DNA from: Pantoea eucrina
Lineage (GTDB): Bacteria; Pseudomonadota; Gammaproteobacteria; Enterobacterales; Enterobacteriaceae
Direction of reading: 5' to 3'
DNA: 64,000 nucleotides
Assembly (NCBI RefSeq): GCF_001691555.1
Contig: NZ_MAYN01000008.1
Coordinates: 2,528,766 to 2,592,765 of the forward strand
Shown here: one piece after another, positions 1 through 64,000 of the stretch
Position numbering within the stretch: position 1 is the stretch's first letter
How the letters are laid out: every line of letters begins with the position of its first letter
Notes under the pieces: generated by a model
Database searches by the model: none
Seen by the model: only the letters and a program-made list of their open reading frames with translations
Told to the model about the DNA's origin: nothing
Position numbers and translations under genes: made by a program

Positions 1-924
1 CTGATGGGCATGCGCCTGTATGGCGTAAAATATCAGCGGATTGCGCTGCATGCGCCTTTTGGCCTGCAGTATGACGAGGCGCCAGGCCGGGCGCAGCTGC
101 ATTTTGTCGGGCGCGGTACGCTGCTGCTGCGTGCCGCCTCCGGTACGCTCTATCCGCTGCAGGCGGGTGACGCGTTACTGATCCCGCACGGAAAAGCGCA
201 TGCGCTGATCTCAGATGAGACGGCGCACTGTGAACCGATCGCCACGTTTAACAGTAAGCCCATCTGCCCCAGCGTCTGCGCGATCAACGATGCGGCAGAC
301 GCCGATCTCTGCCCGGCGGACAGCGATGTGATCCTGTTCAGTGCCTGTATGGCATTTGAACTGGGCGGGATGCAGCCGCTGGTGCACACCATGCCGGATG
401 TCATGCTGGTCAGTACCCTGCTGGGACAGTATCCGGAGATCCAGCCGATTCTGGATGCGATGGAGCGGGAAACCCGCCAGCGCAAAGCGGGTTTCGCCGG
501 CATTCTTTCGCGGCTGGCGGATGTGGTGGCCGCGCAGATCGTGCGCGGCTGGGTGGAGAACGGCTGCGGCGCCGGCAGCGGTCTGGTTCAGGCGCTGCGC
601 GACCCGCGCCTGAGTCTGGCGATGGCGGCGATGCACCGTGCGCCGGGCGAAAACTGGACGGTGGAGCGGCTGGCGCGCGCCTCCGGCAGCTCGCGCTCGG
701 TATTCGCTGCCCGCTTTCAGAACGCCACCGGCATGACGCCGCTGCGCTATCTCACCGACCTGCGTATGCGGCTGGCGAAAGAGCGTATTGTCGCTCAGGG
801 CGAGGCGGTGGAGAACGTGGCGTTTGAGCTGGGTTATGGCTCGCTGGCCGCGTTCAGCCGCGCCTTCAAACGGGTAACGGGCACGTCACCCGGCGCACTG
901 CGCGCCGGGCGGGAAGTGGCGTGA
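1..924 (+). CDS. AraC-family transcriptional regulator with cupin sensor domain (5' end outside window)
   Basis: The N-terminal half (about residues 5-180) resembles the Cupin_6 sensor domain of AraC regulators; the C-terminal 100 residues carry the two helix-turn-helix units, including VERLARASGSSRSVFAARF and the AraC signature around LGYGSLAAFSRAFKR. The frame is open to base 1, and proteins of this type usually have about ten residues before the LMGMRLYGV segment, so the true start is probably just upstream of the window. The target is unknown; members often regulate a neighbouring oxidoreductase or efflux gene, which would lie to the left. It is convergent with aer, three bases apart. Confidence 0.85.
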   Translation: MMGMRLYGVKYQRIALHAPFGLQYDEAPGRAQLHFVGRGTLLLRAASGTLYPLQAGDALLIPHGKAHALISDETAHCEPIATFNSKPICPSVCAINDAADADLCPADSDVILFSACMAFELGGMQPLVHTMPDVMLVSTLLGQYPEIQPILDAMERETRQRKAGFAGILSRLADVVAAQIVRGWVENGCGAGSGLVQALRDPRLSLAMAAMHRAPGENWTVERLARASGSSRSVFAARFQNATGMTPLRYLTDLRMRLAKERIVAQGEAVENVAFELGYGSLAAFSRAFKRVTGTSPGALRAGREVA

Positions 925-927
925 GCG

Positions 928-2472
928 TTAGCGGAATACGCTAATCGCCTCAACCAGACGGTTCGCCTGATGCGCCATGCGGGTTGATGCTTCTGCGCCT
1001 TCAGCCACGCGCGCGGCGTTCTGGTGGGTGATATCATCCAGATCTTCTACCGCCGTGCTGACCTCGCTCAGTGCCGTGGCCTGCTCGGCGGTGGCGGCGC
1101 TGATCTGCGCAATCAGCGTCGTCACATTTTGCACCTGGCTGACAATATCCTGCATGGTGCGGCCCGCAGCAGCCGCATAGTCGTTGCCTGACGCTACGCG
1201 GCTGGCGCTGGTCTCCACCAGCGTTTTGATTTCGCTGGCGGCTTTTGCGCTGCGCTGCGCGAGATTGCGGACTTCACCCGCGACCACGGCAAAACCTTTG
1301 CCCTGCTCACCGGCACGTGCCGCTTCTACCGCCGCATTAAGCGCGAGGATATTGGTCTGAAACGCGATGCTGTCAATCACGCTGGTGATGCTGGCGATGC
1401 GCTTCGCGCTGTCGGCAATATCACCCATCATGCCTGCCATCTCCTGCATCACCTCGCCACCTTTGATAGCAGCGTGGCTGGTGGTGCCCGACAGCGCATT
1501 CACCTCGCTGGCGGTTTCAGTGTTGCTCTTCACGGTAGCCGTCATCTCATTCATGGTGGCGGCCGTCTGCTGCACGTTAGCAGCTGCCTGTTCAGTCCGG
1601 CGGGAAAGCTCACTGTTGCTGCGCGCCATCGCATCACTGGCGCTGAGTACGTTGATCGCCTGACCACTGACATCATCCACCAGCCAGCGGAACATCAGCC
1701 CCAGCTGACCAATGGCGCGCAGCGTCATGCCGATTTCATCCACGCGGTCGGGCTGATCGACTTTATGGCTGTTACCGGTCGCCACGCTGAGCGCCTGCTG
1801 GCACATCCGCTCCACGGGGCGCGAGATCTGCTGCTCCAGCCAGAGGCTCGCCAGCAGCAGGCAGAGCGCGGTTGCGACGCTGAAGCCGCCGAGCGCCAGC
1901 GCCGTGAGACCTGCCCCCCATGCGCTGCCGGCTAACAGCGGCAGCAGCAGCAGCAGCGTTGAACGAATGCGCCAGCGCAGCGGCAGCGTTTTCAGCAGCG
2001 ACGTGGCGCGACGCCAGCCGCTGCCGATAATCAATCCTTTATAGAAGCAGCGTCCTTTACTGCGTCCTTCGCGAAAATCGCGGTACAGCGTTTCAGCCTG
2101 CTGCACTTCTGCCGCTGACGGTTTGGTCCGTACTGACATATAGCCGCGCACGCACCCTTCGCGCACCACCGGCACCGCATTGGCCCGCACCCAGTAGTGG
2201 TCACCATTTTTACGCCGGTTTTTCACCAGCGCACTCCAGGGCTGCCCCTGTTGCAGCGTGTGCCACATATCGGCAAACGCTTCGGGCGGCATATCCGGAT
2301 GACGCACCATGTTATGAGGCTGGCCGTTGACCTCTTCCGGCGTGAAGCCGCTGACCTCAATGAAAGCGTCGTTGGCATAGGTGATATGGCTGCTGAGATC
2401 GGTGGTCGACATCAGCGTCGCATCATCGTTAAAAATGAATTCACGCTGTGTGACGGGCTGGTTGTTGCGCAT
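928..2472 (-). CDS. aer: Aerotaxis receptor Aer (PAS-containing methyl-accepting chemotaxis protein)
   Basis: Inner-membrane energy and oxygen taxis sensor that signals to CheA/CheW. The N-terminal PAS domain (about residues 15-120) carries the FAD-binding Aer hallmarks [23 protein letters not shown] and [19 protein letters not shown] membrane anchor made of two adjacent hydrophobic stretches lies near residues 168-212, then a HAMP-like segment, then the signalling hairpin containing the invariant tip [20 protein letters not shown] (about residue 370). Length is 514 aa against 506 in E. coli, collinear throughout. Unlike most receptors it has no periplasmic ligand domain. A sigma-28 promoter candidate lies about 45 bp upstream, fitting flagellar regulon control. 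Confidence 0.96.
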
Positions 2473-2517
2473 ACAGAAATCCCTGGTTAATTCAGGCTAA
2501 TAAAAATTACTCTGGAT

Positions 2518-2544
2518 CTATCGGCTGATGAGCAGGATGACTTA
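2518..2544 (-). promoter_or_regulatory. Candidate sigma-28 (FliA) promoter of aer
   Basis: Read on the minus strand the sequence is TAAG, 15 bases, GCCGATAG. This differs from the flagellar consensus TAAA-N15-GCCGATAA at one position in each box and has exact spacing. It lies 46-72 bp upstream of the aer start codon. E. coli aer is known to belong to the FliA regulon, so position and function agree; the site is read by eye only. Confidence 0.65.
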
Positions 2545-2693
2545 AGCGCTGATGATTTATTTCTTGCTGCTAAAAAAGCATTGAATCTGCAACCCGTTGT
2601 ATACGGTGGGAAAAGAGATAAAGCAAAAGCGGGATTCTGCGCTGCAGCTCACACTATTATTTAGCCGCGATGGAGGAAACGGTAAAACCTGAC

Positions 2694-2731
2694 GGGCGCA
2701 GCAGCGTGCGTAACGCCTTTTTGCTGCGCCC
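2694..2731 (-). terminator. Stem-loop downstream of murP, possible terminator
   Basis: A perfect 10-bp stem (GGGCGCAGCA with TGCTGCGCCC) lies 11 bases past the murP stop codon. On the minus strand the uridine run is short and displaced (GTCAGGTTTT), so termination would be weak or Rho-assisted. Confidence 0.45.
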
Positions 2732-2741
2732 GCAGCGGGCA

Positions 2742-4175
2742 TTAACCCAAATCGATATTTTTCATGCCCCACCACCAGGTGAAGAGAAACCCGCCCGTCC
2801 AGGCGACCAGCAGACCGGCAAGATAGACCGCCATCCCGGCAAAAATGCCCTGTGCTGAGGTCATCAGCGGCAGCGTAACCAGGCCGGACGGGCCAAACAC
2901 CGTGTTCATCCCTACCGGCAGGCCGAGCCAGGCCACCAGACCAATAAAAAAGCCGCCCAGCGCACCACCAAAGCAGGCGGTTACAAAAGGTTTGAGGCGC
3001 GGCAGCGTCACCCCGTAAATCAGCGGCTCACCCACGCCCAGCAGACCCGGCACAATCGCGCCTTTGATCTGGCTGCGCAGCAGCGACTGCTTTCCGGCTT
3101 TGCACCACAGCGCCAGCGAGGCGCCGACCTGTCCTGCTCCTGCCATCGCCAGAATGGGAAACAGCGAGTTAAAGCCCTGCGTCTCCATCAGCGCAAAATA
3201 GACGGGAATAAAGCCCTGATGAATACCGAACATCACCGCAATTAAAAACAGCCCGGCCAGGATGGCACAGCCAAACGGATTGTTGTTGAGGTGAATAAAC
3301 AGCCACGACATCCCTTTAAACAGCTCGCCACCCACCGGCATAATGAACAGAAACGTCACCGCGCCGGTGATCAGCAGCGTCAGCAGCGAGGTGAGGATCA
3401 TATCCAGATTATCGGGAATGATTTTACGCAGCTGCTTCTCTGTCCAGGCGCCAAATATCGCGGCCAGCAGCACGCCGATAATATTGCCGCGCGGATCGAT
3501 GGTCAGCCCGAAGAAGTTTTCCATTCCACTGTAGTAGCCAACGGTCGCCTCCGGGCTGTAGCCGAGCACAAACAGCGAGGCGATAATCGCGCCGTTGACG
3601 CCGGTGCCGCCAAACGCTTTTTGGGCGTTATAGCCGATCAGAATGCTGAGAAAGGTAAACAGCCCTTTGCCAAACACTTTCATGTAGGCCACGGTCGCCA
3701 GCAGCCACGAAGCGTGCTCACCCGGCTGATTAAGGTGAAACAGCTGCTCAGTCAGAGTGGCAAAACCGAGCAGCAGTCCGGCCCCGATAAATCCCGGGAT
3801 AAGCGGCGTAAAGATGGTGGCAAAGCAGGCGAGAAAGCGGTGCAGCGCACTGCTCTGTTTCGCTTTCATCTGCTGCTTTTGCGCCTGTGCGATCGTCTGC
3901 AGATCCTGTGCCGGCCCGTTTTCACTGAGCAGCACCTGCATCTTTTCCGCTGCGGTTTGCGCTTTGCCAGGCCCCAGTACAATCTGCAGCTGGGCGTCAC
4001 TGATAATGACGCCCAGTACGCCGGGCAGCTGTTTCAGCTGCGGGCTATCCGCCAGCGCGGCATTGACCAGCGTCAGGCGCAGGCGGGTCATGCAGTTGCC
4101 GCATATCGCTACGTTACCGGGCCCGCCCACGGCCCGCAGAATATCGCGCAGCAGCGTTTCGGTGATTGCAGCCAT
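2742..4175 (-). CDS. murP: PTS system N-acetylmuramic acid-specific EIIBC component MurP
   Basis: Imports N-acetylmuramic acid across the inner membrane and phosphorylates it to MurNAc-6-phosphate, which MurQ then opens. The EIIB domain comes first (about residues 1-90) with the phosphocysteine Cys28 in GNCMTRLRL; the EIIC domain follows a linker rich in Gln and Lys and spans residues 115-470 with about ten hydrophobic segments and the sugar-pocket motif [10 protein letters not shown]. Length is 477 aa against 474 in E. coli. No EIIA domain is present, as in E. coli, where EIIA-Glc is borrowed. Its ATG shares one base with the murQ stop (TGATG), so the two are translationally coupled. Confidence 0.95.
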
Positions 4176-5086
4176 CAGCGTACTCCTGAATCACGTAATG
4201 CGGCGCGGATAAACCCGCGATTCTGCTCCAGCAGCGTACGCGCCTCTTCTGCCGTCAGGCCGGCGAGCACCATGACAATCGCGGTTTTACAGTGACCGCC
4301 GCACGCCGTCAGCGCCTGCTGTGCCGTCGCGTCGTCGCATTCGGTGGCCTGCTTAACGATGTTTATCTGGCGCTGAACCAGTTTCTGGTTGGTGGCTTCC
4401 ACATCTACCATCAGGTTGCCATATACCTTGCCGCTGCGGATCATCGCCCCGGTGCTGAGCATATTCAGCACCAGCTTCTGTGCCGTGCCCGCCTTCATAC
4501 GCGATGAGCCGGTTACCACTTCCGGCCCCACAACCGGCGTCAGTGCGACATCAGCCGCCTGCGCCATCGCACTGTCGGGGTTGCAGGTCAGCGCTGCGGT
4601 AAATGCACCCTGTTCACGTGCATAAGCAAGCGCGCCCAGCACATAGGGGGTGCGGCCGCTGGCGGCAATTCCGACCAGCACATCGCGGGCACCAAAACCG
4701 ATATCCGCCAGGTCCTCTGCCCCGCGTCCGGCGTTATCCTCCGCATTCTCTACCGCCTGCAGGATCGCCGTATGGCCACCGGCAATCAGCCCTACTACCT
4801 GATCGCGCGGGGTACCAAAAGTAGGCGGACACTCGCTGGCGTCCAAGATACCGAGCCGGCCGGAGGTACCGGCACCGCAGTAAATCAGTCGTCCGCCCTG
4901 GCTAAAGGCGTGTGCAATCGCCTCTGTGACCTGCGCGATCTGCGGCACAATCGCCTCTACGGCCAGCGCCACCTTTTTATCTTCATCATTAATGACGCGC
5001 AGCATCGCTTCCGTACTAAGCTCGTCAATATTCTGGCTGGCCGGATTGCGGCTTTCGGTGATCATCTTATTGAGATCAAGGGTCAT
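4175..5086 (-). CDS. murQ: N-acetylmuramic acid 6-phosphate etherase MurQ
   Basis: Cytoplasmic lyase that cleaves the lactyl ether of MurNAc-6-phosphate to give GlcNAc-6-phosphate and D-lactate in cell-wall recycling. It has one SIS sugar-isomerase domain: the phosphate loop GAGTSGRLG (about residues 71-79) and the two acidic residues matching the E. coli catalytic pair, Glu85 in [11 protein letters not shown] and Glu116 in VENAEDN. Length is 303 aa against 298. AGGAG stands seven bases before the ATG. It leads the murQP operon. The divergent regulator gene murR that E. coli carries beside it is absent here; gltP takes its place. Confidence 0.96.
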
Positions 5087-5103
5087 AATACGCTCCTGCG
5101 AAT

Positions 5104-5149
5104 GAATTATTTATTCCGAAAAACTTATACCACAAAGAATTGTTAATTC
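5104..5149 (-). promoter_or_regulatory. Paired inverted repeats upstream of murQ (possible MurR-type operator)
   Basis: Two short inverted repeats flank a TATAAG hexamer: GAATTGTTAATTC (5137-5149, perfect 5-bp arms) and GAATTATTTATTCC (5104-5117). They lie 18-63 bp before the murQ ATG, where an operator for an RpiR-type repressor such as MurR would be expected. No murR gene is in the window, so the assignment is speculative. Confidence 0.35.
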
Positions 5150-5193
5150 ATGTGCAGCCGCGCAGAATTTTTTATTTTTACGGCAGCAGGCAT

Positions 5194-5223
5194 AAAAAAA
5201 CCCGCCAGCGGCGGGTTTTTTTT
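5194..5223. terminator. Bidirectional intrinsic terminator after gltP
   Basis: A 6-bp GC stem (CCCGCC, loop AGC, GGCGGG) is flanked by seven A on the left and eight T on the right, so it can stop transcription in both directions. It lies 15 bases beyond the gltP stop codon on the minus strand. Confidence 0.92.
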
Positions 5224-5238
5224 ATGCTTAATAGCGGA

Positions 5239-6540
5239 TCAGGTGGCGCTTTGCGTGCGCAGCTGCAGCTCGTAGGCGGCGGCCTGCTTAGCGTCAAACT
5301 GATTTTCCCAGCGGGCGATCACCAGCACAGCAAGCGCATTTCCCACCACGTTCAGCGCTGTACGCGCCATATCCATAATGCGGTCAACGCCTGCGATAAA
5401 CGCCAGCCCTTCAAGCGGAATGCCCACGCTGCCCAGCGTTGCCAGCAGCACCACGAACGAGACACCCGGGACACCGGCAATGCCTTTTGAGGTCACCATC
5501 AGCGTCAGCACCAGGATGATCTCATCAGTCAGCGACAGGTCAATGCCATAAAGCTGTGCAATAAAGATGGCGGCAATACTCTGGTAGAGCGTAGAGCCAT
5601 CCAGATTGAAGGAGTAACCGGTCGGCACCACAAAGCTGGTAATCGCTTTCGGCGCACCATACGCCTCCATCTTCTGCATAATGCGTGGCAGCACCGTCTC
5701 TGAACTGGAGGTGGAGTAAGCCAGAATCAGCTCATCCTTCAGAATACGCATCAGGGTAGTAATACGCAGCTTGCAGAAACGCGCGACCGCACCGAGCACG
5801 ACAAAGGCGAAAAACAGGATGGCGGCATAAACCAGCAGCACCAGTTTTGCCAGCGGATAGAGCGATGCAAAACCGAAGTTCGCAATGGTCACCGCAATCA
5901 GTGCAAATACGCCCACCGGCGCATAACGCATGATCATGTGCGTCACTTTGAACATGGTTTCTGATACCGAGCGGAACAGGCCGACCAGCGGATCGCGATG
6001 TTCCGACGGCAGCGCCGACAGGCCCAGGCCAAACAGCACTGAGAAGAAAATAATCGGCAACATATCGCCTTTTACCAGCGAGGCGAAGATGTTCTGCGGG
6101 ATCAGTGACAGGATGGTGCTGACCAGGCCATGAGGGGCGCCCTGAACCGCTTCGGTGGTGGCTTCATATTTAGAGATGTCCACCGTTGCCAGCGTTGACA
6201 TATCAATGCCGCTGCCGGGTTGGAATACGTTGGCCAGCGTTATGCCGACCACAATGGCAATGGTGGTGATCACTTCAAAATAGATAATGGTTTTCACCCC
6301 GATACGCCCGAGTTTTTTCGCGTCCCCGACGCCGGCAATGCCAACAATCAGCGAGGAAATAACAATCGGCACCACAATCATCTTAATCAGATGAATGAAG
6401 ATATCACCGGCAGGAGTAAGAATGTTGGTGATTAACCATTCACGATCGTCTGGCTGATTATGCAGCACGGTTCCTACGATAATGCCAAGGATCAGGGCAA
6501 TCAGGATCTGCCAGGCGAGGGTGAGTTTAAAACCTTTCAT
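5239..6540 (-). CDS. gltP: Glutamate/aspartate:proton symporter GltP
   Basis: Inner-membrane carrier of the dicarboxylate/amino acid:cation symporter family, taking up L-glutamate and L-aspartate with protons. The family core is plain: SSSETVLPR in the serine-rich re-entrant loop (about residues 275-285), then VVPTGYSFNLDGSTLYQS, and the late MVTSKGIAGVPG segment. Length is 433 aa against 437 in E. coli, with near-identical sequence such as PAGDIFIHLIKMIVVPIVIS. It is divergent from acs across 579 bp; in E. coli it also lies near the acs operon, but here the nrf genes are absent from between them. Confidence 0.95.
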   Translation of the reverse strand: MKGFKLTLAWQILIALILGIIVGTVLHNQPDDREWLITNILTPAGDIFIHLIKMIVVPIVISSLIVGIAGVGDAKKLGRIGVKTIIYFEVITTIAIVVGITLANVFQPGSGIDMSTLATVDISKYEATTEAVQGAPHGLVSTILSLIPQNIFASLVKGDMLPIIFFSVLFGLGLSALPSEHRDPLVGLFRSVSETMFKVTHMIMRYAPVGVFALIAVTIANFGFASLYPLAKLVLLVYAAILFFAFVVLGAVARFCKLRITTLMRILKDELILAYSTSSSETVLPRIMQKMEAYGAPKAITSFVVPTGYSFNLDGSTLYQSIAAIFIAQLYGIDLSLTDEIILVLTLMVTSKGIAGVPGVSFVVLLATLGSVGIPLEGLAFIAGVDRIMDMARTALNVVGNALAVLVIARWENQFDAKQAAAYELQLRTQSAT

Positions 6541-7119
6541 AACGCGTTATTTCCTCAGTTAAAACCCCTTTGCTCTGCTGCGAAGGTGCAGGAGATGGTA
6601 CACACAGGGAAGTGAGCAAAAGCCCGATAAAATAGAGGGTTATAATGGGCTGTATTCCGCTTTGTTCTGCCGGCAATTTGCGCCAGCGCAAGGATACAGC
6701 CTGAGTTGATACCTGCTGAACAGCGGCCAGATAAGTACCATTTTCACTACGGTAAATGCAACCCCCGGCGCGATAGCTTAAATCGTGCGCAGCTCAGTAG
6801 CATAAAATGCTGTTGTGGTTCTGTGGCTATAACCCGCTGTTATGAAAAGCGTTAGTTCGATAATTTTCCGCATAGCTATTCAGATTTGGTGATTTTCTCA
6901 CCCGGCGCGTTTGCTCAACATTTAATCGCAAAACCGCGTCTTGCCTGCTGCCGGTCGCTGTCAGCAGTGCACTTTTTTGCCGGCAGAACCGCCGTTTTTG
7001 TACGCTTTACTGCATGCCGACAGGTCGTGATCCAGACTGCAAAACCGAAACAAAGCCCCGGCCCCCTCTTCAATTAACCTTTGATTGACATATGATTAAC
7101 ATCTTCAAGGAGGTCAGCC
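6541..7119. other. Long divergent intergenic region between gltP and acs
   Basis: No credible gene is seen in these 579 bp; a 63-codon frame at 6886-7077 has no ribosome binding site or known relative. The stretch should hold the gltP and acs promoters. E. coli acs is controlled by CRP, IHF and Fis at upstream promoters, but I could not identify a clear CRP match here. It contains an imperfect inverted repeat (6648-6701) and a 13-base inverted pair GTTCTGCCGGCAA at 6664-6676 and 6977-6989. A strong Shine-Dalgarno, AAGGAGGT, precedes acs. Confidence 0.6.
6648..6701. repeat. Imperfect inverted repeat in the gltP upstream region
   Basis: The arms GGCTGTATTCC (6648-6658) and GGATACAGCC (6692-6701) pair with one bulged base, and a nested TTGCGC/GCGCAA pair (6678-6691) lies between them. 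It could form a cruciform or an RNA stem in the gltP leader region; no function is assigned. Confidence 0.5.
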
Positions 7120-9075
7120 ATGAGCCAAATTCACAAGCATCCTGTACCCGCTGCCATTGCAGCGAACGCCCTGATTAATGCCGACGAATATACGGCGCGC
7201 TATCAGCAGTCAGTAGACGATCCAGACACCTTCTGGGGTGAGCAGGGGAAAATTCTCGACTGGATCACGCCTTACAGCACGGTGAAAAATACCTCGTTTG
7301 CGCCGGGTAATATCTCTATCCGCTGGTATGAAGATGGCACGCTGAACCTTGCGGCTAACTGCCTGGATCGCCATCTGGCGACGCGGGGCGATCGCCCGGC
7401 CATTATCTGGGAAGGGGATGACGCCAGTGAAAGTAAAACGCTGACCTTCCGTGAGCTGCACGCTGACGTCTGCCGTATGGCAAATGTATTAACGCAGCTT
7501 GAGATTAAAAAAGGCGATGTGGTGGCCATTTATATGCCGATGGTGCCGGAGGCAGCCGTGGCGATGCTGGCCTGCGCGCGCATTGGTGCCGTGCACTCGG
7601 TGATTTTCGGCGGTTTTTCGCCGGAAGCCGTGGCGGGTCGCGTGGTCGACAGCAATGCGAAGCTGGTGATCACAGCGGATGAGGGTATCCGCGCCGGACG
7701 CGCCATTCCGCTGAAAAAGAATGTTGATGACGCGCTGGCTAATCCGCTGGTGACCAGCGTGAAGAATGTGATCGTATTTCAGCGCACCGGAAAAACCACG
7801 GCGTGGCACGAGGGACGCGATCTCTGGTGGCACAATCTTGTCAGCCAGGCCAGCGCAGAGCATGAAGCGGTGGCGGTTGAAGCGGAACACCCGCTGTTTA
7901 TTCTGTATACCTCCGGTTCGACCGGGAAGCCAAAAGGCGTACTGCATACCACCGGCGGCTATCTGGTCTATGCCGCCAGCACCTTTAAGTATGTTTTTGA
8001 TTACCATGACGACGACGTTTACTGGTGCACCGCCGATGTCGGCTGGATCACCGGTCACAGCTATCTGCTCTATGGCCCGCTGGCCTGTGGCGCCACCACG
8101 CTGATGTTTGAAGGGGTGCCCAACTGGCCGAAACCGAGCCGGATGGCGGAGGTCGTCGACAAGCACAACGTGACCCTGCTCTACACTGCACCCACCGCTA
8201 TTCGCGCGCTGATGGCGGAAGGCGACCGGGCCATTGAAGGCACCCGACGCAGCAGTCTGCGCATTATGGGTTCCGTAGGTGAACCGATCAATCCGGAAGC
8301 CTGGGAGTGGTATTACAAAAAGATTGGCGACAGTCGCTGCCCGATTGTTGATACCTGGTGGCAGACCGAAACCGGCGGCTTCATGATCACACCGCTGCCG
8401 GGTGCCACCGAGCTGAAAGCGGGCTCCGCTACCAAACCCTTCTTCGGCGTGCAGCCGGCGCTGGTGGACAACGAAGGCAATCAGCTTGAGGGCGCAACCG
8501 AAGGTAACCTGGTGATTAACGACTCCTGGCCTGGTCAGGCGCGCACGCTGTTTGGCGATCATGAACGCTTTGAACAGACCTATTTCTCCACGTTTAAGCA
8601 TCGCTATTTCAGCGGTGACGGCGCGCGACGCGATGAAGATGGCTACTACTGGATCACCGGACGCGTGGATGATGTCCTGAACGTTTCCGGACACCGGCTG
8701 GGCACCGCAGAGATTGAGTCCGCGCTGGTTTCACATCCGAAAATTGCTGAAGCGGCCGTTGTCGGTATTCCGCACAGCATCAAAGGCCAGGCTATTTACG
8801 CCTATATCACGCTGAATCAGGGTGAAGAACCATCAGCGGAGCTGTATACGGAAGTGCGTAACTGGGTACGTAAAGAGATCGGCCCTATCGCCACGCCGGA
8901 CGTGCTGCACTGGACCGACTCACTGCCAAAAACCCGCTCCGGTAAAATTATGCGGCGTATTCTGCGTAAAATTGCAGCGGGCGATACCAGCAACCTTGGC
9001 GATACCTCTACGCTGGCCGATCCAGGCGTAGTAGAGAAATTACTGGAGGAGAAGCAGTCGATCGCCATGCCGTAA
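7120..9075 (+). CDS. acs: Acetyl-CoA synthetase Acs
   Basis: Makes acetyl-CoA from acetate, ATP and CoA through acetyl-AMP; this is the high-affinity acetate scavenging enzyme of the cytosol. The ANL-family motifs are in order: [11 protein letters not shown] (about residue 265), the acyl-pocket region [31 protein letters not shown] with the hinge aspartate, and the C-terminal SGKIMRR whose lysine (about 608) is the regulatory acetylation site in relatives. Length is 651 aa against 652. The start is set by AAGGAGGT eight bases upstream. It heads the acs-yjcH-actP operon, in which uptake and activation of acetate are coupled. Confidence 0.97.
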
Positions 9076-9091
9076 TCATTGCCCTTATCAG

Positions 9092-9129
9092 CGGAGAGCA
9101 TCAGCCTGTCCCCGGCAGGCTTCTCTCCG
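9092..9129 (+). other. Stem-loop in the acs-yjcH gap
   Basis: An outer 7-bp stem (CGGAGAG with CTCTCCG) and an inner 5-bp stem (GCCTG with CAGGC) form a long hairpin 17 bases after the acs stop. There is no T-run behind it, so it is more likely an mRNA-stabilising or processing hairpin, or a partial attenuator between acs and yjcH-actP, than an intrinsic terminator. Confidence 0.55.
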
Positions 9130-9248
9130 TTAGTTCACCTTACGCCGTATGCTGTTCACCATCGCACAACCCTGATAACCAGAATATTCAATCCGTTAAA
9201 GCACATTAATGTGAGATTTCCGTCTGCTTTGCCTCTGGAGAAACTGTG

Positions 9249-9578
9249 ATGAATGACACCCTGAATCAACAGGAAGCCGTCTGGCAACAAATAGAAAACA
9301 ACCCCCGTTTTCAGGAACTGGTGCATAAGCGCCAGGCTTTTGCGCTGCTGCTGAGCATCATTATGCTGGTCCTGTATGTCGGGTTTATCCTGCTGATCGC
9401 ATTTGCGCCCGGCTGGCTCGGCACGCCGCTGCATGCCGGCACCAATGTGACGCGCGGTATTCCGATTGGCGTGGGCCTGATTGTGGTCTCTTTTCTGCTT
9501 ACCGGCGTCTATGTCTGGCGCGCCAACGGCGAGTTTGATCGCCTGACTAAACAGATCGTCAGCGAGGTAAAATCATGA
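9249..9578 (+). CDS. yjcH: DUF485 inner-membrane protein YjcH
   Basis: Small membrane protein of the DUF485 family, almost always encoded with ActP-type acetate symporters; its biochemical role is not established. Two hydrophobic segments are visible (about residues 29-52 and 75-98), joined by [20 protein letters not shown], a segment conserved with E. coli YjcH. The product is 109 aa from ATG 9249; a GTG one codon earlier (9246) is also possible, with TGGAG ahead of both. The stop overlaps the actP start by four bases (ATGA), so the pair is translationally coupled. Confidence 0.93.
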
Positions 9579-11227
9579 AGCGCGCGCTCCCGATTCTGCT
9601 GGCGCTGGCGCCAGCAGGCGTCCTGGCAGCCGATGCGCTGACCGGCGACGTCCAGAAGCAGGCAACCAACTATGAAGCGATTATCATGTTTGTGGTGTTT
9701 GTTGCGTTCACGCTGGGTATTACCTGGTGGGCGTCAAAGCGCACCCGCTCACGCAGCGATTACTACACCGCAGGCGGCAATATTACCGGTTTCCAGAATG
9801 GCCTGGCGATGGCGGGTGATTTTATGTCAGCCGCCTCGTTTCTCGGCATCTCGGCGCTGGTCTATACCTCGGGCTATGACGGGCTGATCTATTCGCTCGG
9901 CTTTCTGGTTGGCTGGCCAATGATCCTGTTTCTGATCGCTGAGCGGCTGCGCAACCTCGGACGCTATACCTTTGCCGATGTTGCCTCCTACCGGCTGCAG
10001 CAGAAACCGATCCGTACCCTCTCCGCCTGCGGTTCGCTGGTGGTGGTTGCACTCTATCTGATTGCACAGATGGTGGGGGCCGGCAAGCTTATCCAGCTGC
10101 TGTTCGGCCTTGATTATCATATTGCCGTGGTGCTGGTCGGCATTCTGATGGTGCTGTATGTGCTGTTCGGCGGCATGCTCGCGACTACCTGGGTGCAGAT
10201 CATTAAAGCGGTGCTGCTGCTGTTTGGGGCCAGCTTTATGGCGATTATGGTAATGAAAACCACCGGTTTCAGCTTTAACACGCTGTTTACTGAGGCGATG
10301 GCGGTGCACCCCAAAGGCGCGGCGATTATGCAGCCTGGCGGGCTGGTGAAAGATCCTATCTCGGCGCTGTCGCTGGGACTGGGGCTGATGTTTGGTACCG
10401 CGGGACTGCCACACATTCTGATGCGCTTCTTTACCGTGGCTGATGCGCGCGAGGCGCGTAAGAGCGTGTTCTGGGCCACCGGCTTTATGGGTTACTTCTA
10501 TTTCCTGACCTTCATCATCGGTTTTGGTGCCATTCTGCTGGTAGGCGCAAACCCGATATTCAAAGACGCCAGCGGTGCCCTGATTGGCGGTACCAATATG
10601 GCAGCGGTGCATTTATCCAATGCGGTAGGTGGCAGCCTGTTCCTCGGCTTTATCTCAGCGGTGGCGTTCGCTACGATTCTGGCGGTGGTGGCCGGGCTGA
10701 CACTGGCGGGCGCGTCGGCGGTTTCGCACGATCTCTATGCCAGCGTGATCCGCAAAGGTCAGGCCACGGAGCGTGAAGAGCTGCGCGTCTCTAAAATCAC
10801 CGTGCTGGTGCTGGGGGTCGTCGCTATTGCGCTGGGCATTCTGTTTGAGAAGCAGAACATCGCCTTTATGGTCGGGCTGGCCTTCTCGATTGCTGCCAGC
10901 TGCAACTTCCCGATTATTCTGCTCTCGATGTACTGGTCGAAGCTCACCACGCGCGGTGCAATGGTAGGTGGCTGGCTGGGTCTGCTCACGGCAGTCGTGT
11001 TGATGATTCTGGGCCCTACCGTCTGGGTTCAGGTGCTGGGCCACGCTACGCCGGTTTATCCTTATGAGTACCCGGCGCTGTTCTCCATGCTGGTCGCCTT
11101 TGTCTGCACCTGGCTGTTTTCCATTACCGATCACTCAGCCCAGGGCGCACAGGAACGCGCGCGGTTCCGCGGACAGTTTATCCGTTCGCAAACCGGTATT
11201 GGTATTTCACAGGGGAAATCGCACTGA
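9575..11227 (+). CDS. actP: Cation/acetate symporter ActP
   Basis: Sodium:solute symporter family permease that imports acetate (and probably glycolate) with cations. The first 20 residues form a likely signal sequence ending in [10 protein letters not shown], as in E. coli ActP, followed by about 13 membrane segments. Family features include [20 protein letters not shown] near residue 65 and [16 protein letters not shown] near residue 275. Length is 550 aa against 549. It is the last gene of the acs operon and is followed directly by a repeat array rather than by E. coli's yjcF. Confidence 0.96.
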
Positions 11228-11253
11228 TCGCAGGCACACCGGAGTTAACCCGG

Positions 11254-11661
11254 TCGTCATGAATGGCGTTATTCAATTGCGGTGCGGGAATCGACACGGG
11301 CGTCATTAATGACGCCCCTACGCGGGGCGATGTAGAGGGCGCATTTATGCGCCCCTGATTTATTGCGCGCACGGTATCCATCGTCATGAACGGCGTCATT
11401 CAATTGCGGTGCGGGAATCGACACGGGCGTCATTAATGACGCCCCTACGCGGGGCGATGCAGGGGGCGCATTTATGCGCCCCTGGTTTATTACGCGCACG
11501 GTATCCATCGTCATGAACGGCGTCATTCAATTGCGTGCGGGCATCGGCTAGGGCGTCATTTATGACGTCATCGGATGCGGTGCGGGAATCAACACGGGCG
11601 TCATTAATGACGCCCGTGTGGGGGGTAACGTAGGGGGCGCATTTATGCGCCCCTGGTTTGC
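11254..11661. repeat. Palindromic repeat array 1 (127-bp tandem period)
   Basis: Three head-to-tail units begin with TCGTCATGAA at 11254, 11381 and 11508, a period of exactly 127 bp. Each unit holds a palindrome of the type GGGCGTCATTAATGACGCCC and a second one of the type GGGCGCATTTATGCGCCC. The third unit has diverged and carries an extra fused half (TGACGTCA). The array fills the gap between the convergent genes actP and yfaZ. Open frames across it on both strands are repeat artefacts. The same modules recur at 49321-50235. Confidence 0.93.
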
Positions 11662-11670
11662 AGCGGCAGA

Positions 11671-12216
11671 TCAGAAGCGCAGTGATGCACCGACGTATGG
11701 GCCATCTACCAGCACGTTATCTTTGCGGCTGCCTTTGTTGTTCAGCTCAATATACTGGTAGCCCACGCGCAGGTTCAGCAGTGAAACTGGCGTAAAGCTC
11801 AGGCCGCCTGACGCTTCCTGATAGCTGTCCAGACGATCGGAAAACGCTTCCGGTGCGTAGTAATATTCACCATACAGACCCCACATGCTGTTGAAGCTGT
11901 ATTGTGCGCCTGCACCTACGGCGATGGTGAAACCATCACGGCCATCTTCCGGATGCGTAAACAGCGCTTTTGCCGTTGGCGCGACGCGCAGATCGCCCAC
12001 ATCGATGTTATAGCCCAGACCTGCACCGTAAGTGCTGCCGTCATGGTCGCTGCGCAGCCAGTTACCTTTCAGAAACAGGCCCGGAGAGGTGGTACCGAGG
12101 CCAAGGTTCAGGTTGGTGCTATGCTCACCCACGTCAACACTGCCCTCAATTGCCTGTACGCTACCGCTCAGCAGTGCAAGGCCCAAAACGCTTCCGGTAA
12201 CAAGTTGCTTGATCAT
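11671..12216 (-). CDS. yfaZ: YfaZ-family outer membrane protein
   Basis: Probable outer-membrane beta-barrel protein of the YfaZ family, function unknown. The signal peptide is clear (MIKQLVTGSVLGLALLSGSVQA, cleavage after QA at about residue 22), and the mature part has alternating beta-barrel strands ending in the terminal aromatic signature VGASLRF. The start is placed at 12216 because it directly precedes the signal peptide and has GGAG nine bases upstream; longer frames add a non-signal N-terminus. The product is 181 aa, close to E. coli's 180. In E. coli the gene lies elsewhere, so its place beside actP marks a synteny break. Confidence 0.88.
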   Translation of the reverse strand: MIKQLVTGSVLGLALLSGSVQAIEGSVDVGEHSTNLNLGLGTTSPGLFLKGNWLRSDHDGSTYGAGLGYNIDVGDLRVAPTAKALFTHPEDGRDGFTIAVGAGAQYSFNSMWGLYGEYYYAPEAFSDRLDSYQEASGGLSFTPVSLLNLRVGYQYIELNNKGSRKDNVLVDGPYVGASLRF

Positions 12217-12346
12217 GCTAATCCACTCCATGAAGGAAAAAATAAGTCGGCGCAAAGAGTAGTTAGCATAGTCGTCAGACACAACTTTTATTGGAAACCT
12301 TTACGTAAAATTAAATTACAGCGGGAACGTTTTATCAATAAACGTG

Positions 12347-13042
12347 TCAGGCGTGCCACAGCAGATGGCTCATAAGCGGCGCCAGCAGAACCGTTACCAC
12401 ACCGGAAAGCATCATCACCAGGCTGGAAACCACGCCCTCCTGCTGACCAATCTGGTAAGCGCGGGCCGTTCCGGCACCGTGAGAAGCCGCGCCCAGCCCG
12501 GCGCCTTTTGCCACGCCCTGTTTTATGGCGATGCGCAGAAAAAGAATATCCCCTGTAGCCATGCCAAATACGCCTGTGATCACCACAAACAGCGCGACCA
12601 GATCGGGTTGTCCGCCCATCGGACCGGCTGCGGCCAGCGCAAACGGCGTGGTAACCGAACGCACCGCCAGGCTGCGCTGAATACTCTCCGGCAGCGCCAG
12701 CAGACGCGCCAGCCAGACTGAGCTGCAGACGGCAACCGTGGTTGCGGTCAGTACGCCGGCACTCAGCGACAGCCAGTGACGCCGGATAAGCGCCATGTTT
12801 TCATACACCGGCACGGCAAACGCCAGCGTGGCCGGGCCCAGCAGCCAGAGCAGCCAGTGGCTCTCCGCAATATAGTTTTGCCAGCTGACATGGGTGATGA
12901 GCAGCAAGCCGACCAGCACCAGCGGCGTCAGCACCAGCGGCATCAGCATCAGCCGCCGCCAGCGCCGGTAAAGATACTTATTGAGGTAATACACCAGCAG
13001 GGTGAGCGCCAGACAGAGCAGGCTGATGATGGCATTACTCAT
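12347..13042 (-). CDS. LrgB/CidB-family membrane protein
   Basis: Second gene of a CidA/CidB (LrgA/LrgB)-type pair; homologous to E. coli YohK. About seven membrane segments are visible, with the conserved family run RSVTTPFALAAAG followed by TGVFGMATGD and GAASHGAGTARA. Families of this kind are implicated in holin-like control of autolysis or in export of small metabolites such as pyruvate or glycolate; which applies here is not known. The start at 13042 overlaps the cidA-like stop by eight bases, so the pair is coupled. A LysR regulator is divergent on the other side of cidA, as in CidR-controlled loci. Confidence 0.9.
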   Translation of the reverse strand: MSNAIISLLCLALTLLVYYLNKYLYRRWRRLMLMPLVLTPLVLVGLLLITHVSWQNYIAESHWLLWLLGPATLAFAVPVYENMALIRRHWLSLSAGVLTATTVAVCSSVWLARLLALPESIQRSLAVRSVTTPFALAAAGPMGGQPDLVALFVVITGVFGMATGDILFLRIAIKQGVAKGAGLGAASHGAGTARAYQIGQQEGVVSSLVMMLSGVVTVLLAPLMSHLLWHA

Positions 13043-13457
13043 AGCTGTCCTGCCTGCGTGCTGCCCGCGCCGTTTCAAACCGGTAGAGACGATCGACCAC
13101 CAGCGACGTAACCGCCAGCACCAGCAGCGTGCTTATCGCGATCACAACAAAAATACGCCATCCCTCACTGCGCAGCAGATCGCTGTAATTCACCACGGCC
13201 ACTACCGCCGGAATAAAAAACAGCAGCATTTCAGCCAGCAGCCAGTTTGCCCCGGCACGGACCCAGCCCAGCGGCAACACGCGTAAAACGATCAATAACA
13301 GCAGCACGACCATGCCGAGTACGTTTGCCGGCAGCGGCAGGTGCAGCCACCGCACCAGGGCATCACAGGCGCTGAACAGCCCGATATAAAGCAGTAGTTG
13401 CAGCGGCAGCATCAGGCGCTGCAGCAGGCGGGGGCGCGGGTGAGTGGCGACAGCCAT
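13035..13457 (-). CDS. CidA/LrgA-family holin-like protein
   Basis: Small inner-membrane protein with four hydrophobic segments in 140 aa, homologous to E. coli YohJ. Family features are LPLPANVLGMVVLLLLIV and LLAEMLLFFIPAVVAVVNY. CidA/LrgA proteins form oligomers thought to act like phage holins or as small-molecule exporters together with the LrgB partner. CCGGAG stands seven bases before the ATG. It is the first gene of a two-gene operon, 102 bp from the divergent LysR gene. Confidence 0.9.
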   Translation of the reverse strand: MAVATHPRPRLLQRLMLPLQLLLYIGLFSACDALVRWLHLPLPANVLGMVVLLLLIVLRVLPLGWVRAGANWLLAEMLLFFIPAVVAVVNYSDLLRSEGWRIFVVIAISTLLVLAVTSLVVDRLYRFETARAARRQDSYE

Positions 13458-13559
13458 AGCGATCTCCGGTAATTAAGGTGAGAAACGCAGTATAAATCTG
13501 CCGCTAACCGTGAAAGAAATGAATTAAAATCATCCGGACTATGCCATTAAGGAATGATT

Positions 13560-14462
13560 ATGGATATACGCGCTCTGCGTTACTTTGTGGCTGTGATACA
13601 GCAGCAGAGTTTTACCCGTGCAGCTGAACAGCTTTATGTTACGCAGCCCACCATTAGCAAAATGGTGCGTCAGCTGGAAGAGGAGCTGGGATGTGCGCTG
13701 CTGCGGCGGGAGGGACGCCGGCTGCATCTGACCGACAGCGGTCAGGCGGTCTATCAGCGCGGACTTGCGATCCTGCAGGAGTTTCATCAGCTGGAAGCGC
13801 AGATTGGTGATATCAATCAGCTGAAAACCGGTGAGCTGCGCCTGGGCATTCCGCCCATGGTGGGCATGCAGATCGCCGGCTCTATTTCAGCCTTTCAGCG
13901 CCGCTATCCGGGCGTGCAGCTGCATATTGCAGAGTCAGGCGGGCTGACCGCACAGCAGGCAGTGCTGAGCGGCGCGCTGGATATTGCACTTACCGCGCTG
14001 CCGGTTGAACCGGATTTACCGCTTAACACGCTGGAGCTGATGCGCCATCCGCTTTGCGTGCTGGTGTCGCGCAGTGCGGCCTGGCACGCCCGTTCGCACC
14101 TGACGCTGGCGGAGCTGGCCCGGCATCCGCTGCTGATCCTGAATGAAGAGTTTGCCCTGAACCGGCAGCTGATGCAGGCGTTTCAGCGTGAAGGCGTGAC
14201 GCCGCAGATTGCGCTGCGCAGCGGTCAGTGGGATTTCCTGGCGGCGATGGTGCAGGCAGGGATGGGCGTCGCCGTACTGCCGGAACCTATCTGTCAGCGG
14301 CTGGACCCGCAGTCGCTGGCGTGGCTGCCGCTGGCGTCAGCGCTGGAGTGGCGTATCGGATTGATCTGGCGGGAAGGCAGTTATCTCTCACGCAGTGCGG
14401 AAGCCTGGATCAGCTGCTGTCGCACACACTGGCCGGATGATGCGCCGCGTCTGCAGATGTGA
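13560..14462 (+). CDS. LysR-family regulator, probably of the adjacent cidA-lrgB pair
   Basis: LysR-type transcription factor of 300 aa. The N-terminal winged helix starts immediately (MDIRALRYFVAVIQQQSFTR) and contains the recognition helix region YVTQPTISKMVRQLEEEL; a periplasmic-binding-protein-like effector domain follows from about residue 90. The ATG at 13560 is preferred because AAGGA lies six bases upstream; an ATG two codons earlier abuts the same site. Its position divergent from a CidA/LrgB pair matches CidR-type regulators, which in other bacteria respond to overflow metabolism. The effector here is inferred only from that arrangement. Confidence 0.88.
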   Translation: MDIRALRYFVAVIQQQSFTRAAEQLYVTQPTISKMVRQLEEELGCALLRREGRRLHLTDSGQAVYQRGLAILQEFHQLEAQIGDINQLKTGELRLGIPPMVGMQIAGSISAFQRRYPGVQLHIAESGGLTAQQAVLSGALDIALTALPVEPDLPLNTLELMRHPLCVLVSRSAAWHARSHLTLAELARHPLLILNEEFALNRQLMQAFQREGVTPQIALRSGQWDFLAAMVQAGMGVAVLPEPICQRLDPQSLAWLPLASALEWRIGLIWREGSYLSRSAEAWISCCRTHWPDDAPRLQM

Positions 14463-14470
14463 GACGCGGC
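14444..14470. other. Stem-loop at the 3' end of the LysR gene
   Basis: An 8-bp perfect stem (GCCGCGTC with GACGCGGC) spans the stop codon of the LysR gene. A second small stem, AAGAGG/CCTCTT, follows at 14480-14496 between the convergent genes. Neither has a proper T-run, so termination here may depend on Rho or be inefficient. Confidence 0.4.
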
Positions 14471-14485
14471 GGCATTCTGAAGAGG

Positions 14486-16135
14486 TTACGCCTCTTTCTC
14501 AATCAGCAGCGCTTCCAGCAGATCGAGATCGCGCAGCAGGCGCTGCATCGTTTCATTGGAAATCTGCTGCGTCGCGCGCAGGTGATACACTTCCGCACGC
14601 TCGGCGCGCAGCGCGGTCAGACGGAAACGACGCTCCAGGTTCTCAGCAAACAGCGCCTGATCCACGTCATTCTTGCCATCCACGCGGCGGCGCAGATTAC
14701 CAATTACCCGCAGGCTGACCTCTTTAAGCAGCTCCGGATCGATATTCTCTTCGGTATCATTCTCCAGCCGCTGTTCCATCTTATGCAGGCTTTCGATCGC
14801 CACGCCCGCCATGGCGGCACGCGCATGCTGCAGCTCATGACGGTGGCCCGCTTTATCATGGCTGTCGATACCGCGCAGCAGCAGAGGCAGCAGGATCACG
14901 CCGACAAACAGCGAGAAAAGGATCACGCCGGTGGCGATAAACACCAGTTCATAACGCGCCGGGAACGGATCGCCATTGCTGAGAAACAGCGGAATCGAGA
15001 GCACACCCGCCAGCGTAATCGCCCCGCGTACGCCCGCAAAAGAGGCAATCAGCAACTCGCGCAGCGAGTAGTTAGAGAACTCCAGCGGTTTCTTCTTCAG
15101 CAGACGCATACTGGCGCGCTGCATGATCCAGAGCCAGCTAAAACGCACAATCATCAGTGCCGCATACACCAGCGCCACATCGGTAAACAGCATCCACAGC
15201 TCGACGTTGGGATCGGCATTTGCCTGCTCAATGGATGTTGAGAGGATATCGGGCAGCTGCAGGCCGAGCATCAGGAATACCATGCCGTTGAAGACAAACT
15301 CCAGCATCTGCCAGACGCTGTTTGCACGCAGGCGCATGGCCAGCGGAGCCTGACGAATAATACCGGAGCGGGTAATGGTCATACCGGCTGCCACGGCGGC
15401 AAGAATACCGGAGACGCCAAGGTGTTCGGCAATCAGGTAGGAGGCAAACGGCAGCAGCAGCAGCAGCACGGTCTGCGTGGCCGGATCGTCCCCGCTCCAG
15501 CGGCTCAGCAGGCGCAGCGAGCGGCCGTAGAGCCAGCACACAGCAACACCCGCAATCAGCCCGCCGATGGCGACTTTGAGAAACTCAACGCTGGCACCGC
15601 CCCAGGTAAAGACCATGGTGCCCATGGCTACGGCGACCGCAAACTTCAGCGATACCAGGCCAGAGGCGTCGTTCATCAGCGCCTCACCCTGCACAATCGA
15701 CATGATTTTCTTTGGAATGCGCCCTTCGCCAACGATACCCGACAGCGCAACGGCATCGGTCGGCGACAGCACGGCCGCCAGCGCAAAAGCCGGAATTAAC
15801 GGAATCCCCGGCACCAGCCAGTAGATCAGGTAGCCGATACCGACCACGGTGATCAGCACCAGCACCAGCGCCAGCCCGAGGATTTCGCGGCCATGGCTCA
15901 GAAACTCATTGATAGGCGTCTTCCAGCCGTCCGCAAACAGCAGCGGCGGGATAAACAGCACCAGAAAGAGTTCCGGATCGAAGTCAACATGCAGACCAAA
16001 CGTGGGCCAGGCCAGCAAGGCACCCGCCGCAATCTGCACCAGCGGCAGCGGAATTTGAAACGGCAGGATTCTTGCCGCAACGCCGGAGAGTGATACCACC
16101 AGCGTCATAATGAGAATAGTAAAAAAGATTTCCAT
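14486..16135 (-). CDS. yjcE: CPA1-family sodium/proton antiporter YjcE
   Basis: Predicted Na+/H+ antiporter of the inner membrane. About twelve membrane segments fill residues 1-415; the CPA1 hallmarks LFIPPLLFADGWKTP, LSPTDAVALSGI and the ion-binding EALMNDASGLV are intact. A cytoplasmic tail of some 130 charged residues follows, predicted to be largely helical. Length is 549 aa, the same as E. coli YjcE. AAGGAA precedes the ATG. As in E. coli, it lies beside ghxP and not far from soxRS. It is convergent with the LysR gene. Confidence 0.93.
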   Translation of the reverse strand: MEIFFTILIMTLVVSLSGVAARILPFQIPLPLVQIAAGALLAWPTFGLHVDFDPELFLVLFIPPLLFADGWKTPINEFLSHGREILGLALVLVLITVVGIGYLIYWLVPGIPLIPAFALAAVLSPTDAVALSGIVGEGRIPKKIMSIVQGEALMNDASGLVSLKFAVAVAMGTMVFTWGGASVEFLKVAIGGLIAGVAVCWLYGRSLRLLSRWSGDDPATQTVLLLLLPFASYLIAEHLGVSGILAAVAAGMTITRSGIIRQAPLAMRLRANSVWQMLEFVFNGMVFLMLGLQLPDILSTSIEQANADPNVELWMLFTDVALVYAALMIVRFSWLWIMQRASMRLLKKKPLEFSNYSLRELLIASFAGVRGAITLAGVLSIPLFLSNGDPFPARYELVFIATGVILFSLFVGVILLPLLLRGIDSHDKAGHRHELQHARAAMAGVAIESLHKMEQRLENDTEENIDPELLKEVSLRVIGNLRRRVDGKNDVDQALFAENLERRFRLTALRAERAEVYHLRATQQISNETMQRLLRDLDLLEALLIEKEA

Positions 16136-16190
16136 GCTTTCCTTAGGCGAATCGAAATGGTTAAAAGCGAGGGTTGTTACGCTAAAAAGT

Positions 16191-16232
16191 GTAAAACAAA
16201 ACGCCGCACACAGGGGGACCCGATGTGCGGCG
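16191..16232 (-). terminator. Intrinsic terminator of ghxP
   Basis: A 9-bp perfect stem (CGCCGCACA with TGTGCGGCG, 13-base loop) is followed on the minus strand by TTTTGTTTTAC. It lies 45 bp after the ghxP stop and 56 bp before yjcE, separating the two. Confidence 0.85.
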
Positions 16233-16276
16233 CTGGCAAAGTCAGGGGATTATCCGGAAATGACCGGAACCGCTGG

Positions 16277-17626
16277 TCAGATAGCCCAGCCTGCAGCGTA
16301 GAATGTGACCAGGGCAACAGCGATCGCTACCGTTCCCGCGTTGAGCCTGCGCCATTCGCCGGCAAACAGACGGCCAATCACCAGTGACGCAAAGCCCAGC
16401 ATAATGCCGGTCACAATGTTGCAGGTCAGCACGATAAATACGGCGGTCAGCAGGCCTGACATGGCGTCAACGAAATCGCTGAAGTCAATTTTTGCCACGT
16501 TGCTGAGCATTAATAGCCCGACATACATCAGCGCCGGCGCGGTCGCATAGGCGGGCACCAGACCGGCAAGCGGCGACATGAACAGCATCAGCAGAAACAG
16601 TACGCCCACGACGATAGCCGTTAAACCGGTCTTGCCGCCGGCTGCCGTACCGGCTGCTGATTCAATATAGACCGCCGCCGGCGAGGCACCCACCAGACCC
16701 GCAAACAGGCTGCTAAGCGAGTCGCTGGTCAGCGCCCGGCCGCCGTTGAGGATCTGCCCTTCTTTATCCAGCAGATTAGCCTGCCCGGCGACCGCACGAA
16801 TGGTACCGGTCGCATCGAATACCGCCGTCATGACCAGCGCCAGCACGCTGGGCAGTACGGTCGGCTGCAGTGCGCCCGCGATATCGAGACTGAACATCGC
16901 TGACTGGCCGCTGGCATCTTTCAGACTCGGCAGCGCAAACAGCCCCTGCCAGGTCACGGCTGGATCAAACACAAGCCCGATCAGAGAGATAGCCAGAATA
17001 GTCAGCAGGATCCCGCCGGGTACGCGGCGTTTTTCCAGACCAAAGATTGCTGCCAGACCCACCAGCGACATGATGACCGGGAACGCGGTGAAGTCGCCCA
17101 GCGCCACCGGCAGGCCTGCGGCCGGATTTTTCACCACCAGGCCAATACCGTCTGCCGCAATCAGCAGTAAGAACAGGCCAATCCCTACGCCGGTACCGTG
17201 CGCCACGCCCATTGGCAGGTTTCGCAGGATCCAGGCGCGGATACCGGTCACCGAGATAAACGTGAACAGTAATCCCATCAGGAATACGGCACCCAGCGCT
17301 ACCGGCACGCTGATATGCTGCCCAAGCACCAGGCTGAATGCAGTGAAGGCGGTAAGTGAAATAGCACAGCCGATAGCCAGCGGCAGATTAGCCCACAATC
17401 CCATTAAAAGAGAGCCAAAACCGGCGACCAGGCAGGTGGCAACGAACACTGCCGTCGGGGAAAAACCCGCTTTACCAAGCATGCCCGGCACCACAATAAC
17501 CGAGTAGACCATCGCCAGGAAGGTGGTGAGCCCCGCCAGCACTTCCTGACGCACGTTACTGCCGCGTGCTGAAATGTGGAACCAGGCGTCCAGTTTTCCA
17601 CTGGCCGGGCGTGAGTCGCCAGACAT
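16277..17626 (-). CDS. ghxP: Guanine/hypoxanthine permease GhxP
   Basis: Proton symporter of the AzgA-like NCS2 group importing guanine and hypoxanthine. It has about 13 membrane segments and long stretches shared with E. coli GhxP (YjcD), such as [37 protein letters not shown] and [20 protein letters not shown]. The start is set at 17626, with GAGGAA six bases upstream, giving 449 aa as in E. coli; a longer frame adds an unconserved 13 residues. A PurR-type operator lies about 90 bp upstream, agreeing with purine control of the E. coli gene. Confidence 0.96.
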
Positions 17627-17715
17627 AATTATTCCTCTGCATATTTTAGATGTAAGTCGCCGCACAGCTGCTGCTTACGCATCACCCTGGTGGGGATTTC
17701 TCAAAGAGAAAAGAG

Positions 17716-17731
17716 GCGCAAACGATTACGC
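17716..17731 (-). promoter_or_regulatory. PurR-type operator upstream of ghxP
   Basis: GCGCAAACGATTACGC matches the PurR consensus ACGCAAACGTTTGCGT at 12 of 16 positions, including the central CGCAAACG half-site. It lies 90 bp upstream of ghxP, a purine permease, which makes purine repression likely. Confidence 0.7.
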
Positions 17732-17850
17732 AGCTATGTACTTCCCGTCAAAGAGGGAGAGATAAAAAGGCAGGCGATTATCTGGCGTTTGGGGTGCCAT
17801 TTTCAACTGTTAATCGTCGCCGGACAGGATTAAACGACACCACAGAGCGA

Positions 17851-18404
17851 TCCGGGGCGCATGAATGCGCCCCCTGCGGCGGCACCGGCACCCTGGCCCA
17901 CGCGGTTATCGGATTCGGGCCGCATACGGTTTTTGTAGGGGCGCCATTAATGGCGCCCTGGCCCGCGGTTATCGGATTCCGGGGCGCATACGGTTTTTGT
18001 AGGGGCGCCATTAATGGCGCCCTGGCCCGCGGTTATCGGATCCGGCCGCATGCGGTTTTGTAGGGGCGCCATTAATGGCGCCCTGGCCCACGGTTATCGG
18101 ATTCCGGGGCGCATTAATGCGCCCCCTACGACGGCACCGGCGCTTTGGCCCATGCGGTTATTGGATTCGGGCCACATGCGGTTTTGTAGGGGCGCCATTC
18201 ATGGCGCCCTGGTCCGCATGGTTATTCGGCCCGGGGCGCATTAATGCGCCCCCTACGGCGGCATCGGCGCCCTGGCCCATGCGGTTTTTTGTAGGGGCGC
18301 CATTAATGGCGCCCTTGGCCCATGCGGTTATCTGATCCGGGGCGCATTAATGCGCCCCCTGCGGCGGCACTGGCGCCCTGGTCCGCGTGGTTATTGGACT
18401 CCGG
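17851..18404. repeat. Palindromic repeat array 2 (about 63-bp units)
   Basis: About nine units are marked by GGTTAT or GGTTTT at 17904, 17967, 18031, 18092, 18156, 18220, 18283, 18326 and 18389, with spacing mostly 61-64 bp and one short unit of 43 bp. Each unit carries a 20-bp palindrome, either GGGCGCCATTAATGGCGCCC or GGGGCGCATTAATGCGCCCC, with a GTAGGGG or CCCCTAC edge. Units of the two palindrome types alternate in the right half. The array lies between ghxP (start side) and the glutathione S-transferase gene (end side). No gene is seen. Confidence 0.93.
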
Positions 18405-18411
18405 ACCGGCG

Positions 18412-19077
18412 TCAGTCGCTGAACTTAATCGGGCCGCCCTGCTTCAGCGCCCGCTGCCAGCCGGCGCGCTGCTGCATCTCCTCCAGCCAGCGGGTGGTGG
18501 CAGGCAGATCGTGCAGGCCGCCGCGCATCTGCAGCGCCAGCAGCGGAAAACTCATCTGAACATCAGCGATGCTGAAACGCGGGCCGGCAAAAAAAGGGTG
18601 CTGGCTTAAGTGCTGTTCAATCACGCGGGTATGCAATGCCAGCTGCTTATTCAGCCAGGCCTTCTCAAGACCTTTACTCATGGCGCGACCAATTGGGCGC
18701 AGCAGCCAGGGCACCGGTTTTTTGCTTAGCTGCGCAAAGACCAGTTTGATGATCAGCAGCGGCATCAGCGAGCCCTCGGCGTAATGCAGCCAGTAGCGCC
18801 CCTGAATCTGTTCATCTTCATTGCTTAGCGTCAGCTGCTGCTCGCTGTCATATTTCAGCTGCAGATACTCCAGAATGGCACCGGACTCGGCAATGACGCG
18901 GTTGCCATCGGTTATCACCGGTGATTTACCCAGCGGATGTACCTTCTTCAGCTCGTCAGGGGCCAGCATCGTATTTTCCCGCTGATAACGTTTGATCTGA
19001 TACGGTACCGCCAGCTCTTCCAGCAGCCATAACACACGATGTGAACGGGAGTTTTCCAGATGATGAACAGTGATCAT
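18412..19077 (-). CDS. Glutathione S-transferase family protein
   Basis: Two-domain GST fold of 221 aa. The thioredoxin-like N-domain (about residues 1-80) begins MITVHHLENSRSHRVLWLLE, where a serine of NSRSHR would contact glutathione, and contains the cis-proline and glutathione-binding segment LGKSPVITDG and AESGAILEYL. The helical C-domain includes the N-capping box region FSIADVQMSFPLLAL. The start at 19077 has AAGGAG upstream; the open frame extends further but without family resemblance. The substrate is unknown. Its place behind soxR suggests oxidative-stress detoxification, an inference from context only. Confidence 0.88.
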   Translation of the reverse strand: MITVHHLENSRSHRVLWLLEELAVPYQIKRYQRENTMLAPDELKKVHPLGKSPVITDGNRVIAESGAILEYLQLKYDSEQQLTLSNEDEQIQGRYWLHYAEGSLMPLLIIKLVFAQLSKKPVPWLLRPIGRAMSKGLEKAWLNKQLALHTRVIEQHLSQHPFFAGPRFSIADVQMSFPLLALQMRGGLHDLPATTRWLEEMQQRAGWQRALKQGGPIKFSD

Positions 19078-19120
19078 ACACAGCTCCTTGCTGATAAAGG
19101 TATCGCACCAGTATAGCGGA

Positions 19121-19600
19121 TTAACGCCCCTGCTCATCCTGCTCCGGGTCAAGCAGCACGGCGCCTGAGCCCTGCTGTGCCAGCCGGTCGCCGGGGTTAC
19201 GTAACGGACAGTCACGCATCGACAAACAGCCACAGCCAATACACCCATCCAGATCGTTCCGCAGCCGCGTCAGCGTCTCAATGCGCTTATCCAGCTCCTC
19301 ACGCCAGTGCTGTGTCAGCGCATCCCACTCCTGCGTTGACATACGTTTATTCGCCGGCACATGCATCAGGCTCTCACCTACCGTCGCCAGTGGAATACCG
19401 ATACGCTGCGCAATTTTAATGATCGCCACGCGGCGCAGTACGTCACGGCTGTAGCGTCGCTGATTGCCGCTGTTACGGGTGCTGGAAATCAACCCTTTGG
19501 TTTCATAAAAGTGCAGTGCCGAGACCGCTACGCCGCTACGTTTCGCCACTTCCCCCGGCGTCAGCACCGGCTTTGGATAGTTACGCTCTTTTTTTACCAT
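19121..19600 (-). CDS. soxR: Redox-sensitive transcriptional activator SoxR
   Basis: MerR-family sensor; a [2Fe-2S] cluster is oxidised by redox-cycling drugs or nitric oxide and the dimer then activates soxS. The winged helix is nearly identical to E. coli ([20 protein letters not shown]), and the four cluster ligands are Cys120, Cys123, Cys125 and Cys131 in [12 protein letters not shown]. Length is 159 aa against 154. It is divergent from soxS across a 96-bp gap holding the canonical SoxR operator. The E. coli arrangement is preserved except that a GST gene follows. Confidence 0.98.
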
Positions 19601-19605
19601 CAGCC

Positions 19606-19636
19606 TTTACCTCAAGTTAACTTGAGGAACTATACT
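19606..19636 (+). promoter_or_regulatory. soxS promoter with SoxR operator
   Basis: The perfect 18-bp palindrome CCTCAAGTTAACTTGAGG (19610-19627) is the known SoxR operator. It sits between a TTTACC -35 box (19606-19611) and a TATACT -10 box (19631-19636), giving the 19-bp overlong spacer typical of MerR-type activation. Confidence 0.95.
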
Positions 19637-19696
19637 CGCTCACCATCAAAAGTACGAATTTCTCACCGGGTGACACCCTTTCAGAAGGATGAGGCT

Positions 19697-20125
19697 ATGA
19701 TGCAACAGGAAATCATTCATTCACTGACTAACTGGATCGATCAGAATCTGGATAAAGCACTGTCAATTGATGATGTGGCGGCAAAATCGGGTTACTCAAA
19801 ATGGCATCTGCAGCGTATGTTCCGTACCGTGACGAAACAGACGCTGGGTGGCTATATTCGTGAACGACGTCTGACAATGGCGGCAGAAGCGCTGCTGCAG
19901 ACGCAGCGGCCGGTTTTTGATATCGCTATGCAGTATGGTTACGACTCGCAGCAAACCTTTTCACGCGTGTTTCGTCGGCAGTTTTCACAGACCCCTACCG
20001 CGTATCGTCACGCGATGCGTCGTCAGGCTATTGCACAGCGACCTCGCCTGCTAAGCTTTGGCTGCAGCGACACAATGAACAGTTTTGCTCAGCGTACCAC
20101 CGGTGAATGTTGTCCTGTCCGGTGA
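19697..20125 (+). CDS. soxS: Superoxide response regulator SoxS, with C-terminal extension
   Basis: AraC/XylS-family activator of the superoxide regulon, made when oxidised SoxR activates its promoter. The two helix-turn-helix units are conserved: SIDDVAAKSGYSKWHLQRMF and YGYDSQQTFSRVFRRQF. The first 107 residues cover the whole E. coli protein, but the frame continues for about 35 more residues (from RRQAIAQRPRLLSFGCSD to the end), including a Cys-Cys pair near the C-terminus. An equally good start lies one codon later (19700). AAGGATGAGG precedes both. The frame is open much further upstream, but only this start follows the soxS promoter correctly. Confidence 0.94.
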   Translation: MMQQEIIHSLTNWIDQNLDKALSIDDVAAKSGYSKWHLQRMFRTVTKQTLGGYIRERRLTMAAEALLQTQRPVFDIAMQYGYDSQQTFSRVFRRQFSQTPTAYRHAMRRQAIAQRPRLLSFGCSDTMNSFAQRTTGECCPVR

Positions 20126-20130
20126 TCGGT

Positions 20131-20149
20131 GCGCCTGATACACAGGCGC
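20131..20149 (+). terminator. Stem-loop after soxS, possible terminator
   Basis: GCGCCTG and CAGGCGC form a 7-bp perfect stem with a 5-base loop, five bases after the soxS stop. The following sequence is pyrimidine-rich (CCCTCTTC) rather than a clean T-run, so its strength is uncertain. Confidence 0.5.
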
Positions 20150-20226
20150 CCCTCTTCAGCTTCACACCCTCCCCTTAGCCCGGCAGTTACGGGTACAAAA
20201 TTTGTTCAAAATTTTAAACTCGCTGA

Positions 20227-20247
20227 TATAATGTGATCCAAATCACA
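20227..20247 (+). promoter_or_regulatory. Promoter -10 box overlapped by a CRP site, upstream of yjcB
   Basis: A perfect TATAAT (20227-20232) is overlapped at its last base by TGTGA-TCCAAA-TCACA (20232-20247), a full match to both CRP half-sites. A -35-like TGTTCA lies at 20203-20208. A site over the start point would be expected to repress. The yjcB ATG is about 100 bp further on, implying a long leader. Confidence 0.65.
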
Positions 20248-20345
20248 CTTATTATGACGTGAGAGCGTTTCCTGACGCGCTCTTTGCCGTCAGTGATGTC
20301 CGGTTAATGTCAGGGATATCGCTGATTCAAAGGGGTTTTTTCTCA

Positions 20346-20627
20346 ATGGCTACGTTAACAACCAGCTTACTGGTGATGCGCTGGGGTATTCTGAGCGCCG
20401 TTCTGATGTTTCTCGCCAGCTCAATGAAAATAAAACTGCGGCAAAAGAGTCATCCGGTTATGGCGTTGCTGTGCGGCGGCCTTGGCGTGGGAATGTCCTG
20501 CTGGTTTGTGACCGGCCTGCTGGGGATTACGCTGAGCATGGAGAACGTGCATAACTTTATGCAGATTAGCAAACAGGCTTTTATTGATGTGATGAGTCAG
20601 GCGCCGGCTGAGTGGCCAATACCCTGA
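20346..20627 (+). CDS. yjcB: YjcB-family small membrane protein
   Basis: A 93-residue protein of unknown function, the same length as E. coli YjcB, opening MATLTTSLLVMRWGILSAVL. Two to three hydrophobic segments are visible (residues 7-26, 38-66). The start at 20346 is chosen by similarity and by AAGGGG ten bases upstream; the frame extends 29 codons further without resemblance. In E. coli the order is soxS, pdeC, yjcB, ssb. Here pdeC is missing and a 4-kb insert separates yjcB from ssb. Confidence 0.88.
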   Translation: MATLTTSLLVMRWGILSAVLMFLASSMKIKLRQKSHPVMALLCGGLGVGMSCWFVTGLLGITLSMENVHNFMQISKQAFIDVMSQAPAEWPIP

Positions 20628-20638
20628 ACAGAGCGCAT

Positions 20639-20664
20639 AAAAAACCCCGCGCCGCGGGGTTCTT
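20639..20664. terminator. Bidirectional terminator between yjcB and the ATP-grasp gene
   Basis: Six A, then CCCCGC, loop GCC, GCGGGG, then TTCTTTAT. The stem serves convergent transcription: yjcB on the plus strand and the ATP-grasp gene, whose stop is 15 bp away, on the minus strand. Confidence 0.88.
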
Positions 20665-20679
20665 TATATTGCTGTACGA

Positions 20680-21642
20680 TCAAATTTTCTTCAACACGGC
20701 GGGAATACCGACTTCCGCAACCGAAACGCCCGGTCTCTTCGTACCGCGACGATCCTGAATCCACATATCACCCATCATCTGGTCCAGACCGCGGTCCAGA
20801 CCGGTTACCAGCCCGGCACCCGGCGTGAAGGTCAGCTCACCGAAGTAGATCTCTTCCCCATGGATATACCAGTCAACGCGTACATAGTCGAAATCGCTGG
20901 CCAGCGTCTTACTCAGCGCCAGCGCCTTCTGCAGCTGCGGTAAAATGGGCTCAACATCCAGGCCGGTATCGCGGATCTTGTGATACGCCTCATTCAGATT
21001 ATTGACGTAAAAGTTCATCGACAACAGCGGGTTGCAGCGGTTGTAGATCACCTGCAGCACATATTCAAAATTGCCATCGCGCTTGTTGAACATGTGAAAT
21101 TTGTAGTCAATCGGCGCACTTTTGCCATCACCGATATACTGCTCTACCAGAATCCGCGGCTTAATGTAGCGATAGTGAATTTCACGCGCTTCATTAGCGA
21201 AATCCGTTTTCAGCCAGCGATGACAGTCGCTGATGATCTGCTGCTTCTTCAGCGCATCCGGCTCTTCCAGCAGGATTTCAACCATGTTAGAGCCATGGTT
21301 AGGCTTGATCACAGTATTCTTCCACTGCGACAGCGTATGGAGCGAATGCGGATCGCTGGTTTCATAGACCAGCGGGATCAGATACTCACTGCCTACCTTC
21401 TCAGCAATGTATTCACGTACTGAATACTTGTCCGACAGGCGACCATAGATTTGATAGTCGCCATACACAAATTTGCGATACAGCACCTTCTCGTTAAACA
21501 CCTTGGGCTCGCGCAGATTAGGCAGCTTACGGAATTTACGGAAGTAGTAGATGCGATCCTGCGTAGCCCAGGGCATCTTCTTGATAAAATACTGAACGCT
21601 TCTTCTGAGTTCTTCTTTCAACCTGAGCATATCTGACCTCAT
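20680..21642 (-). CDS. TupA-like ATP-grasp family protein
   Basis: 320-aa member of the TupA-like ATP-grasp family, found in surface polysaccharide clusters; the namesake works in teichuronopeptide synthesis in Gram-positives. Family features are LREPKVFNEKVLYRK, DKYSVREYIAEKVGSEYLIP, the ATP-grasp lysine in VIKPNHGSN (about residue 113), IKPRILVEQYIG and the metal-site segment YFGELTFTPGAG. A role in joining an amino acid or peptide to a glycan is an inference from the fold. It overlaps the upstream flippase gene by four bases (ATGA). The substrate cannot be told from sequence. Confidence 0.85.
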   Translation of the reverse strand: MRSDMLRLKEELRRSVQYFIKKMPWATQDRIYYFRKFRKLPNLREPKVFNEKVLYRKFVYGDYQIYGRLSDKYSVREYIAEKVGSEYLIPLVYETSDPHSLHTLSQWKNTVIKPNHGSNMVEILLEEPDALKKQQIISDCHRWLKTDFANEAREIHYRYIKPRILVEQYIGDGKSAPIDYKFHMFNKRDGNFEYVLQVIYNRCNPLLSMNFYVNNLNEAYHKIRDTGLDVEPILPQLQKALALSKTLASDFDYVRVDWYIHGEEIYFGELTFTPGAGLVTGLDRGLDQMMGDMWIQDRRGTKRPGVSVAEVGIPAVLKKI

Positions 21643-22895
21643 TTGTAGGTTTTGTAGTTGAGTGAGGAAACCTGAATTTTTTGAATGACGCCGTTTTTAA
21701 AGAAGTAATTCATTACGGTAAGGGAGAGCAGTTCAGTGATGAAGACGCTCCAGGCGGCACCCATAATGCCGTAGCCCTGAATCAGCCACCATGAGAGTGG
21801 CAGGCTGATGACCATCAGGCAGAGGATCTTCTTCAGCAGATAGTTAAACCCGCCCTCTTTGACCATGTAGCGGTAAGCTACGGTCCCCATTGCCGAAAAG
21901 CAGGTTGCTAACGACAGTAACGTAACGAGACTTCCCGATTGTGTGTACTCGTGACCATATAACGCGATGATGATCTTCTCGCCAAACATGGCGATCACCG
22001 CCAATAACAGCAATGAAACTCCCATGACATAGCCGTTCAGCCGCGCGGTGAGTTTGATTGCGGCTGCTCCACGCTCACGGAAAATTTCCGAAAAGCAGGA
22101 AGTGATGATGGCAACCGGGATAAAAATCCACGAAGCCGAAATAGTATTGGCCGCAGCGAACAGACCCAGATCGCGGGCTGAGGCGATACCGGCCAGGAAC
22201 ATCTGTGCCGCTTTCACCTGCACGGAGATAAAAATACTGGAGATAGCCAGCGGCAAACCGGCATACATCAGGTAGCGCAGATAGGTGGTGCGTTTCTGTT
22301 GCGGCGGCGCAATATCCTGATGCTCACGGTAAAAATTGATGCGCTTGATGAGATAAGGCACCAGCGTGACCGCCACGATGGACACGGTCAGCCACAGCGG
22401 ATTGAGATGCAGCCATGCGATGGTAAAGCTCAGGGCGAAGCCAAGCAGGAGTCCCACTGAGTTAGCCAGCGTATTGAGCCGCGAAGCGAGCCGTGCGTTG
22501 TTGTAGACGCTAAAAGTGTCCTGCGTTACAAACACTGAGGAGATAAATGAGGCCAGCGCAAAAGCGAGAAAATTCTCCTGCATGTTGTACCAGACCCAAA
22601 TCAAGACCGGGATGGAGGTCAGCAACAGCAATGCGAGACGCATGGTACGCGCCACGGCCATCAGACGCAGACCTTTAGGCGCACTTTTGCTGATGCGCTT
22701 GAACAGGATGGTTTCGGTACCGAAAATCGCCACGGTCTGCACCATGGAGAATAGCGAAGCTGAAAATGCCATCTGGCCAAATATGGTCGGGCCAAACGAT
22801 TTTGCCACATAGGAGGTGACAAAGATGACGCCGAACACCGAGACGACTTTTTCAGACATCATCCAGACGGCATTAGACATTACGCTCAATTTCAT
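21639..22895 (-). CDS. Oligosaccharide flippase family protein (Wzx-like)
   Basis: 418-aa polytopic membrane protein with about 12-14 hydrophobic segments and the layout of the polysaccharide biosynthesis (Wzx/RfbX, MOP) family. The N-terminal SEKVVSVFGVIFVTSYVAKS and the following FGPTIFGQMAFSASLFSMVQ are typical of the first helices. Such proteins flip lipid-linked oligosaccharides across the inner membrane. No glycosyltransferase or polymerase gene is nearby, so it must act with genes elsewhere. It is coupled to the ATP-grasp gene and transcribed away from the orphan OrfA-like gene. Codon usage is AT-richer than in its neighbours. Confidence 0.87.
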   Translation of the reverse strand: MKLSVMSNAVWMMSEKVVSVFGVIFVTSYVAKSFGPTIFGQMAFSASLFSMVQTVAIFGTETILFKRISKSAPKGLRLMAVARTMRLALLLLTSIPVLIWVWYNMQENFLAFALASFISSVFVTQDTFSVYNNARLASRLNTLANSVGLLLGFALSFTIAWLHLNPLWLTVSIVAVTLVPYLIKRINFYREHQDIAPPQQKRTTYLRYLMYAGLPLAISSIFISVQVKAAQMFLAGIASARDLGLFAAANTISASWIFIPVAIITSCFSEIFRERGAAAIKLTARLNGYVMGVSLLLLAVIAMFGEKIIIALYGHEYTQSGSLVTLLSLATCFSAMGTVAYRYMVKEGGFNYLLKKILCLMVISLPLSWWLIQGYGIMGAAWSVFITELLSLTVMNYFFKNGVIQKIQVSSLNYKTYK

Positions 22896-23422
22896 TGACT
22901 GGTCCTTAGTATTACTTACAGCAACTGCCTTGCGGTAAAACGTCCTTGAAATGAATTAACAAGCGCTCAGTGGGCCTGACAAAAATTAATAACTTCAAAC
23001 CAGGCTGGTCCGAAAAATGAGACTCGCGTCAGGATTTAGAAGAGAAATTCAGGAAAATTCTGATTAAATCTGGTGCGAATTTCAGCGGATGTAAACGATT
23101 TCAACCCGAATTCGAGACAAAAGTTTACTGGCACGCCCTCTCTTTTTTGCAAGAAAGCTGTACCGAATATCCAATGTTTGTCGTATTTTTCTGCATTTGG
23201 GATGGAATGAATCTATATCAAAAAGCCAATGCCAGGAAGATGTTCATTGGCATTCATAATAAAATAAGATTTATCCCATGATGATATTTATTCTAAATAT
23301 CTTAATTTATCCCTCGCAATTCAAATCGCGCACTTTAATACTGCATTAATACCGTTTTTGCAGTGCCAGATATTAATACAGTAATTCTCATCCACTAATT
23401 GATAAGAAAGGTAAGAGCATTT
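22896..23422. other. AT-rich divergent intergenic region
   Basis: 527 bp with no gene seen, visibly AT-richer than the flanking backbone. It must hold the promoters of the flippase gene (minus) and the OrfA-like gene (plus). Notable structures are a short inverted repeat AATGCCA/TGGCATT (23228-23254) and the larger inverted repeat at 23341-23381. No JUMPStart/ops element (GGCGGTAG) was found. Confidence 0.6.
23341..23381 (+). promoter_or_regulatory. Imperfect inverted repeat upstream of the OrfA-like gene (possible operator)
   Basis: CTGCATTAATACC (23341-23353) and GATATTAATACAG (23369-23381) pair at 11 of 13 positions, centre-to-centre 28 bp apart, ending 41 bp before the ATG of the helix-turn-helix protein. 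The position suits an autoregulatory operator; this is inference. Confidence 0.45.
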
Positions 23423-23818
23423 ATGAGAAAGTCACGATATAGCGAAGAGCAAATCACAAATGCCATTAAAGCTTCTGAAACAGGAGTAAAAGTCAGGGAG
23501 ATTTGTGAAGAGCTCGGCATTTCAGAGGCTACCTTCTACAGCTGGAAAAAGAAATTTTCAGGTCTTTCTTCTGAAGAAGGAAGAAAAATCAAAGAGTTAG
23601 AGGACAAACTACAGAATCTTACCCGTGAGCTGCAAACGTTGAGTTCAGACAAAGAGATGCTGCAGAGCGTGCTTAAAAACTTCTTTACCACCAATGAAAA
23701 GCGTCAGGCAGTCAACTTTTTGCAGACGACCTTTGATATTGGAACCCGCCGCAGCTGTCGTTTGCTCGACATTAGCCGCAGTGTTTACCACTACCCGTCA
23801 GGATCGGAAAATCGCTAA
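23423..23818 (+). CDS. Orphan IS3-family OrfA-like DNA-binding protein fused to OrfB N-terminus
   Basis: 131-aa protein with two parts. Residues 1-85 look like the IS3-family OrfA helix-turn-helix (MRKSRYSEEQITNAIKASE, ELGISEATFYSWKKKFSG) followed by a leucine-zipper-like helix (LEDKLQNLTRELQTLSSDKE). Residues about 92-131 (KRQAVNFLQ, RRSCRLLDISRSVYHY) resemble the second helix-turn-helix that begins OrfB in the same IS groups. The two are in one frame without a shift and the DDE integrase domain is missing. No terminal inverted repeats or orfB were found. It may be a decayed insertion sequence or a domesticated regulator. The start at 23423 (ATG) is preferred over an upstream TTG. Confidence 0.75.
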   Translation: MRKSRYSEEQITNAIKASETGVKVREICEELGISEATFYSWKKKFSGLSSEEGRKIKELEDKLQNLTRELQTLSSDKEMLQSVLKNFFTTNEKRQAVNFLQTTFDIGTRRSCRLLDISRSVYHYPSGSENR

Positions 23819-23925
23819 TAGATGCAAGGCCGCTGTTATTTGACTAAATGCTGAGATTTGTTCTTACCAGAAGAGATGAAGATCATTTAATTCGGCGTTC
23901 ACAATATAACAATTCGCACCATTTT

Positions 23926-23963
23926 TTCCTGATGGTTACTATCAGGGAAATGCTTCTTTTTTT
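23926..23963 (+). terminator. Possible terminator of the OrfA-like gene
   Basis: TTTCCTGAT and ATCAGGGAAA pair over nine bases with one bulged G around a 7-base loop; the T-rich TTCTTTTTTT follows eight bases later. It lies about 110 bp after the stop codon. The stem is weak, so the call is tentative. Confidence 0.4.
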
Positions 23964-24021
23964 GCGGTAAAATTGATTCACACCAGCAAAAGTCTTGTAG
24001 TATAAGCCAGTTAGACGTTGC

Positions 24022-24045
24022 CCAATCTCATTGCGGTGAGATTGG
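24022..24045. other. Perfect 9-bp stem-loop in non-coding DNA
   Basis: CCAATCTCA and TGAGATTGG form a perfect stem with the 6-base loop TTGCGG. It has no tight T-run on either side. It could be part of a small RNA or a mobile-element end; nothing supports either choice directly. Confidence 0.5.
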
Positions 24046-24369
24046 CGCTTCGTTTATTACATTAACAATGCTGTTAATGACGCTAAATCGCACCGATGTT
24101 TAATTAGCCTGGCTAAAGATCCTTCCCTGCCGTACCACTTTTGCACTCTCATTTATCCTGGTCCTGACGGCTGCGCTTAAAAATCAGTGCAGCGCCGGTA
24201 ATAATCAATTTATGATTTAATATCTCCAGGAGTTTTCCCGCGAAAAAACGTAATGAGCTTTAAACTATACGGTGTAAAAAGCGCTATCACTGGTAAATAA
24301 CATTCGGTTATTTGTCGTCAGTTTTAATATTTTTCTGTGGAATGTGACCGGGATCATTCTTAACCAAAG

Positions 24370-24441
24370 TGCCCCTGCTTGAGAGCTGGATGGTTTTACT
24401 TCCGGATAAACAGGACCATTCTCTGATTAAAACCAGGGGCA
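24370..24441. repeat. Nested inverted repeats in non-coding DNA
   Basis: TGGTTTTA (24391-24398) pairs with TAAAACCA (24428-24435), and outside it TGCCCC (24370-24375) pairs with GGGGCA (24436-24441). One side carries a 15-base bulge. The outcome is a long hairpin able to form in RNA on either strand. Confidence 0.5.
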
Positions 24442-24994
24442 GAAGAGCAGTTTTAGTCATTTTTTATGCTCGTTTCGTCTCATTGATATGCAATTACTCC
24501 CCCGTTCCGTATAAAAAACAGACGCCATGATGCATCTGTCACCAGGGTGAGCACGCCATAGCAGCAGAGCGTTATGTCAAAAGGTGATTAAAACACAGCC
24601 TGTCTGCCCGCTCAGGAGCATATAGCGGCGAATACGCAGGCGAAAAGGCGGATAAGTCAGGCAAAAGCGAGTGGGCTAAATTCTTAAAAACGCCGGTATA
24701 ACGCTGCACATTAACGCGGGCCGTTACGTCACCGGCAGTGGCATGAGGATAAAGCGGAATACGCAAACAGGCAGGCGAGCGGCGTCAGCGAAAGCCGGTA
24801 ACAGCATACTGATAAACGGGACACATCTGGCACAGCGTTAGGTGTATAAAAGAGACAACCGCTGACAGGTGATCCCGCAGAGATAACAAACCAGGCTGAC
24901 CCGAAGGTGCCGGGATAAACGGTCAGCGTTGTTAAGCTACAAAGACTTTCAGGCCGGGTAACCTCATCGCGCGCCAGAATCGCAGCAGGCCATC

Positions 24995-25025
24995 AAAAAA
25001 AAAGCCTCGCAGGCGAGGCTTTTTT
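24995..25025. terminator. Bidirectional terminator after ssb
   Basis: AGCCTCG, loop CAGG, CGAGGCT is flanked by nine A on the left and six T on the right. On the minus strand it lies 15-45 bp after the ssb stop; on the plus strand it would end transcription coming out of the accessory insert. Confidence 0.92.
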
Positions 25026-25039
25026 AACGCAACAGGGGA

Positions 25040-25600
25040 TCAGAACGGGATATCGTCGTCGAAATCCATTGGCGGTTCGTTGTTCGCCGGTGCGCTCTGC
25101 TGCTGTGGACGCTGCTGCGCGCCACCGCTGAACTGATTGCCGCCCTGAGACTGCTGCTGCTGCGGCTGCTGTGGCTGACCCCAGCCGTTGTTATTTCCGC
25201 CGCTGCTCTGGCCGCCCATCGGTGCGCCACCTGCATTGGCACCGCCCTGCTGGCGTCCACCCAGCATCTGCATGGTGCCGCCTACGTTGACAACAACCTC
25301 AGTGGTATATTTTTCCTGGCCGCTCTGATCCTGCCACTTACGTGTACGCAGCTGACCTTCAATATAGACCTGTGAGCCTTTACGCAGATATTCACCGGCC
25401 ACTTCAGCCAGTTTGCCAAACAGCACAACGCGGTGCCATTCGGTGTTCTCTTTGTTTTCACCGGTCTGCTTGTCACGCCAGCTTTCAGACGTGGCCAGCG
25501 TGAAGTTGGCTACAGCGCCACCGTTTGGCATGAAACGCACTTCCGGATCCTGACCCAGATTCCCGACAAGAATCACTTTGTTTACGCCACGACTGGCCAT
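25040..25600 (-). CDS. ssb: Single-stranded DNA-binding protein SSB
   Basis: Tetrameric protein that coats single-stranded DNA in replication, repair and recombination. The OB-fold spans residues 1-112 (opening [20 protein letters not shown]), followed by a glycine- and glutamine-rich disordered linker and the conserved acidic tip MDFDDDIPF that recruits partner proteins. Length is 186 aa against 178 in E. coli; the extra residues are in the linker. GGGAGAG stands before the ATG. It is divergent from uvrA with a LexA box between them, as in E. coli. Confidence 0.97.
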
Positions 25601-25725
25601 GTTGCTCTCTCCCGATGAGTTGATGCTATAAGTCTAAACGACAAAGTTTAACACGTCCTGATCTATGATGGATACTTTGGAGCGTGCTTCCAGTTTTGCG
25701 TCTCTAGTGTACCAAAGGATAAAAC

Positions 25726-25745
25726 TACTGGATATTTATTCAGGT
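25726..25745. promoter_or_regulatory. LexA box in the ssb-uvrA intergenic region
   Basis: TACTGGATATTTATTCAGGT matches the E. coli uvrA SOS box at nearly every position; the left CTGT core is CTGG and the right core is TCAG/CAGG. It lies 82 bp before uvrA and 126 bp before ssb, so it can serve both divergent promoters. Confidence 0.82.
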
Positions 25746-25826
25746 TATTTTTTGTGCCATAATGATGCGTTTCTATCCGTTATGCTTTGCTGGCATAGCG
25801 GGTGTAGTTCAATCCGGGAAAGGTGA

Positions 25827-28655
25827 ATGGATAAGATCGAAGTCCGCGGTGCTCGCACCCACAATCTGAAAAATATTAACCTGATCATTCCACGCGATAA
25901 GCTGATCGTTGTCACCGGTCTCTCAGGTTCCGGGAAGTCATCGCTGGCGTTTGATACGCTGTATGCTGAAGGTCAGCGGCGCTATGTAGAGTCCCTCTCT
26001 GCTTACGCGCGCCAGTTTCTCTCGCTGATGGAGAAGCCGGATGTCGATCACATCGAAGGCCTGTCGCCCGCCATTTCCATTGAGCAGAAATCGACTTCGC
26101 ATAACCCGCGTTCGACAGTGGGTACCATTACTGAAATCCACGACTACCTGCGCCTGCTGTTTGCCCGTGTGGGAGAACCGCGCTGTCCCGATCACGACGT
26201 CGCCCTTGCGGCGCAGACCGTAAGCCAGATGGTGGATCAGGTGCTGGCGCAGGAAGAGGGTCGCCGCCTGATGCTGCTGGCGCCGGTGGTGAAAGATCGC
26301 AAAGGTGAGCACACCAAAACGCTGGAAAATCTGGCGGCGCAGGGTTACATCCGCGCGCGCATCGATGGCGAAGTGTGCGATCTCTCCGATCCGCCGAAGC
26401 TTGAGCTGCAGAAAAAGCACACTATTGAAGTGGTCATCGATCGCTTCCGCGTGCGCGACGATCTTGCCACGCGTCTGGCGGAGTCGTTTGAAACCACGCT
26501 TGAACTCAGCGGCGGCACCGCAATTGTGGCAGACATGGACGAGCCAGACAGCGAAGAGATGCTTTTCTCCGCTAATTTCGCCTGCCCGATCTGCGGTTAC
26601 AGCATGCGAGAGCTGGAGCCACGCCTGTTTTCATTTAACAACCCGGCCGGCGCCTGTCCGACCTGTGATGGCCTCGGCGTGCAGCAGTACTTCGACTCCG
26701 ATCGCGTGGTGCAGAATCCTGAGCTGTCGCTGGCGGGTGGCGCGATTCGCGGCTGGGATCGCCGCAACTTCTACTATTTTCAGATGCTACGCTCGCTCGC
26801 TGAGCACCTCGACTTTGACGTAGAGGCGCCGTTCAGCAGCCTGAGCGATAAAGCGCGTCAGGTGATCCTGTATGGCTCGGGCAAAGAGAATATTGAATTC
26901 AAATATATCAACGATCGCGGCGATACTTCCGTGCGGCGTCACCCGTTTGAAGGGGTGCTGCACAATATGGAGCGCCGTTATAAAGAGACGGAGTCCAATG
27001 CGGTACGCGAAGAGCTGGCGAAGTTTATCAGCAATCGCGCCTGCACCAGCTGTCACGGTACGCGCCTGCGCCGTGAAGCGCGCCACGTATTTGTTGAAGA
27101 TACCAACCTGCCCACCATCTCTGAAATGAGTATTGGTCATGCGATGGAGTTCTTCACCAACCTTAAACTGAGCGGACAGCGCGCAAAAATTGCTGAGAAA
27201 GTCCTGAAAGAGATCGGCGATCGGCTGAGCTTCCTGGTCAACGTCGGCCTGAACTATCTCTCCATGTCGCGTTCGGCAGAAACCCTCTCCGGCGGCGAAG
27301 CGCAGCGTATTCGTCTGGCCAGCCAGATTGGCGCCGGCCTGGTTGGCGTGATGTACGTTCTCGATGAGCCCTCTATCGGGTTACACCAGCGCGATAACGA
27401 ACGTCTGCTCTCGACCCTGATCCACCTGCGCGATCTCGGCAATACCGTGATTGTGGTTGAGCATGATGAAGACGCTATCAGAGCGGCAGACCATATCATT
27501 GATATCGGTCCGGGCGCGGGCGTACACGGCGGCCAGATAGTGGCGGAAGGTGATGTACACGCCATTATGGCGAATGAAGATTCGCTGACCGGGCAGTTCC
27601 TGAGCGGCAAGCGCGAAATCGCGGTGCCGGCCGAGCGGGTGAAAGGCGATCCGGCTAAAGTGCTGAAACTCACCGGCGCGCGCGGCAATAACCTCAAGGA
27701 TGTGACCCTGACGCTGCCGGTTGGCCTGTTTACCTGTATTACCGGCGTCTCCGGCTCCGGGAAATCAACGCTTATTAACGATACGCTGTTCCCGATTGCG
27801 CAGCAGCAGCTTAACGGTGCAACCAGCGGTGAAGCGGCACCGTATCGTGAGATCGCGGGGCTCGAGCACTTCGATAAAGTGATCGACATCGATCAGAGCC
27901 CGATCGGGCGTACGCCACGATCTAACCCGGCCACCTATACCGGCATTTTTACGCCGGTGCGTGAACTCTTTGCCGGTGTGCCGGAGTCGCGCTCGCGCGG
28001 CTATAATCCGGGCCGCTTCAGCTTCAACGTGCGCGGCGGACGCTGTGAAGCGTGTCAGGGTGATGGCGTGATCAAGGTGGAAATGCACTTCCTGCCCGAC
28101 ATCTATGTGCCGTGCGATCAGTGTAAAGGCAAGCGCTACAACCGTGAAACGCTGGAGATCAAGTACAAAGGCAAAAGCATTCACGAAGTGCTGGAGATGA
28201 CGATTGAAGAAGCGCGCGACTTCTTTGAAGCGGTCCCGGCGCTGGCACGCAAGCTGCAGACGCTGATGGATGTCGGCCTCTCCTATATCCGTCTTGGCCA
28301 GTCCGCTACCACGCTCTCCGGTGGTGAGGCGCAGCGCGTCAAGCTGGCGCGTGAGCTGTCGAAGCGCGGTACCGGGCAGACGCTCTATATTCTGGATGAG
28401 CCGACCACCGGCCTGCACTTTGCCGACATTGCACAGCTGTTGGAAGTACTGCATCAGCTGCGTAATCAGGGCAATACCATCGTGGTGATTGAGCACAATC
28501 TGGATGTGATTAAAACCGCAGACTGGATCGTGGATCTGGGACCCGAAGGCGGCAGCGGCGGCGGTGAGATCCTGGTCGCCGGTACGCCGGAGACCGTGGC
28601 AGAGTGTGAAAAGTCACATACCGCACGCTTCCTGAAACCGATGCTGAAGAAGTAA
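25827..28655 (+). CDS. uvrA: Excinuclease ABC subunit UvrA
   Basis: Damage-recognition ATPase of nucleotide excision repair, working as UvrA2-UvrB. It has two ABC ATPase modules, each split by insertions: Walker [14 protein letters not shown] near residue 31 and [12 protein letters not shown] near residue 640, with signature LSGGEAQR near residues 489 and 832. The zinc modules are [13 protein letters not shown] with CPTCDGLG (about 250-280), a CTSCHGTR site near 410, and CEACQGDG with CDQCKGKRY (about 737-770). Length is 942 aa against 940. The upstream LexA box places it in the SOS regulon. Confidence 0.98.
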
Positions 28656-28688
28656 GGCTTTTCGGTTCATAAGCTTTGTCGTTATCAG

Positions 28689-28715
28689 GCCGCCCTCCGG
28701 GGCGGCTTTTTATTT
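28689..28715 (+). terminator. Intrinsic terminator of uvrA
   Basis: GCCGCCC, loop TCCG, GGGCGGC, followed by TTTTTATTTTT, 33 bp after the uvrA stop. Confidence 0.93.
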
Positions 28716-28914
28716 TTCAGCTGTTCAGCGCTGCCTGATTGCGCAGCAAAATGCAGAAACAGGCAAGAATCAGGCATCTTCAGGCATAGCCCCATCCAGG
28801 CTGGCTGACTACGCTTATAGCGGTCTGCTTTTAACGCTGCCTCAGCGTTCCGGCCTTTCGAACCCCGTAAGGCGTTTGCATACCCTACTCACGACACATC
28901 CGACTGGAGACACC

Positions 28915-29979
28915 ATGAATATTACCCATGCCTGGGCCGCACAGGACGCCAAATCAAAGCTCGCCCCGTTCGACTACAAACCGCGCGAACTGCGTGACCA
29001 TGATGTGGAAATTGAAGTGCTCTATTGCGGCGTCTGCCACTCCGATCTGCACCAGGCGCGCAACGAATGGAACAACACGATTTTTCCGGTCGTACCGGGC
29101 CATGAAATTGTCGGCCGCGTAACCGCCGTGGGCGCGCACAGCCATAAATATCAGCCCGGCGACCTCGTCGGCGTTGGCTGTATGGTTGACTCCTGCCGCA
29201 GCTGTCCGAGCTGTCAGGAAGGACTGGAGCAGTATTGCGAAGAGGGCATGACAGGCACCTACAACGGCCAGGATCGCGAAACCGGCGCGGTCACCTACGG
29301 TGGCTACTCCACCAGCATGGTGGTCAACGAAGATTTTGTGCTGCGCGTGCCGGAAAATCTCGACCTGGCAGGCGTTGCGCCGCTGCTGTGTGCGGGGATC
29401 ACCACCTACTCGCCGCTGCGCCACTGGAATGTCGGCCCGGGTAAAAAAGTTGGCATCGTTGGCCTTGGCGGTCTGGGCCATATGGGCGTGAAAATTGCCC
29501 ATGCGATGGGCGCGCAGGTTGTGCTGTTTACGACATCGCCATCAAAAGTCGAAGATGGCAAACGTCTTGGCGCTGATGAAGTGGTGATTTCTAAAGATGC
29601 CGATCAGATGGCGGCCCATGCGAATAGCTTCGATTTTATTCTGAACACGGTAGCCGCGCAGCACGATCTTAACCCGTTTATTACCCTGCTGAAGCGCGAT
29701 GGTAATATGACGCTGGTAGGTGTGCCCGAGCACGATCATCCGGCACCTCAGGTGGTTAACCTGATTTTCAAGCGCCGCAGTGTCTCTGGCTCGCTGATCG
29801 GCGGCATCGCTGAAACGCAGGAGATGCTCGATTTCTGTGGCGAGCACGGCATCACCTCAGACATTGAACTGATTGCCATGGATCAGATCAATGAGGCGTA
29901 TGAGCGCATGCTGAAAAGCGATGTGAAATATCGCTTTGTCATCGACATCAACACCCTGCGCGACACGTCTGCGGCGTAA
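28915..29979 (+). CDS. Zinc-dependent alcohol dehydrogenase, YahK/cinnamyl-alcohol-dehydrogenase type
   Basis: Medium-chain dehydrogenase of 354 aa, closest in recall to E. coli YahK, an NADPH-dependent aldehyde reductase. The catalytic zinc ligands lie in CGVCHSD (about residue 40) and the GHEIVGRV motif; the structural zinc cluster is the four Cys of CRSCPSCQEGLEQYC. The cofactor loop is GLGGLGHMGVKIAHAMGA (about residue 180). ATG 28915 is chosen because GGAG lies seven bases upstream; the frame continues 13 codons further without resemblance. It is an extra gene between uvrA and yjbR compared with E. coli. The natural substrate is unknown. Confidence 0.9.
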   Translation: MNITHAWAAQDAKSKLAPFDYKPRELRDHDVEIEVLYCGVCHSDLHQARNEWNNTIFPVVPGHEIVGRVTAVGAHSHKYQPGDLVGVGCMVDSCRSCPSCQEGLEQYCEEGMTGTYNGQDRETGAVTYGGYSTSMVVNEDFVLRVPENLDLAGVAPLLCAGITTYSPLRHWNVGPGKKVGIVGLGGLGHMGVKIAHAMGAQVVLFTTSPSKVEDGKRLGADEVVISKDADQMAAHANSFDFILNTVAAQHDLNPFITLLKRDGNMTLVGVPEHDHPAPQVVNLIFKRRSVSGSLIGGIAETQEMLDFCGEHGITSDIELIAMDQINEAYERMLKSDVKYRFVIDINTLRDTSAA

Positions 29980-29983
29980 CGGC

Positions 29984-30334
29984 TCAGACGTTGTGCTGGC
30001 CGGCGCCCGCCGCGTGCGTGGCGTCGGCCTGCTGATAGGAGGCGTCAACCAGATAGTAAATCTGCGAATCCTTCAGCGAGCCATCCAGCCACAGCGTGCT
30101 CCAGCAGGATTTATTCAGATATTCGCTGGGAAAGACGTCGCTGTGCTCTTCACGCAACAGCTCGGCCAGCGCGGGAGAGGTTTTCAGCGTCACCGCCGGC
30201 CGTCCCGCTTTTTCATAGAGCATGGCAAACAGCACGCCGTGACTCTTGATCTGTGTCGCATCCCACGCCTCTTTAATGTCCTGCTCTGCGGCGGGTTTAC
30301 TCATGCAGTAGGTCAATAGCTCAGAAATCGTCAT
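29984..30334 (-). CDS. yjbR: MmcQ/YjbR family protein
   Basis: 116-aa protein of the MmcQ/YjbR family (cyaY-like fold, DNA-binding suggested for relatives), function not established. Recognised by MTISELLTYCMSKPAAEQD and the late WSTLWLDGSLKDSQIYYLVD, which match E. coli YjbR. It follows yjbQ by three bases in the same orientation, so the two form an operon, as in E. coli beside uvrA. It is convergent with the dehydrogenase gene, four bases apart. Confidence 0.9.
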   Translation of the reverse strand: MTISELLTYCMSKPAAEQDIKEAWDATQIKSHGVLFAMLYEKAGRPAVTLKTSPALAELLREEHSDVFPSEYLNKSCWSTLWLDGSLKDSQIYYLVDASYQQADATHAAGAGQHNV

Positions 30335-30337
30335 CGG

Positions 30338-30754
30338 TTACTCCCCTTGTAAAGTCGCGACGATGCGTCTGGCACCGCCCTGTATGCGATGTTCACCCAG
30401 CCAGATCCCCTGCCAGGTTCCCAGCATCAGCTGCCCGTGACTCACCGGCAGCAGCAGTGAAACGCCCAGCAGCGATGACTTAATATGGGCAGGCATATCA
30501 TCGGCCCCTTCATAATCGTGCTGCCAGTCTGCGTTTTCAGGCACCTGCCGTAAAAAGTGCTGTTCCATATCACTGCGCACGGTGGGATCGCAGTTTTCAT
30601 TCAGCGTCAGCGACGCAGAAGTATGCTGTAACAGCAGATGCAGCTGGCCAATGCGCATGCCGGCAAGGCCGTTAAGCTGGCTTAAGACCTCATCGGTAAT
30701 GAGGTGAAACCCGCGCGCTTTTGCGCTCAGGGTAAGGGTTTGTTGCTGCCACAT
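30338..30754 (-). CDS. yjbQ: YjbQ family protein (UPF0047)
   Basis: 138-aa secondary thiamine-phosphate synthase enzyme family (UPF0047) protein. The signature [11 protein letters not shown] (about residues 44-54) carries the conserved histidine and asparagine, with a late [12 protein letters not shown]. Weak thiamine-phosphate synthase activity is reported for E. coli YjbQ; the physiological role is unclear. It is first in a yjbQ-yjbR operon. Length equals E. coli's 138. Confidence 0.92.
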
Positions 30755-30852
30755 ATCAACGTCCTAAAAAAACAGGTCTCTTAAGTGTGCAGCATGTTGG
30801 CGAAAGGTAAACCCTGCCACTGTAAAAAGCATGAGCGTGGCCTGGCGCGCGC

Positions 30853-30884
30853 AAAAAAAAACCATCCGCATTAAACGGATGGTT
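30853..30884 (-). terminator. Intrinsic terminator of tyrB
   Basis: A 9-bp stem AACCATCCG/CGGATGGTT with a 7-base loop; on the minus strand it ends in a run of eight T. It lies 20 bp past the tyrB stop. Confidence 0.92.
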
Positions 30885-30904
30885 CGTGGTGTTGCGTCCG
30901 GCGG

Positions 30905-32098
30905 TTACATAACGGCAGCAAACGCCTCTGCAACGCGTTTAACGTTACTGTGATTCAGGCCAGCAACGCACATACGCCCGCTGGCGATGAGATAGATCCC
31001 GAACTCATCACGCAGCCGATCAACCTGCTGTGCGCTGAGGCCGGTATAGCTGAACATACCGCGCTGTTTCAGCAGGTAGTCGACATTTTTGCCCGGCAGA
31101 ATCGCCTGCAGTTCGCTGACCAGTGCCTGGCGCATCTCCGCAATACGCAGGCGCATTGCGTCAACCTCGGCCAGCCACATGTTCAGTAGTGCGGCATCAT
31201 TCAGCACGCAGGAGACCACCTGGGCACCAAAATTTGGCGGGCTGGAGTAGTTGCGGCGTACGGTTGCTTTCAGCTGGCCCAGCACCCGCCCCGCTTCTTC
31301 GGCGCTGTCGCAGACCACAGAAAGCCCGCCCACGCGCTCGCCATAGAGCGAGAAGATCTTAGAAAATGAGTTGCTCACCAGCGCCGGCAGACCCGCTGCG
31401 GCAATAGCGCAAATGGCGTAAGCATCCTCTTCCATTCCTGCGCCAAAGCCCTGATAGGCGATATCGAGGAACGGGATCAGCTGCTGCGCTTTCAGCACGG
31501 CGGTGGTCTCATCCCACTGGGCATCAGTGAGATCGGCACCGGTCGGGTTGTGACAGCAGGGATGCAGCAGCACAATGGTGTGCTTCGGCAGCGATTTCAG
31601 GCAGCTGATAAACGCGTCAAACTTAACGCCGTTGGTCTCAGCGTCATACCAGGGATAACTATTTACCGCGAAACCCGCGCCGTTAAAAATCGCTACGTGA
31701 TTTTCCCAGGTCGGGTCGCTGACCCAGACCTCAGAGTGCGGAAAATAGCGCTTGAGGAAATCAGCCCCTACTTTCAGCGCACCGGATCCCCCCAGCGTCT
31801 GAATAGAGGCGATGCGTCCCGCCTTCAGCACCGGGTGGTCGTGACCAAACAGCAGCGGCGCAATCGCGTTGCGATAAGGACCTAAACCTTCCATCGGCAA
31901 ATAAAGTGATGCCTGATGCGGCTGCGCCTGCAGACGCTCTTCTGCTGCCGCAACGGCCTGCAGCTGCGGAACAATTCCCGCTTCGTTGTAGAACAGGCCG
32001 ATACTGAGATTCACCTTATGCGCGCGCGGATCTTGTTTATAGGTTTCCATCAGCGACAGAATCGGATCGCCGGCGTAGGCATCAACGTTTTGAAACAC
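30905..32098 (-). CDS. tyrB: Aromatic amino acid aminotransferase TyrB
   Basis: PLP enzyme catalysing the last transamination in tyrosine and phenylalanine synthesis, also acting on leucine and aspartate. Strongly conserved with E. coli Tyr[25 protein letters not shown] with the PLP-contacting asparagine, the Schiff-base lysine (about 247) in [17 protein letters not shown], and RMCVAGLN with the carboxylate-binding arginine. The GTG at 32098 is taken as start: it gives 397 aa, the E. coli length, with GGAG nine bases upstream. An ATG five codons earlier contains that Shine-Dalgarno. No TyrR box was recognised upstream, where a YitT gene lies 47 bp away. Confidence 0.95.
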
Positions 32099-32145
32099 GG
32101 TGCAGATCTCCATAAAAATGCGTTAGTAAGCGTAAGACGGCGCTT

Positions 32146-32760
32146 TTATACCTGATAGCGGCCGGGACGATGGTTCATTGCAATGATAAGGTTAAGGATC
32201 GCCGCGCCCGCAACAGAGGCCAGCAGCATTGGTGGCGGTACAACAAACAGCGAGGCGCCGACCACGCAGGTATCGACCATCATCTGTAGCTTCCCGGCAC
32301 GCAACCCGGTGCGATCCTGTAACCAGAGCGCCAGAATATTGATCCCGCCCAGGCTGGCTTTGTGGCGAAACAACACTATAAACCCGATCCCCATGACCAC
32401 GTTACCGAACAGTGTCGCATAAAAAGGATTTAATGCCGAAAAGTGGACAAACAGCGGATGCAGCTGGGTAAACAGGGAGACCAGCGCGACGGCGCCAAAG
32501 GTTTTGCAGGTAAATTCCCACCCCATACGGCGTATAGCCAGCCAGTAAAACGGCAGATTGATGACAAAAAAGGCGGCACCGAAAGAGGATGACGAAAGGT
32601 AGCTGATTAAGAAGGCGATACCGGCTGTTCCGCCGGTCAGCGCGCCCGCCTGTTTCAGCAGCATAACGCCGAATGAGACCATCAGCGTTCCCAGCACGAT
32701 AGCCAGCGCATCTTCAATACGGGAATGAGGAGCCGCCACTGGCTGAGCGATATTGTCCAT
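32146..32760 (-). CDS. YitT family membrane protein
   Basis: 204-aa inner-membrane protein with about five to six hydrophobic segments of the YitT/DUF161 type (LGTLMVSFGVMLLKQAGALT, GGTAGIAFLISYLSSSSFGA, FRHKASLGGINILALWLQDR). Function is unknown; it lacks the C-terminal cytoplasmic domain of longer YitT proteins. The start at 32760 is preferred to one 17 codons upstream by family resemblance. It lies between an Lrp-type regulator gene and tyrB, all on the same strand, so co-transcription with tyrB is possible. Neither it nor the regulator lies here in E. coli. Confidence 0.82.
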   Translation of the reverse strand: MDNIAQPVAAPHSRIEDALAIVLGTLMVSFGVMLLKQAGALTGGTAGIAFLISYLSSSSFGAAFFVINLPFYWLAIRRMGWEFTCKTFGAVALVSLFTQLHPLFVHFSALNPFYATLFGNVVMGIGFIVLFRHKASLGGINILALWLQDRTGLRAGKLQMMVDTCVVGASLFVVPPPMLLASVAGAAILNLIIAMNHRPGRYQV

Positions 32761-32773
32761 CGGGAGATCTCTG

Positions 32774-32798
32774 TGCAAATAAAAGCGATACATTTGCA
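32774..32798. promoter_or_regulatory. Inverted repeat just upstream of the YitT gene (possible Lrp-type operator)
   Basis: TGCAAAT (32774-32780) and ATTTGCA (32792-32798) form a perfect 7-bp inverted repeat with an 11-bp spacer, 14-38 bp before the YitT start. The neighbouring Lrp/AsnC-type regulator is the natural candidate to bind it, but this is inference. Confidence 0.35.
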
Positions 32799-32970
32799 AA
32801 AAACGCACCACTCCGGCATTGCTGCTGCTCAGCCGGAGGGTGCCAGCGATTATCCCATTGATATCTAAGGCGCTTTATTGCGTGTTTTTATGCATCAGTC
32901 AAAATAAAACCGTTGATTCATGCACAAATTCGGTATTTTTCGCGAGAAGTAAGCATAAAAAAGCAATCTG

Positions 32971-33010
32971 ATGCACTTTTATGGCGCATTATGCACCTTT
33001 ATGGCGCACT
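32971..33010. repeat. 20-bp tandem duplication across the end of the Lrp-type gene
   Basis: ATGCACTTTTATGGCGCATT (32971-32990) is followed directly by ATGCACCTTTATGGCGCACT (32991-33010); the copies differ at two bases. The stop codon of the Lrp-type gene (32989-32991) spans the junction. Confidence 0.9.
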
Positions 33011-33480
33011 TTGTGCGCAGGCTTCATCATCAGGCCATTCTCTTTCAGCCGGTTGAGCACCACCGCCGTTTTAACGTGCGACACGCTCTGATGACCCGCC
33101 ACCAGCTGGCTGATCAGCGCACTCAGCGAGGCGAGATCGGCCACTGCCACTTTCAGCAGATAGTCAGCGTCTCCGGTGGTTTTAAACGCGTCAACAATGG
33201 CAGGTTCTGCTTCAACCATCTGCAAAAAATTATCTTCATAATCGGGCGTATGGTTTTTCAGCCGCACTTCAATCAGCCCCACCATGCCGAGGCCTACCGC
33301 ATCGGGCGACAGCCGGGCGTGATAGCCGAGAATTAAATTCGCCTGTTCAAGATTAATACGGCGGCGTGAGCACTGTGATGCGGACAGACCCACCAGATCG
33401 CTCAGCTCCTGATTGGTGAGGCGGCCATTAGATTGTAATAGCGTCAATATCTTAAGATCGTAATCGTCTACCTGCGTCAT
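32989..33480 (-). CDS. Lrp/AsnC-family transcriptional regulator
   Basis: 163-aa feast/famine regulator. The N-terminal helix-turn-helix is DYDLKILTLLQSNGRLTNQE followed by LVGLSASQCSRRRINLEQAN; the C-terminal RAM (ligand-binding) domain contains FKTTGDADYLLKVAVADLAS. Such proteins sense amino acids and often control an adjacent transporter or catabolic gene, so the downstream YitT gene is the likely target. The C-terminus ends in a basic tail just where a 20-bp tandem duplication creates the stop. Confidence 0.9.
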   Translation of the reverse strand: MTQVDDYDLKILTLLQSNGRLTNQELSDLVGLSASQCSRRRINLEQANLILGYHARLSPDAVGLGMVGLIEVRLKNHTPDYEDNFLQMVEAEPAIVDAFKTTGDADYLLKVAVADLASLSALISQLVAGHQSVSHVKTAVVLNRLKENGLMMKPAHKVRHKGA

Positions 33481-33570
33481 TCTGATCCCACAGCGTTATC
33501 CCGTTCGCTTTGGCACAGATAACCTGATAGCAGGCAAGCTTGTCCAACACTATTTTCTGATGACGTGAGA

Positions 33571-33593
33571 TGCATGCACAAAACGTGCATGCA
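33571..33593. other. Stem-loop downstream of dnaB
   Basis: TGCATGCAC and GTGCATGCA form a perfect 9-bp stem around AAAAC, 16 bp after the dnaB stop. No T-run follows on either strand, so it is not a classical terminator; it could protect the dnaB mRNA end. Confidence 0.5.
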
Positions 33594-33608
33594 CAGGCAG
33601 GTAAAGGC

Positions 33609-35015
33609 TTATTCGTCGTCGTATTGCGGGCCGGCGTAGTTGTCAAAACGCGACCACTGGCCGTTGAAAGTAAGACGCACGGTGCCGATTGGCCCGTTAC
33701 GCTGTTTACCGATGATGATCTCAGCAATGCCTTTCAGATCGCTGTTCTCGTGATACACCTCATCGCGGTAAATAAACATGATCAGGTCAGCATCCTGCTC
33801 GATCGAGCCGGACTCACGCAGATCGGAGTTAACCGGACGTTTATCTGCGCGCTGCTCCAGTGAACGGTTTAGCTGCGACAGCGCCACGACCGGCACATTC
33901 AACTCTTTAGCCAGAGCTTTCAGGGAGCGCGAAATTTCTGCGATCTCCAGCGTACGGTTCTCGGAGTGCGACGGTACGCGCATCAGCTGCAGGTAATCGA
34001 TCATGATCATGCTCAGACCGCCATTCTCGCGGAACACGCGGCGGGCACGCGAGCGAACTTCGGTTGGCGTCAGGCCGGAAGAGTCATCAATAAAGATGTT
34101 TTTCTTCTCCAGCAGAATACCCATTGTGGCGGAGATGCGCGCCCAGTCCTCATCTTCCAGCTGACCGGTACGAATACGCGTCTGATCCACGCGCGACAGT
34201 GACGCCAGCATACGCATCATCAGCTGCTCGCTGGGCATCTCCAGACTGAAGATCAGCACCGGCTTCTCATTCAGCATCGCCGCATTTTCGCACAGGTTCA
34301 TGGCGAACGTGGTTTTACCCATGGAAGGACGCGCGGCCACGATAATCAGATCGGACCCCTGCAGACCGGCCGTTTTTTTGTTCAGATCCTGATAGCCGGT
34401 ATCTACGCCGGTTACGCCGTCATGCGGCGTGGAGACCAGCGCTTCTATCCGGGAAACGGTGGCTTCAAGGATCTGCTCAATGTTCTGCGGGCCATCATCT
34501 TTATTCGCGCGCTGCTCGGCAATTTTAAAGACGTTGGATTCGGCAAAGTCGAGCAGGTCTTCACTGCTCCGGCCCTGCGGATCGTAACCGGCATCGGCAA
34601 TCTGATTGGCCACCGCGATCATCTCACGCACCACTGCACGTTCACGCACGATATCTGCATAAGCGCTAATGTTCGCCGCGCTTGGCGTATTTTTTGCTAA
34701 TTCGGCCAGATAGGCAAAGCCGCCCGCCATCTCCAGCTCGCCGCGCGTTTCCAGCGACTCTGACAGGGTAATCAGGTCAATAGGCTGGCCCAGCTCCAGC
34801 AGCCGCTGCATCTCAGCGAAAATCATGCGGTGCGAGCGGTTAAAAAAATCGTCTGCAACAACGCGCTCAGAGACGTTGTCCCAGCGCTCGTTGTCCAGCA
34901 TCAACCCACCCAGCACCGACTGCTCCGCTTCTATGGAGTGCGGCGGCATTTTTACGCCTTCCAGCTGCCGATCGCGGGGTTCGTTCGATTTGTTGGTGGG
35001 TTTATTTCCTGCCAT
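33609..35015 (-). CDS. dnaB: Replicative DNA helicase DnaB
   Basis: Hexameric 5'-3' helicase of the replication fork. The N-terminal DnaG-interacting domain begins VKMPPHSIEAEQSVLGGLML; the RecA-like C-domain has Walker A ARPSMGKTTFA (about residue 230), Walker B SMIMIDYLQLM, and the arginine-finger region RADKRPVNSDLRESGSIEQD. The start at 35015 (MAGNKPTNKS) matches E. coli and gives 468 aa against 471; a further 25 codons upstream are not conserved. It is divergent from qorA with a 73-bp gap. In E. coli alr and tyrB follow; here a regulator and a YitT gene come before tyrB and alr is absent. Confidence 0.97.
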   Translation of the reverse strand: MAGNKPTNKSNEPRDRQLEGVKMPPHSIEAEQSVLGGLMLDNERWDNVSERVVADDFFNRSHRMIFAEMQRLLELGQPIDLITLSESLETRGELEMAGGFAYLAELAKNTPSAANISAYADIVRERAVVREMIAVANQIADAGYDPQGRSSEDLLDFAESNVFKIAEQRANKDDGPQNIEQILEATVSRIEALVSTPHDGVTGVDTGYQDLNKKTAGLQGSDLIIVAARPSMGKTTFAMNLCENAAMLNEKPVLIFSLEMPSEQLMMRMLASLSRVDQTRIRTGQLEDEDWARISATMGILLEKKNIFIDDSSGLTPTEVRSRARRVFRENGGLSMIMIDYLQLMRVPSHSENRTLEIAEISRSLKALAKELNVPVVALSQLNRSLEQRADKRPVNSDLRESGSIEQDADLIMFIYRDEVYHENSDLKGIAEIIIGKQRNGPIGTVRLTFNGQWSRFDNYAGPQYDDE

Positions 35016-35088
35016 AGTGAATGCATTACCGATCGTGAAAGGGACGCGCAAGTATACCGCCCCCGGATGAACATTCACAGGAGTCAGC

Positions 35089-36072
35089 ATGGCAAAGCGT
35101 ATTCAGTTCAGTCAGCACGGTGGCCCGGAGGTTTTGCAGTGGGTTGATTTTGATCCTGCCGATCCGGCTGAGCATGAGGTGCAGGTGGAAAACCGGGCGA
35201 TAGGCATTAACTATATCGACACCTATGTGCGCAGCGGGCTCTATCCGGTTTCAGATTTTCCTTCCGGACTCGGCACCGAAGCGGCTGGCGTGGTGAGCAA
35301 AGTGGGCGCGGCGGTTACGCGTTTTCAGCCTGGCGATCGGGTGGTTTACTGTCAGGCCGTCCTGGGCGCTTACAGCGAAATACACAACGTTGCGGAGGAG
35401 CGGCTGGCGCTGCTGCCGGAAAGTATCTCTTTTGAAACGGCGGCCGCCTCATTTCTCAAAGGGCTGACGGTCCAGTATCTGCTGCGTCAGACCTGGAAAG
35501 TGAAAGCAGATGAAACGTTTCTGTTTCATGCTGCCGCAGGCGGCGTGGGCCTGATTGCCTGTCAGTGGGCCAAAGCGCTGGGCGCACATCTTATCGGCAC
35601 GGTGGGTTCCGCAGAGAAAGCGCAGACGGCTAAAGCGGCCGGCGCATGGGCCACCATTAACTATCGCGAAGAGGATATTGCGCAGCGTGTCAGCGAACTG
35701 ACGCAGGGAAGAAAGGTGGCCGTGGTGTATGACTCTGTCGGTAAAGATACCTGGGAAGCATCGCTGGATTCGTTGCAGCGCCACGGGCTGCTGGTGAGCT
35801 TTGGCAACGCTTCCGGCCCGGTAACCGGCGTGGATTTGGGTATTCTCAACAAAAAAGGCTCTCTGTTTGTTACCCGCCCGTCGCTGTTTGGCTATATCAC
35901 AAACCGTGAGGAGCTGGAGCAGGCAAGCAGTGAACTCTTTTCGCTGATAGCCAGTCGCGCCATTCAGGTGAACGTACCGGAACAGCAGAAATTCCCGCTG
36001 CGTGATGCCGTGCGCGCGCATCAGAGTCTGGAGAGTCGTGCGACGCAGGGCTCCAGCCTGCTATTACCCTGA
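35089..36072 (+). CDS. qorA: NADPH:quinone oxidoreductase QorA
   Basis: Zinc-free medium-chain reductase that passes electrons from NADPH to quinones; 327 aa, the same length as E. coli Qor. It shows GINYIDTYVRSGLYP near the substrate site and the NADPH-binding run HAAAGGVGLIACQWAKALGA (about residue 145). AGGAG lies six bases before the ATG. It is divergent from dnaB, as in E. coli. Confidence 0.96.
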   Translation: MAKRIQFSQHGGPEVLQWVDFDPADPAEHEVQVENRAIGINYIDTYVRSGLYPVSDFPSGLGTEAAGVVSKVGAAVTRFQPGDRVVYCQAVLGAYSEIHNVAEERLALLPESISFETAAASFLKGLTVQYLLRQTWKVKADETFLFHAAAGGVGLIACQWAKALGAHLIGTVGSAEKAQTAKAAGAWATINYREEDIAQRVSELTQGRKVAVVYDSVGKDTWEASLDSLQRHGLLVSFGNASGPVTGVDLGILNKKGSLFVTRPSLFGYITNREELEQASSELFSLIASRAIQVNVPEQQKFPLRDAVRAHQSLESRATQGSSLLLP

Positions 36073-36080
36073 TTCAGCCA

Positions 36081-36122
36081 AAAAAAGAGGGCTTCCTGAA
36101 GGAAGCCCCTGATTCTTTTTTT
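36081..36122. terminator. Terminator between qorA and pspG, probably bidirectional
   Basis: GGGCTTCC, loop TGAA, GGAAGCCC. On the plus side a run of eight T follows after seven bases; on the minus side AAAAAAGA gives a closer T-rich tail. The stem lies 17 bp past qorA. Confidence 0.8.
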
Positions 36123-36253
36123 TCGTTCGCGCTGGTGTAGGGACAGCGGTACTGAATCTGTATTCGTATAGTGGCAGAAAATATAAGTAAAAAATATGTT
36201 TAATGCTTATCTGATGCCAGCAGCATTCAGCGCTGTGATCTGAGCCGCATTTA

Positions 36254-36517
36254 TTACCAGCCGCGTCGCTCCATTCGGCTGATTTTTCTTTTAAGCCGGT
36301 TCAGTCGGGCGTTGCCACCTGGCGTCGTAAAGTGGCGCCAAAGCCAGACAGCGACCACGGCCAGCAGCAGCCAGGGTAACAGTTTTATGACAAACGCAAA
36401 CAGGCCGGTTAAAAACATCAGCGCGGTGGCAACGGCTAAAGCCGCAATCACCCCCAGCAGAGAAACGCCGGTCAGCAGCAGCATTAAAAAAAATCCGAGC
36501 ACAAATACCATTTCCAC
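36254..36517 (-). CDS. pspG: Envelope stress protein PspG
   Basis: Small inner-membrane member of the phage-shock regulon, 87 aa against 80 in E. coli. Two long hydrophobic segments fill residues 3-62 (FVLGFFLMLLLTGVSLLGVI, then FAFVIKLLPWLLLAVVAVWL), followed by a basic tail that differs from E. coli. A sigma-54 promoter lies about 36 bp upstream, matching PspF-dependent control. It lies between qorA and dusA as in E. coli. Confidence 0.94.
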   Translation of the reverse strand: MEMVFVLGFFLMLLLTGVSLLGVIAALAVATALMFLTGLFAFVIKLLPWLLLAVVAVWLWRHFTTPGGNARLNRLKRKISRMERRGW

Positions 36518-36552
36518 GTTTAGCCTCCTCTGTCAGAACTCTCCTGACAGAT

Positions 36553-36567
36553 ACAATTTTCGTGCCA
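36553..36567 (-). promoter_or_regulatory. Sigma-54 promoter of pspG
   Basis: On the minus strand TGGCACG, AAAA, TTGT: a full -24 box and a -12 box one base off the consensus TTGC, with the exact 4-base gap. It ends 36 bp before the pspG ATG. E. coli pspG is PspF/sigma-54 dependent. Confidence 0.88.
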
Positions 36568-36651
36568 GAATAGACATTTTATAACCAATTGATTAAATTG
36601 GCTTTATTCAGAGTGCTTCAGTAAACGTGGTGAAAAAAACCAGATTTCAGG

Positions 36652-36684
36652 CAAAATAAAACCGCACCATCTCTGCTGCGGTTT
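36652..36684 (-). terminator. Intrinsic terminator of dusA
   Basis: AAACCGCA and TGCGGTTT pair over eight bases with an 11-base loop; on the minus strand the stem runs into TTTATTTT. It lies 15 bp after the dusA stop. Confidence 0.85.
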
Positions 36685-36698
36685 TCAGAGAACGCGGA

Positions 36699-37694
36699 TT
36701 ACGCTTCCTGCGGGGTGCGATCGGCCACCAGCGCCAGCGCGGCTTCCAGCACGCGCACATCCGCGCCCGGTTTATGCGCATTTTCGCTCAGATAACGTCG
36801 CCACTGGCGCGCGCCGGGGATCCCCTGGAACAGGCCCAGCATATGCCGGGTAACGTGTCCCAGATAGGTACCCTGCGCAAGTTCCGCTTCAATATAGGGA
36901 TACATTGAACGCACCACCGCCACCAGATCCACTGCCGGCGCTGTGCGGTCAAACAGCGTGCGATCGACCTGTGCCAGTATAGAGGGATTTTGATACGCTT
37001 CGCGGCCCATCATTACGCCATCTACATGCATCAGGTGCGACTTTGCCTCCTCCAGCGTTTTCACACCGCCGTTGATGGCGATGGTCAGCGCCGGAAAATC
37101 GCGCTTTAACTGATAAACGCGCGGGTAGTCCAGCGGCGGGATCTCCCGGTTCTCTTTCGGGCTCAGCCCTGAGAGCCAGGCTTTGCGTGCGTGAATGATA
37201 AAGGTGTCGCAGCCGCCCCGCTCTGCCACGGTGCCGGTAAAGTCGCACAGAAAAGCGTAGCTCTCCTGCTCGTCGATACCGATGCGGGTTTTTACCGTGA
37301 CCGGAATAGAGACCACATCGCGCATCGCTTTAATACAGTCGGCCACCAGGTTCGCATCCGCCATCAGGCAGGCACCAAAGCGACCGTTCTGTACGCGGTC
37401 GGAAGGACAGCCCACGTTCAGGTTGATCTGATCGTAACCGCGCGCTTCAGCCAGTCTGGCGCACTGCGCCAGCGCCGCCGGATCGCTGCCGCCCAGCTGC
37501 AGAGCAACCGGGTGCTCCTCTTCGCTGTAGGCAAGGTAATCCCCTTTGCCATGAATAATCGCGCCGGTCGTCACCATCTCGGTATAGAGCAGCGTATCGC
37601 CGGTAAGCTTGCGATGAAAATAGCGGCAGTGACGATCGGTCCAGTCGAGCATCGGCGCGATGGAAAAGCGTTGCGAAGAGAAGTTATCAGTCAT
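36699..37694 (-). CDS. dusA: tRNA-dihydrouridine(20/20a) synthase DusA
   Basis: FMN enzyme that reduces uridine 20/20a of tRNA with NADPH. The TIM-barrel opens [17 protein letters not shown]; the catalytic cysteine is in [19 protein letters not shown] (about residue 95), and the FMN phosphate site is in [11 protein letters not shown] and [13 protein letters not shown]. Length is 331 aa. It is on the same strand as pspG with its own terminator between them. Confidence 0.96.
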
Positions 37695-37784
37695 GAAGCG
37701 CAGTAGATCCGGAGTTAAATGATGAGAAACTGCGCAATGATACCACAGCCGTCACGGACGACACAGCCGCCCGTGACAGACCCG

Positions 37785-39050
37785 TCAGAAGTTAAAGCCG
37801 AGCTGTACCATCGCACCCCAGGTACGATCTTTACCGGCGGAGCCCGCCAGATCCAGATGCACCGCATTGTTAAACGGCGACAGACCAAGACCGGCAGTAA
37901 CCACGTTAACGTCGTTTGATTTCAGATCGGCCCGGTAGCCTGCGCGCAGGGCCAGCCAGTCGAGCACGCGATATTCCGCGCCTGCGCCCGCATACTGGCT
38001 GCTCTCCTGCGACTTAAAGCGTTTGGTTTCCGTGAGATCCACATCGCCGGTCAGGGTAACCGGTCCGCGCTCCCACGCGAGGCCGGTCGTTACCAGCGGA
38101 CGAATTTGATAGGTATCGCGATAGCCATTAACAACTTTGGTATCCAGATCGCGTGAGATCAGGTTCTGGCCGGTCAGACCAAACGTCCAGTTTTCAGCAA
38201 ACGGGGTGGCGAGACCGGCATCAACGTTAAAGCCGGTGTCTGAACTGCGATAGCGCCCGTTTTTAAGATCGTTTTTATCGTAGTTATAGACGCTGGCGCT
38301 GTAGTTATAGAGCCAGGTCTTCTGCAGCTTAGGCGTAACACCCAGCGAGACCGGGTGACCGGCAACCGTAAACTCATGCGCCATGGCAATACCATAATCG
38401 GTGACCAGCGCTGCCAGTCCGTTCGCGCTGGAGCGCAGGTTATCCTGATCGCCCGGCTGCGGAAACGCGCCGTTTGCCAGACTGTCCAGATAATCGATAT
38501 CGCTCTGAACCACGTTGGCACGAATATGGGCGGTACCATACGCTTTGGTGATAAAGGCAAACGGCAGCGTCTCATTCGGAACCGTAACGGCCACTGCAAC
38601 GCCTGCGGTCGCATCCGCTTTATTACCTTTAAGCCTGCGCAGCTGATCGGCCATATCGCCGGCTGCGGCACGCAGCTGCGGCACGGCATTGATGGCAGCA
38701 AACGGATCCGAGATGAGATTCTCGTTGATGTTATCAATTACGTCGCGATAGCGATCAACCGTATCGGTGATGTCATCAATACGATCGACCAGCTTGTCTT
38801 TATCCGTCACCTGTAATCCGGCAGAGGGAAAAATGATGCCGGCATTCTCTTCCGGCTGCGCACGCGTCATCAGCGCCGGGTTAGCCAGCACGGCAGAACT
38901 CCAGTGCGACGAAGCGACACCGGTTCCGCCCATCGCATCATTGCGCGCATCATACCAGGTTCCCGCGGCCAGCGCTGAAGAGGAAGCCAGCAGCGCGTTT
39001 AAACCAGCAAAATAAGCCACCCGGGCCAGCGTAAAGCGTGTTGTCGTCAT
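37785..39050 (-). CDS. TraF-like (F-plasmid TraF_2 type) outer membrane protein
   Basis: 421-aa exported protein resembling the TraF_2 'conjugal transfer protein TraF' family, which is mostly chromosomal and of unknown function. A signal peptide ends at ALA-AGTWYDAR (about residue 29). The next segment, GGTGVASSHWSSAVLANPAL, resembles the N-terminal hatch motif of FadL-like barrels, and the C-terminus ends in a barrel-type strand, AMVQLGFNF. A helical section near residues 85-150 interrupts the strands. No other conjugation gene is present, so a transfer role is unlikely. It is inserted between dusA and zur compared with E. coli. Confidence 0.8.
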   Translation of the reverse strand: MTTTRFTLARVAYFAGLNALLASSSALAAGTWYDARNDAMGGTGVASSHWSSAVLANPALMTRAQPEENAGIIFPSAGLQVTDKDKLVDRIDDITDTVDRYRDVIDNINENLISDPFAAINAVPQLRAAAGDMADQLRRLKGNKADATAGVAVAVTVPNETLPFAFITKAYGTAHIRANVVQSDIDYLDSLANGAFPQPGDQDNLRSSANGLAALVTDYGIAMAHEFTVAGHPVSLGVTPKLQKTWLYNYSASVYNYDKNDLKNGRYRSSDTGFNVDAGLATPFAENWTFGLTGQNLISRDLDTKVVNGYRDTYQIRPLVTTGLAWERGPVTLTGDVDLTETKRFKSQESSQYAGAGAEYRVLDWLALRAGYRADLKSNDVNVVTAGLGLSPFNNAVHLDLAGSAGKDRTWGAMVQLGFNF

Positions 39051-39435
39051 GAGGCTGCTATCACCTTAAAAAATTATTGAGTGTCGCGTAGGCGAAATAA
39101 TGGTGTTAACCGCTATTCTGAATGGCGGCTAACGCTTCATTGCTGTGAACTGAAAGGGATAAGCACTGCTGTTCGCAGAATTGGACACGAATGCGCCACT
39201 CTGCGCTTTTTTTAGCCACTCAGGCGAATTATTGCTCTTGTAAGGCCAGTGATAACTTTAGCCTGCCTGAACCATATCGGGAATCTGGTCACTTGCAAAG
39301 CAAAAATAGCGCGTAAAACACTCTTAAAATTGCCGGATATGTGTGATCGACAGCACGCTTAGGCCAGAGCAGGCAAAAACAGCATGGGCGGATGGAGTGT
39401 GATAAAATAACATCACCTGTAAGCCGGAGAACATT
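39051..39435. other. Divergent intergenic region between the TraF-like gene and zur
   Basis: 385 bp with no gene seen. It must hold both promoters. GATAAAATAACAT just upstream of zur may include a -10 box, and GGAG precedes the zur ATG. I found no Zur-type palindrome (GTTATnnTATAAC-like) and no repeat unit here. Confidence 0.5.
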
Positions 39436-39957
39436 ATGTCAACTCTTACCCCAGCGCAGCTGCTGACCCAGGTTGAGGCGCTCTGTCTCGATCGCGGCGT
39501 GCGTCTTACGCCGCAGCGTGCCGAAGTACTGCGCCTGATGGCTGAGCAGAAAGGTTCTGTCAGCGCCTACGATCTGCTGGATCAGCTGCGTATGAGTGAA
39601 CCTCAGGCGAAGCCGCCCACGATTTACCGTGCCCTCGACTTTTTGCTGGAACAGGGATTTATCCACCGCGTGGAGTCCAACAACAGCTATGTGGTCTGTC
39701 ATCACGTTAATGAGCCGGCCCACAGTTCTGTTATGCTGGTCTGCGACAGCTGTGCCGCCGTGAGTGAACAACAGGCACACGGCGTGGAAAAAATCATTGC
39801 GGGACTGGCTGACCAGGCGAACTTCAGCCTGCGCCATACGGTGATTGAAGCGCACGGCCTGTGCGAAAACTGCGCTGAAATTGCTGCCTGTACCCAGCAC
39901 GCCAGCTGCGCGCACGATCATGAAGCCATGAGTAAAAAACGCGGTAAAAAGGGCTGA
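39436..39957 (+). CDS. zur: Zinc uptake regulator Zur
   Basis: Fur-family repressor that shuts off zinc uptake genes when zinc is bound. The winged helix includes VRLTPQRAEVLRLM and PPTIYRALDFLLEQGFIHRV; the metal sites use the Cys of VCDSCAA and CENCAEIAAC and the C-terminal His/Cys cluster CTQHASCAHDHE. Length is 173 aa against 171. The basic tail SKKRGKKG replaces E. coli's. It is convergent with yjbJ. Confidence 0.96.
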   Translation: MSTLTPAQLLTQVEALCLDRGVRLTPQRAEVLRLMAEQKGSVSAYDLLDQLRMSEPQAKPPTIYRALDFLLEQGFIHRVESNNSYVVCHHVNEPAHSSVMLVCDSCAAVSEQQAHGVEKIIAGLADQANFSLRHTVIEAHGLCENCAEIAACTQHASCAHDHEAMSKKRGKKG

Positions 39958-40009
39958 GTGCACGCCTGAAGGCCTGCGAGCGGGGGGTATGTTCTGAACC
40001 GGGGTAGCG

Positions 40010-40222
40010 CTAGTCGCGACGATCGTTGTGCCGGCTTTCCCATTCGTTCACTTCGCGCTCCGCTTCTGCTCTCGCATAGCCATAGCGCTCCTGAATTTTG
40101 CCAATCAGCTGGTCGCGCCTGCCTTCAATCACGCTCAGGTCATCATCAGTCAGCTTGCCCCACTGCTCTTTGCATTTTCCTTTGAACTGTTTCCAGCTGC
40201 CGCTCGCTTCATCTCTGTTCAT
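40010..40222 (-). CDS. yjbJ: CsbD-family stress protein YjbJ
   Basis: 70-residue CsbD-family protein, abundant under stress in E. coli but of unknown function. The family core is clear: WKQFKGKCKEQWGKLTDDDL and GKIQERYGYARAEAEREV. The start at 40222 matches E. coli (69 aa), with GGAG seven bases upstream; the open frame reaches further but without similarity. Between zur and dinF, as in E. coli. Confidence 0.93.
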   Translation of the reverse strand: MNRDEASGSWKQFKGKCKEQWGKLTDDDLSVIEGRRDQLIGKIQERYGYARAEAEREVNEWESRHNDRRD

Positions 40223-40308
40223 TACGCGTCTCCACAGTTTGCTGAGCCAGACGGAACGCCACCACAGCGGTGGCTGAACCGCCGCCTGACCTGCGATCTG
40301 TCCTATTA

Positions 40309-40358
40309 AGGTTAACCGTCGCAGCACAATTCGCCAGTTTTATGCGCTGCCGGTTAAC
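40309..40358 (-). terminator. Long stem-loop after dinF, possible terminator
   Basis: GGTTAACCG (40309-40317) pairs with CGGTTAACC (40350-40358), and CAGC (40321-40324) with GCTG (40345-40348). The stem is only ten bases past the dinF stop. The T-run on the minus side is poor (TTAATA), so termination may be partial. Confidence 0.5.
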
Positions 40359-40367
40359 CCGATGACA

Positions 40368-41690
40368 TTACACGCTGAACCAGCTGTCGCGCCGCCAGTG
40401 ATAGCGCCATATCAGTCCCAGAGTAATGCCTCTTAACGCGAGGAATACGGTAATAGCCAGCCATAAGCCATGGTTCCCGAGCCACGGCAGCGTCAGCAGC
40501 GTCAGTGCATAGCCCAGCGCCGCCAGCAGCATGCTGTTGCGCATATCGCGGCCGCGTGTGGCCCCGATAAACATACCGTCCAGCAGATAGCACCAGACGC
40601 CAGCCAGCGGCAGGATCACCTGCCAGATAAGGTAGCGGTCGGCCGCTTCGCGCAGCGATTCAATAGAGGTCAGCAGCGCGATAATTGCCGGGCCGCAGAC
40701 GGCGTAAATTACCGCAAACAGCAGCGCCACGATGCCCGCCTGCCGGCAGGCGGCATACCAGATCAGCCGCAGCCGGCTGCGATCGCCTGCGCCGGTGGCC
40801 TCACCGGAGCAGGCTTCCACCGCGTAGGCAAAGCCATCCAGCGCATAGGCGGTAAAGGTCAGAAACATCAGCAATACCGCATTGACCGCGACCACCTCAG
40901 GGCCGAGCCGCGCGCCCAGCAGCGTCAGCGAGGCAAAGCAGAGCTGCAGCAGCAGCGAACGCAGCATGATGTCGCGGTTAAGACGGAACAGGCGCGCGGT
41001 GTCGCCGCGCCAGCTGGCTTTGAGCAGTGAAAATGATATGCCGCGCAGCGCCAGCACACGTGCCACCATCCACAGCCCTGCCGCCAGCGTCACATAATCC
41101 GCGACGGCGGTGGCCGCGGCGGCACCCGCCACGCCCCAGTGCCACTGCAGAACAAACAGCAAATCAAGCAGGATATTCACAACGTTACCAGTGATGAGCA
41201 GCACCATTGGTGCGCGCGCATACTGTACGCCGAGCAGCCAGCCCAGGATCACCAGATTTGCCAGTGTGGCAGGCGCACTGAGCCAGCGGATAGCGATAAA
41301 GGTTTGTGCCTGCTGCTGCACCGCCTCGCTGCCACCCATCAGCGCGGCCGCCAGCTCGCTGACCGGGGTACGTAATGCAATGAACAGCACGCCTGCTGTC
41401 AGCGCAATCAGCATCGGCTGGATCAGCGCACGCGCCAGCGCAGGTGTATCCCGGGCGCCAAATGCCTGTGCCGTCAGACCGGTGGTGCTCATGCGCAGAA
41501 ACAGCAGCAGCATAAATACAAAGCTGGTGGCGGTTGCGCCCACGGCCACGCCGCCGAGATAAACCGGACTGTCGAGGTGACCAATAATAGCCGTATCCAC
41601 AATGCCCAGCAGCGGTACGCTGATGTTAGAGAGGATCATTGGCAGCGCCAGCCGCCAGAGCGTGCGGTCAGAAGAGGTAAACAGCGGCAT
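40368..41690 (-). CDS. dinF: MATE family efflux transporter DinF
   Basis: 440-aa member of the multidrug and toxic compound extrusion family, with twelve predicted membrane segments in two halves; opens with WRLALPMILSNISVPLLGIV and has AQAFGARD in the first half. In E. coli it is co-transcribed with lexA as an SOS gene and is linked to protection from oxidative stress and bile salts. Here it follows lexA by 129 bp, with a strong hairpin in between that could modulate readthrough. AGGA precedes the ATG. Confidence 0.94.
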   Translation of the reverse strand: MPLFTSSDRTLWRLALPMILSNISVPLLGIVDTAIIGHLDSPVYLGGVAVGATATSFVFMLLLFLRMSTTGLTAQAFGARDTPALARALIQPMLIALTAGVLFIALRTPVSELAAALMGGSEAVQQQAQTFIAIRWLSAPATLANLVILGWLLGVQYARAPMVLLITGNVVNILLDLLFVLQWHWGVAGAAAATAVADYVTLAAGLWMVARVLALRGISFSLLKASWRGDTARLFRLNRDIMLRSLLLQLCFASLTLLGARLGPEVVAVNAVLLMFLTFTAYALDGFAYAVEACSGEATGAGDRSRLRLIWYAACRQAGIVALLFAVIYAVCGPAIIALLTSIESLREAADRYLIWQVILPLAGVWCYLLDGMFIGATRGRDMRNSMLLAALGYALTLLTLPWLGNHGLWLAITVFLALRGITLGLIWRYHWRRDSWFSV

Positions 41691-41772
41691 CAGCCAGTCC
41701 TGTTAATGCGGGCAACGCGCCTCATGCAGCTGCACGGCGTCACGGTTGGAAGCAGAGGGGTAATATAGCAGA

Positions 41773-41800
41773 CTGCGGTCTGTGCAGGCACAGACCGCAG
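41773..41800 (-). other. Strong hairpin in the lexA-dinF gap
   Basis: CTGCGGTCTGTGC and GCACAGACCGCAG are perfect reverse complements separated by AG, giving a stem of about 12 bp and a tetraloop. It is 20 bp past the lexA stop. No T-run follows, so it is better read as a partial attenuator or RNA-end protector than a terminator. Confidence 0.65.
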
Positions 41801-41819
41801 CAGGGGGACTAACCAGGTA

Positions 41820-42434
41820 TTACAGCCATTCACCGGTGCGGACAATACCCACCGCCAGACCTTCAACGGTCAGTGACTGCTGGCGCGTATCCACTTCGAT
41901 AGGCTGAAAATCGCTGTTTTCTGGCAGCAGATGCACGATAGCACCCTGCTTTTTCCAGCGTTTTACGGTGACTTCATCATCGATGCGCGCTACCACGACC
42001 TGGCCGTTACGCACATCCTGGGTTTTATGTACGGCAAGCAGATCGCCATCCATAATCCCGATATCTTTCATCGACATTCCGCTGACGCGCAGCAGAAAAT
42101 CAGCGCTCGGCTTAAACAGGTTAGCATCGACCTGATAATGGGTCTCGATGTGCTCCTGAGCCAGCAGCGGCTCGCCGGCAGCCACACGTCCGATTAACGG
42201 CAATCCGCCGCTTGTCTCTTCTTCCATCAGCAAGCGAATGCCGCGTGAGGCGCCAGAGACAATCTCAATGACCCCTTTACGCGCCAGCGCTTTCAGGTGC
42301 TCTTCAGCCGCATTGGGTGAGCGGAAGCCCAGCTGTGAAGCAATTTCAGCACGCGTTGGTGGCATGCCGGTTGAATTAATATGGTCGCGAATCAGGTCAT
42401 AGACCTGCTGCTGCCTGCTGGTTAACGCTTTCAT
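41820..42434 (-). CDS. lexA: SOS response repressor LexA
   Basis: Represses SOS genes and self-cleaves when stimulated by RecA on single-stranded DNA. The winged helix occupies residues 1-70 ([40 protein letters not shown]). The cleavage site is Ala86-Gly87 in GRVAAGEP, and the catalytic dyad is Ser121 (VSGMSM) and Lys158 (EVTVKR), each shifted by two from E. coli. Length is 204 aa against 202. Two LexA boxes upstream show autoregulation. It precedes dinF and lies beside dgkA and plsB as in E. coli. Confidence 0.98.
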
Positions 42435-42442
42435 CCCGCCCC

Positions 42443-42458
42443 CTGGTTGTTTATACAG
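42443..42458 (-). promoter_or_regulatory. LexA box, proximal, of lexA
   Basis: CTGG-N8-ACAG, 9 bp upstream of the lexA ATG; one base off the CTGT-N8-ACAG core. In E. coli the proximal lexA box has the same CTGG variant. Confidence 0.88.
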
Positions 42459-42461
42459 TCG

Positions 42462-42477
42462 CTGTGAGTATATACAG
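42462..42477 (-). promoter_or_regulatory. LexA box, distal, of lexA
   Basis: CTGT-N8-ACAG, a perfect core, 3 bp from the proximal box. The tandem pair reproduces the E. coli lexA operator arrangement. Confidence 0.92.
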
Positions 42478-42539
42478 GTATTGGCGAAATGAAAACCGCA
42501 GCTGCGGCAAAAATCAGCGATATATCGGTACTTCAGGCC

Positions 42540-42908
42540 TTAATGCGCGTGCGGCCAGAGCAGCGAAATCCAGACAAACAGCGCAAGCAGAATGGTCAGC
42601 AGCACGGCGGCAGAGCCCATATCTTTGGCGCGCCCCGCCAGCGGGTGACGCTCCTGACCAATTCTGTCGACCACCGCTTCAATCGCGCTGTTCAGGATCT
42701 CTACCACCACCACCAGCATCACCGAGCCAATCAGCAGCACGCGCGTCACCGCGTCCACATCCAGCCAGCAGGCGATGACCACCGCGATCGCCGCCGCGAT
42801 CGCCTCCTGACGAAAAGCCGCCTCATGTTGCCACGCTGCGCGTATACCCTGCCAGGAGTAGCCTGCGGCTTTGATAATGCGCAGCAGGCCGGTAACGTTA
42901 TTTGCCAT
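42540..42908 (-). CDS. dgkA: Diacylglycerol kinase DgkA
   Basis: Trimeric inner-membrane kinase that turns diacylglycerol (left by membrane-derived oligosaccharide synthesis) back into phosphatidate. Three membrane segments; the active-site run is [16 protein letters not shown] with the two conserved glutamates. The start at 42908 gives 122 aa, as in E. coli; the open frame continues upstream into the plsB leader without similarity. It is divergent from plsB, joining two steps of phospholipid synthesis at one locus. Confidence 0.96.
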
Positions 42909-43035
42909 GGATAGGGAACCCTTGAGTAATTTTGGCGTCAATGAGTGCGCAGCGTACGATGGCACAGCCACAGATCTTCGCTGCACTTTCTGGTATGCTT
43001 GCCGCGCTTTGCTAACAAGAGGCTTCAAGTTGTCT

Positions 43036-45459
43036 ATGTCAGGTTGGCGTAAACTCTATTACAAATTATTGAATTTACCACTCTCTATTTTGGTAAAAAG
43101 TAAGGTCATACCGACCGATCCGGTTTCGGAGCACGGTATCGATCCCACCCGTCCCGTGATGTATGTTTTGCCTTATGATTCAAAGGCGGACCTGCTTACA
43201 TTGCGCAATCAGTGTCTGCGGCTTGATCTGCCCGATCCGCTGGCGCCGCTGGAGATTGACGGTACGCTGCTGCCGCGCCATGTGTTTATCCATGACGGCC
43301 CGCGCGTCTTCCCTTATTACGTGGCGAATCCGGAGTCAGTGAAACTGTTTCACGACTATCTGGATCTGCACCGTAATAATCCGCAGCTGGATGTCCAGAT
43401 GCTGCCGGTGGCGGTGATGTTTGGCCGGGCACCGGGCCGTGAAATTCAGGGTGAGCCCACGCCGCATCTGCGCGTACTGAATGGCGTGCAGAAGTTTTTT
43501 GCCATTCTCTGGCACGGCCGCGACAGCTTTGTCCGCTTCTCTTCTACCGTCTCGCTGCGCCAGATGGCGACTGAACATGGTACGGATAAGTCGATTGCGC
43601 AGAAACTGGCACGCGTGGCGCGTATTCATTTTGCCCGTCAGCGTCTGGCAGCGGTAGGACCCAGCCTGCCTGCCCGTCAGGATCTGTTCAACAAACTGCT
43701 GCAGTCGAAAGCGATTGAAAAAGCCGTTGAGGATGAAGCGCGCAGCAAAAAGATTTCGCATGAAAAAGCGCAGCAAAACGCCGTTGAGATGATGGAAGAG
43801 ATCGCGGCGGACTTCTCGTACGAGGCGATCCGCGTCACCGACCGTATCATGGGCTGGCTCTGGAGCCGGCTCTATCAGGGCATTAACGTAAACGGCGGCG
43901 AGCGCGTGCGTCAGCTGGCGCAGGATGGCCATGAAATAGTCTATGTGCCCTGCCACCGCAGCCATATGGATTACCTGCTGCTCTCCTACGTGCTTTATCA
44001 TCAGGGACTGGTGCCGCCGCACATCGCTGCCGGTATCAATCTCAACTTCTGGCCAGCCGGACCGATTTTCCGCCGGCTGGGGGCCTTCTTTATTCGCCGT
44101 ACTTTCAAGGGCAATAAACTCTACTCCACCGTATTCCGCGAATATCTGGGCGAGCTGTTCAGCCGTGGCTACTCGGTTGAGTACTTTGTTGAGGGCGGGC
44201 GCTCGCGCACCGGTCGCCTGCTCGATCCCAAAACCGGCACGCTCTCCATGACGCTGCAGGCGCTGCTGCGCGGCGGCAGCCGCCCGATCACCTTCGTCCC
44301 GATTTACATCGGCTATGAGCATGTAATGGAAGTGGGGACTTACGCCAAAGAGCTGCGCGGCGCGGCGAAAGAGAAAGAGGGCTTTGTGCAGATGGTGCGC
44401 GGCCTGCGTAAGTTGCGCAATCTTGGTCAGGGCTACGTTAACTTTGGTGAACCGCTGCCGCTGGTTAACTATCTGAACAAGCATATTCCTGAGTGGCGCG
44501 AGGCAATTGACCCTATCGATCCGCAGCGCCCCGCGTGGATGACGCCAGCGGTGAACGATATCGCTGCCAGCCTGATGGTACGTATTAACGAAGCGGGTGC
44601 GGCCAACGCCATGAACCTGTGTGTGACCGCGCTGCTGGCGTCGCGTCAGCGCTCACTGACGCGTGAGCAGCTGACGGAGCAGCTGGAGTGTTACACGCAG
44701 CTGCTGCGCAACGTGCCCTATTCACCGGAAGCCACGGTGCCCGATCTGAGCGCCGAAGCGCTGCTGGATCACGCGATGGGCATGAACAAGTTTGAAACCG
44801 AGCAGGACAGCATCGGCGATATCATTATTCTGCCGCGCGAGCAGGCCGTGCTGATGACCTACTACCGCAATAACATTCAGCATATGCTGGTGATGCCGTC
44901 GCTGATTGCGGCGATTGTGCAGCAGCACCGCGAAATCAGTGAAGCCGAGCTTCTGCGTCAGGTGAGTCTGGTCTATCCGATGCTGAAAAGTGAGCTGTTC
45001 CTGCGCTGGGAAAGTGCTGAACTGCCGGCGCTGCTTAATGCGCTGTGTGCGGAGATGGCGCGGCAGGGTCTGGTGACGCAGCTGGACGGGCAGATTAAGC
45101 TGAGCGCCGCGCGCTACCGCACGCTGCAGCTGCTGGCGGCCGGTATTCGTGAAACGCTGCAGCGCTTTGCGATCACCTTTGCCATTCTCAGCGCCAAACC
45201 CACGATTAACCGTGGCACGCTGGAGAAAGAGAGTCGTACGCTGGCGCAGCGTCTGTCAGTGCTGCACGGTATCAATGCTCCGGAGTTCTTTGATAAAGCG
45301 GTGTTTACCACGCTGGTGCTGACGCTGCGCGATGAGCGTTATATCAGCGACTCCGGTGATGCCGATGCGGAGCGCACGCACGTGATGTGGCAGATGCTGG
45401 CGGAGCTGGTCACCAGCGATGTGCGTCTGACAATTGAAAGTGCGGTCGCACACGAGTAA
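43036..45459 (+). CDS. plsB: Glycerol-3-phosphate 1-O-acyltransferase PlsB
   Basis: Inner-membrane-associated enzyme that acylates sn-glycerol 3-phosphate at position 1, the first step of phospholipid synthesis. The acyltransferase motifs are [17 protein letters not shown] (catalytic His and Asp, about residue 306), [34 protein letters not shown] and [11 protein letters not shown]. The start at 43036 ([19 protein letters not shown]) gives 807 aa, identical in length to E. coli. The frame extends 55 codons upstream; part of that ([10 protein letters not shown]) also resembles E. coli, so a longer form cannot be excluded. Confidence 0.96.
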
Positions 45460-45463
45460 GGCA

Positions 45464-45491
45464 GGCAGGGACGCTCTTATGCGTCCCTGCC
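45464..45491. terminator. Stem-loop between convergent plsB and ubiA
   Basis: GGCAGGGACGC and GCGTCCCTGCC form a perfect 11-bp stem with loop TCTTAT, four bases past plsB and three bases past ubiA on the other strand. No T-run follows; it would serve both transcripts as a strong 3' end structure. Confidence 0.6.
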
Positions 45492-45494
45492 GGT

Positions 45495-46379
45495 TCAGAA
45501 CAGCGCCAGAAACGGCTGCGTATTCAGCAGCACACCCGCAAACAGCACCAGCCCCACGTAGTTATTGTTCAGAAACGCCTGAAAGCAGGCGTCACGTTCG
45601 CGCCGGGCGATCAGGCTCTGCTGATAGACAAACAGCGCGCCGGCAGCCAGCAGTGACCAGTAGAAGGCCCCGTTCAGATTCAGTATGCTTCCCACCAGCG
45701 CCATCAGCCCCAGCGCAGCCAGCTGCAGCAGGCCAATAATCAGCTTGTCAAAACGACCAAACAGAATCGCCGTGGATTTGACGCCTATTTTCAGATCGTC
45801 ATCGCGATCCACCATGGCGTACTGCGTATCGTAGGCCACCGTCCAGCAGATGTTGGCGAAGAACACCAGCCAGCAGACTAAAGGTAAGGACTCACTTACG
45901 GCGGCCCACCCCATCGGGATCGCCCAGCCAAAAGCTGCGCCGAGCACCACCTGCGGCAGATGGGTATAGCGCTTCATAAAGGGATAGACCCACGCCAGCG
46001 CCAGCCCGCCAAAAGAGAGCAGGATGGTCATGCGATTCATGGTCAGCACCAGCATAAATGCCAGCAGGCCCAGAGCAGCAAACAGCAGCTTTGCCTCTTT
46101 CTCTGAAACCGCCCCGCTCGCCAGCGGCCGGCCAGCGGTGCGTTTGACGTGGCCATCCACGTTGCGATCGGCGTAATCGTTGATGACGCAGCCCGCAGCG
46201 CGCATCACAATCACGCCGAGCACAAATACGATCAGCACCGGAAGCGGCGGCACCGCCATGCCAGCCAGCCACAGCGCCCAGAGCGTAGGCCACATCAGCA
46301 GCAGCGTGCCGATAGGTTTGTCGATGCGCATCAGGCGGCTGTAAGCCTGCCATTTGCTTGCAGTTAATGATTTTTGCAC
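45495..46379 (-). CDS. ubiA: 4-hydroxybenzoate octaprenyltransferase UbiA
   Basis: Membrane prenyltransferase that attaches the polyprenyl tail to 4-hydroxybenzoate in ubiquinone synthesis. About eight or nine membrane segments; the two aspartate-rich motifs are [15 protein letters not shown] (about residue 70) and [18 protein letters not shown] (about residue 192). Length is 294 aa against 290. It starts four bases after ubiC, so the operon is ubiCA as in E. coli. Confidence 0.96.
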
Positions 46380-46383
46380 GGTT

Positions 46384-46899
46384 TCATCCTTGCTGCAGCG
46401 CGCGGTAAAGCGGCGATGCCGGTAAAAAAAGTTCAGTTAACAGAAGGGGCTTGTCCGACAGGCGCAGACGCGAACGCCGTCCCCAGAGATCGCCGGCCTG
46501 GCCGGGATGAATAAAGTCACGGCTCAGCGCGGAAGAGGCAAAAAGATAGCGCCCCAGTGGACGTGTGCCAAGCTGCTGCAGCATCTGCTCCGGTCCCTGC
46601 AGCGTACTTTCCGGCACCACGGTGCGCCCCAGCAGCCACGGCTCACCGTCGCCACACAGCACGATTTCGCGCAGCCAGAAGCGCGTATCATCCGGCAGAA
46701 AAGCAGCTTCCGCTGCCACTTCCGCTGCGCTGACAAAGCCTTCACGGAGAGGTTCAACGGTAACCTGCCCGCAGTGCTGCTCAAAACGGCGCGTCATGGA
46801 ATCTTCTTCCAGCAGCCAGTCGAGCAAGGGTGCTGGCAGCGGGATGGAGGCGGATAGCCACTGCAGGGCATATAACTGGCGCAGCGCATCGTGCGACAT
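46384..46899 (-). CDS. ubiC: Chorismate pyruvate-lyase UbiC
   Basis: Cytosolic enzyme that removes pyruvate from chorismate to give 4-hydroxybenzoate, the first committed step of ubiquinone synthesis, feeding UbiA encoded next. The fold signature includes [39 protein letters not shown] (with the substrate-binding arginines) and [16 protein letters not shown]. Length is 171 aa against 165. GGAG precedes the ATG. Confidence 0.94.
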
Positions 46900-46988
46900 C
46901 AGGCGATCTCCGGCAAAAAAGTTGCCTCAGTTTACCGCAGAGCGCGGCCGCTGGCACGGCCGCGAACGCCAGGGAGAATAATGACCGT

Positions 46989-47399
46989 TTATTCGCGCTT
47001 CAGCCGGTTGCTGTTTGCCAGCCATAGTGTGACCACCAGAATCAGAATTGCGGCCGAATAGCAGAGCGTGTCGAACGGATTTTTATGGTCAACAATAATC
47101 AGCCGGATAATGGCGGTGATGCCGATATAAACAAAGTAGCGCAGCGGAAAGTGATAGCCCGACTGGAAATATTTCACAATCAGCGCGATAAATTCAAAGT
47201 AGAGAAAGTAGATCACAATGCCTTCAATCAGCAGATAGGATGACGCCTGCTCACCGGTGCTGAACAGCACGTTAGCCAGATGAATCGTCTCCTTGCCGAG
47301 AAAAACAACCAGGATCACGGCCAGGATCAACAGGCCGATATTAAGTACCCACTGCAGCACCGTCGCGATGAGCTGACCGGCGGCTGATTTATCTGTCAT
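46989..47399 (-). CDS. psiE: Phosphate-starvation-inducible protein PsiE
   Basis: 136-residue inner-membrane protein with four hydrophobic segments, function unknown. Nearly identical blocks with E. coli Psi[39 protein letters not shown] and [20 protein letters not shown]. The start at 47399 gives the E. coli length and has AGGA eight bases upstream. A perfect CRP site lies about 50 bp upstream; cAMP-CRP control of psiE is known in E. coli. I did not find a clear Pho box. Confidence 0.95.
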
Positions 47400-47446
47400 T
47401 GCTGCGTCCTTAGTGCGCAAACGAGAAGGGCACTATCATGCTGCAA

Positions 47447-47462
47447 TGTGATCTGAATCACA
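47447..47462 (-). promoter_or_regulatory. CRP site upstream of psiE
   Basis: TGTGA-N6-TCACA, both half-sites perfect, 48 bp upstream of the psiE start. It lies in the gap shared with the divergent gene yjbB, so either promoter could be affected. Confidence 0.85.
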
Positions 47463-47684
47463 ATATGACGTTAAGAGCGCCGTTCTCTGCCGGGCGCGCC
47501 GTAAACGCCGTGGATATCTCATTGCGGTGAGTGGGATTCAGCTACAGTTAACAGGTCGACACCGCTTCAGGTTATTTATATCTAACGAAAAATTCATGCG
47601 GTGCGATACCGTTCTTCCCCCGCTGCCGTGCTCGCCAGGCAGGCAGCTGGCTGCTTTTTGCCTGGCGTACAGGAGCCTGCGACC

Positions 47685-49310
47685 GTGCTAACTCTGCTTA
47701 ATCTGCTTTCTGCTGTCGCACTGCTGGTCTGGGGCACGCACATTGTGCGCACCGGCATCATGCGCGTTTACGGCGCCGATCTGCGGCGGGTACTGAGCCG
47801 CAGCGTGGAAAAAAAGCCAATGGCTTTTCTGGCCGGCATTGGCGTTACCGCTCTGGTGCAGAGCAGCAACGCCACTACGCTGCTGGTAACCTCGTTTGTG
47901 GCGCAAAATCTGGTCAGCCTTACGCCTGCTCTGGTGGTGGTGCTGGGGGCTGACGTCGGAACAGCCATTATGGCGCGCGTGCTGACCTTTGATCTCTCCT
48001 GGCTCTCGCCGCTGTTTATCTTTTTTGGCGTGGTCTTTTTCCTCAGCCGCAAACAGACGCGCGTCGGACAGATGGGCCGCGCCGCCATTGGTCTTGGCCT
48101 GATCCTGCTGGCGCTGCAGCTGATTGTCACCGCTGCGCGTCCGATCACGCAGGCCGCGGGCGTGCAGGTGCTGTTCTCTACGCTAACCGGCGATACGCTG
48201 CTGGATGCGCTGATTGGTGCCGTTTTTGCCATCGTCAGCTACTCCAGCCTGGCGGCGGTGCTGATCACCGCGACCCTGACGGCTGCTGGCGTGATCTCTT
48301 TCAAAGTTGCGCTCTGTCTGGTCATTGGTGCCAACCTCGGCAGCGGCCTGCTGGCGATGATCAACGCCAGCGGCTCTAATGCGGCAGGTAAGCGGGTGGC
48401 GCTCGGCAGCCTGCTGTTCAAGCTTATCGGCAGCATTGCAGTGCTGCCGTTTGTGGATTTCATCGCTGATTTGCTGGATCGGCTGCCGGTGAATGATGAA
48501 GAGCTGGTGATCTTTTTCCACGTTTTCTACAACCTGACGCGCTGCCTGATCATGGTGCCGTTTGCAGCACCGATGGCGCGTCTCTGCCAGCGCATGATTG
48601 CCAACGACGCAGAGAATCAGGCGCACCTCAAGCCCAGACATCTGGATAAAAGCGCGCTGGATACGCCTGCGCTGGCGCTGGTCAATGCGGCACGGGAGAC
48701 CCTGCGTATGGGCGACGTGCTGGAGCAGATGCTGGAGTCGTTCAGCCGCGTGGTGCGGGGCGAACTGCGTGAAGCGCACCGGGTGCGGCAGCTGGATGAT
48801 GATGTTGACGTGCTTTATACCGCCATAAAACTCTATCTGGCGCGCATGCCGCGCGAAGATCTGGCGGAAGATGATTCGCGGCGCTGGGCTGAAATCATTG
48901 AGATGGCGCTGAATCTTGAGCAGGCGGGTGACATCATTGAGCGCATGAGCGGTGACGTTGCGGATAAATCGCTGCAGGCGCGACGCGCCTTTTCGGCAGA
49001 GGGGCTGGAAGAGCTGAATACGCTCCAGGAGCAGGTACTGAATAATCTGCGACTGAGCCTCTCCGTGTTTCTGTCGCATGATGTCACCAGCGCGAAACGG
49101 CTGCGACGAGCCAAACATCGCTTCCGTATTCTGATCCGCCGCTTCTCTCACTCACATGTGGAGCGGCTGCATCTGAATAACGTACAGAGCATTGAAACCA
49201 GTTCGCTGCATCTGGGGCTGCTGGGCGACATGAAGCGACTGAACTCGCTGTTCTGCGCAGTGGCCTATACGGTGCTGGATCAGCCGGAAGATGAGCGGGA
49301 GATGGATTAA
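47685..49310 (+). CDS. yjbB: Sodium/phosphate cotransporter family protein YjbB
   Basis: Na/Pi-cotransporter domain followed by a cytoplasmic PhoU-like domain; in E. coli YjbB overproduction lowers internal phosphate, suggesting export. The transporter part has the paired motifs GVTALVQSSNATTLLVTSF (about residue 58) and IGAVFAIVSYSSLAAVLITA, each with the QSS/SYSS core; the PhoU-like helices begin near residue 340. A GTG start at 47685 is chosen: AGGAG lies nine bases upstream and the product, 541 aa, matches E. coli's 543. The frame runs 28 codons further upstream without similarity. The repeat array follows 11 bp after the stop. Confidence 0.93.
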   Translation: MLTLLNLLSAVALLVWGTHIVRTGIMRVYGADLRRVLSRSVEKKPMAFLAGIGVTALVQSSNATTLLVTSFVAQNLVSLTPALVVVLGADVGTAIMARVLTFDLSWLSPLFIFFGVVFFLSRKQTRVGQMGRAAIGLGLILLALQLIVTAARPITQAAGVQVLFSTLTGDTLLDALIGAVFAIVSYSSLAAVLITATLTAAGVISFKVALCLVIGANLGSGLLAMINASGSNAAGKRVALGSLLFKLIGSIAVLPFVDFIADLLDRLPVNDEELVIFFHVFYNLTRCLIMVPFAAPMARLCQRMIANDAENQAHLKPRHLDKSALDTPALALVNAARETLRMGDVLEQMLESFSRVVRGELREAHRVRQLDDDVDVLYTAIKLYLARMPREDLAEDDSRRWAEIIEMALNLEQAGDIIERMSGDVADKSLQARRAFSAEGLEELNTLQEQVLNNLRLSLSVFLSHDVTSAKRLRRAKHRFRILIRRFSHSHVERLHLNNVQSIETSSLHLGLLGDMKRLNSLFCAVAYTVLDQPEDEREMD

Positions 49311-49320
49311 GGTAAGGATG

Positions 49321-50235
49321 CCGGGGGCGCATTCATGCGTCCCGGGTTTATGGCGCGCACGGTACTACTCGCCGTGAATGGCATCATCGGATCCGATGCG
49401 GGAATTAACACGGGCGTCATGAATGACGTCATCGAATCCGGTGCAGGCATCGGCCAGGGCGTCATTAATGACGCCCCTACAGGGTAATGCAGGGGGCGCA
49501 TTCATGCGTCCCGGGTTTATGGCGCGCACGGTACTACTCGCCGTGAATGGCATCATCGGATCCGGTGCGGGAATTAACACGGGCGTCATGAATGACGTCA
49601 TCGAATCCGGTGCGGGAATTAACACGGGCGTCATGAATGACGTCATCGGATCCGGTGCGGGAATTAACACGGGCGTCATGAATGACGCCCCTACGGAGTA
49701 ATGTAGGGGGCGCATTCATGCGCCCCTGGTTTATGGCGCGCACGGTACTATTTGCCGTGAATGGCATCATCGGATCCGGCGCGGGAATTAACACGGGCGT
49801 CATGAATGACGTCATCGAATCCGGTGCAGGAATTAACACGGGCGTCATGAATGACGTCATTGAATCCGGTGCAGGAATTAACACGGGCGTCATGAATGAC
49901 GTCATTGAATCCGGTGCAGGCATCGGCCAGGGCGTCATTAATGACGCCCCTACGGGGTAATGTAGGGGGCGCATTCATGCGTCCCGGGTTTATGGCGCGC
50001 ACGGTACTATTCGCCATGAATGGCATCATCGGATCCGGTACGGGAATTAACGCGGGAGTCATGAATGACGTCATCGAATCCGGTGCAGGCATCGGCCAGG
50101 GCGTCATTAATGACGCCCCTACAGGGTAATGCAGGGGGCGCATTCATGCATCCCGGGTTTATGGCGCGCACGGTACTATTCGCCATGAATGGCGACCCTA
50201 CGGGGTAATGCAGGGGCGCATTCATGCGCCCCCGG
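49321..50235. repeat. Palindromic repeat array 3 (nested 169/45-bp higher-order repeat)
   Basis: About 915 bp of tandem repeats fill the gap between the convergent genes yjbB and gntU. The marker GGGGGCGCATTCATGCG begins at 49323, 49492, 49706, 49965 and 50134, and a shorter copy at 50213. Spacings are 169, 214, 259, 169 and 79 bp: 214 and 259 are 169 plus one and two extra 45-bp sub-units (GAATTAACACGGGCGTCATG plus GACGTCATCG, ATCCGGTGCG). Most blocks end in the palindrome GGGCGTCATTAATGACGCCC and CCCTAC. The 90-140-codon frames open through it on both strands are artefacts of the repeat. The modules are the same as in array 1. Confidence 0.95.
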
Positions 50236-50237
50236 GT

Positions 50238-51578
50238 TTACGATAACAGACTAAACGCAATCATGCCGACGACAGCGCCGGTGGTGCCGAGAATGGTCTC
50301 CATCAGCGTCCAGGTTTTCAGCGTCTCGCCCTCAGTGGCACCGGTAAAGCGGCCAAACAGCCAGAAGCCGGCGTCATTGACGTGGCTGATAATGATTGAA
50401 CCACCGCCAATGCAGATAGAGAGCGCCGCCAGCTGCGCGCCGCTGTAATGCAGCGGTTCGATCACCGGCATCACCAGACCCACGGTGGTCAGACAGGCCA
50501 CGGTTGCAGAACCCTGAATCACCCGGATGGCCCCCGCCAGAATAAAGCAGGCCAGCGCAATCGGCATACCGGCACCGGTCAGCGCGTGCCCCAGCACCGG
50601 CCCCACGCCAGAGTCGACCAGCACCTGCTTAAAGACGCCGCCGGCACCGATCACCAGCAGAATAATGCCAGCGGGCTGCAGCGCGCTGCCGCATACCTGC
50701 ATCACCTTCTCTTTATCCATGCCCTGCCGGTACGCCAGACCATAGATCGCCACCAGCAGCGCCAGCAGGATCGCGGTAAACGGATGGCCGATAAACTCCA
50801 GCCATTCGTAAAGCCGGGTATCCGGCGTGGTAAAGCGGGCACCGATGGTTTTCAGGCCAACCAGCAGCAGCGGGAACAGAATCAGAGAGAGGCTGAAACC
50901 AAATGAGGGCAGCTTCCCCTCGCCTACCTCCGGCTGATGATCTTCCGGCGGTGCGCTGAAGCTGACGTGCCGGGCGATCAGGCTGCCAAACAGCGGCCCG
51001 GCGATCAGCATGCCCGGGATGGCTGCACAGAGTCCCAGCAGGATCATCCAGCCAAAATCAGCGTGCATTTGTGCTGCCAGCAGCATCGGCGCAGGTCCCG
51101 GCAGCAGAAACGCCGCCGCCGCCGCCACGCCGGCAAACAGCGGGATCACCAGCTTCACCAGATTGTCATGAGTGCGGCGCGCCACCGCAAAGGCGATGCT
51201 GATCAGCAGCACGACTGCGACTTCAAAAAACAGCGGCAGCGCACAGATCAACCCGGCAATCCCCATCGCATAGTGCGCCCGGCTTTCGCCAAAGGTTTTC
51301 AGCATCCGGATAGCGATCTGATCTACCGCACCGGTTTCATGCAGGATTTTGCCAAACATGGCGCCAAGCGCCACCACAATGGCAAGAAAGCCCAGCGTGC
51401 CGCCCATGCCTTTTTGCATGGTGTCGGCGATCTGATCGAGCGGCATTCCGGAGAAGAGCCCGGCGCCGATAGAAACTAACATCAGGGCGACAAAGGCGTG
51501 CATACGCGCTTTCATTACCAGAAACAGCAGCAGCAGGACAGAGCCTGCTGCGGTTAACACCAGCGTTGCGGTACTCAT
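50238..51578 (-). CDS. gntU: Gluconate transporter GntU
   Basis: Low-affinity gluconate permease of the GntP family, 446 aa as in E. coli. About twelve to fourteen membrane segments; near-identical runs include GMGGTLGFLAIVVALGAMFG, LPLFFEVAVVLLISIAFAVA and IIISHVNDAGFWLFGRFTGA. Its ATG shares a base with the gntK stop (TAATG), so it is translationally coupled. The stop codon directly abuts repeat array 3. Control is expected through the GntR operator before gntK. Confidence 0.96.
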   Translation of the reverse strand: MSTATLVLTAAGSVLLLLFLVMKARMHAFVALMLVSIGAGLFSGMPLDQIADTMQKGMGGTLGFLAIVVALGAMFGKILHETGAVDQIAIRMLKTFGESRAHYAMGIAGLICALPLFFEVAVVLLISIAFAVARRTHDNLVKLVIPLFAGVAAAAAFLLPGPAPMLLAAQMHADFGWMILLGLCAAIPGMLIAGPLFGSLIARHVSFSAPPEDHQPEVGEGKLPSFGFSLSLILFPLLLVGLKTIGARFTTPDTRLYEWLEFIGHPFTAILLALLVAIYGLAYRQGMDKEKVMQVCGSALQPAGIILLVIGAGGVFKQVLVDSGVGPVLGHALTGAGMPIALACFILAGAIRVIQGSATVACLTTVGLVMPVIEPLHYSGAQLAALSICIGGGSIIISHVNDAGFWLFGRFTGATEGETLKTWTLMETILGTTGAVVGMIAFSLLS

Positions 51579-52117
51579 TACTCGCCCTTGTTGATTGCAT
51601 CCCTGATGGTCGCAACCGTAGCCGCAACAACGTCATCCAGCGAGTGATTGATATCCACCATCAGGACGTCAGCCTCATCTGTGCCAGGTTCCTGCAGCGT
51701 GGCAAACTGCGTCACCAGCATCTGCGGCTTAAAGAAGTGGCCTTTACGGGCTTTGAGACGGGTTTCAATCGTATCAAAATCGCCTTTCAGGTAGATAAAC
51801 TTCAGGTTGTGATTGCCCTGACGCAGAATGTCGCGATAGGACTTTTTCAGCGCTGAGCAGACGATAATTGACACCGCCTGAGTGCGCTGCATGGCAAAAG
51901 CCGCGTCGTTCAGCGCCTGCAGCCACGGCTGGCGATCGTTATCATCCAGCGGATGGCCTTCCGCCATTTTCATGATATTGCTGCGCGGATGGAGGAAATC
52001 CCCGTCCAGAAAGGCGGTATTCAGTTCGTGTGAGACCCGATTAGCGACGACAGACTTTCCGCTGCCGGATACACCCATCAGGATAAAAACGTGATGTGAT
52101 GAAGATGGCGTGATCAT
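51578..52117 (-). CDS. gntK: Gluconokinase GntK
   Basis: Thermoresistant gluconokinase; phosphorylates gluconate to 6-phosphogluconate for the Entner-Doudoroff and pentose phosphate routes. P-loop [14 protein letters not shown] at residue 15 and the family segments FLDGDFLHPRSNIMKMAEG and LDDNDRQPWLQ. Length is 179 aa against 175. GGAG stands nine bases before the ATG. First gene of gntKU, separated from gntR by 141 bp holding the operator. Confidence 0.96.
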   Translation of the reverse strand: MITPSSSHHVFILMGVSGSGKSVVANRVSHELNTAFLDGDFLHPRSNIMKMAEGHPLDDNDRQPWLQALNDAAFAMQRTQAVSIIVCSALKKSYRDILRQGNHNLKFIYLKGDFDTIETRLKARKGHFFKPQMLVTQFATLQEPGTDEADVLMVDINHSLDDVVAATVATIRDAINKGE

Positions 52118-52147
52118 AGTTTTGCGCTCCGGCAGCTTATTCTGCCA

Positions 52148-52162
52148 ATGTTACCGATAACA
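52148..52162 (-). promoter_or_regulatory. GntR operator of gntKU
   Basis: ATGTTACCGATAACA, the known E. coli GntR operator sequence, lies 31-45 bp upstream of the gntK ATG, where it would cover the promoter start region. Confidence 0.88.
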
Positions 52163-52258
52163 AATCTGTCATTCATTGTCGGAGTGCGTTCCGATGCTGA
52201 CAACCCTCGGCAGCCGGAAAAGCGTAAAAGTGTGAAGTGACGCATATAATCGCTAAAA

Positions 52259-53254
52259 TCAGATGCTGTCACCTTCAGCGATTTCAAAGCCGATATCGAG
52301 CGGGCCGCTGAAGGCGTAATCGCCACCAATGCGCCCCAGCAGCATGGCGGCCGCTTCGCGCCCCATGCGTTCGCGCGGCGTCAGCACGGTTGCCAGGCGT
52401 GGCGTCACCACCTGCGTAATGTCATGCCCGTGAAAGCCCGCAATCGCCATCTGCTCCGGCACGCGCAGCCCCTGACGCTGGCACTCAAACATGGCCCCTA
52501 CCGCCAGGTCATCATTGGTACAGAACAGGCTGTCCGTTGCCGGATAACGCTTCTGCGCCTCGCACAGCAGCTGCGCGCCGGCGCTGAAGGAAGAGGCGTC
52601 TTCCATCATCACGCTATGCGGTATCAGGCCCGCCTCGCGCATCGCCTGTTCATATCCCTGCTGCTTCTGCAGCGTACGCTCATCCAGCCGTGCCCCCAGG
52701 TAGACCGTGTGGCGATGCCCTTTTTTCAGGATAGCCTGCGTCATCTGCCGCGCCGCTTCGACATTGTCAAATCCCACCGCCATATCAAGACACGGCGTAA
52801 CGCTGTCCATTATCTCAATAACCGGGATCCCGGCCACCTCCAGCATGCGCAGCGTGCCGGTGGTATGGGTGCGTTCGGTTAAGATCACCCCGTCAATATT
52901 CCAGCCCAGCAGCGAGCGCAGCTGTCGCTCTTCTTTTTCCGGGTTGTAGCCAAAGTGCGCCACCAGCGTCTGATATCCCGCCTCATCGGTCACGGTTTCA
53001 ATGCCACGCAGCACGTCAGCAAAAACCTGGTTGGTCAGGGAGGGCAGCAGCACGCCAATGGCGCGGCTGGTGGCGTTTGAGAGCATATCGGGTGCACGAT
53101 TAGGGATGTAGCCCAGCTCATCCAGCGCAACGGCAATCTTGTCACGCAGCGCCGCAGAGACGCGCTCGGGGTCGCGCAGGTAGCGACTGACGGTCATTTT
53201 GGTGATGCCGACGCGATCGGCGACGTCCTGTAATACCGGTCTTTTCTTCTTCAT
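52259..53254 (-). CDS. gntR: Gluconate operon repressor GntR
   Basis: LacI/GalR-family repressor released by gluconate. The LacI-type headpiece is VLQDVADRVGITKMTVSRYL; the hinge and periplasmic-binding-protein-like domain follow from about residue 60 (ATSRAIGVLLPSLTNQVFAD; GFHGHDITQVVTPRLATVL). The start at 53254 (MKKKRPVLQ) gives 331 aa, the same as E. coli; 38 further upstream codons are unrelated. It is encoded upstream of gntK on the same strand with the operator in between. Confidence 0.96.
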   Translation of the reverse strand: MKKKRPVLQDVADRVGITKMTVSRYLRDPERVSAALRDKIAVALDELGYIPNRAPDMLSNATSRAIGVLLPSLTNQVFADVLRGIETVTDEAGYQTLVAHFGYNPEKEERQLRSLLGWNIDGVILTERTHTTGTLRMLEVAGIPVIEIMDSVTPCLDMAVGFDNVEAARQMTQAILKKGHRHTVYLGARLDERTLQKQQGYEQAMREAGLIPHSVMMEDASSFSAGAQLLCEAQKRYPATDSLFCTNDDLAVGAMFECQRQGLRVPEQMAIAGFHGHDITQVVTPRLATVLTPRERMGREAAAMLLGRIGGDYAFSGPLDIGFEIAEGDSI

Positions 53255-53352
53255 CGTATGCACCTGAGGCCAGAGATACGCTGAGTTTATCACTATTTTT
53301 ACCGCTTCCGCGTCTGATGCCCGTCTGCACCCAGGGCGGACCGCCTGCGGAT

Positions 53353-53441
53353 AAAAAAAAGCCAGCACGCAGGCTGGCTAAACAATACCGGAAGCAATGT
53401 GAGCAATGTCGTGCTTACCACAGCTGTCAGGCCGGGCTCGC
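53353..53441 (-). ncRNA. ryhB: RyhB small regulatory RNA
   Basis: Iron-stress small RNA that with Hfq represses mRNAs for iron-using proteins. The minus strand carries the conserved seed GCACGACATTGCTCACATTG followed by CTTCC, identical to E. coli RyhB, then a terminator made of AGCCAGC, loop, GCTGGCT and eight T (53353-53379). The 5' end is aligned with E. coli's GCGA at 53441, below a TATTAT -10 box and a near-perfect Fur box. Predicted length is about 89 nt against 90. The 5' third differs from E. coli. In E. coli the gene is flanked by yhhX and yhhY, between gntR and ggt; those neighbours are lost here. Confidence 0.93.
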
Positions 53442-53443
53442 AT

Positions 53444-53462
53444 GACAATAATAATCATTATC
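53444..53462 (-). promoter_or_regulatory. Fur box at the ryhB promoter
   Basis: GACAATAATAATCATTATC matches the 19-bp Fur consensus GATAATGATAATCATTATC at 17 positions. It overlaps the ryhB -10 box, so Fur with iron would block the promoter, as in E. coli. Confidence 0.92.
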
Positions 53463-53600
53463 ATTCGCGTCTGTAAACCCCGTTGCCGGTTTTTATTCAT
53501 CCGATGCCAGAACTGGCTGAGATCGGATAGAATTTTCCCGGCCTGCAGGGAAACGCCATGCGCCAGAATACCGTTCGTTATGCTGAGTCAGCGACGCAGA

Positions 53601-53620
53601 CGGCGCACCGGCGTGCGCCG
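53601..53620. other. Stem-loop 3' of ggt
   Basis: CGGCGCAC, loop CGGC, GTGCGCCG, ten bases past the ggt stop; no T-run. The rest of the 375-bp gap between ggt and gntR (53255-53629) holds ryhB and its promoter; the 5' part next to gntR should contain the gntR promoter. Confidence 0.5.
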
Positions 53621-53629
53621 CCGCAGCGG

Positions 53630-55381
53630 TTAATAACCGGCGCTGAGATCGTCGACGGAACGCGGATCGGACGCGCCGTAGCGCATGCCGTCCGGCCCAA
53701 TCATGATGCTCTGCGTGCTGCCCATTGCAGGCATCACCTTCACGTGCTGGCCTTTGGCTTCCAGCAGCCGCAGCGTATCAGGACTGAAGCCTTTCTCCAC
53801 GCGCAGCTGATCGGGCAGCCACTGGTGATGAAAACGCGGGGCGTTAGTTGCTTCCGCCACGTTCATCCCAAAATCGATGCTGTTAACCACCATCTGCAGC
53901 ACGGTCGTGATGATCCGGCTGCCGCCCGGACTGCCGGTGACCAGCCAGGTTTTCCCCTCTTTTGCCACAATCGTTGGTGACATTGAGGAGAGCGGACGCT
54001 TCGCCGGCTGAATCGCATTCGCCTCACCGCCGACCAGACCGTAGACGTTTGGCGTACCGGGCTTCGCGGAGAAATCATCCATTTCATTGTTCATCAGGAT
54101 GCCGCTGTTGCCCGCCACGATCCCGCTGCCAAAGTAGGTGTTCAGGGTATAAGTCACTGCCACGGCGTTGCCCGCTTTATCCACCACAGAGAAATGGGTG
54201 GTCTGATTGCTCTCATACGGTGCCAGTTTACCCGGTTTAATCTCTGATGACGGCCGCGCTTTGCTGACATCGATCTGCTGCACCAGGGTTCTGGCGTAAG
54301 CTTTGCTGGTCAGCGCCTGCTGCGGCACTTTGACGAAATCGGGATCGCCAAGATACTCGGAGCGATCGGCATAGGCGTGCTTCTCCGCTTCTGCCATAAC
54401 CTGCATGGCATCTGCGCTGCCGAAGCCCCACTTCGTCAGGTCGAAATTCTCCAGAATATTCAGGATCTGCACAATGTGGATCCCGCCGGATGAGGGAGGC
54501 GGCATAGAGAACACTTCATAGCCGCGATAGGTGCCGCTGACCGGTTTGCGCTCCACGGCACGATAAGCAGCAAGATCGGCTTTGCCAATCAGCCCGCCAT
54601 GCTGTGCCATCTCACCCGCGATCTCATCAGCAATACGGCCTTTATAAAATGCGTCTGCCCCCTGCTGCGCAATCAGCTGCAGGCTGCGGGCCAGGTTCTT
54701 CTGCACCAGCCGATCGCCTTTCTGATAAGGTTTACCGTCCGCTTTATAAAAAATTGCCCGGCTGGTGGCGTAATTGATCAGATTCTCTTTGCCATAGGTG
54801 GCGAGATCGTCCGCCAGCGCGTCGTTGACGATAATACCGTCGCGTGCCAGCCTGATAGCCGGGGCCAGCAGCGTGCGCAGCGGCAGCGTGCCATACTTCT
54901 GTGCCGCCAGCGCAAATCCTGCCACCGTGCCCGGCGTACCCGACGCCAGGTGCGAAGTAAGCGATAACTTACTATCCGCGTTGCCCTGCTTATCAAGGAA
55001 CATATCGCGCGAGGCGCGCGCCGGCGCCATTTCACGAAAGTCGATAGCAGCAGTGCGTCCGGAAGCGGTGCGCAGCAGCATAAAGCCGCCGCCGCCGAGA
55101 TTACCCGCCTGCGGATGAGTAACCGCCAGCGCAAAGCCCACGGCGATCGCCGCATCCACTGCATTACCACCCTGCTTAAGGATCTCCACGCCCACCTGCG
55201 TTGCCATAGCGTCCACCGAAGCAACCATGCCGTGCTGCGCTTTCACCGGATGAAAGGTGTCGCTGTCAACGCCGTAAGAGACAGGCGGTGCACTGGCGGG
55301 CGCGGCGGCGGCCCCCTGCACCACGGTAAAACTCATTAACATCGCCCAGCTCAACTGGCGCAACCTGCCTGCTGTCTTCAT
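53630..55381 (-). CDS. ggt: Gamma-glutamyltransferase Ggt
   Basis: Periplasmic N-terminal-nucleophile hydrolase that cleaves the gamma-glutamyl bond of glutathione. A signal peptide covers about residues 1-27 (ending VQGAAAA). The precursor self-cleaves before the nucleophile threonine in NQTTHFSVVD (about residue 394), making large and small subunits. Other marks are AGNLGGGGFMLLR, LTSHLASGTPGTVAGF with the gamma-glutamyl arginine region, and PLSSMSPTIV with the substrate-binding serines. Length is 583 aa against 580. The released amino acids could enter through transporters such as those encoded nearby; that link is inference. Confidence 0.96.
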   Translation of the reverse strand: MKTAGRLRQLSWAMLMSFTVVQGAAAAPASAPPVSYGVDSDTFHPVKAQHGMVASVDAMATQVGVEILKQGGNAVDAAIAVGFALAVTHPQAGNLGGGGFMLLRTASGRTAAIDFREMAPARASRDMFLDKQGNADSKLSLTSHLASGTPGTVAGFALAAQKYGTLPLRTLLAPAIRLARDGIIVNDALADDLATYGKENLINYATSRAIFYKADGKPYQKGDRLVQKNLARSLQLIAQQGADAFYKGRIADEIAGEMAQHGGLIGKADLAAYRAVERKPVSGTYRGYEVFSMPPPSSGGIHIVQILNILENFDLTKWGFGSADAMQVMAEAEKHAYADRSEYLGDPDFVKVPQQALTSKAYARTLVQQIDVSKARPSSEIKPGKLAPYESNQTTHFSVVDKAGNAVAVTYTLNTYFGSGIVAGNSGILMNNEMDDFSAKPGTPNVYGLVGGEANAIQPAKRPLSSMSPTIVAKEGKTWLVTGSPGGSRIITTVLQMVVNSIDFGMNVAEATNAPRFHHQWLPDQLRVEKGFSPDTLRLLEAKGQHVKVMPAMGSTQSIMIGPDGMRYGASDPRSVDDLSAGY

Positions 55382-55582
55382 CCTGCCACCATCCTTTTCA
55401 GTTGTTTACATTTGTTATTTAGTAATGCAAGTGTTTGCTAATGCAGTAAAAACATACCACTTAACGCAAATTGCACGCACGCCCGATTTCAGGCTTTGTG
55501 ATATCGCATAAACTTATGATCAAGACGCAGACTGCCTGCAGGCAGCCTGTTTACACAGCAGGTCAGACGACCGGAGGGAATA

Positions 55583-55879
55583 ATGAAACCATGGCTTATT
55601 GCGCTGGCAGCCCTGCTGCCGCTGAGCGGTATGGCGAACACGCTGAATAATAACAATGTGAATCAGCCCGGCTATAACCCAAGCCAGCAGCGTATGCAGA
55701 CGCAGATGCAGACCCAGCAGCAGCAGCAGCAGCGCCTGCTGCATCAGGATCAGCAGCGGCAGACGCAAAATATGCAGCGGCAGCTGCAGGAAAAACGCGA
55801 CAGTACCCGGCAGCAGGTGCTGCAGTCGCAGCCGGGTCAGAATACGCAGCAGAACGGCACAATGCCGAATAGTAACTAA
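55583..55879 (+). CDS. yhhA: YhhA family (DUF2756) secreted protein
   Basis: 98-aa exported protein of unknown function. Signal peptide [18 protein letters not shown], then a strongly glutamine-rich, probably helical region with [20 protein letters not shown]. It is shorter than E. coli YhhA (146 aa), lacking the C-terminal part. GGAGGG precedes the ATG. It lies between ggt and ugpQ as in E. coli. Its stop overlaps the ugpQ stop on the other strand. Confidence 0.9.
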
Positions 55880-56619
55880 CTGAAGTCGGGACCAATGATG
55901 TCAATGCGGTCGGTGCAGATGGCATCCACACCCCAGTTCAGCAGCTCGCGTGCACGCGCGGGCTGATTAACCGTATACACCAGGATACGCAGCCCGGCTG
56001 CTTTCAGCCGCGCTGTGCGCTCTGCGTCGAGCAGCCGGTAATTCAGGTGAATCGACACGCATCCCAGCCTGGCGGTCAGTGCCTGCCATGCGTCATCCCA
56101 CTCATCCAGCAGCAAACCACGCGGCAGCTCCGGAGCGGCCTGCTGTGCCGCTGCCAGCGCGTCAGGTGAAAATGAAGAGAGCAGCGGGGGTATCTGCCCC
56201 TGCCAGAGCTTACGGGCAGCCAGCGCCACGGCAGCACCTGTCTCAGCGTCGGTGCCGGTGGTCGGTTTGATCTCAATATTTGCCATCATCCGGTGCTGGC
56301 GACAGCGCGCCGCCACATCTGTCAGCAGCGCCAGCGGTTCGCCCGTAAATGCCCGGCCGAACCAGTCGCCGGCATCGAGCTGTGCCAGCTGCGACCACGT
56401 CTGCTCGCCTGCCACGCCCCAGCCGTTACTGGTGCGATCGAGCGTGTCATCGTGCAGCAGAAAGATCTGTTTATCCTGCGAGAGTTTGGCATCAAACTCA
56501 ATCATGGTATGGCCATAGCGCGCGCCGGTATCAATCGCCGCCAGCGTATTTTCCGGGGCGAGTTTACCGCCGCCGCGATGGGCCACAATTTTCGGGTAGG
56601 GCCAGTTGTTGTCACTCAT
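55876..56619 (-). CDS. ugpQ: Glycerophosphodiester phosphodiesterase UgpQ
   Basis: Cytosolic phosphodiesterase that splits imported glycerophosphodiesters into sn-glycerol 3-phosphate and alcohol. GDPD-family barrel with the catalytic HRGG (residue 14) and the metal and acid residues in [19 protein letters not shown] and [11 protein letters not shown]. The start at 56619 gives 247 aa, the same as E. coli, and overlaps the ugpC stop by four bases (ATGA). It is the last gene of the ugp operon. Confidence 0.95.
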
Positions 56620-57689
56620 TCCAGACGTTTTCCATGTACAGAATCGAAGAAGTGTAACGCATCCGGCGGCAGATGCAGCCACAGCGTGCTGCCCGCCTGC
56701 GGACGTTCGCTGTGCGGCAGCCGGACCACCAGCCGCGCCTGGCCAAGATGGCCATGAGCAAGGTTATCTGCGCCGAGGATCTCCAGCGTATCGATCACCA
56801 GTGGCACGCCGCCTGCTTCACGTGAAGAGAGATGGATATGCTCAGGACGAATGCCGAGCGTCACCGTCTGGTTAGCCCACTGCGGCCGTCTCCCGCCCAG
56901 TGGCAGGCTGTTCAGGGCATCCAGCGTAAAGTGCGTGCCGTCGCGGCTGATCTGCCCTGGCAGCAGGTTCATCGCCGGTGAGCCGATAAAAGCGGCGACA
57001 AACTGGCTGGCCGGACGCTCATAGACCTCTACCGGCGTGCCAACCTGCTCCACAATCCCTTTATTCATCACCATCACCCGCTCTGCCAGCGTCATCGCTT
57101 CAACCTGATCGTGCGTAACATAGAGGCTGGTGGTTTTCAGGCGACGGTGCAGCTGCTGCAGTTCAAGGCGCATCTGCACGCGCAGCCGCGCATCAAGGTT
57201 AGACAGGGGTTCATCGAACAGGAATACAGCCGGCTCACGTACGATAGCGCGTCCCATCGCCACGCGCTGCCGCTGGCCGCCTGAAAGTTCACGCGGTCGC
57301 CGGGTCAGCAGGTGATCAAGTTCCAGACTGCGCGCGGTTTCCAGCACGCGCTGAGCGATCTGCGCTTTACTCATGCCGCGGATCTTCAGGCCATAGCCCA
57401 TGTTTTCGCCTACCGTCATATGCGGGTAGAGCGCATAGTTCTGAAACACCATCGCGATGCCGCGATCTTTCGGCTCCATCTCCGTGACCCGCTGCTCAGC
57501 AATAAAAATGTCGCCGGAGCTGACGCGCTCCAGTCCGGCCACCATACGCAGCAGCGTCGACTTACCGCAGCCGGAGGGCCCCACCATCACCATAAACTCT
57601 CCCTCGTTGATGGTAATGGTCAGCGGCTGGATCACCGCATTTTTGCCGTCATACGATTTTGTCACGCTCTGTAAGGTTACGCCTGCCAT
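56616..57689 (-). CDS. ugpC: sn-Glycerol-3-phosphate ABC transporter ATP-binding protein UgpC
   Basis: Cytoplasmic ATPase of the glycerol-3-phosphate and glycerophosphodiester importer, related to MalK. Walker [10 protein letters not shown] (residue 36), signature [14 protein letters not shown] (about 134), Walker [13 protein letters not shown]-loop YVTHDQVEA; the C-terminal TOBE regulatory domain starts near residue 240. Length is 357 aa against 356. It begins on the base directly after the ugpE stop, consistent with tight coupling. Confidence 0.96.
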
Positions 57690-58532
57690 CTATTTCTCAT
57701 TCTCCACCAGGCCACGCACAAACGCGCGCTGCATTACAAGAACCACCACAACCGGTGGGATCAGGGTTAATAACATCGCTGCCATCACTTCATTCCACTG
57801 CGTCGGGCCGCCGCTGGTATTGATCATGCTTTTTACCCCCGCTACGGCGGTGCTCAGGCTGGCATCATTAATAATCAGCAGCGGCCAGAGATACTGATTC
57901 CAGCCATAGATAAACGTGATCACAAACAGCGCGGCGAGGTTGGTTTTTGACAGCGGCAGGACAATGTCCCAAAAGAAGCGCATTGGTCCGGCACCATCAA
58001 TGCGCGCGGCTTCAATCAGCTCATCCGGCAGCGACAGGAAAAACTGGCGAAACAGAAACGTGGCCGTTGCCGACGCCATCAGCGGCAGCGTCAGACCGCT
58101 GTAGCTGTCGAGCAGGTTGAGCGTGGCGATCACTTCTACCGTCGGAAAGATGCGCACTTCAACCGGCAGCATCAGGGTAATGAAAATCAGCCAGAAAAAG
58201 AGCGTGCGCAGCGGAAAACGAAACCAGACCAGCGCAAAGGCTGAGAGCATAGAGACGCTGATTTTGCCGAACGTAATTGCCAGCGCCATGATACAGCTGT
58301 TCAGCAGCATCATGCCAAACGCCGCGCTGCCGTTAACGCCCTGCGTCCAGATACGCGAGACGTTCTCCCAGAGATGCGTGCCGGGCACCAGCGTCATCGG
58401 GACCTGATAAACCGCGGTGTTATCCAGCGTGGCGGCTACAAAGGCCACATAGAGCGGAAACAGAATGGTCAGCACACCCAGAATCAGCAGAGTGTGGCTG
58501 AAGATATCCAGCCCGCGTCGGTTCTCAATCAT
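57690..58532 (-). CDS. ugpE: sn-Glycerol-3-phosphate ABC transporter permease UgpE
   Basis: Inner-membrane permease with six membrane segments and the ABC coupling motif [20 protein letters not shown] near residue 180. Pairs with UgpA to form the channel. Length is 280 aa against 281. Its ATG overlaps the ugpA stop by four bases. Confidence 0.95.
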
Positions 58533-59419
58533 TGATATTGCACCTTACGCTCAACAAAGCGGAACTGCAGAATAGTCAGGCCAATCACCAGCAGCATCAG
58601 CACAACCGACTGCGCGGCAGATGAGGAGAGATCGAGACCGGTAAATCCTTCCCGATAAATTTTGTAGATAAGCGTGGTGGTAGACTGTACCGGCCCGCCA
58701 CCGGTGGCGGCGTCAATGACCGGGAAGGTATCAAAGAAGGCGTAGACCAGATTGATCACCAGCAGAAAGAAGCTCACCGGCGTAATCAGTGGCAGTGAAA
58801 GATGAAAAAAGCGGCGTACCGGCCCGGCCCCGTCGATGGCTGCCGCCTCAATCAGCGACCTCGGAATCGACTGCAGCGCGGCGAAGAAAAACAGAAAGTT
58901 GTAGCTCATCTGCTGCCAGATAGAGGCGAGCACCACCAGAAACATTGCCTGACCGCTGTTCTGCGCATAATTCCAGTTATAGCCAGCCTGGTTGAGCAGA
59001 TGACTGAACAGCCCAAGCCCCGGATTAAAGAGAAACATCCACAGCACCGCGGCGACCACCGGCGCCACCGCGTACGGCAGCAGCAGCAGGGTCTGGTAGA
59101 GTTTTTGCAGGCTTACGACATAGTCAACCAGCGCTGCCAGCAGAAGCGAAAACAGCATGCCCAGTACCGTGACCAGCAGGCTGAAGACGATGGTGGTGCG
59201 GAACGAGTCGAGATAATACGGATCGCTGAACAGACGGCTGAAGTTTTCCAGCCCGACAAAGGTACTCGAGATGCCAAACGGATCGATGCTCTGCAGCGAA
59301 TACCATAGCGCTTCTCCGGCGGGCCAGAGAAAGAAAATGGCGGTGATAATCAGCTGCGGTGCCATCAGCAAATAGGGCAGCAGCCGGGCACGAAAGACCG
59401 GACGAGACGATGAGGGCAT
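58529..59419 (-). CDS. ugpA: sn-Glycerol-3-phosphate ABC transporter permease UgpA
   Basis: Partner permease of UgpE with six membrane segments and the coupling motif [20 protein letters not shown] near residue 200. Length is 296 aa against 295. Separated from ugpB by 55 bp, the only real gap in the operon, where the binding-protein message is often stabilised relative to the permease genes. Confidence 0.95.
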
Positions 59420-59474
59420 AGAAAACTCACGCTGAAAGCGGGAGCGGCACAGCGCCGCTCCCGGTGGATCGGAT

Positions 59475-60791
59475 TTATTTCACCTGCTGTTCAAAACGGC
59501 GCAGCAGTGCGTTACCGCGTTTAACCGCATTATCCAGCGCCGCCTGTGGCGTCTGCTTGCCGGTCCAGACGCCTTCCAGCTCTTCATCCACCACCGTGCG
59601 GATTTGCGGCATGTTGCCGAGGCGCATACCTTTGGTGTACGGCAGCGGATCTTTATTGAGCATCTGCCGGGTGGCGATATCCGCGCCCGGATTCTTCTCA
59701 TAGAAGCCCTGCTTTCTGGTCAGCTCATAGGCAGCGGTGGTGATAGGCAGGTAGCCGGTTTTCTGATGCCATTCGGCGGCAATCTCCGGCTGGGCGAGGA
59801 ACTTCATAAACTCTGCCGCCCCTTTATACGTGGCCGCATCTTTACCTTTCATCACCCACAGGCTGGCACCGCCAATAATGGCATTCTGCGGGGCCTCAGG
59901 TACGGTCTCGTCATACGGCATCATGCCGACGCCGAAGTTGAATTTGGCGTAGTGCTTGATATCCGCCAGCGAACCTGAGGAGGCGGTAGTAATACCGCAG
60001 TCGCCGTTGTAAAACTTGGCGGTTGGCTCATCTTTGCGCCCGAAGTAGGTGAAATCACCTTTTTTGTTCATCTCTTCGAGCATCTGAATATGCCGCACCT
60101 GTACCGGTTTATTAAACTCCAGCACCGCATCCGTGCCGTCGAAGCCGTTGTTTTTACTGGCTACCGGCAGCGCATGCCACGCGCTGAAGTTTTCAATCTG
60201 GATCCAGCCCTGCCAGCCGCTGGCATAGCCGCAGCTCATGCCGGCTTTACGCAGCGCGGCAGCGTCTTTTGCCAGTTCCTGCCAGGTTTTCGGCGGCTGT
60301 TCCGGATCCAGCCCCGCTTTTTTAAAGGCATCTTTGTTGTAGTAGAGCACCGGCGTTGAGCTGTTAAACGGCTGAGAGATCAGCTGACCGCTGCTGTCGC
60401 TGTAGTAACCCGCCACGGCCGGCACAAACTGCTTCGCATCCATCTGCACGCCAGCCTGGCTGAACACTTCATGCACCGGCACAATCGCTTTTGAGGCCAT
60501 CATGGTTGCCGTACCGACTTCATAGACCTGCAGCAGCGCAGGCGCTTTGCCGGTGCGTACTGCTGCGATCCCCGCCGCCAGGCTCTGCTCGTAGTTACCT
60601 TTATAAGTGGGCACAATTTTGTAATCGGGATGCGCCTGGTTAAAACGCTGTGCCAGAGAGTCAACTTCTTTGCCTAACTCCCCTTCCATTGAGTGCCAGA
60701 AAGGGATTTCGGTCGCAGCCAGCGCGTTACCGCTGAGCGCCAGACCAAGCAACACACTCATCAGACGGGGACGAAGCGTTAAAGCGGTCAT
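59475..60791 (-). CDS. ugpB: sn-Glycerol-3-phosphate-binding periplasmic protein UgpB
   Basis: Periplasmic solute receptor for glycerol-3-phosphate and glycerophosphodiesters. Signal peptide of about 25 residues ending [10 protein letters not shown]; the mature protein has the family-1 binding-protein fold, with [20 protein letters not shown] and [12 protein letters not shown] as landmarks. Length is 438 aa, the same as E. coli. It heads ugpBAECQ. A PhoB-type box about 100 bp upstream agrees with phosphate-starvation induction. Confidence 0.96.
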
Positions 60792-60886
60792 AAAGTTTTC
60801 CTGTGCTGTTAGGTACGCGCAATATCACGCATTTTTTGTTCGCGGAGTAACATGACACGGGAAGATGATAGAAAAATAACCGAAAT

Positions 60887-60904
60887 ATGACAGAGATGTG
60901 ACAC
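60887..60904 (-). promoter_or_regulatory. Pho box upstream of ugpB
   Basis: On the minus strand GTGTCACATCTCTGTCAT contains two TGTCA direct repeats exactly 11 bp apart and matches the PhoB consensus CTGTCATAAATCTGTCAC at 13 of 18 positions. It lies 96 bp upstream of ugpB. Confidence 0.78.
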
Positions 60905-60982
60905 ACAGAAACGGGGCAGCCAGGGGGGAAAACGTGAACGCTGTGCACACTTTTTAGCAAAAAAACGCAGGCAGGGAGAAAG

Positions 60983-61007
60983 GCGGCCCGGCAGGATCCC
61001 GGGCCGC
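60983..61007 (-). terminator. Stem-loop after livF, possible terminator
   Basis: GCGGCCCG and CGGGCCGC form an 8-bp GC stem with a 9-base loop, eight bases past livF. The nearest T-run on the minus strand is about 17 bases further, so termination may be assisted. Confidence 0.5.
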
Positions 61008-61014
61008 AGGCAGA

Positions 61015-61728
61015 TCAGGCGCCGAGATAGGCGCTGCGCACCGCTTCATTGGAGAGCAGTGCTTCGCCACTGTCCTCCAGCACCACGTGGCCGTTTTCCA
61101 GCACGTAACCGCGATCGGCCAGCTTTAGCGCCTGATTGGCGTTTTGCTCAACGAGGAAGATGGTCATCCCCTCTTTACGCAGCTGCTCGATAGTGTCAAA
61201 AATCTGCTGGATGATGATAGGGGCCAGTCCGAGTGAAGGTTCATCCAGCAGCAGCAGGCGCGGCTGACTCATCAGCGCACGACCAATTGCCAGCATCTGC
61301 TGTTCACCGCCAGACATCGTGCCGGCACGCTGCACTTTGCGCTCTGCCAGCCGGGGAAAGAGCTGATAAACCCGCTCGATGCGCGTCTGATACTCCTGCC
61401 GGCTGGCAAAAAAGCCGCCCATCGCCAGGTTCTCTTCCACCGTCATGCGGGAAAACACCCGGCGTCCTTCCGGCACAATAGCGATCGCCTCCCGCATGAT
61501 TTTCGCCGTCTGCCAGTCGGTAATGGTTTTACCGTCAAATACAATGGTGCCGCTGGTGGCGCGCGGCTCACCGCACAGCGTGCCCAGCAGCGTGGTTTTG
61601 CCGGCACCGTTGGCACCAATCAGCGTGACGATCTCCCCCTGGCTGATATGCAGATTGATATTGTGCAGCGCCTGAATCGGGCCGTAGTGGGCGCTTACAC
61701 CCTGCAGTGTTAACATCGGGTTTGCCAT
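61015..61728 (-). CDS. livF: Branched-chain amino acid ABC transporter ATP-binding protein LivF
   Basis: One of two ATPases of the LIV-I high-affinity leucine/isoleucine/valine importer. Walker A GANGAGKTT (about residue 40), signature MSGGEQQMLAIGRAL, Walker B LLLLDEPSLGLAP. The start at 61728 gives 237 aa, the E. coli length; GAGG stands six bases upstream and the livG stop is one base away. Four extra codons upstream overlap livG and are less likely used. Last gene of the liv operon. Confidence 0.95.
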   Translation of the reverse strand: MANPMLTLQGVSAHYGPIQALHNINLHISQGEIVTLIGANGAGKTTLLGTLCGEPRATSGTIVFDGKTITDWQTAKIMREAIAIVPEGRRVFSRMTVEENLAMGGFFASRQEYQTRIERVYQLFPRLAERKVQRAGTMSGGEQQMLAIGRALMSQPRLLLLDEPSLGLAPIIIQQIFDTIEQLRKEGMTIFLVEQNANQALKLADRGYVLENGHVVLEDSGEALLSNEAVRSAYLGA

Positions 61729-61729
61729 C

Positions 61730-62497
61730 TTACGCCTCACCTAAATAAGCCCGGATCACATCCGGGTTGTTGCGAATCTGTTCCGGCGTACCGTTCGCCA
61801 GCGGCGTTCCCTGATTGACCACGTAGATGCGATCGGAGATGCCCATAACCAGCTTCATATCGTGTTCAATCAGCAGTACTGACACCTTATGCTCGCTACG
61901 CAGCTCGGCGATCAGCGCATCCAGCTCATGCGTTTCACGCGGGTTGAGGCCTGCTGCCGGCTCATCCAGCATCAGGATCTCCGGGCGCGTGACCATGCAG
62001 CGGGCAATTTCCAGCCGGCGCTGCTGGCCGTAAGCGAGATTGCCCGCCTGGCGGTTTGCCAGCTCCAGCAGGCCGATACGCTCCAGCCAGGTTGCAGCGC
62101 GATCGAGCGCCTCGCTCTCGCCACGGCGAAACGCCGGGGTTTTTAACAGACCAGAAAAGACACCGCTTTTCAGATGCTGATGCTGTGCCACCAGCAGGTT
62201 TTCAATCACCGTCATCTCACGGAACAGACGCACGTGCTGGAACGTGCGCACGATGCCCATGCGCGCGATTTTCTGTCCCGGCAGGCCCTGCAGCGGCTGA
62301 TCGCGCAGTGTGATCGTTCCGCCGGTAGGCTTATAAAAGCCGGTCAGGCAGTTGAACACGGTGGTTTTACCGGCCCCGTTTGGTCCGATAAGCGAAACAA
62401 TCTCCTGCGGATGCAGCGCCAGTGCCACATTGTTGACGGCCAGCAGGCCGCCAAAACGCATCATCAGGCCTTCAACGGCTAATAAAGGCTGACTCAT
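61730..62497 (-). CDS. livG: Branched-chain amino acid ABC transporter ATP-binding protein LivG
   Basis: Second ATPase of the LIV-I system, 255 aa as in E. coli. Walker [18 protein letters not shown] (about residue 39), signature [15 protein letters not shown], Walker [14 protein letters not shown]. Its ATG overlaps the livM stop by four bases. Confidence 0.96.
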
Positions 62498-63765
62498 GCC
62501 TGCTCTCCCTGTTTGCTCTGTTTCAGTTTCAGATGCGGACGCTTCATCGGCAGTAAACCCTGCGGACGCCAGATCATCATCAGCACCATCAGGCCGCCCA
62601 GCACCAGCATGCTGTACTCATTAAGATCGCGCATCAGTTCACGCGACACCACCAGCAAAACAGCGGCGAGGATCACCGCCAGCTGAGACCCCATCCCGCC
62701 CAGTACCACGATAGCCAGTACAAAAGCGGACTCGACAAACGTAAACGACTCCGGACTGACAAAGCCCTGGCGTGCCGCAAACAGCGTGCCGGCAAAGCCT
62801 GCAAACACGGCGCTGATGGTAAAAGCGGTCAGCTTGATACGCGTCGGGCTCAGGCCCAGCGAGCGGCAGGCGATCTCATCTTCACGCAGCGCTTCCCATG
62901 CGCGGCCCAGCGGCATACGCAGCAGGCGGTTGATCACAAACAGCGTCAGCACTACCAGCAGCAGCGCCACCAGGTAGAGGAAAATCACGCGGTGGTTGGG
63001 ATTGTAGGCAAGCCCCGTCAGTTCATGGAACGTGGTCCATCCCCCTTCGCTGACGCGCCGGCCAAACTCAATGCCAAACAGGCCGGGCTTAGGGATCTGT
63101 GCGATACCGTTCGGCCCCCCGGTTATGGAGGTGCTGTTGAGCAGCAAAATACGCACGATTTCACCGAAGCCGAGCGTAACAATCGCCAGATAGTCGCCGC
63201 GCAGGCGCAGCACCGGAAACCCCAGCATCAGCCCAAAGGCGCCAGCCACGATGCCCGCCAGCGGCAGGCTTTCCCAGAAACCAAAACCGTAGTAGTGGTT
63301 CAGCAGCGCAAAAGTATAGGCACCAATGGCATAAAAGCCGCCGTAGCCCAGTACCAGCAGCCCGGAGAGTCCGACCACTACGTTAAGCCCCAGGCCCAGC
63401 ATGACGTAGATCAGCGTCAGCGTCGCAATGTCGATGCTGCCACGTGACGCAAACAGCGGCCACGCAACGGCAGCCACGATCAGCAGCGCCATCAGCAGCT
63501 TCTGCTTCGCAGTAGAGCCATCAAACGTCGGCAGCACAAAGGCTTTACCGCTGCGGCGAAGCCGGCCTGCAAACAGCGGACGCAGCAGCTGAAAGATAAA
63601 GACCACCGCGCAGCCCACGAAGATCCAGTTCCAGCGAACGTCGCCCGCGCTGACAACAATCAGCCGGGTGCCATCCAGGTCCAGACGAACGCCCATAAAG
63701 AAGCTGGCCAGTACCAGCAGCATTGCCGCGGAAAGCACGGCGTTAAGCAGCCCGAGACGCTTCAT
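62494..63765 (-). CDS. livM: Branched-chain amino acid ABC transporter permease LivM
   Basis: Inner-membrane permease of LIV-I, 423 aa against 425. Like E. coli LivM it has an extra N-terminal membrane region (residues 1-90) before the BPD_transp_2 domain of about eight segments. The coupling region is [20 protein letters not shown] (about residue 293), and [20 protein letters not shown] is also typical. Its ATG overlaps the livH stop by four bases. Confidence 0.95.
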
Positions 63766-64000
63766 ACTTTCTCTACCTCCGGGCGGCCCAGGATACCGGT
63801 TGGCATCACCAGCAATACCACGATCAGCAGCGCAAAGGAGACCACATCTTTATATTCCGTCGAGAGGTAAGCTGACGTCAGCGCTTCCGCAATGCCGAGT
63901 ACCAGTCCGCCAATCATGGCGCCCGGAATACTGCCGATACCGCCCAGCACCGCTGCAGTAAATGCTTTCATGCCGGCCATAAAGCCGATAAACGGGTTGA
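63762..64000 (-). CDS. livH: Branched-chain amino acid ABC transporter permease LivH (5' part outside window)
   Basis: Only the C-terminal 79 residues are in the window, ending [14 protein letters not shown], almost identical to E. coli LivH; the frame is open to the window edge through [11 protein letters not shown]. The protein is the second LIV-I permease. The binding-protein gene livK or livJ should lie beyond the right edge. Confidence 0.93.

Follow-up and report, generated by a model that had tools for sequence, protein, structure and literature searches.

Evidence for domestication of an IS3-family transposase fragment as a probable Rcs-controlled DNA-binding protein in Pantoea and related genera

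Introduction

Why does a gene that retains the DNA-binding portion of an IS3-family transposase, and none of its catalytic portion, persist as an undamaged reading frame in the genome of Pantoea eucrina? The gene (positions 23423-23818, + strand, ATG start) lies within the 64,000-nucleotide stretch of DNA analysed here, referred to as the window, and encodes an IS3-derived protein of 131 amino acids, designated P131, in which a single frame runs from OrfA into the start of OrfB. The original prediction, made from the letters of the window, was that P131 is a domesticated DNA-binding protein, perhaps a regulator of the surface-glycan genes beside it.

Results

P131 joins OrfA to the start of OrfB in a single frame

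The helix-turn-helix (HTH) part of P131 comprises residues 1-50 (23423-23572), with predicted helices at residues 8-19, 24-31 and 35-45, and is followed by a long helix or leucine-zipper part (residues 51-86; 23573-23680) and an OrfB N-terminal part (residues 87-126; 23681-23800) with predicted helices at residues 93-104, 108-115 and 120-123, all on the + strand. In a profile search HTH_Tnp_1 matched residues 1-70 (E = 1.1e-20), and the HTH of an IS3 OrfA is present; the expectation that HTH and zipper are kept and run on in the same frame into the start of OrfB was borne out by the single 131-residue open reading frame. An AlphaFold2 model made with 22 orthologues consisted of a three-helix HTH, a single helix at residues 51-86 and three short helices between residues 93 and 123 (pLDDT 81.5 but pTM 0.52). 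Searches for a solved structure gave no match to P131 by sequence and none by fold at E <= 0.001. The modelled architecture suggests that P131 binds DNA, and dimerisation would likewise be expected. The gene is preceded by a ribosome-binding site, AAGAAAGG (23404-23411, + strand), whose AGAAAGG core is common to the aligned orthologues (27 loci), and is followed by a weak terminator-like hairpin (23924-23950, + strand), one of two in the region against 1.0 expected.

P131 shares HTH_Tnp_1, the zipper helix and the OrfB start with IS3 OrfA/OrfAB. The nearest IS3 relatives were Klebsiella and Salmonella plasmid copies, one record of which is annotated as 'putative ISBp1', with about 55% identity over residues 1-131 in two frames (best-covered records). 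In the nearest full element among those compared, carried by a Klebsiella plasmid (L100), OrfA terminates in LKQKF followed by a stop and OrfB is read in the -1 frame, whereas the same two parts share one frame in P131; the interval between the VL and KRQAV codons, counted manually, is 27 nt in P131 and 29 nt in L100. As originally argued, the join that P131 encodes directly otherwise needs frameshifting, and in place of two frames joined by programmed frameshifting P131 has one open frame. Of the 369 positions of the NCBIfam IS3 transposase profile, only positions 1-121 were covered by P131 (69.3 bits; cut-off 160), and when the remainder of OrfB was sought in 22900-25100 with the L100 protein, only OrfB residues 6-45, already within P131, were recovered, together with two further pieces of 7-8 aa at chance level. 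The anticipated absence of the DDE catalytic domain and of the rest of orfB was thus confirmed for this interval.

P131 is a single-copy gene at a fixed site

In the genus sample a P131 orthologue was present in 56 of 60 genomes (the genome of the window included), 55 of them with a complete, open frame at 86-100% identity, the other being frame-broken (G026). The four genomes that have no P131 were G012, G014, G051 and G055, two of which are reduced (2.4 and 1.4 Mb). Among 71 loci taken from public genome contigs, 65 (L026-L090) were P131 orthologues from Erwiniaceae-type genomes, spanning Pantoea, Erwinia, Mixta, Izhakiella, Winslowiella and five records under other titles, and the remaining six were distant partial matches. 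Two of the 65, titled Enterobacter cancerogenus M004 (L033) and Enterobacter ludwigii EnVs2 (L043), showed a Pantoea-type gene and gene order and grouped with Pantoea; these are probably misnamed assemblies. Of 246 genomes drawn from the family of the window, as defined by the sampling tool, 13 had an orthologue at >=77% identity, while 14 other matching genomes showed IS-like matches of 42-56% identity. In an order-wide draw of 394 genomes the orthologue was found in five, every one within the family, and in two further genera it was found in 2 of 2 and 7 of 8 genomes. The DNA of 23100-24100 had no match in E. coli, and among 4672 matching plasmid records the best identity was 60-80% in one and below 60% in 4671. 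In place of the several copies or sites of a mobile element, each genome held a single orthologue at a single site. The IS3-like matches in the genus sample were 33-48% identical to P131, G054 holding eight of them besides P131. A match with an open frame in G086 (42% identity) was considered as a second domesticated lineage and was rejected, being a damaged ordinary IS3 copy.

P131 descends with its neighbours under purifying selection

Across the 65 loci the protein had 131 residues in 56, 130-137 in eight and 104 in one. The last is that of P. conspicua (L089:5001-5394, on a contig shared with G026), in which a one-base frameshift in an A-run near the old OrfA/OrfB junction could reflect decay or an assembly error. 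With this frame-broken sequence dropped, a counting method applied to the other 64 gave a median dN/dS of 0.035 and a maximum of 0.228 (551 of 2016 pairs with 0.1<dS<1.5), and a pooled pN/pS of 0.133. With the usable pairs chosen separately for each part, the OrfB N-terminal part was the most constrained (dN/dS 0.029 over 463 pairs; pooled 0.079), followed by the HTH part (0.045 over 1250 pairs; pooled 0.117) and the zipper part (0.096 over 348 pairs; pooled 0.167).

Distances between P131 sequences were correlated with those of the flippase (Mantel r 0.94, 59 loci), the ATP-grasp protein (0.91, 61 loci), ssb (0.80, 28 loci) and yjcB (0.67, 63 loci). With a mean distance of 0.14-0.15, P131 was less variable than the flippase (0.21), the ATP-grasp protein (0.24) and yjcB (0.29), and at 0.10 more variable than ssb (0.07). 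In a quick tree the 64 P131 sequences formed one clade away from eight IS rows (SH-aLRT 97), on a long stem that raised the program's long-branch warning and with 37 of 61 inner forks open. No full OrfB was found in the 3.2 kb 3' of P131 in any of the 65 loci. Three OrfB matches extended past OrfB residue 60; those of L029 and L062 were rejected as OrfB remains, as they continue from P131 through stops without clear likeness, and that of Mixta mediterraneensis (L053), which resembles OrfB residues 178-258 and lies on the other strand about 0.6-0.9 kb past the P131 start, is probably another IS remnant.

Domestication had been said to call for conserved length, the same neighbours and a dN/dS well below 1, all of which were observed (131 aa in 56 of 65 loci, flippase and ATP-grasp genes adjoining in 62 of 65, and 0.035), while neither a full IS at the site nor a scatter of broken frames (1 of 65) was found. 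On these sequence comparisons domestication of P131 is strongly supported, because a near-constant length, a fixed neighbourhood, one orthologue per genome, vertical descent with the neighbouring genes and strong purifying selection coincide.

A piece of the IS left end survives upstream of P131

The terminal repeats of the element had been reported as unseen, which holds for the outer tip; an inner segment of the left IS3 end, CAGTGCCAGA (23361-23370, + strand), nevertheless survives, 62 nt before the ATG compared with 61 nt in the related IS. The comparison was made with seven IS copies from six distinct places (L100 and L167 share flanks), whose left end is TGAYCTYCYCCCTGWAAACAGTRCCAG, its outer limit being taken from flank divergence; the right end of the related IS also contains CAGTGC. 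Identity to the IS copies was 5 of 18 nt in the outer part and 11-13 of 20 nt in the inner part, and in place of two terminal inverted repeats the inner left motif alone was seen. Against six IS copies, none of 5000 Markov simulations and 3 of 5000 shuffles produced a 10-nt run no more than 3 nt from the IS offset, and when the offset was left free 4 of 500 simulations produced a run of this length. The run is 12 nt long in L079. CAGTRCCRG was kept in 38 of the 65 orthologues, with diverged forms elsewhere, many of them Erwinia-type (e.g. CAGATCCAT). Within the window the motif CAGTRCCAGA occurs once, beside the P131 start, with no second occurrence near the flippase.

Around this IS-derived motif lies the inverted repeat put forward as a candidate operator, TACTGCATTAATA / TATTAATACAGTA (23339-23383; arms 23339-23351 and 23371-23383). 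The repeat is indeed present, but as eight such pairs occur in the same AT-rich 261 bp it is by itself unremarkable.

The divergent flippase and ATP-grasp genes usually, but not always, accompany P131

The divergent neighbour of P131 is a Wzx-like flippase gene (21639-22895, - strand; Polysacc_synt 27.8 bits, just below the cut-off of 28.2), downstream of which lies a TupA-like ATP-grasp gene (20680-21642, - strand); with both on the - strand and P131 on the +, the divergent arrangement was as first described. In P. eucalypti, insertions in the Wzx-like rfbX3 are reported to have reduced or altered capsule-embedded cell clusters, and restoration to have required the downstream gene as well (PMC4989142). 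By order and description, the pair probably corresponds to rfbX3 and its downstream gene and, again probably, to wzx/wceO of P. stewartii.

Flippase and ATP-grasp matches adjoined P131 divergently in 62 of 65 loci, with about 500-560 bp from start to start in most. The flippase was matched in part only in L028 and L069, and L072 and L080 carry extra DNA between the two genes. A yjcB match was found in 64 of 65 loci (not in L085) and followed P131 in all flippase-bearing loci except L085. In L086-L088 an intact P131 directly adjoins yjcB, and no flippase match was found anywhere in these genomes at E <= 1e-20; since these loci keep P131 without a flippase, P131 appears to be independent of the flippase/ATP-grasp pair. 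In G012, G014 and G055, where P131 is missing and the locus is still present, the flippase was truncated or broken. Loss of P131 in these genomes was seen together with damage to both flippase and rcsA, and capsule loss in host-bound lineages is possible.

In an alignment of 27 loci, conserved blocks lay by each start and the middle of the intergenic region was variable; as the middle is unconserved, the sequence suggests two separate promoters. One block, GAATCTATATCAAAA (23209-23223, + strand), recurs with slight variation in these 27 loci, all flippase-bearing, some 200-215 nt ahead of P131. A leader ORF (MMIFxxNxL) in the block beginning ATGATGATATTT (23278-23310) was rejected by eye, since its pattern was not codon-like: changes hit first codon positions, third positions were mostly fixed and some loci broke the frame. 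On the other side of P131, the gap to ssb (23819-25040) measured 1.2 kb here, whereas many relatives, among them L026 with its identical P131, have a gap of about 2.7-4.7 kb; its ORFs differed between the lineages compared, marking a variable spot.

An RcsAB-like box is conserved in the P131 promoter

A conserved block of the 27-locus alignment contains an RcsAB-like box, TAAGATTTATCCCA (23265-23278, + strand), in the P131 promoter; the consensus is reported as TAAGAATATTCCTA (PMC12388358). A matrix was built from rcsA genes only, using, for each of 33 Erwiniaceae rcsA genes, the best consensus match in the interval -420 to -230 (31 sites at <=4 mismatches, two dropped; 11 distinct sites). With this matrix the P131 box ranked first of 127,974 window positions, scoring 17.1 against 10.5 for the next, and it is identical to the genome's own rcsA box at 12 of 14 positions. 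A weaker RcsAB-like site, TCAGAATTTTCCTG (23050-23063, - strand), about 155 nt before the flippase start, ranked seventh of 127,974. For the highest-scoring site within about -180 to -96, the rank in its locus (65 loci, about 10 kb each) was 1 in 47 cases, 3 or better in 57 and 10 or better in all 65. The box was weaker in Erwinia-type loci, often better on the opposite strand (8-15). The upstream DNA of the flippase-less L086-L088 is unlike that of other loci; L086 carries CAAGAATATTCCTA and L087 CAGGAATATTCCTA, 1 and 2 mismatches from the RcsAB consensus, and L088 only TAAAACTTTTCCCA, with 4 mismatches. Four Erwinia-type loci (L062, L070, L071 and L081) had additional RcsAB-like sites towards the flippase, some 355-425 nt ahead of P131.

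A genome-wide pattern search (3.94 Mb), with a pattern widened after the P131 site was known, returned five places, of which one precedes rcsA, one precedes P131 and three lie on other contigs, and a reversed control pattern returned 0. An initial, mixed matrix was tested against plain shuffles of individual upstream regions; out of 300 shuffles per region, the best score was attained by 6 for L026, 17 for L079, 24 for L087 and 0 for L086. Any single locus is therefore moderate evidence, and the case rests on conservation and on the rcsA-only matrix. A conserved RcsAB box, weaker in Erwinia-type loci, is thus a property of the P131 promoter, and a response of P131 to Rcs would be expected from these sequences.

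Full-length rcsA was found in 0 of the 4 P131-less and 52 of the 56 P131-bearing genomes of the genus (Fisher 1.4e-4, kinship ignored), an association for which genome decay is a confounder. The P131-bearing genomes without full-length rcsA were G020 (contig edge), G037 (74% completeness), G017 and G041. Strict coupling of P131 and rcsA was rejected, as the association, strong in the genus, is broken by G675, where rcsA is intact and P131 absent, and by G090, which has P131 and no rcsA match.

Discussion

Of the ways in which the persistence of P131 might be explained, an IS remnant in decay whose frame is open by chance is the least credible and can be given hardly any weight. The remaining IS parts are gone, as decay would have it, and L089 carries a frameshift, but this is one locus of 65 and possibly an assembly error in an A-run; a dN/dS of 0.035 refutes a chance open frame, and near-constant length, wide spread at one site and conserved promoter blocks tell against it as well. 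That P131 is instead a host defence against IS3 elements, binding their ends or forming zipper-mixed dimers with OrfAB and so damping transposition, is improbable. Such a role would suit a protein that retains the HTH, zipper, OrfB N-terminal part and an IS-end motif, and OrfA of IS911 is described as a regulator of transposition (PMC2909936); against this, the IS3-like matches of the genus are merely 33-48% identical to P131, control by Rcs would be unexpected, and as some P131 genomes, such as G054 with its eight, hold several IS3-like matches, no exclusion is seen.

A more serious contender, which we nonetheless consider rather doubtful, is that P131 is a local regulator dedicated to the divergent flippase/ATP-grasp operon. 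The pair adjoins it in nearly all loci at a mostly constant distance, RcsAB-like sites lie in both promoters, and the flippase is truncated or broken in three P131-less genomes. However, P131 is intact and conserved in L086-L088, where no flippase was matched at E <= 1e-20, the unconserved intergenic middle suggests two promoters, and no second IS-type motif lies near the flippase. The earlier proposal of a surface-glycan regulator is accordingly divided: a link to surface glycans has become likelier because RcsAB-like boxes flank both sides of the divergent pair, while control of the flippase itself is opposed by the flippase-less loci and by the single occurrence of the IS motif.

The explanation that we favour, and regard as reasonably probable, is that P131 is a domesticated IS3-family transposase fragment acting as an Rcs-controlled and probably autoregulated DNA-binding protein. 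The IS3 origin, the fusion, the conservation, selection and fixed site, the RcsAB-like box and the IS-end remnant can be read directly in the aligned sequences. An ancestral IS3 element would have lost its catalytic domain, its right end and its outer left tip, and its OrfA and OrfB N-terminal frames would have become fused, leaving an HTH-zipper protein with a second helical region. Given the RcsAB box in its promoter, RcsB with RcsA should control transcription of P131, alongside the capsule genes. A P131 dimer would most likely bind the retained IS-end motif by its own start and repress itself, in the manner of IS2 OrfA, and would probably act on further sites in the exopolysaccharide and envelope network.

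This domestication sets P131 apart from IS3 elements proper, with which it shares the inner left-end motif at an equal distance from the start: its frames are fused, the DDE domain, right end and outer tip are gone, and it is a single orthologue per genome that descends vertically at a fixed site. The best reading, by analogy, is that P131 is a natural counterpart of IS911 OrfAB[1-149]. This truncated form is reported to bind the ends as a dimer, for which the full protein is inefficient (PMC2909936), and like P131 it has an HTH, a zipper and the region after the frameshift, with no DDE domain. OrfAB[1-149] is described as a laboratory construct, whereas P131 is natural, 18 residues shorter and under selection. 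The IS2 end is described as bipartite, with a cleavage domain outside and, inside, the protein-binding domain at which OrfA represses the promoter (PMC3299598). P131 would resemble IS2 OrfA in being a small HTH protein that binds the inner portion of its element's left end, next to its own promoter; IS2 OrfA, on the other hand, belongs to a live element, and P131 is remote from the IS2 repressor TnpA model (E 0.12). As the IS2 paper describes IS911 OrfA as having no repressor function (PMC3299598), autorepression is not general for OrfA, and for P131 it may be supposed by likeness to IS2. In a literature search by title and the start of the abstract, in which few subscription journals were covered, no domesticated IS3 regulator was found. 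TldR proteins derive from TnpB, and we know of no sequence relationship between them and P131. They are described as transposon-type proteins that became regulators of host genes, as P131 may have done, but they are RNA-guided and phage-encoded (PMC13418256).

If correct, the favoured explanation would make P131 a clear example, in bacteria, of a host gene derived from an IS3 transposase fragment and retained family-wide, with the steps readable at the locus: frames fused, catalysis lost, cleavage tip lost, binding motif retained and an Rcs site present. It is a conserved single-copy gene of plant-associated Pantoea and Erwinia, apparently wired to the slime-capsule switch, and would point to a missing node in the control of exopolysaccharide in these genera. 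A bolder form, in which P131 is a family-wide, Rcs-switched regulator of the Erwiniaceae capsule and envelope that uses the IS end as its operator, keeps the end-pairing ability of OrfAB[1-149] to bridge DNA sites and was missed by capsule transcriptomics as transposase-like, is speculative, and we would sooner doubt than expect it. P131 may have been overlooked owing to its transposase-like look, and the filtering of transposase-annotated genes from transcriptomes is a possible blind spot; the RNA-seq analysis of P. stewartii rcsA is described as having excluded genes annotated 'transposase' (PMC4689408).
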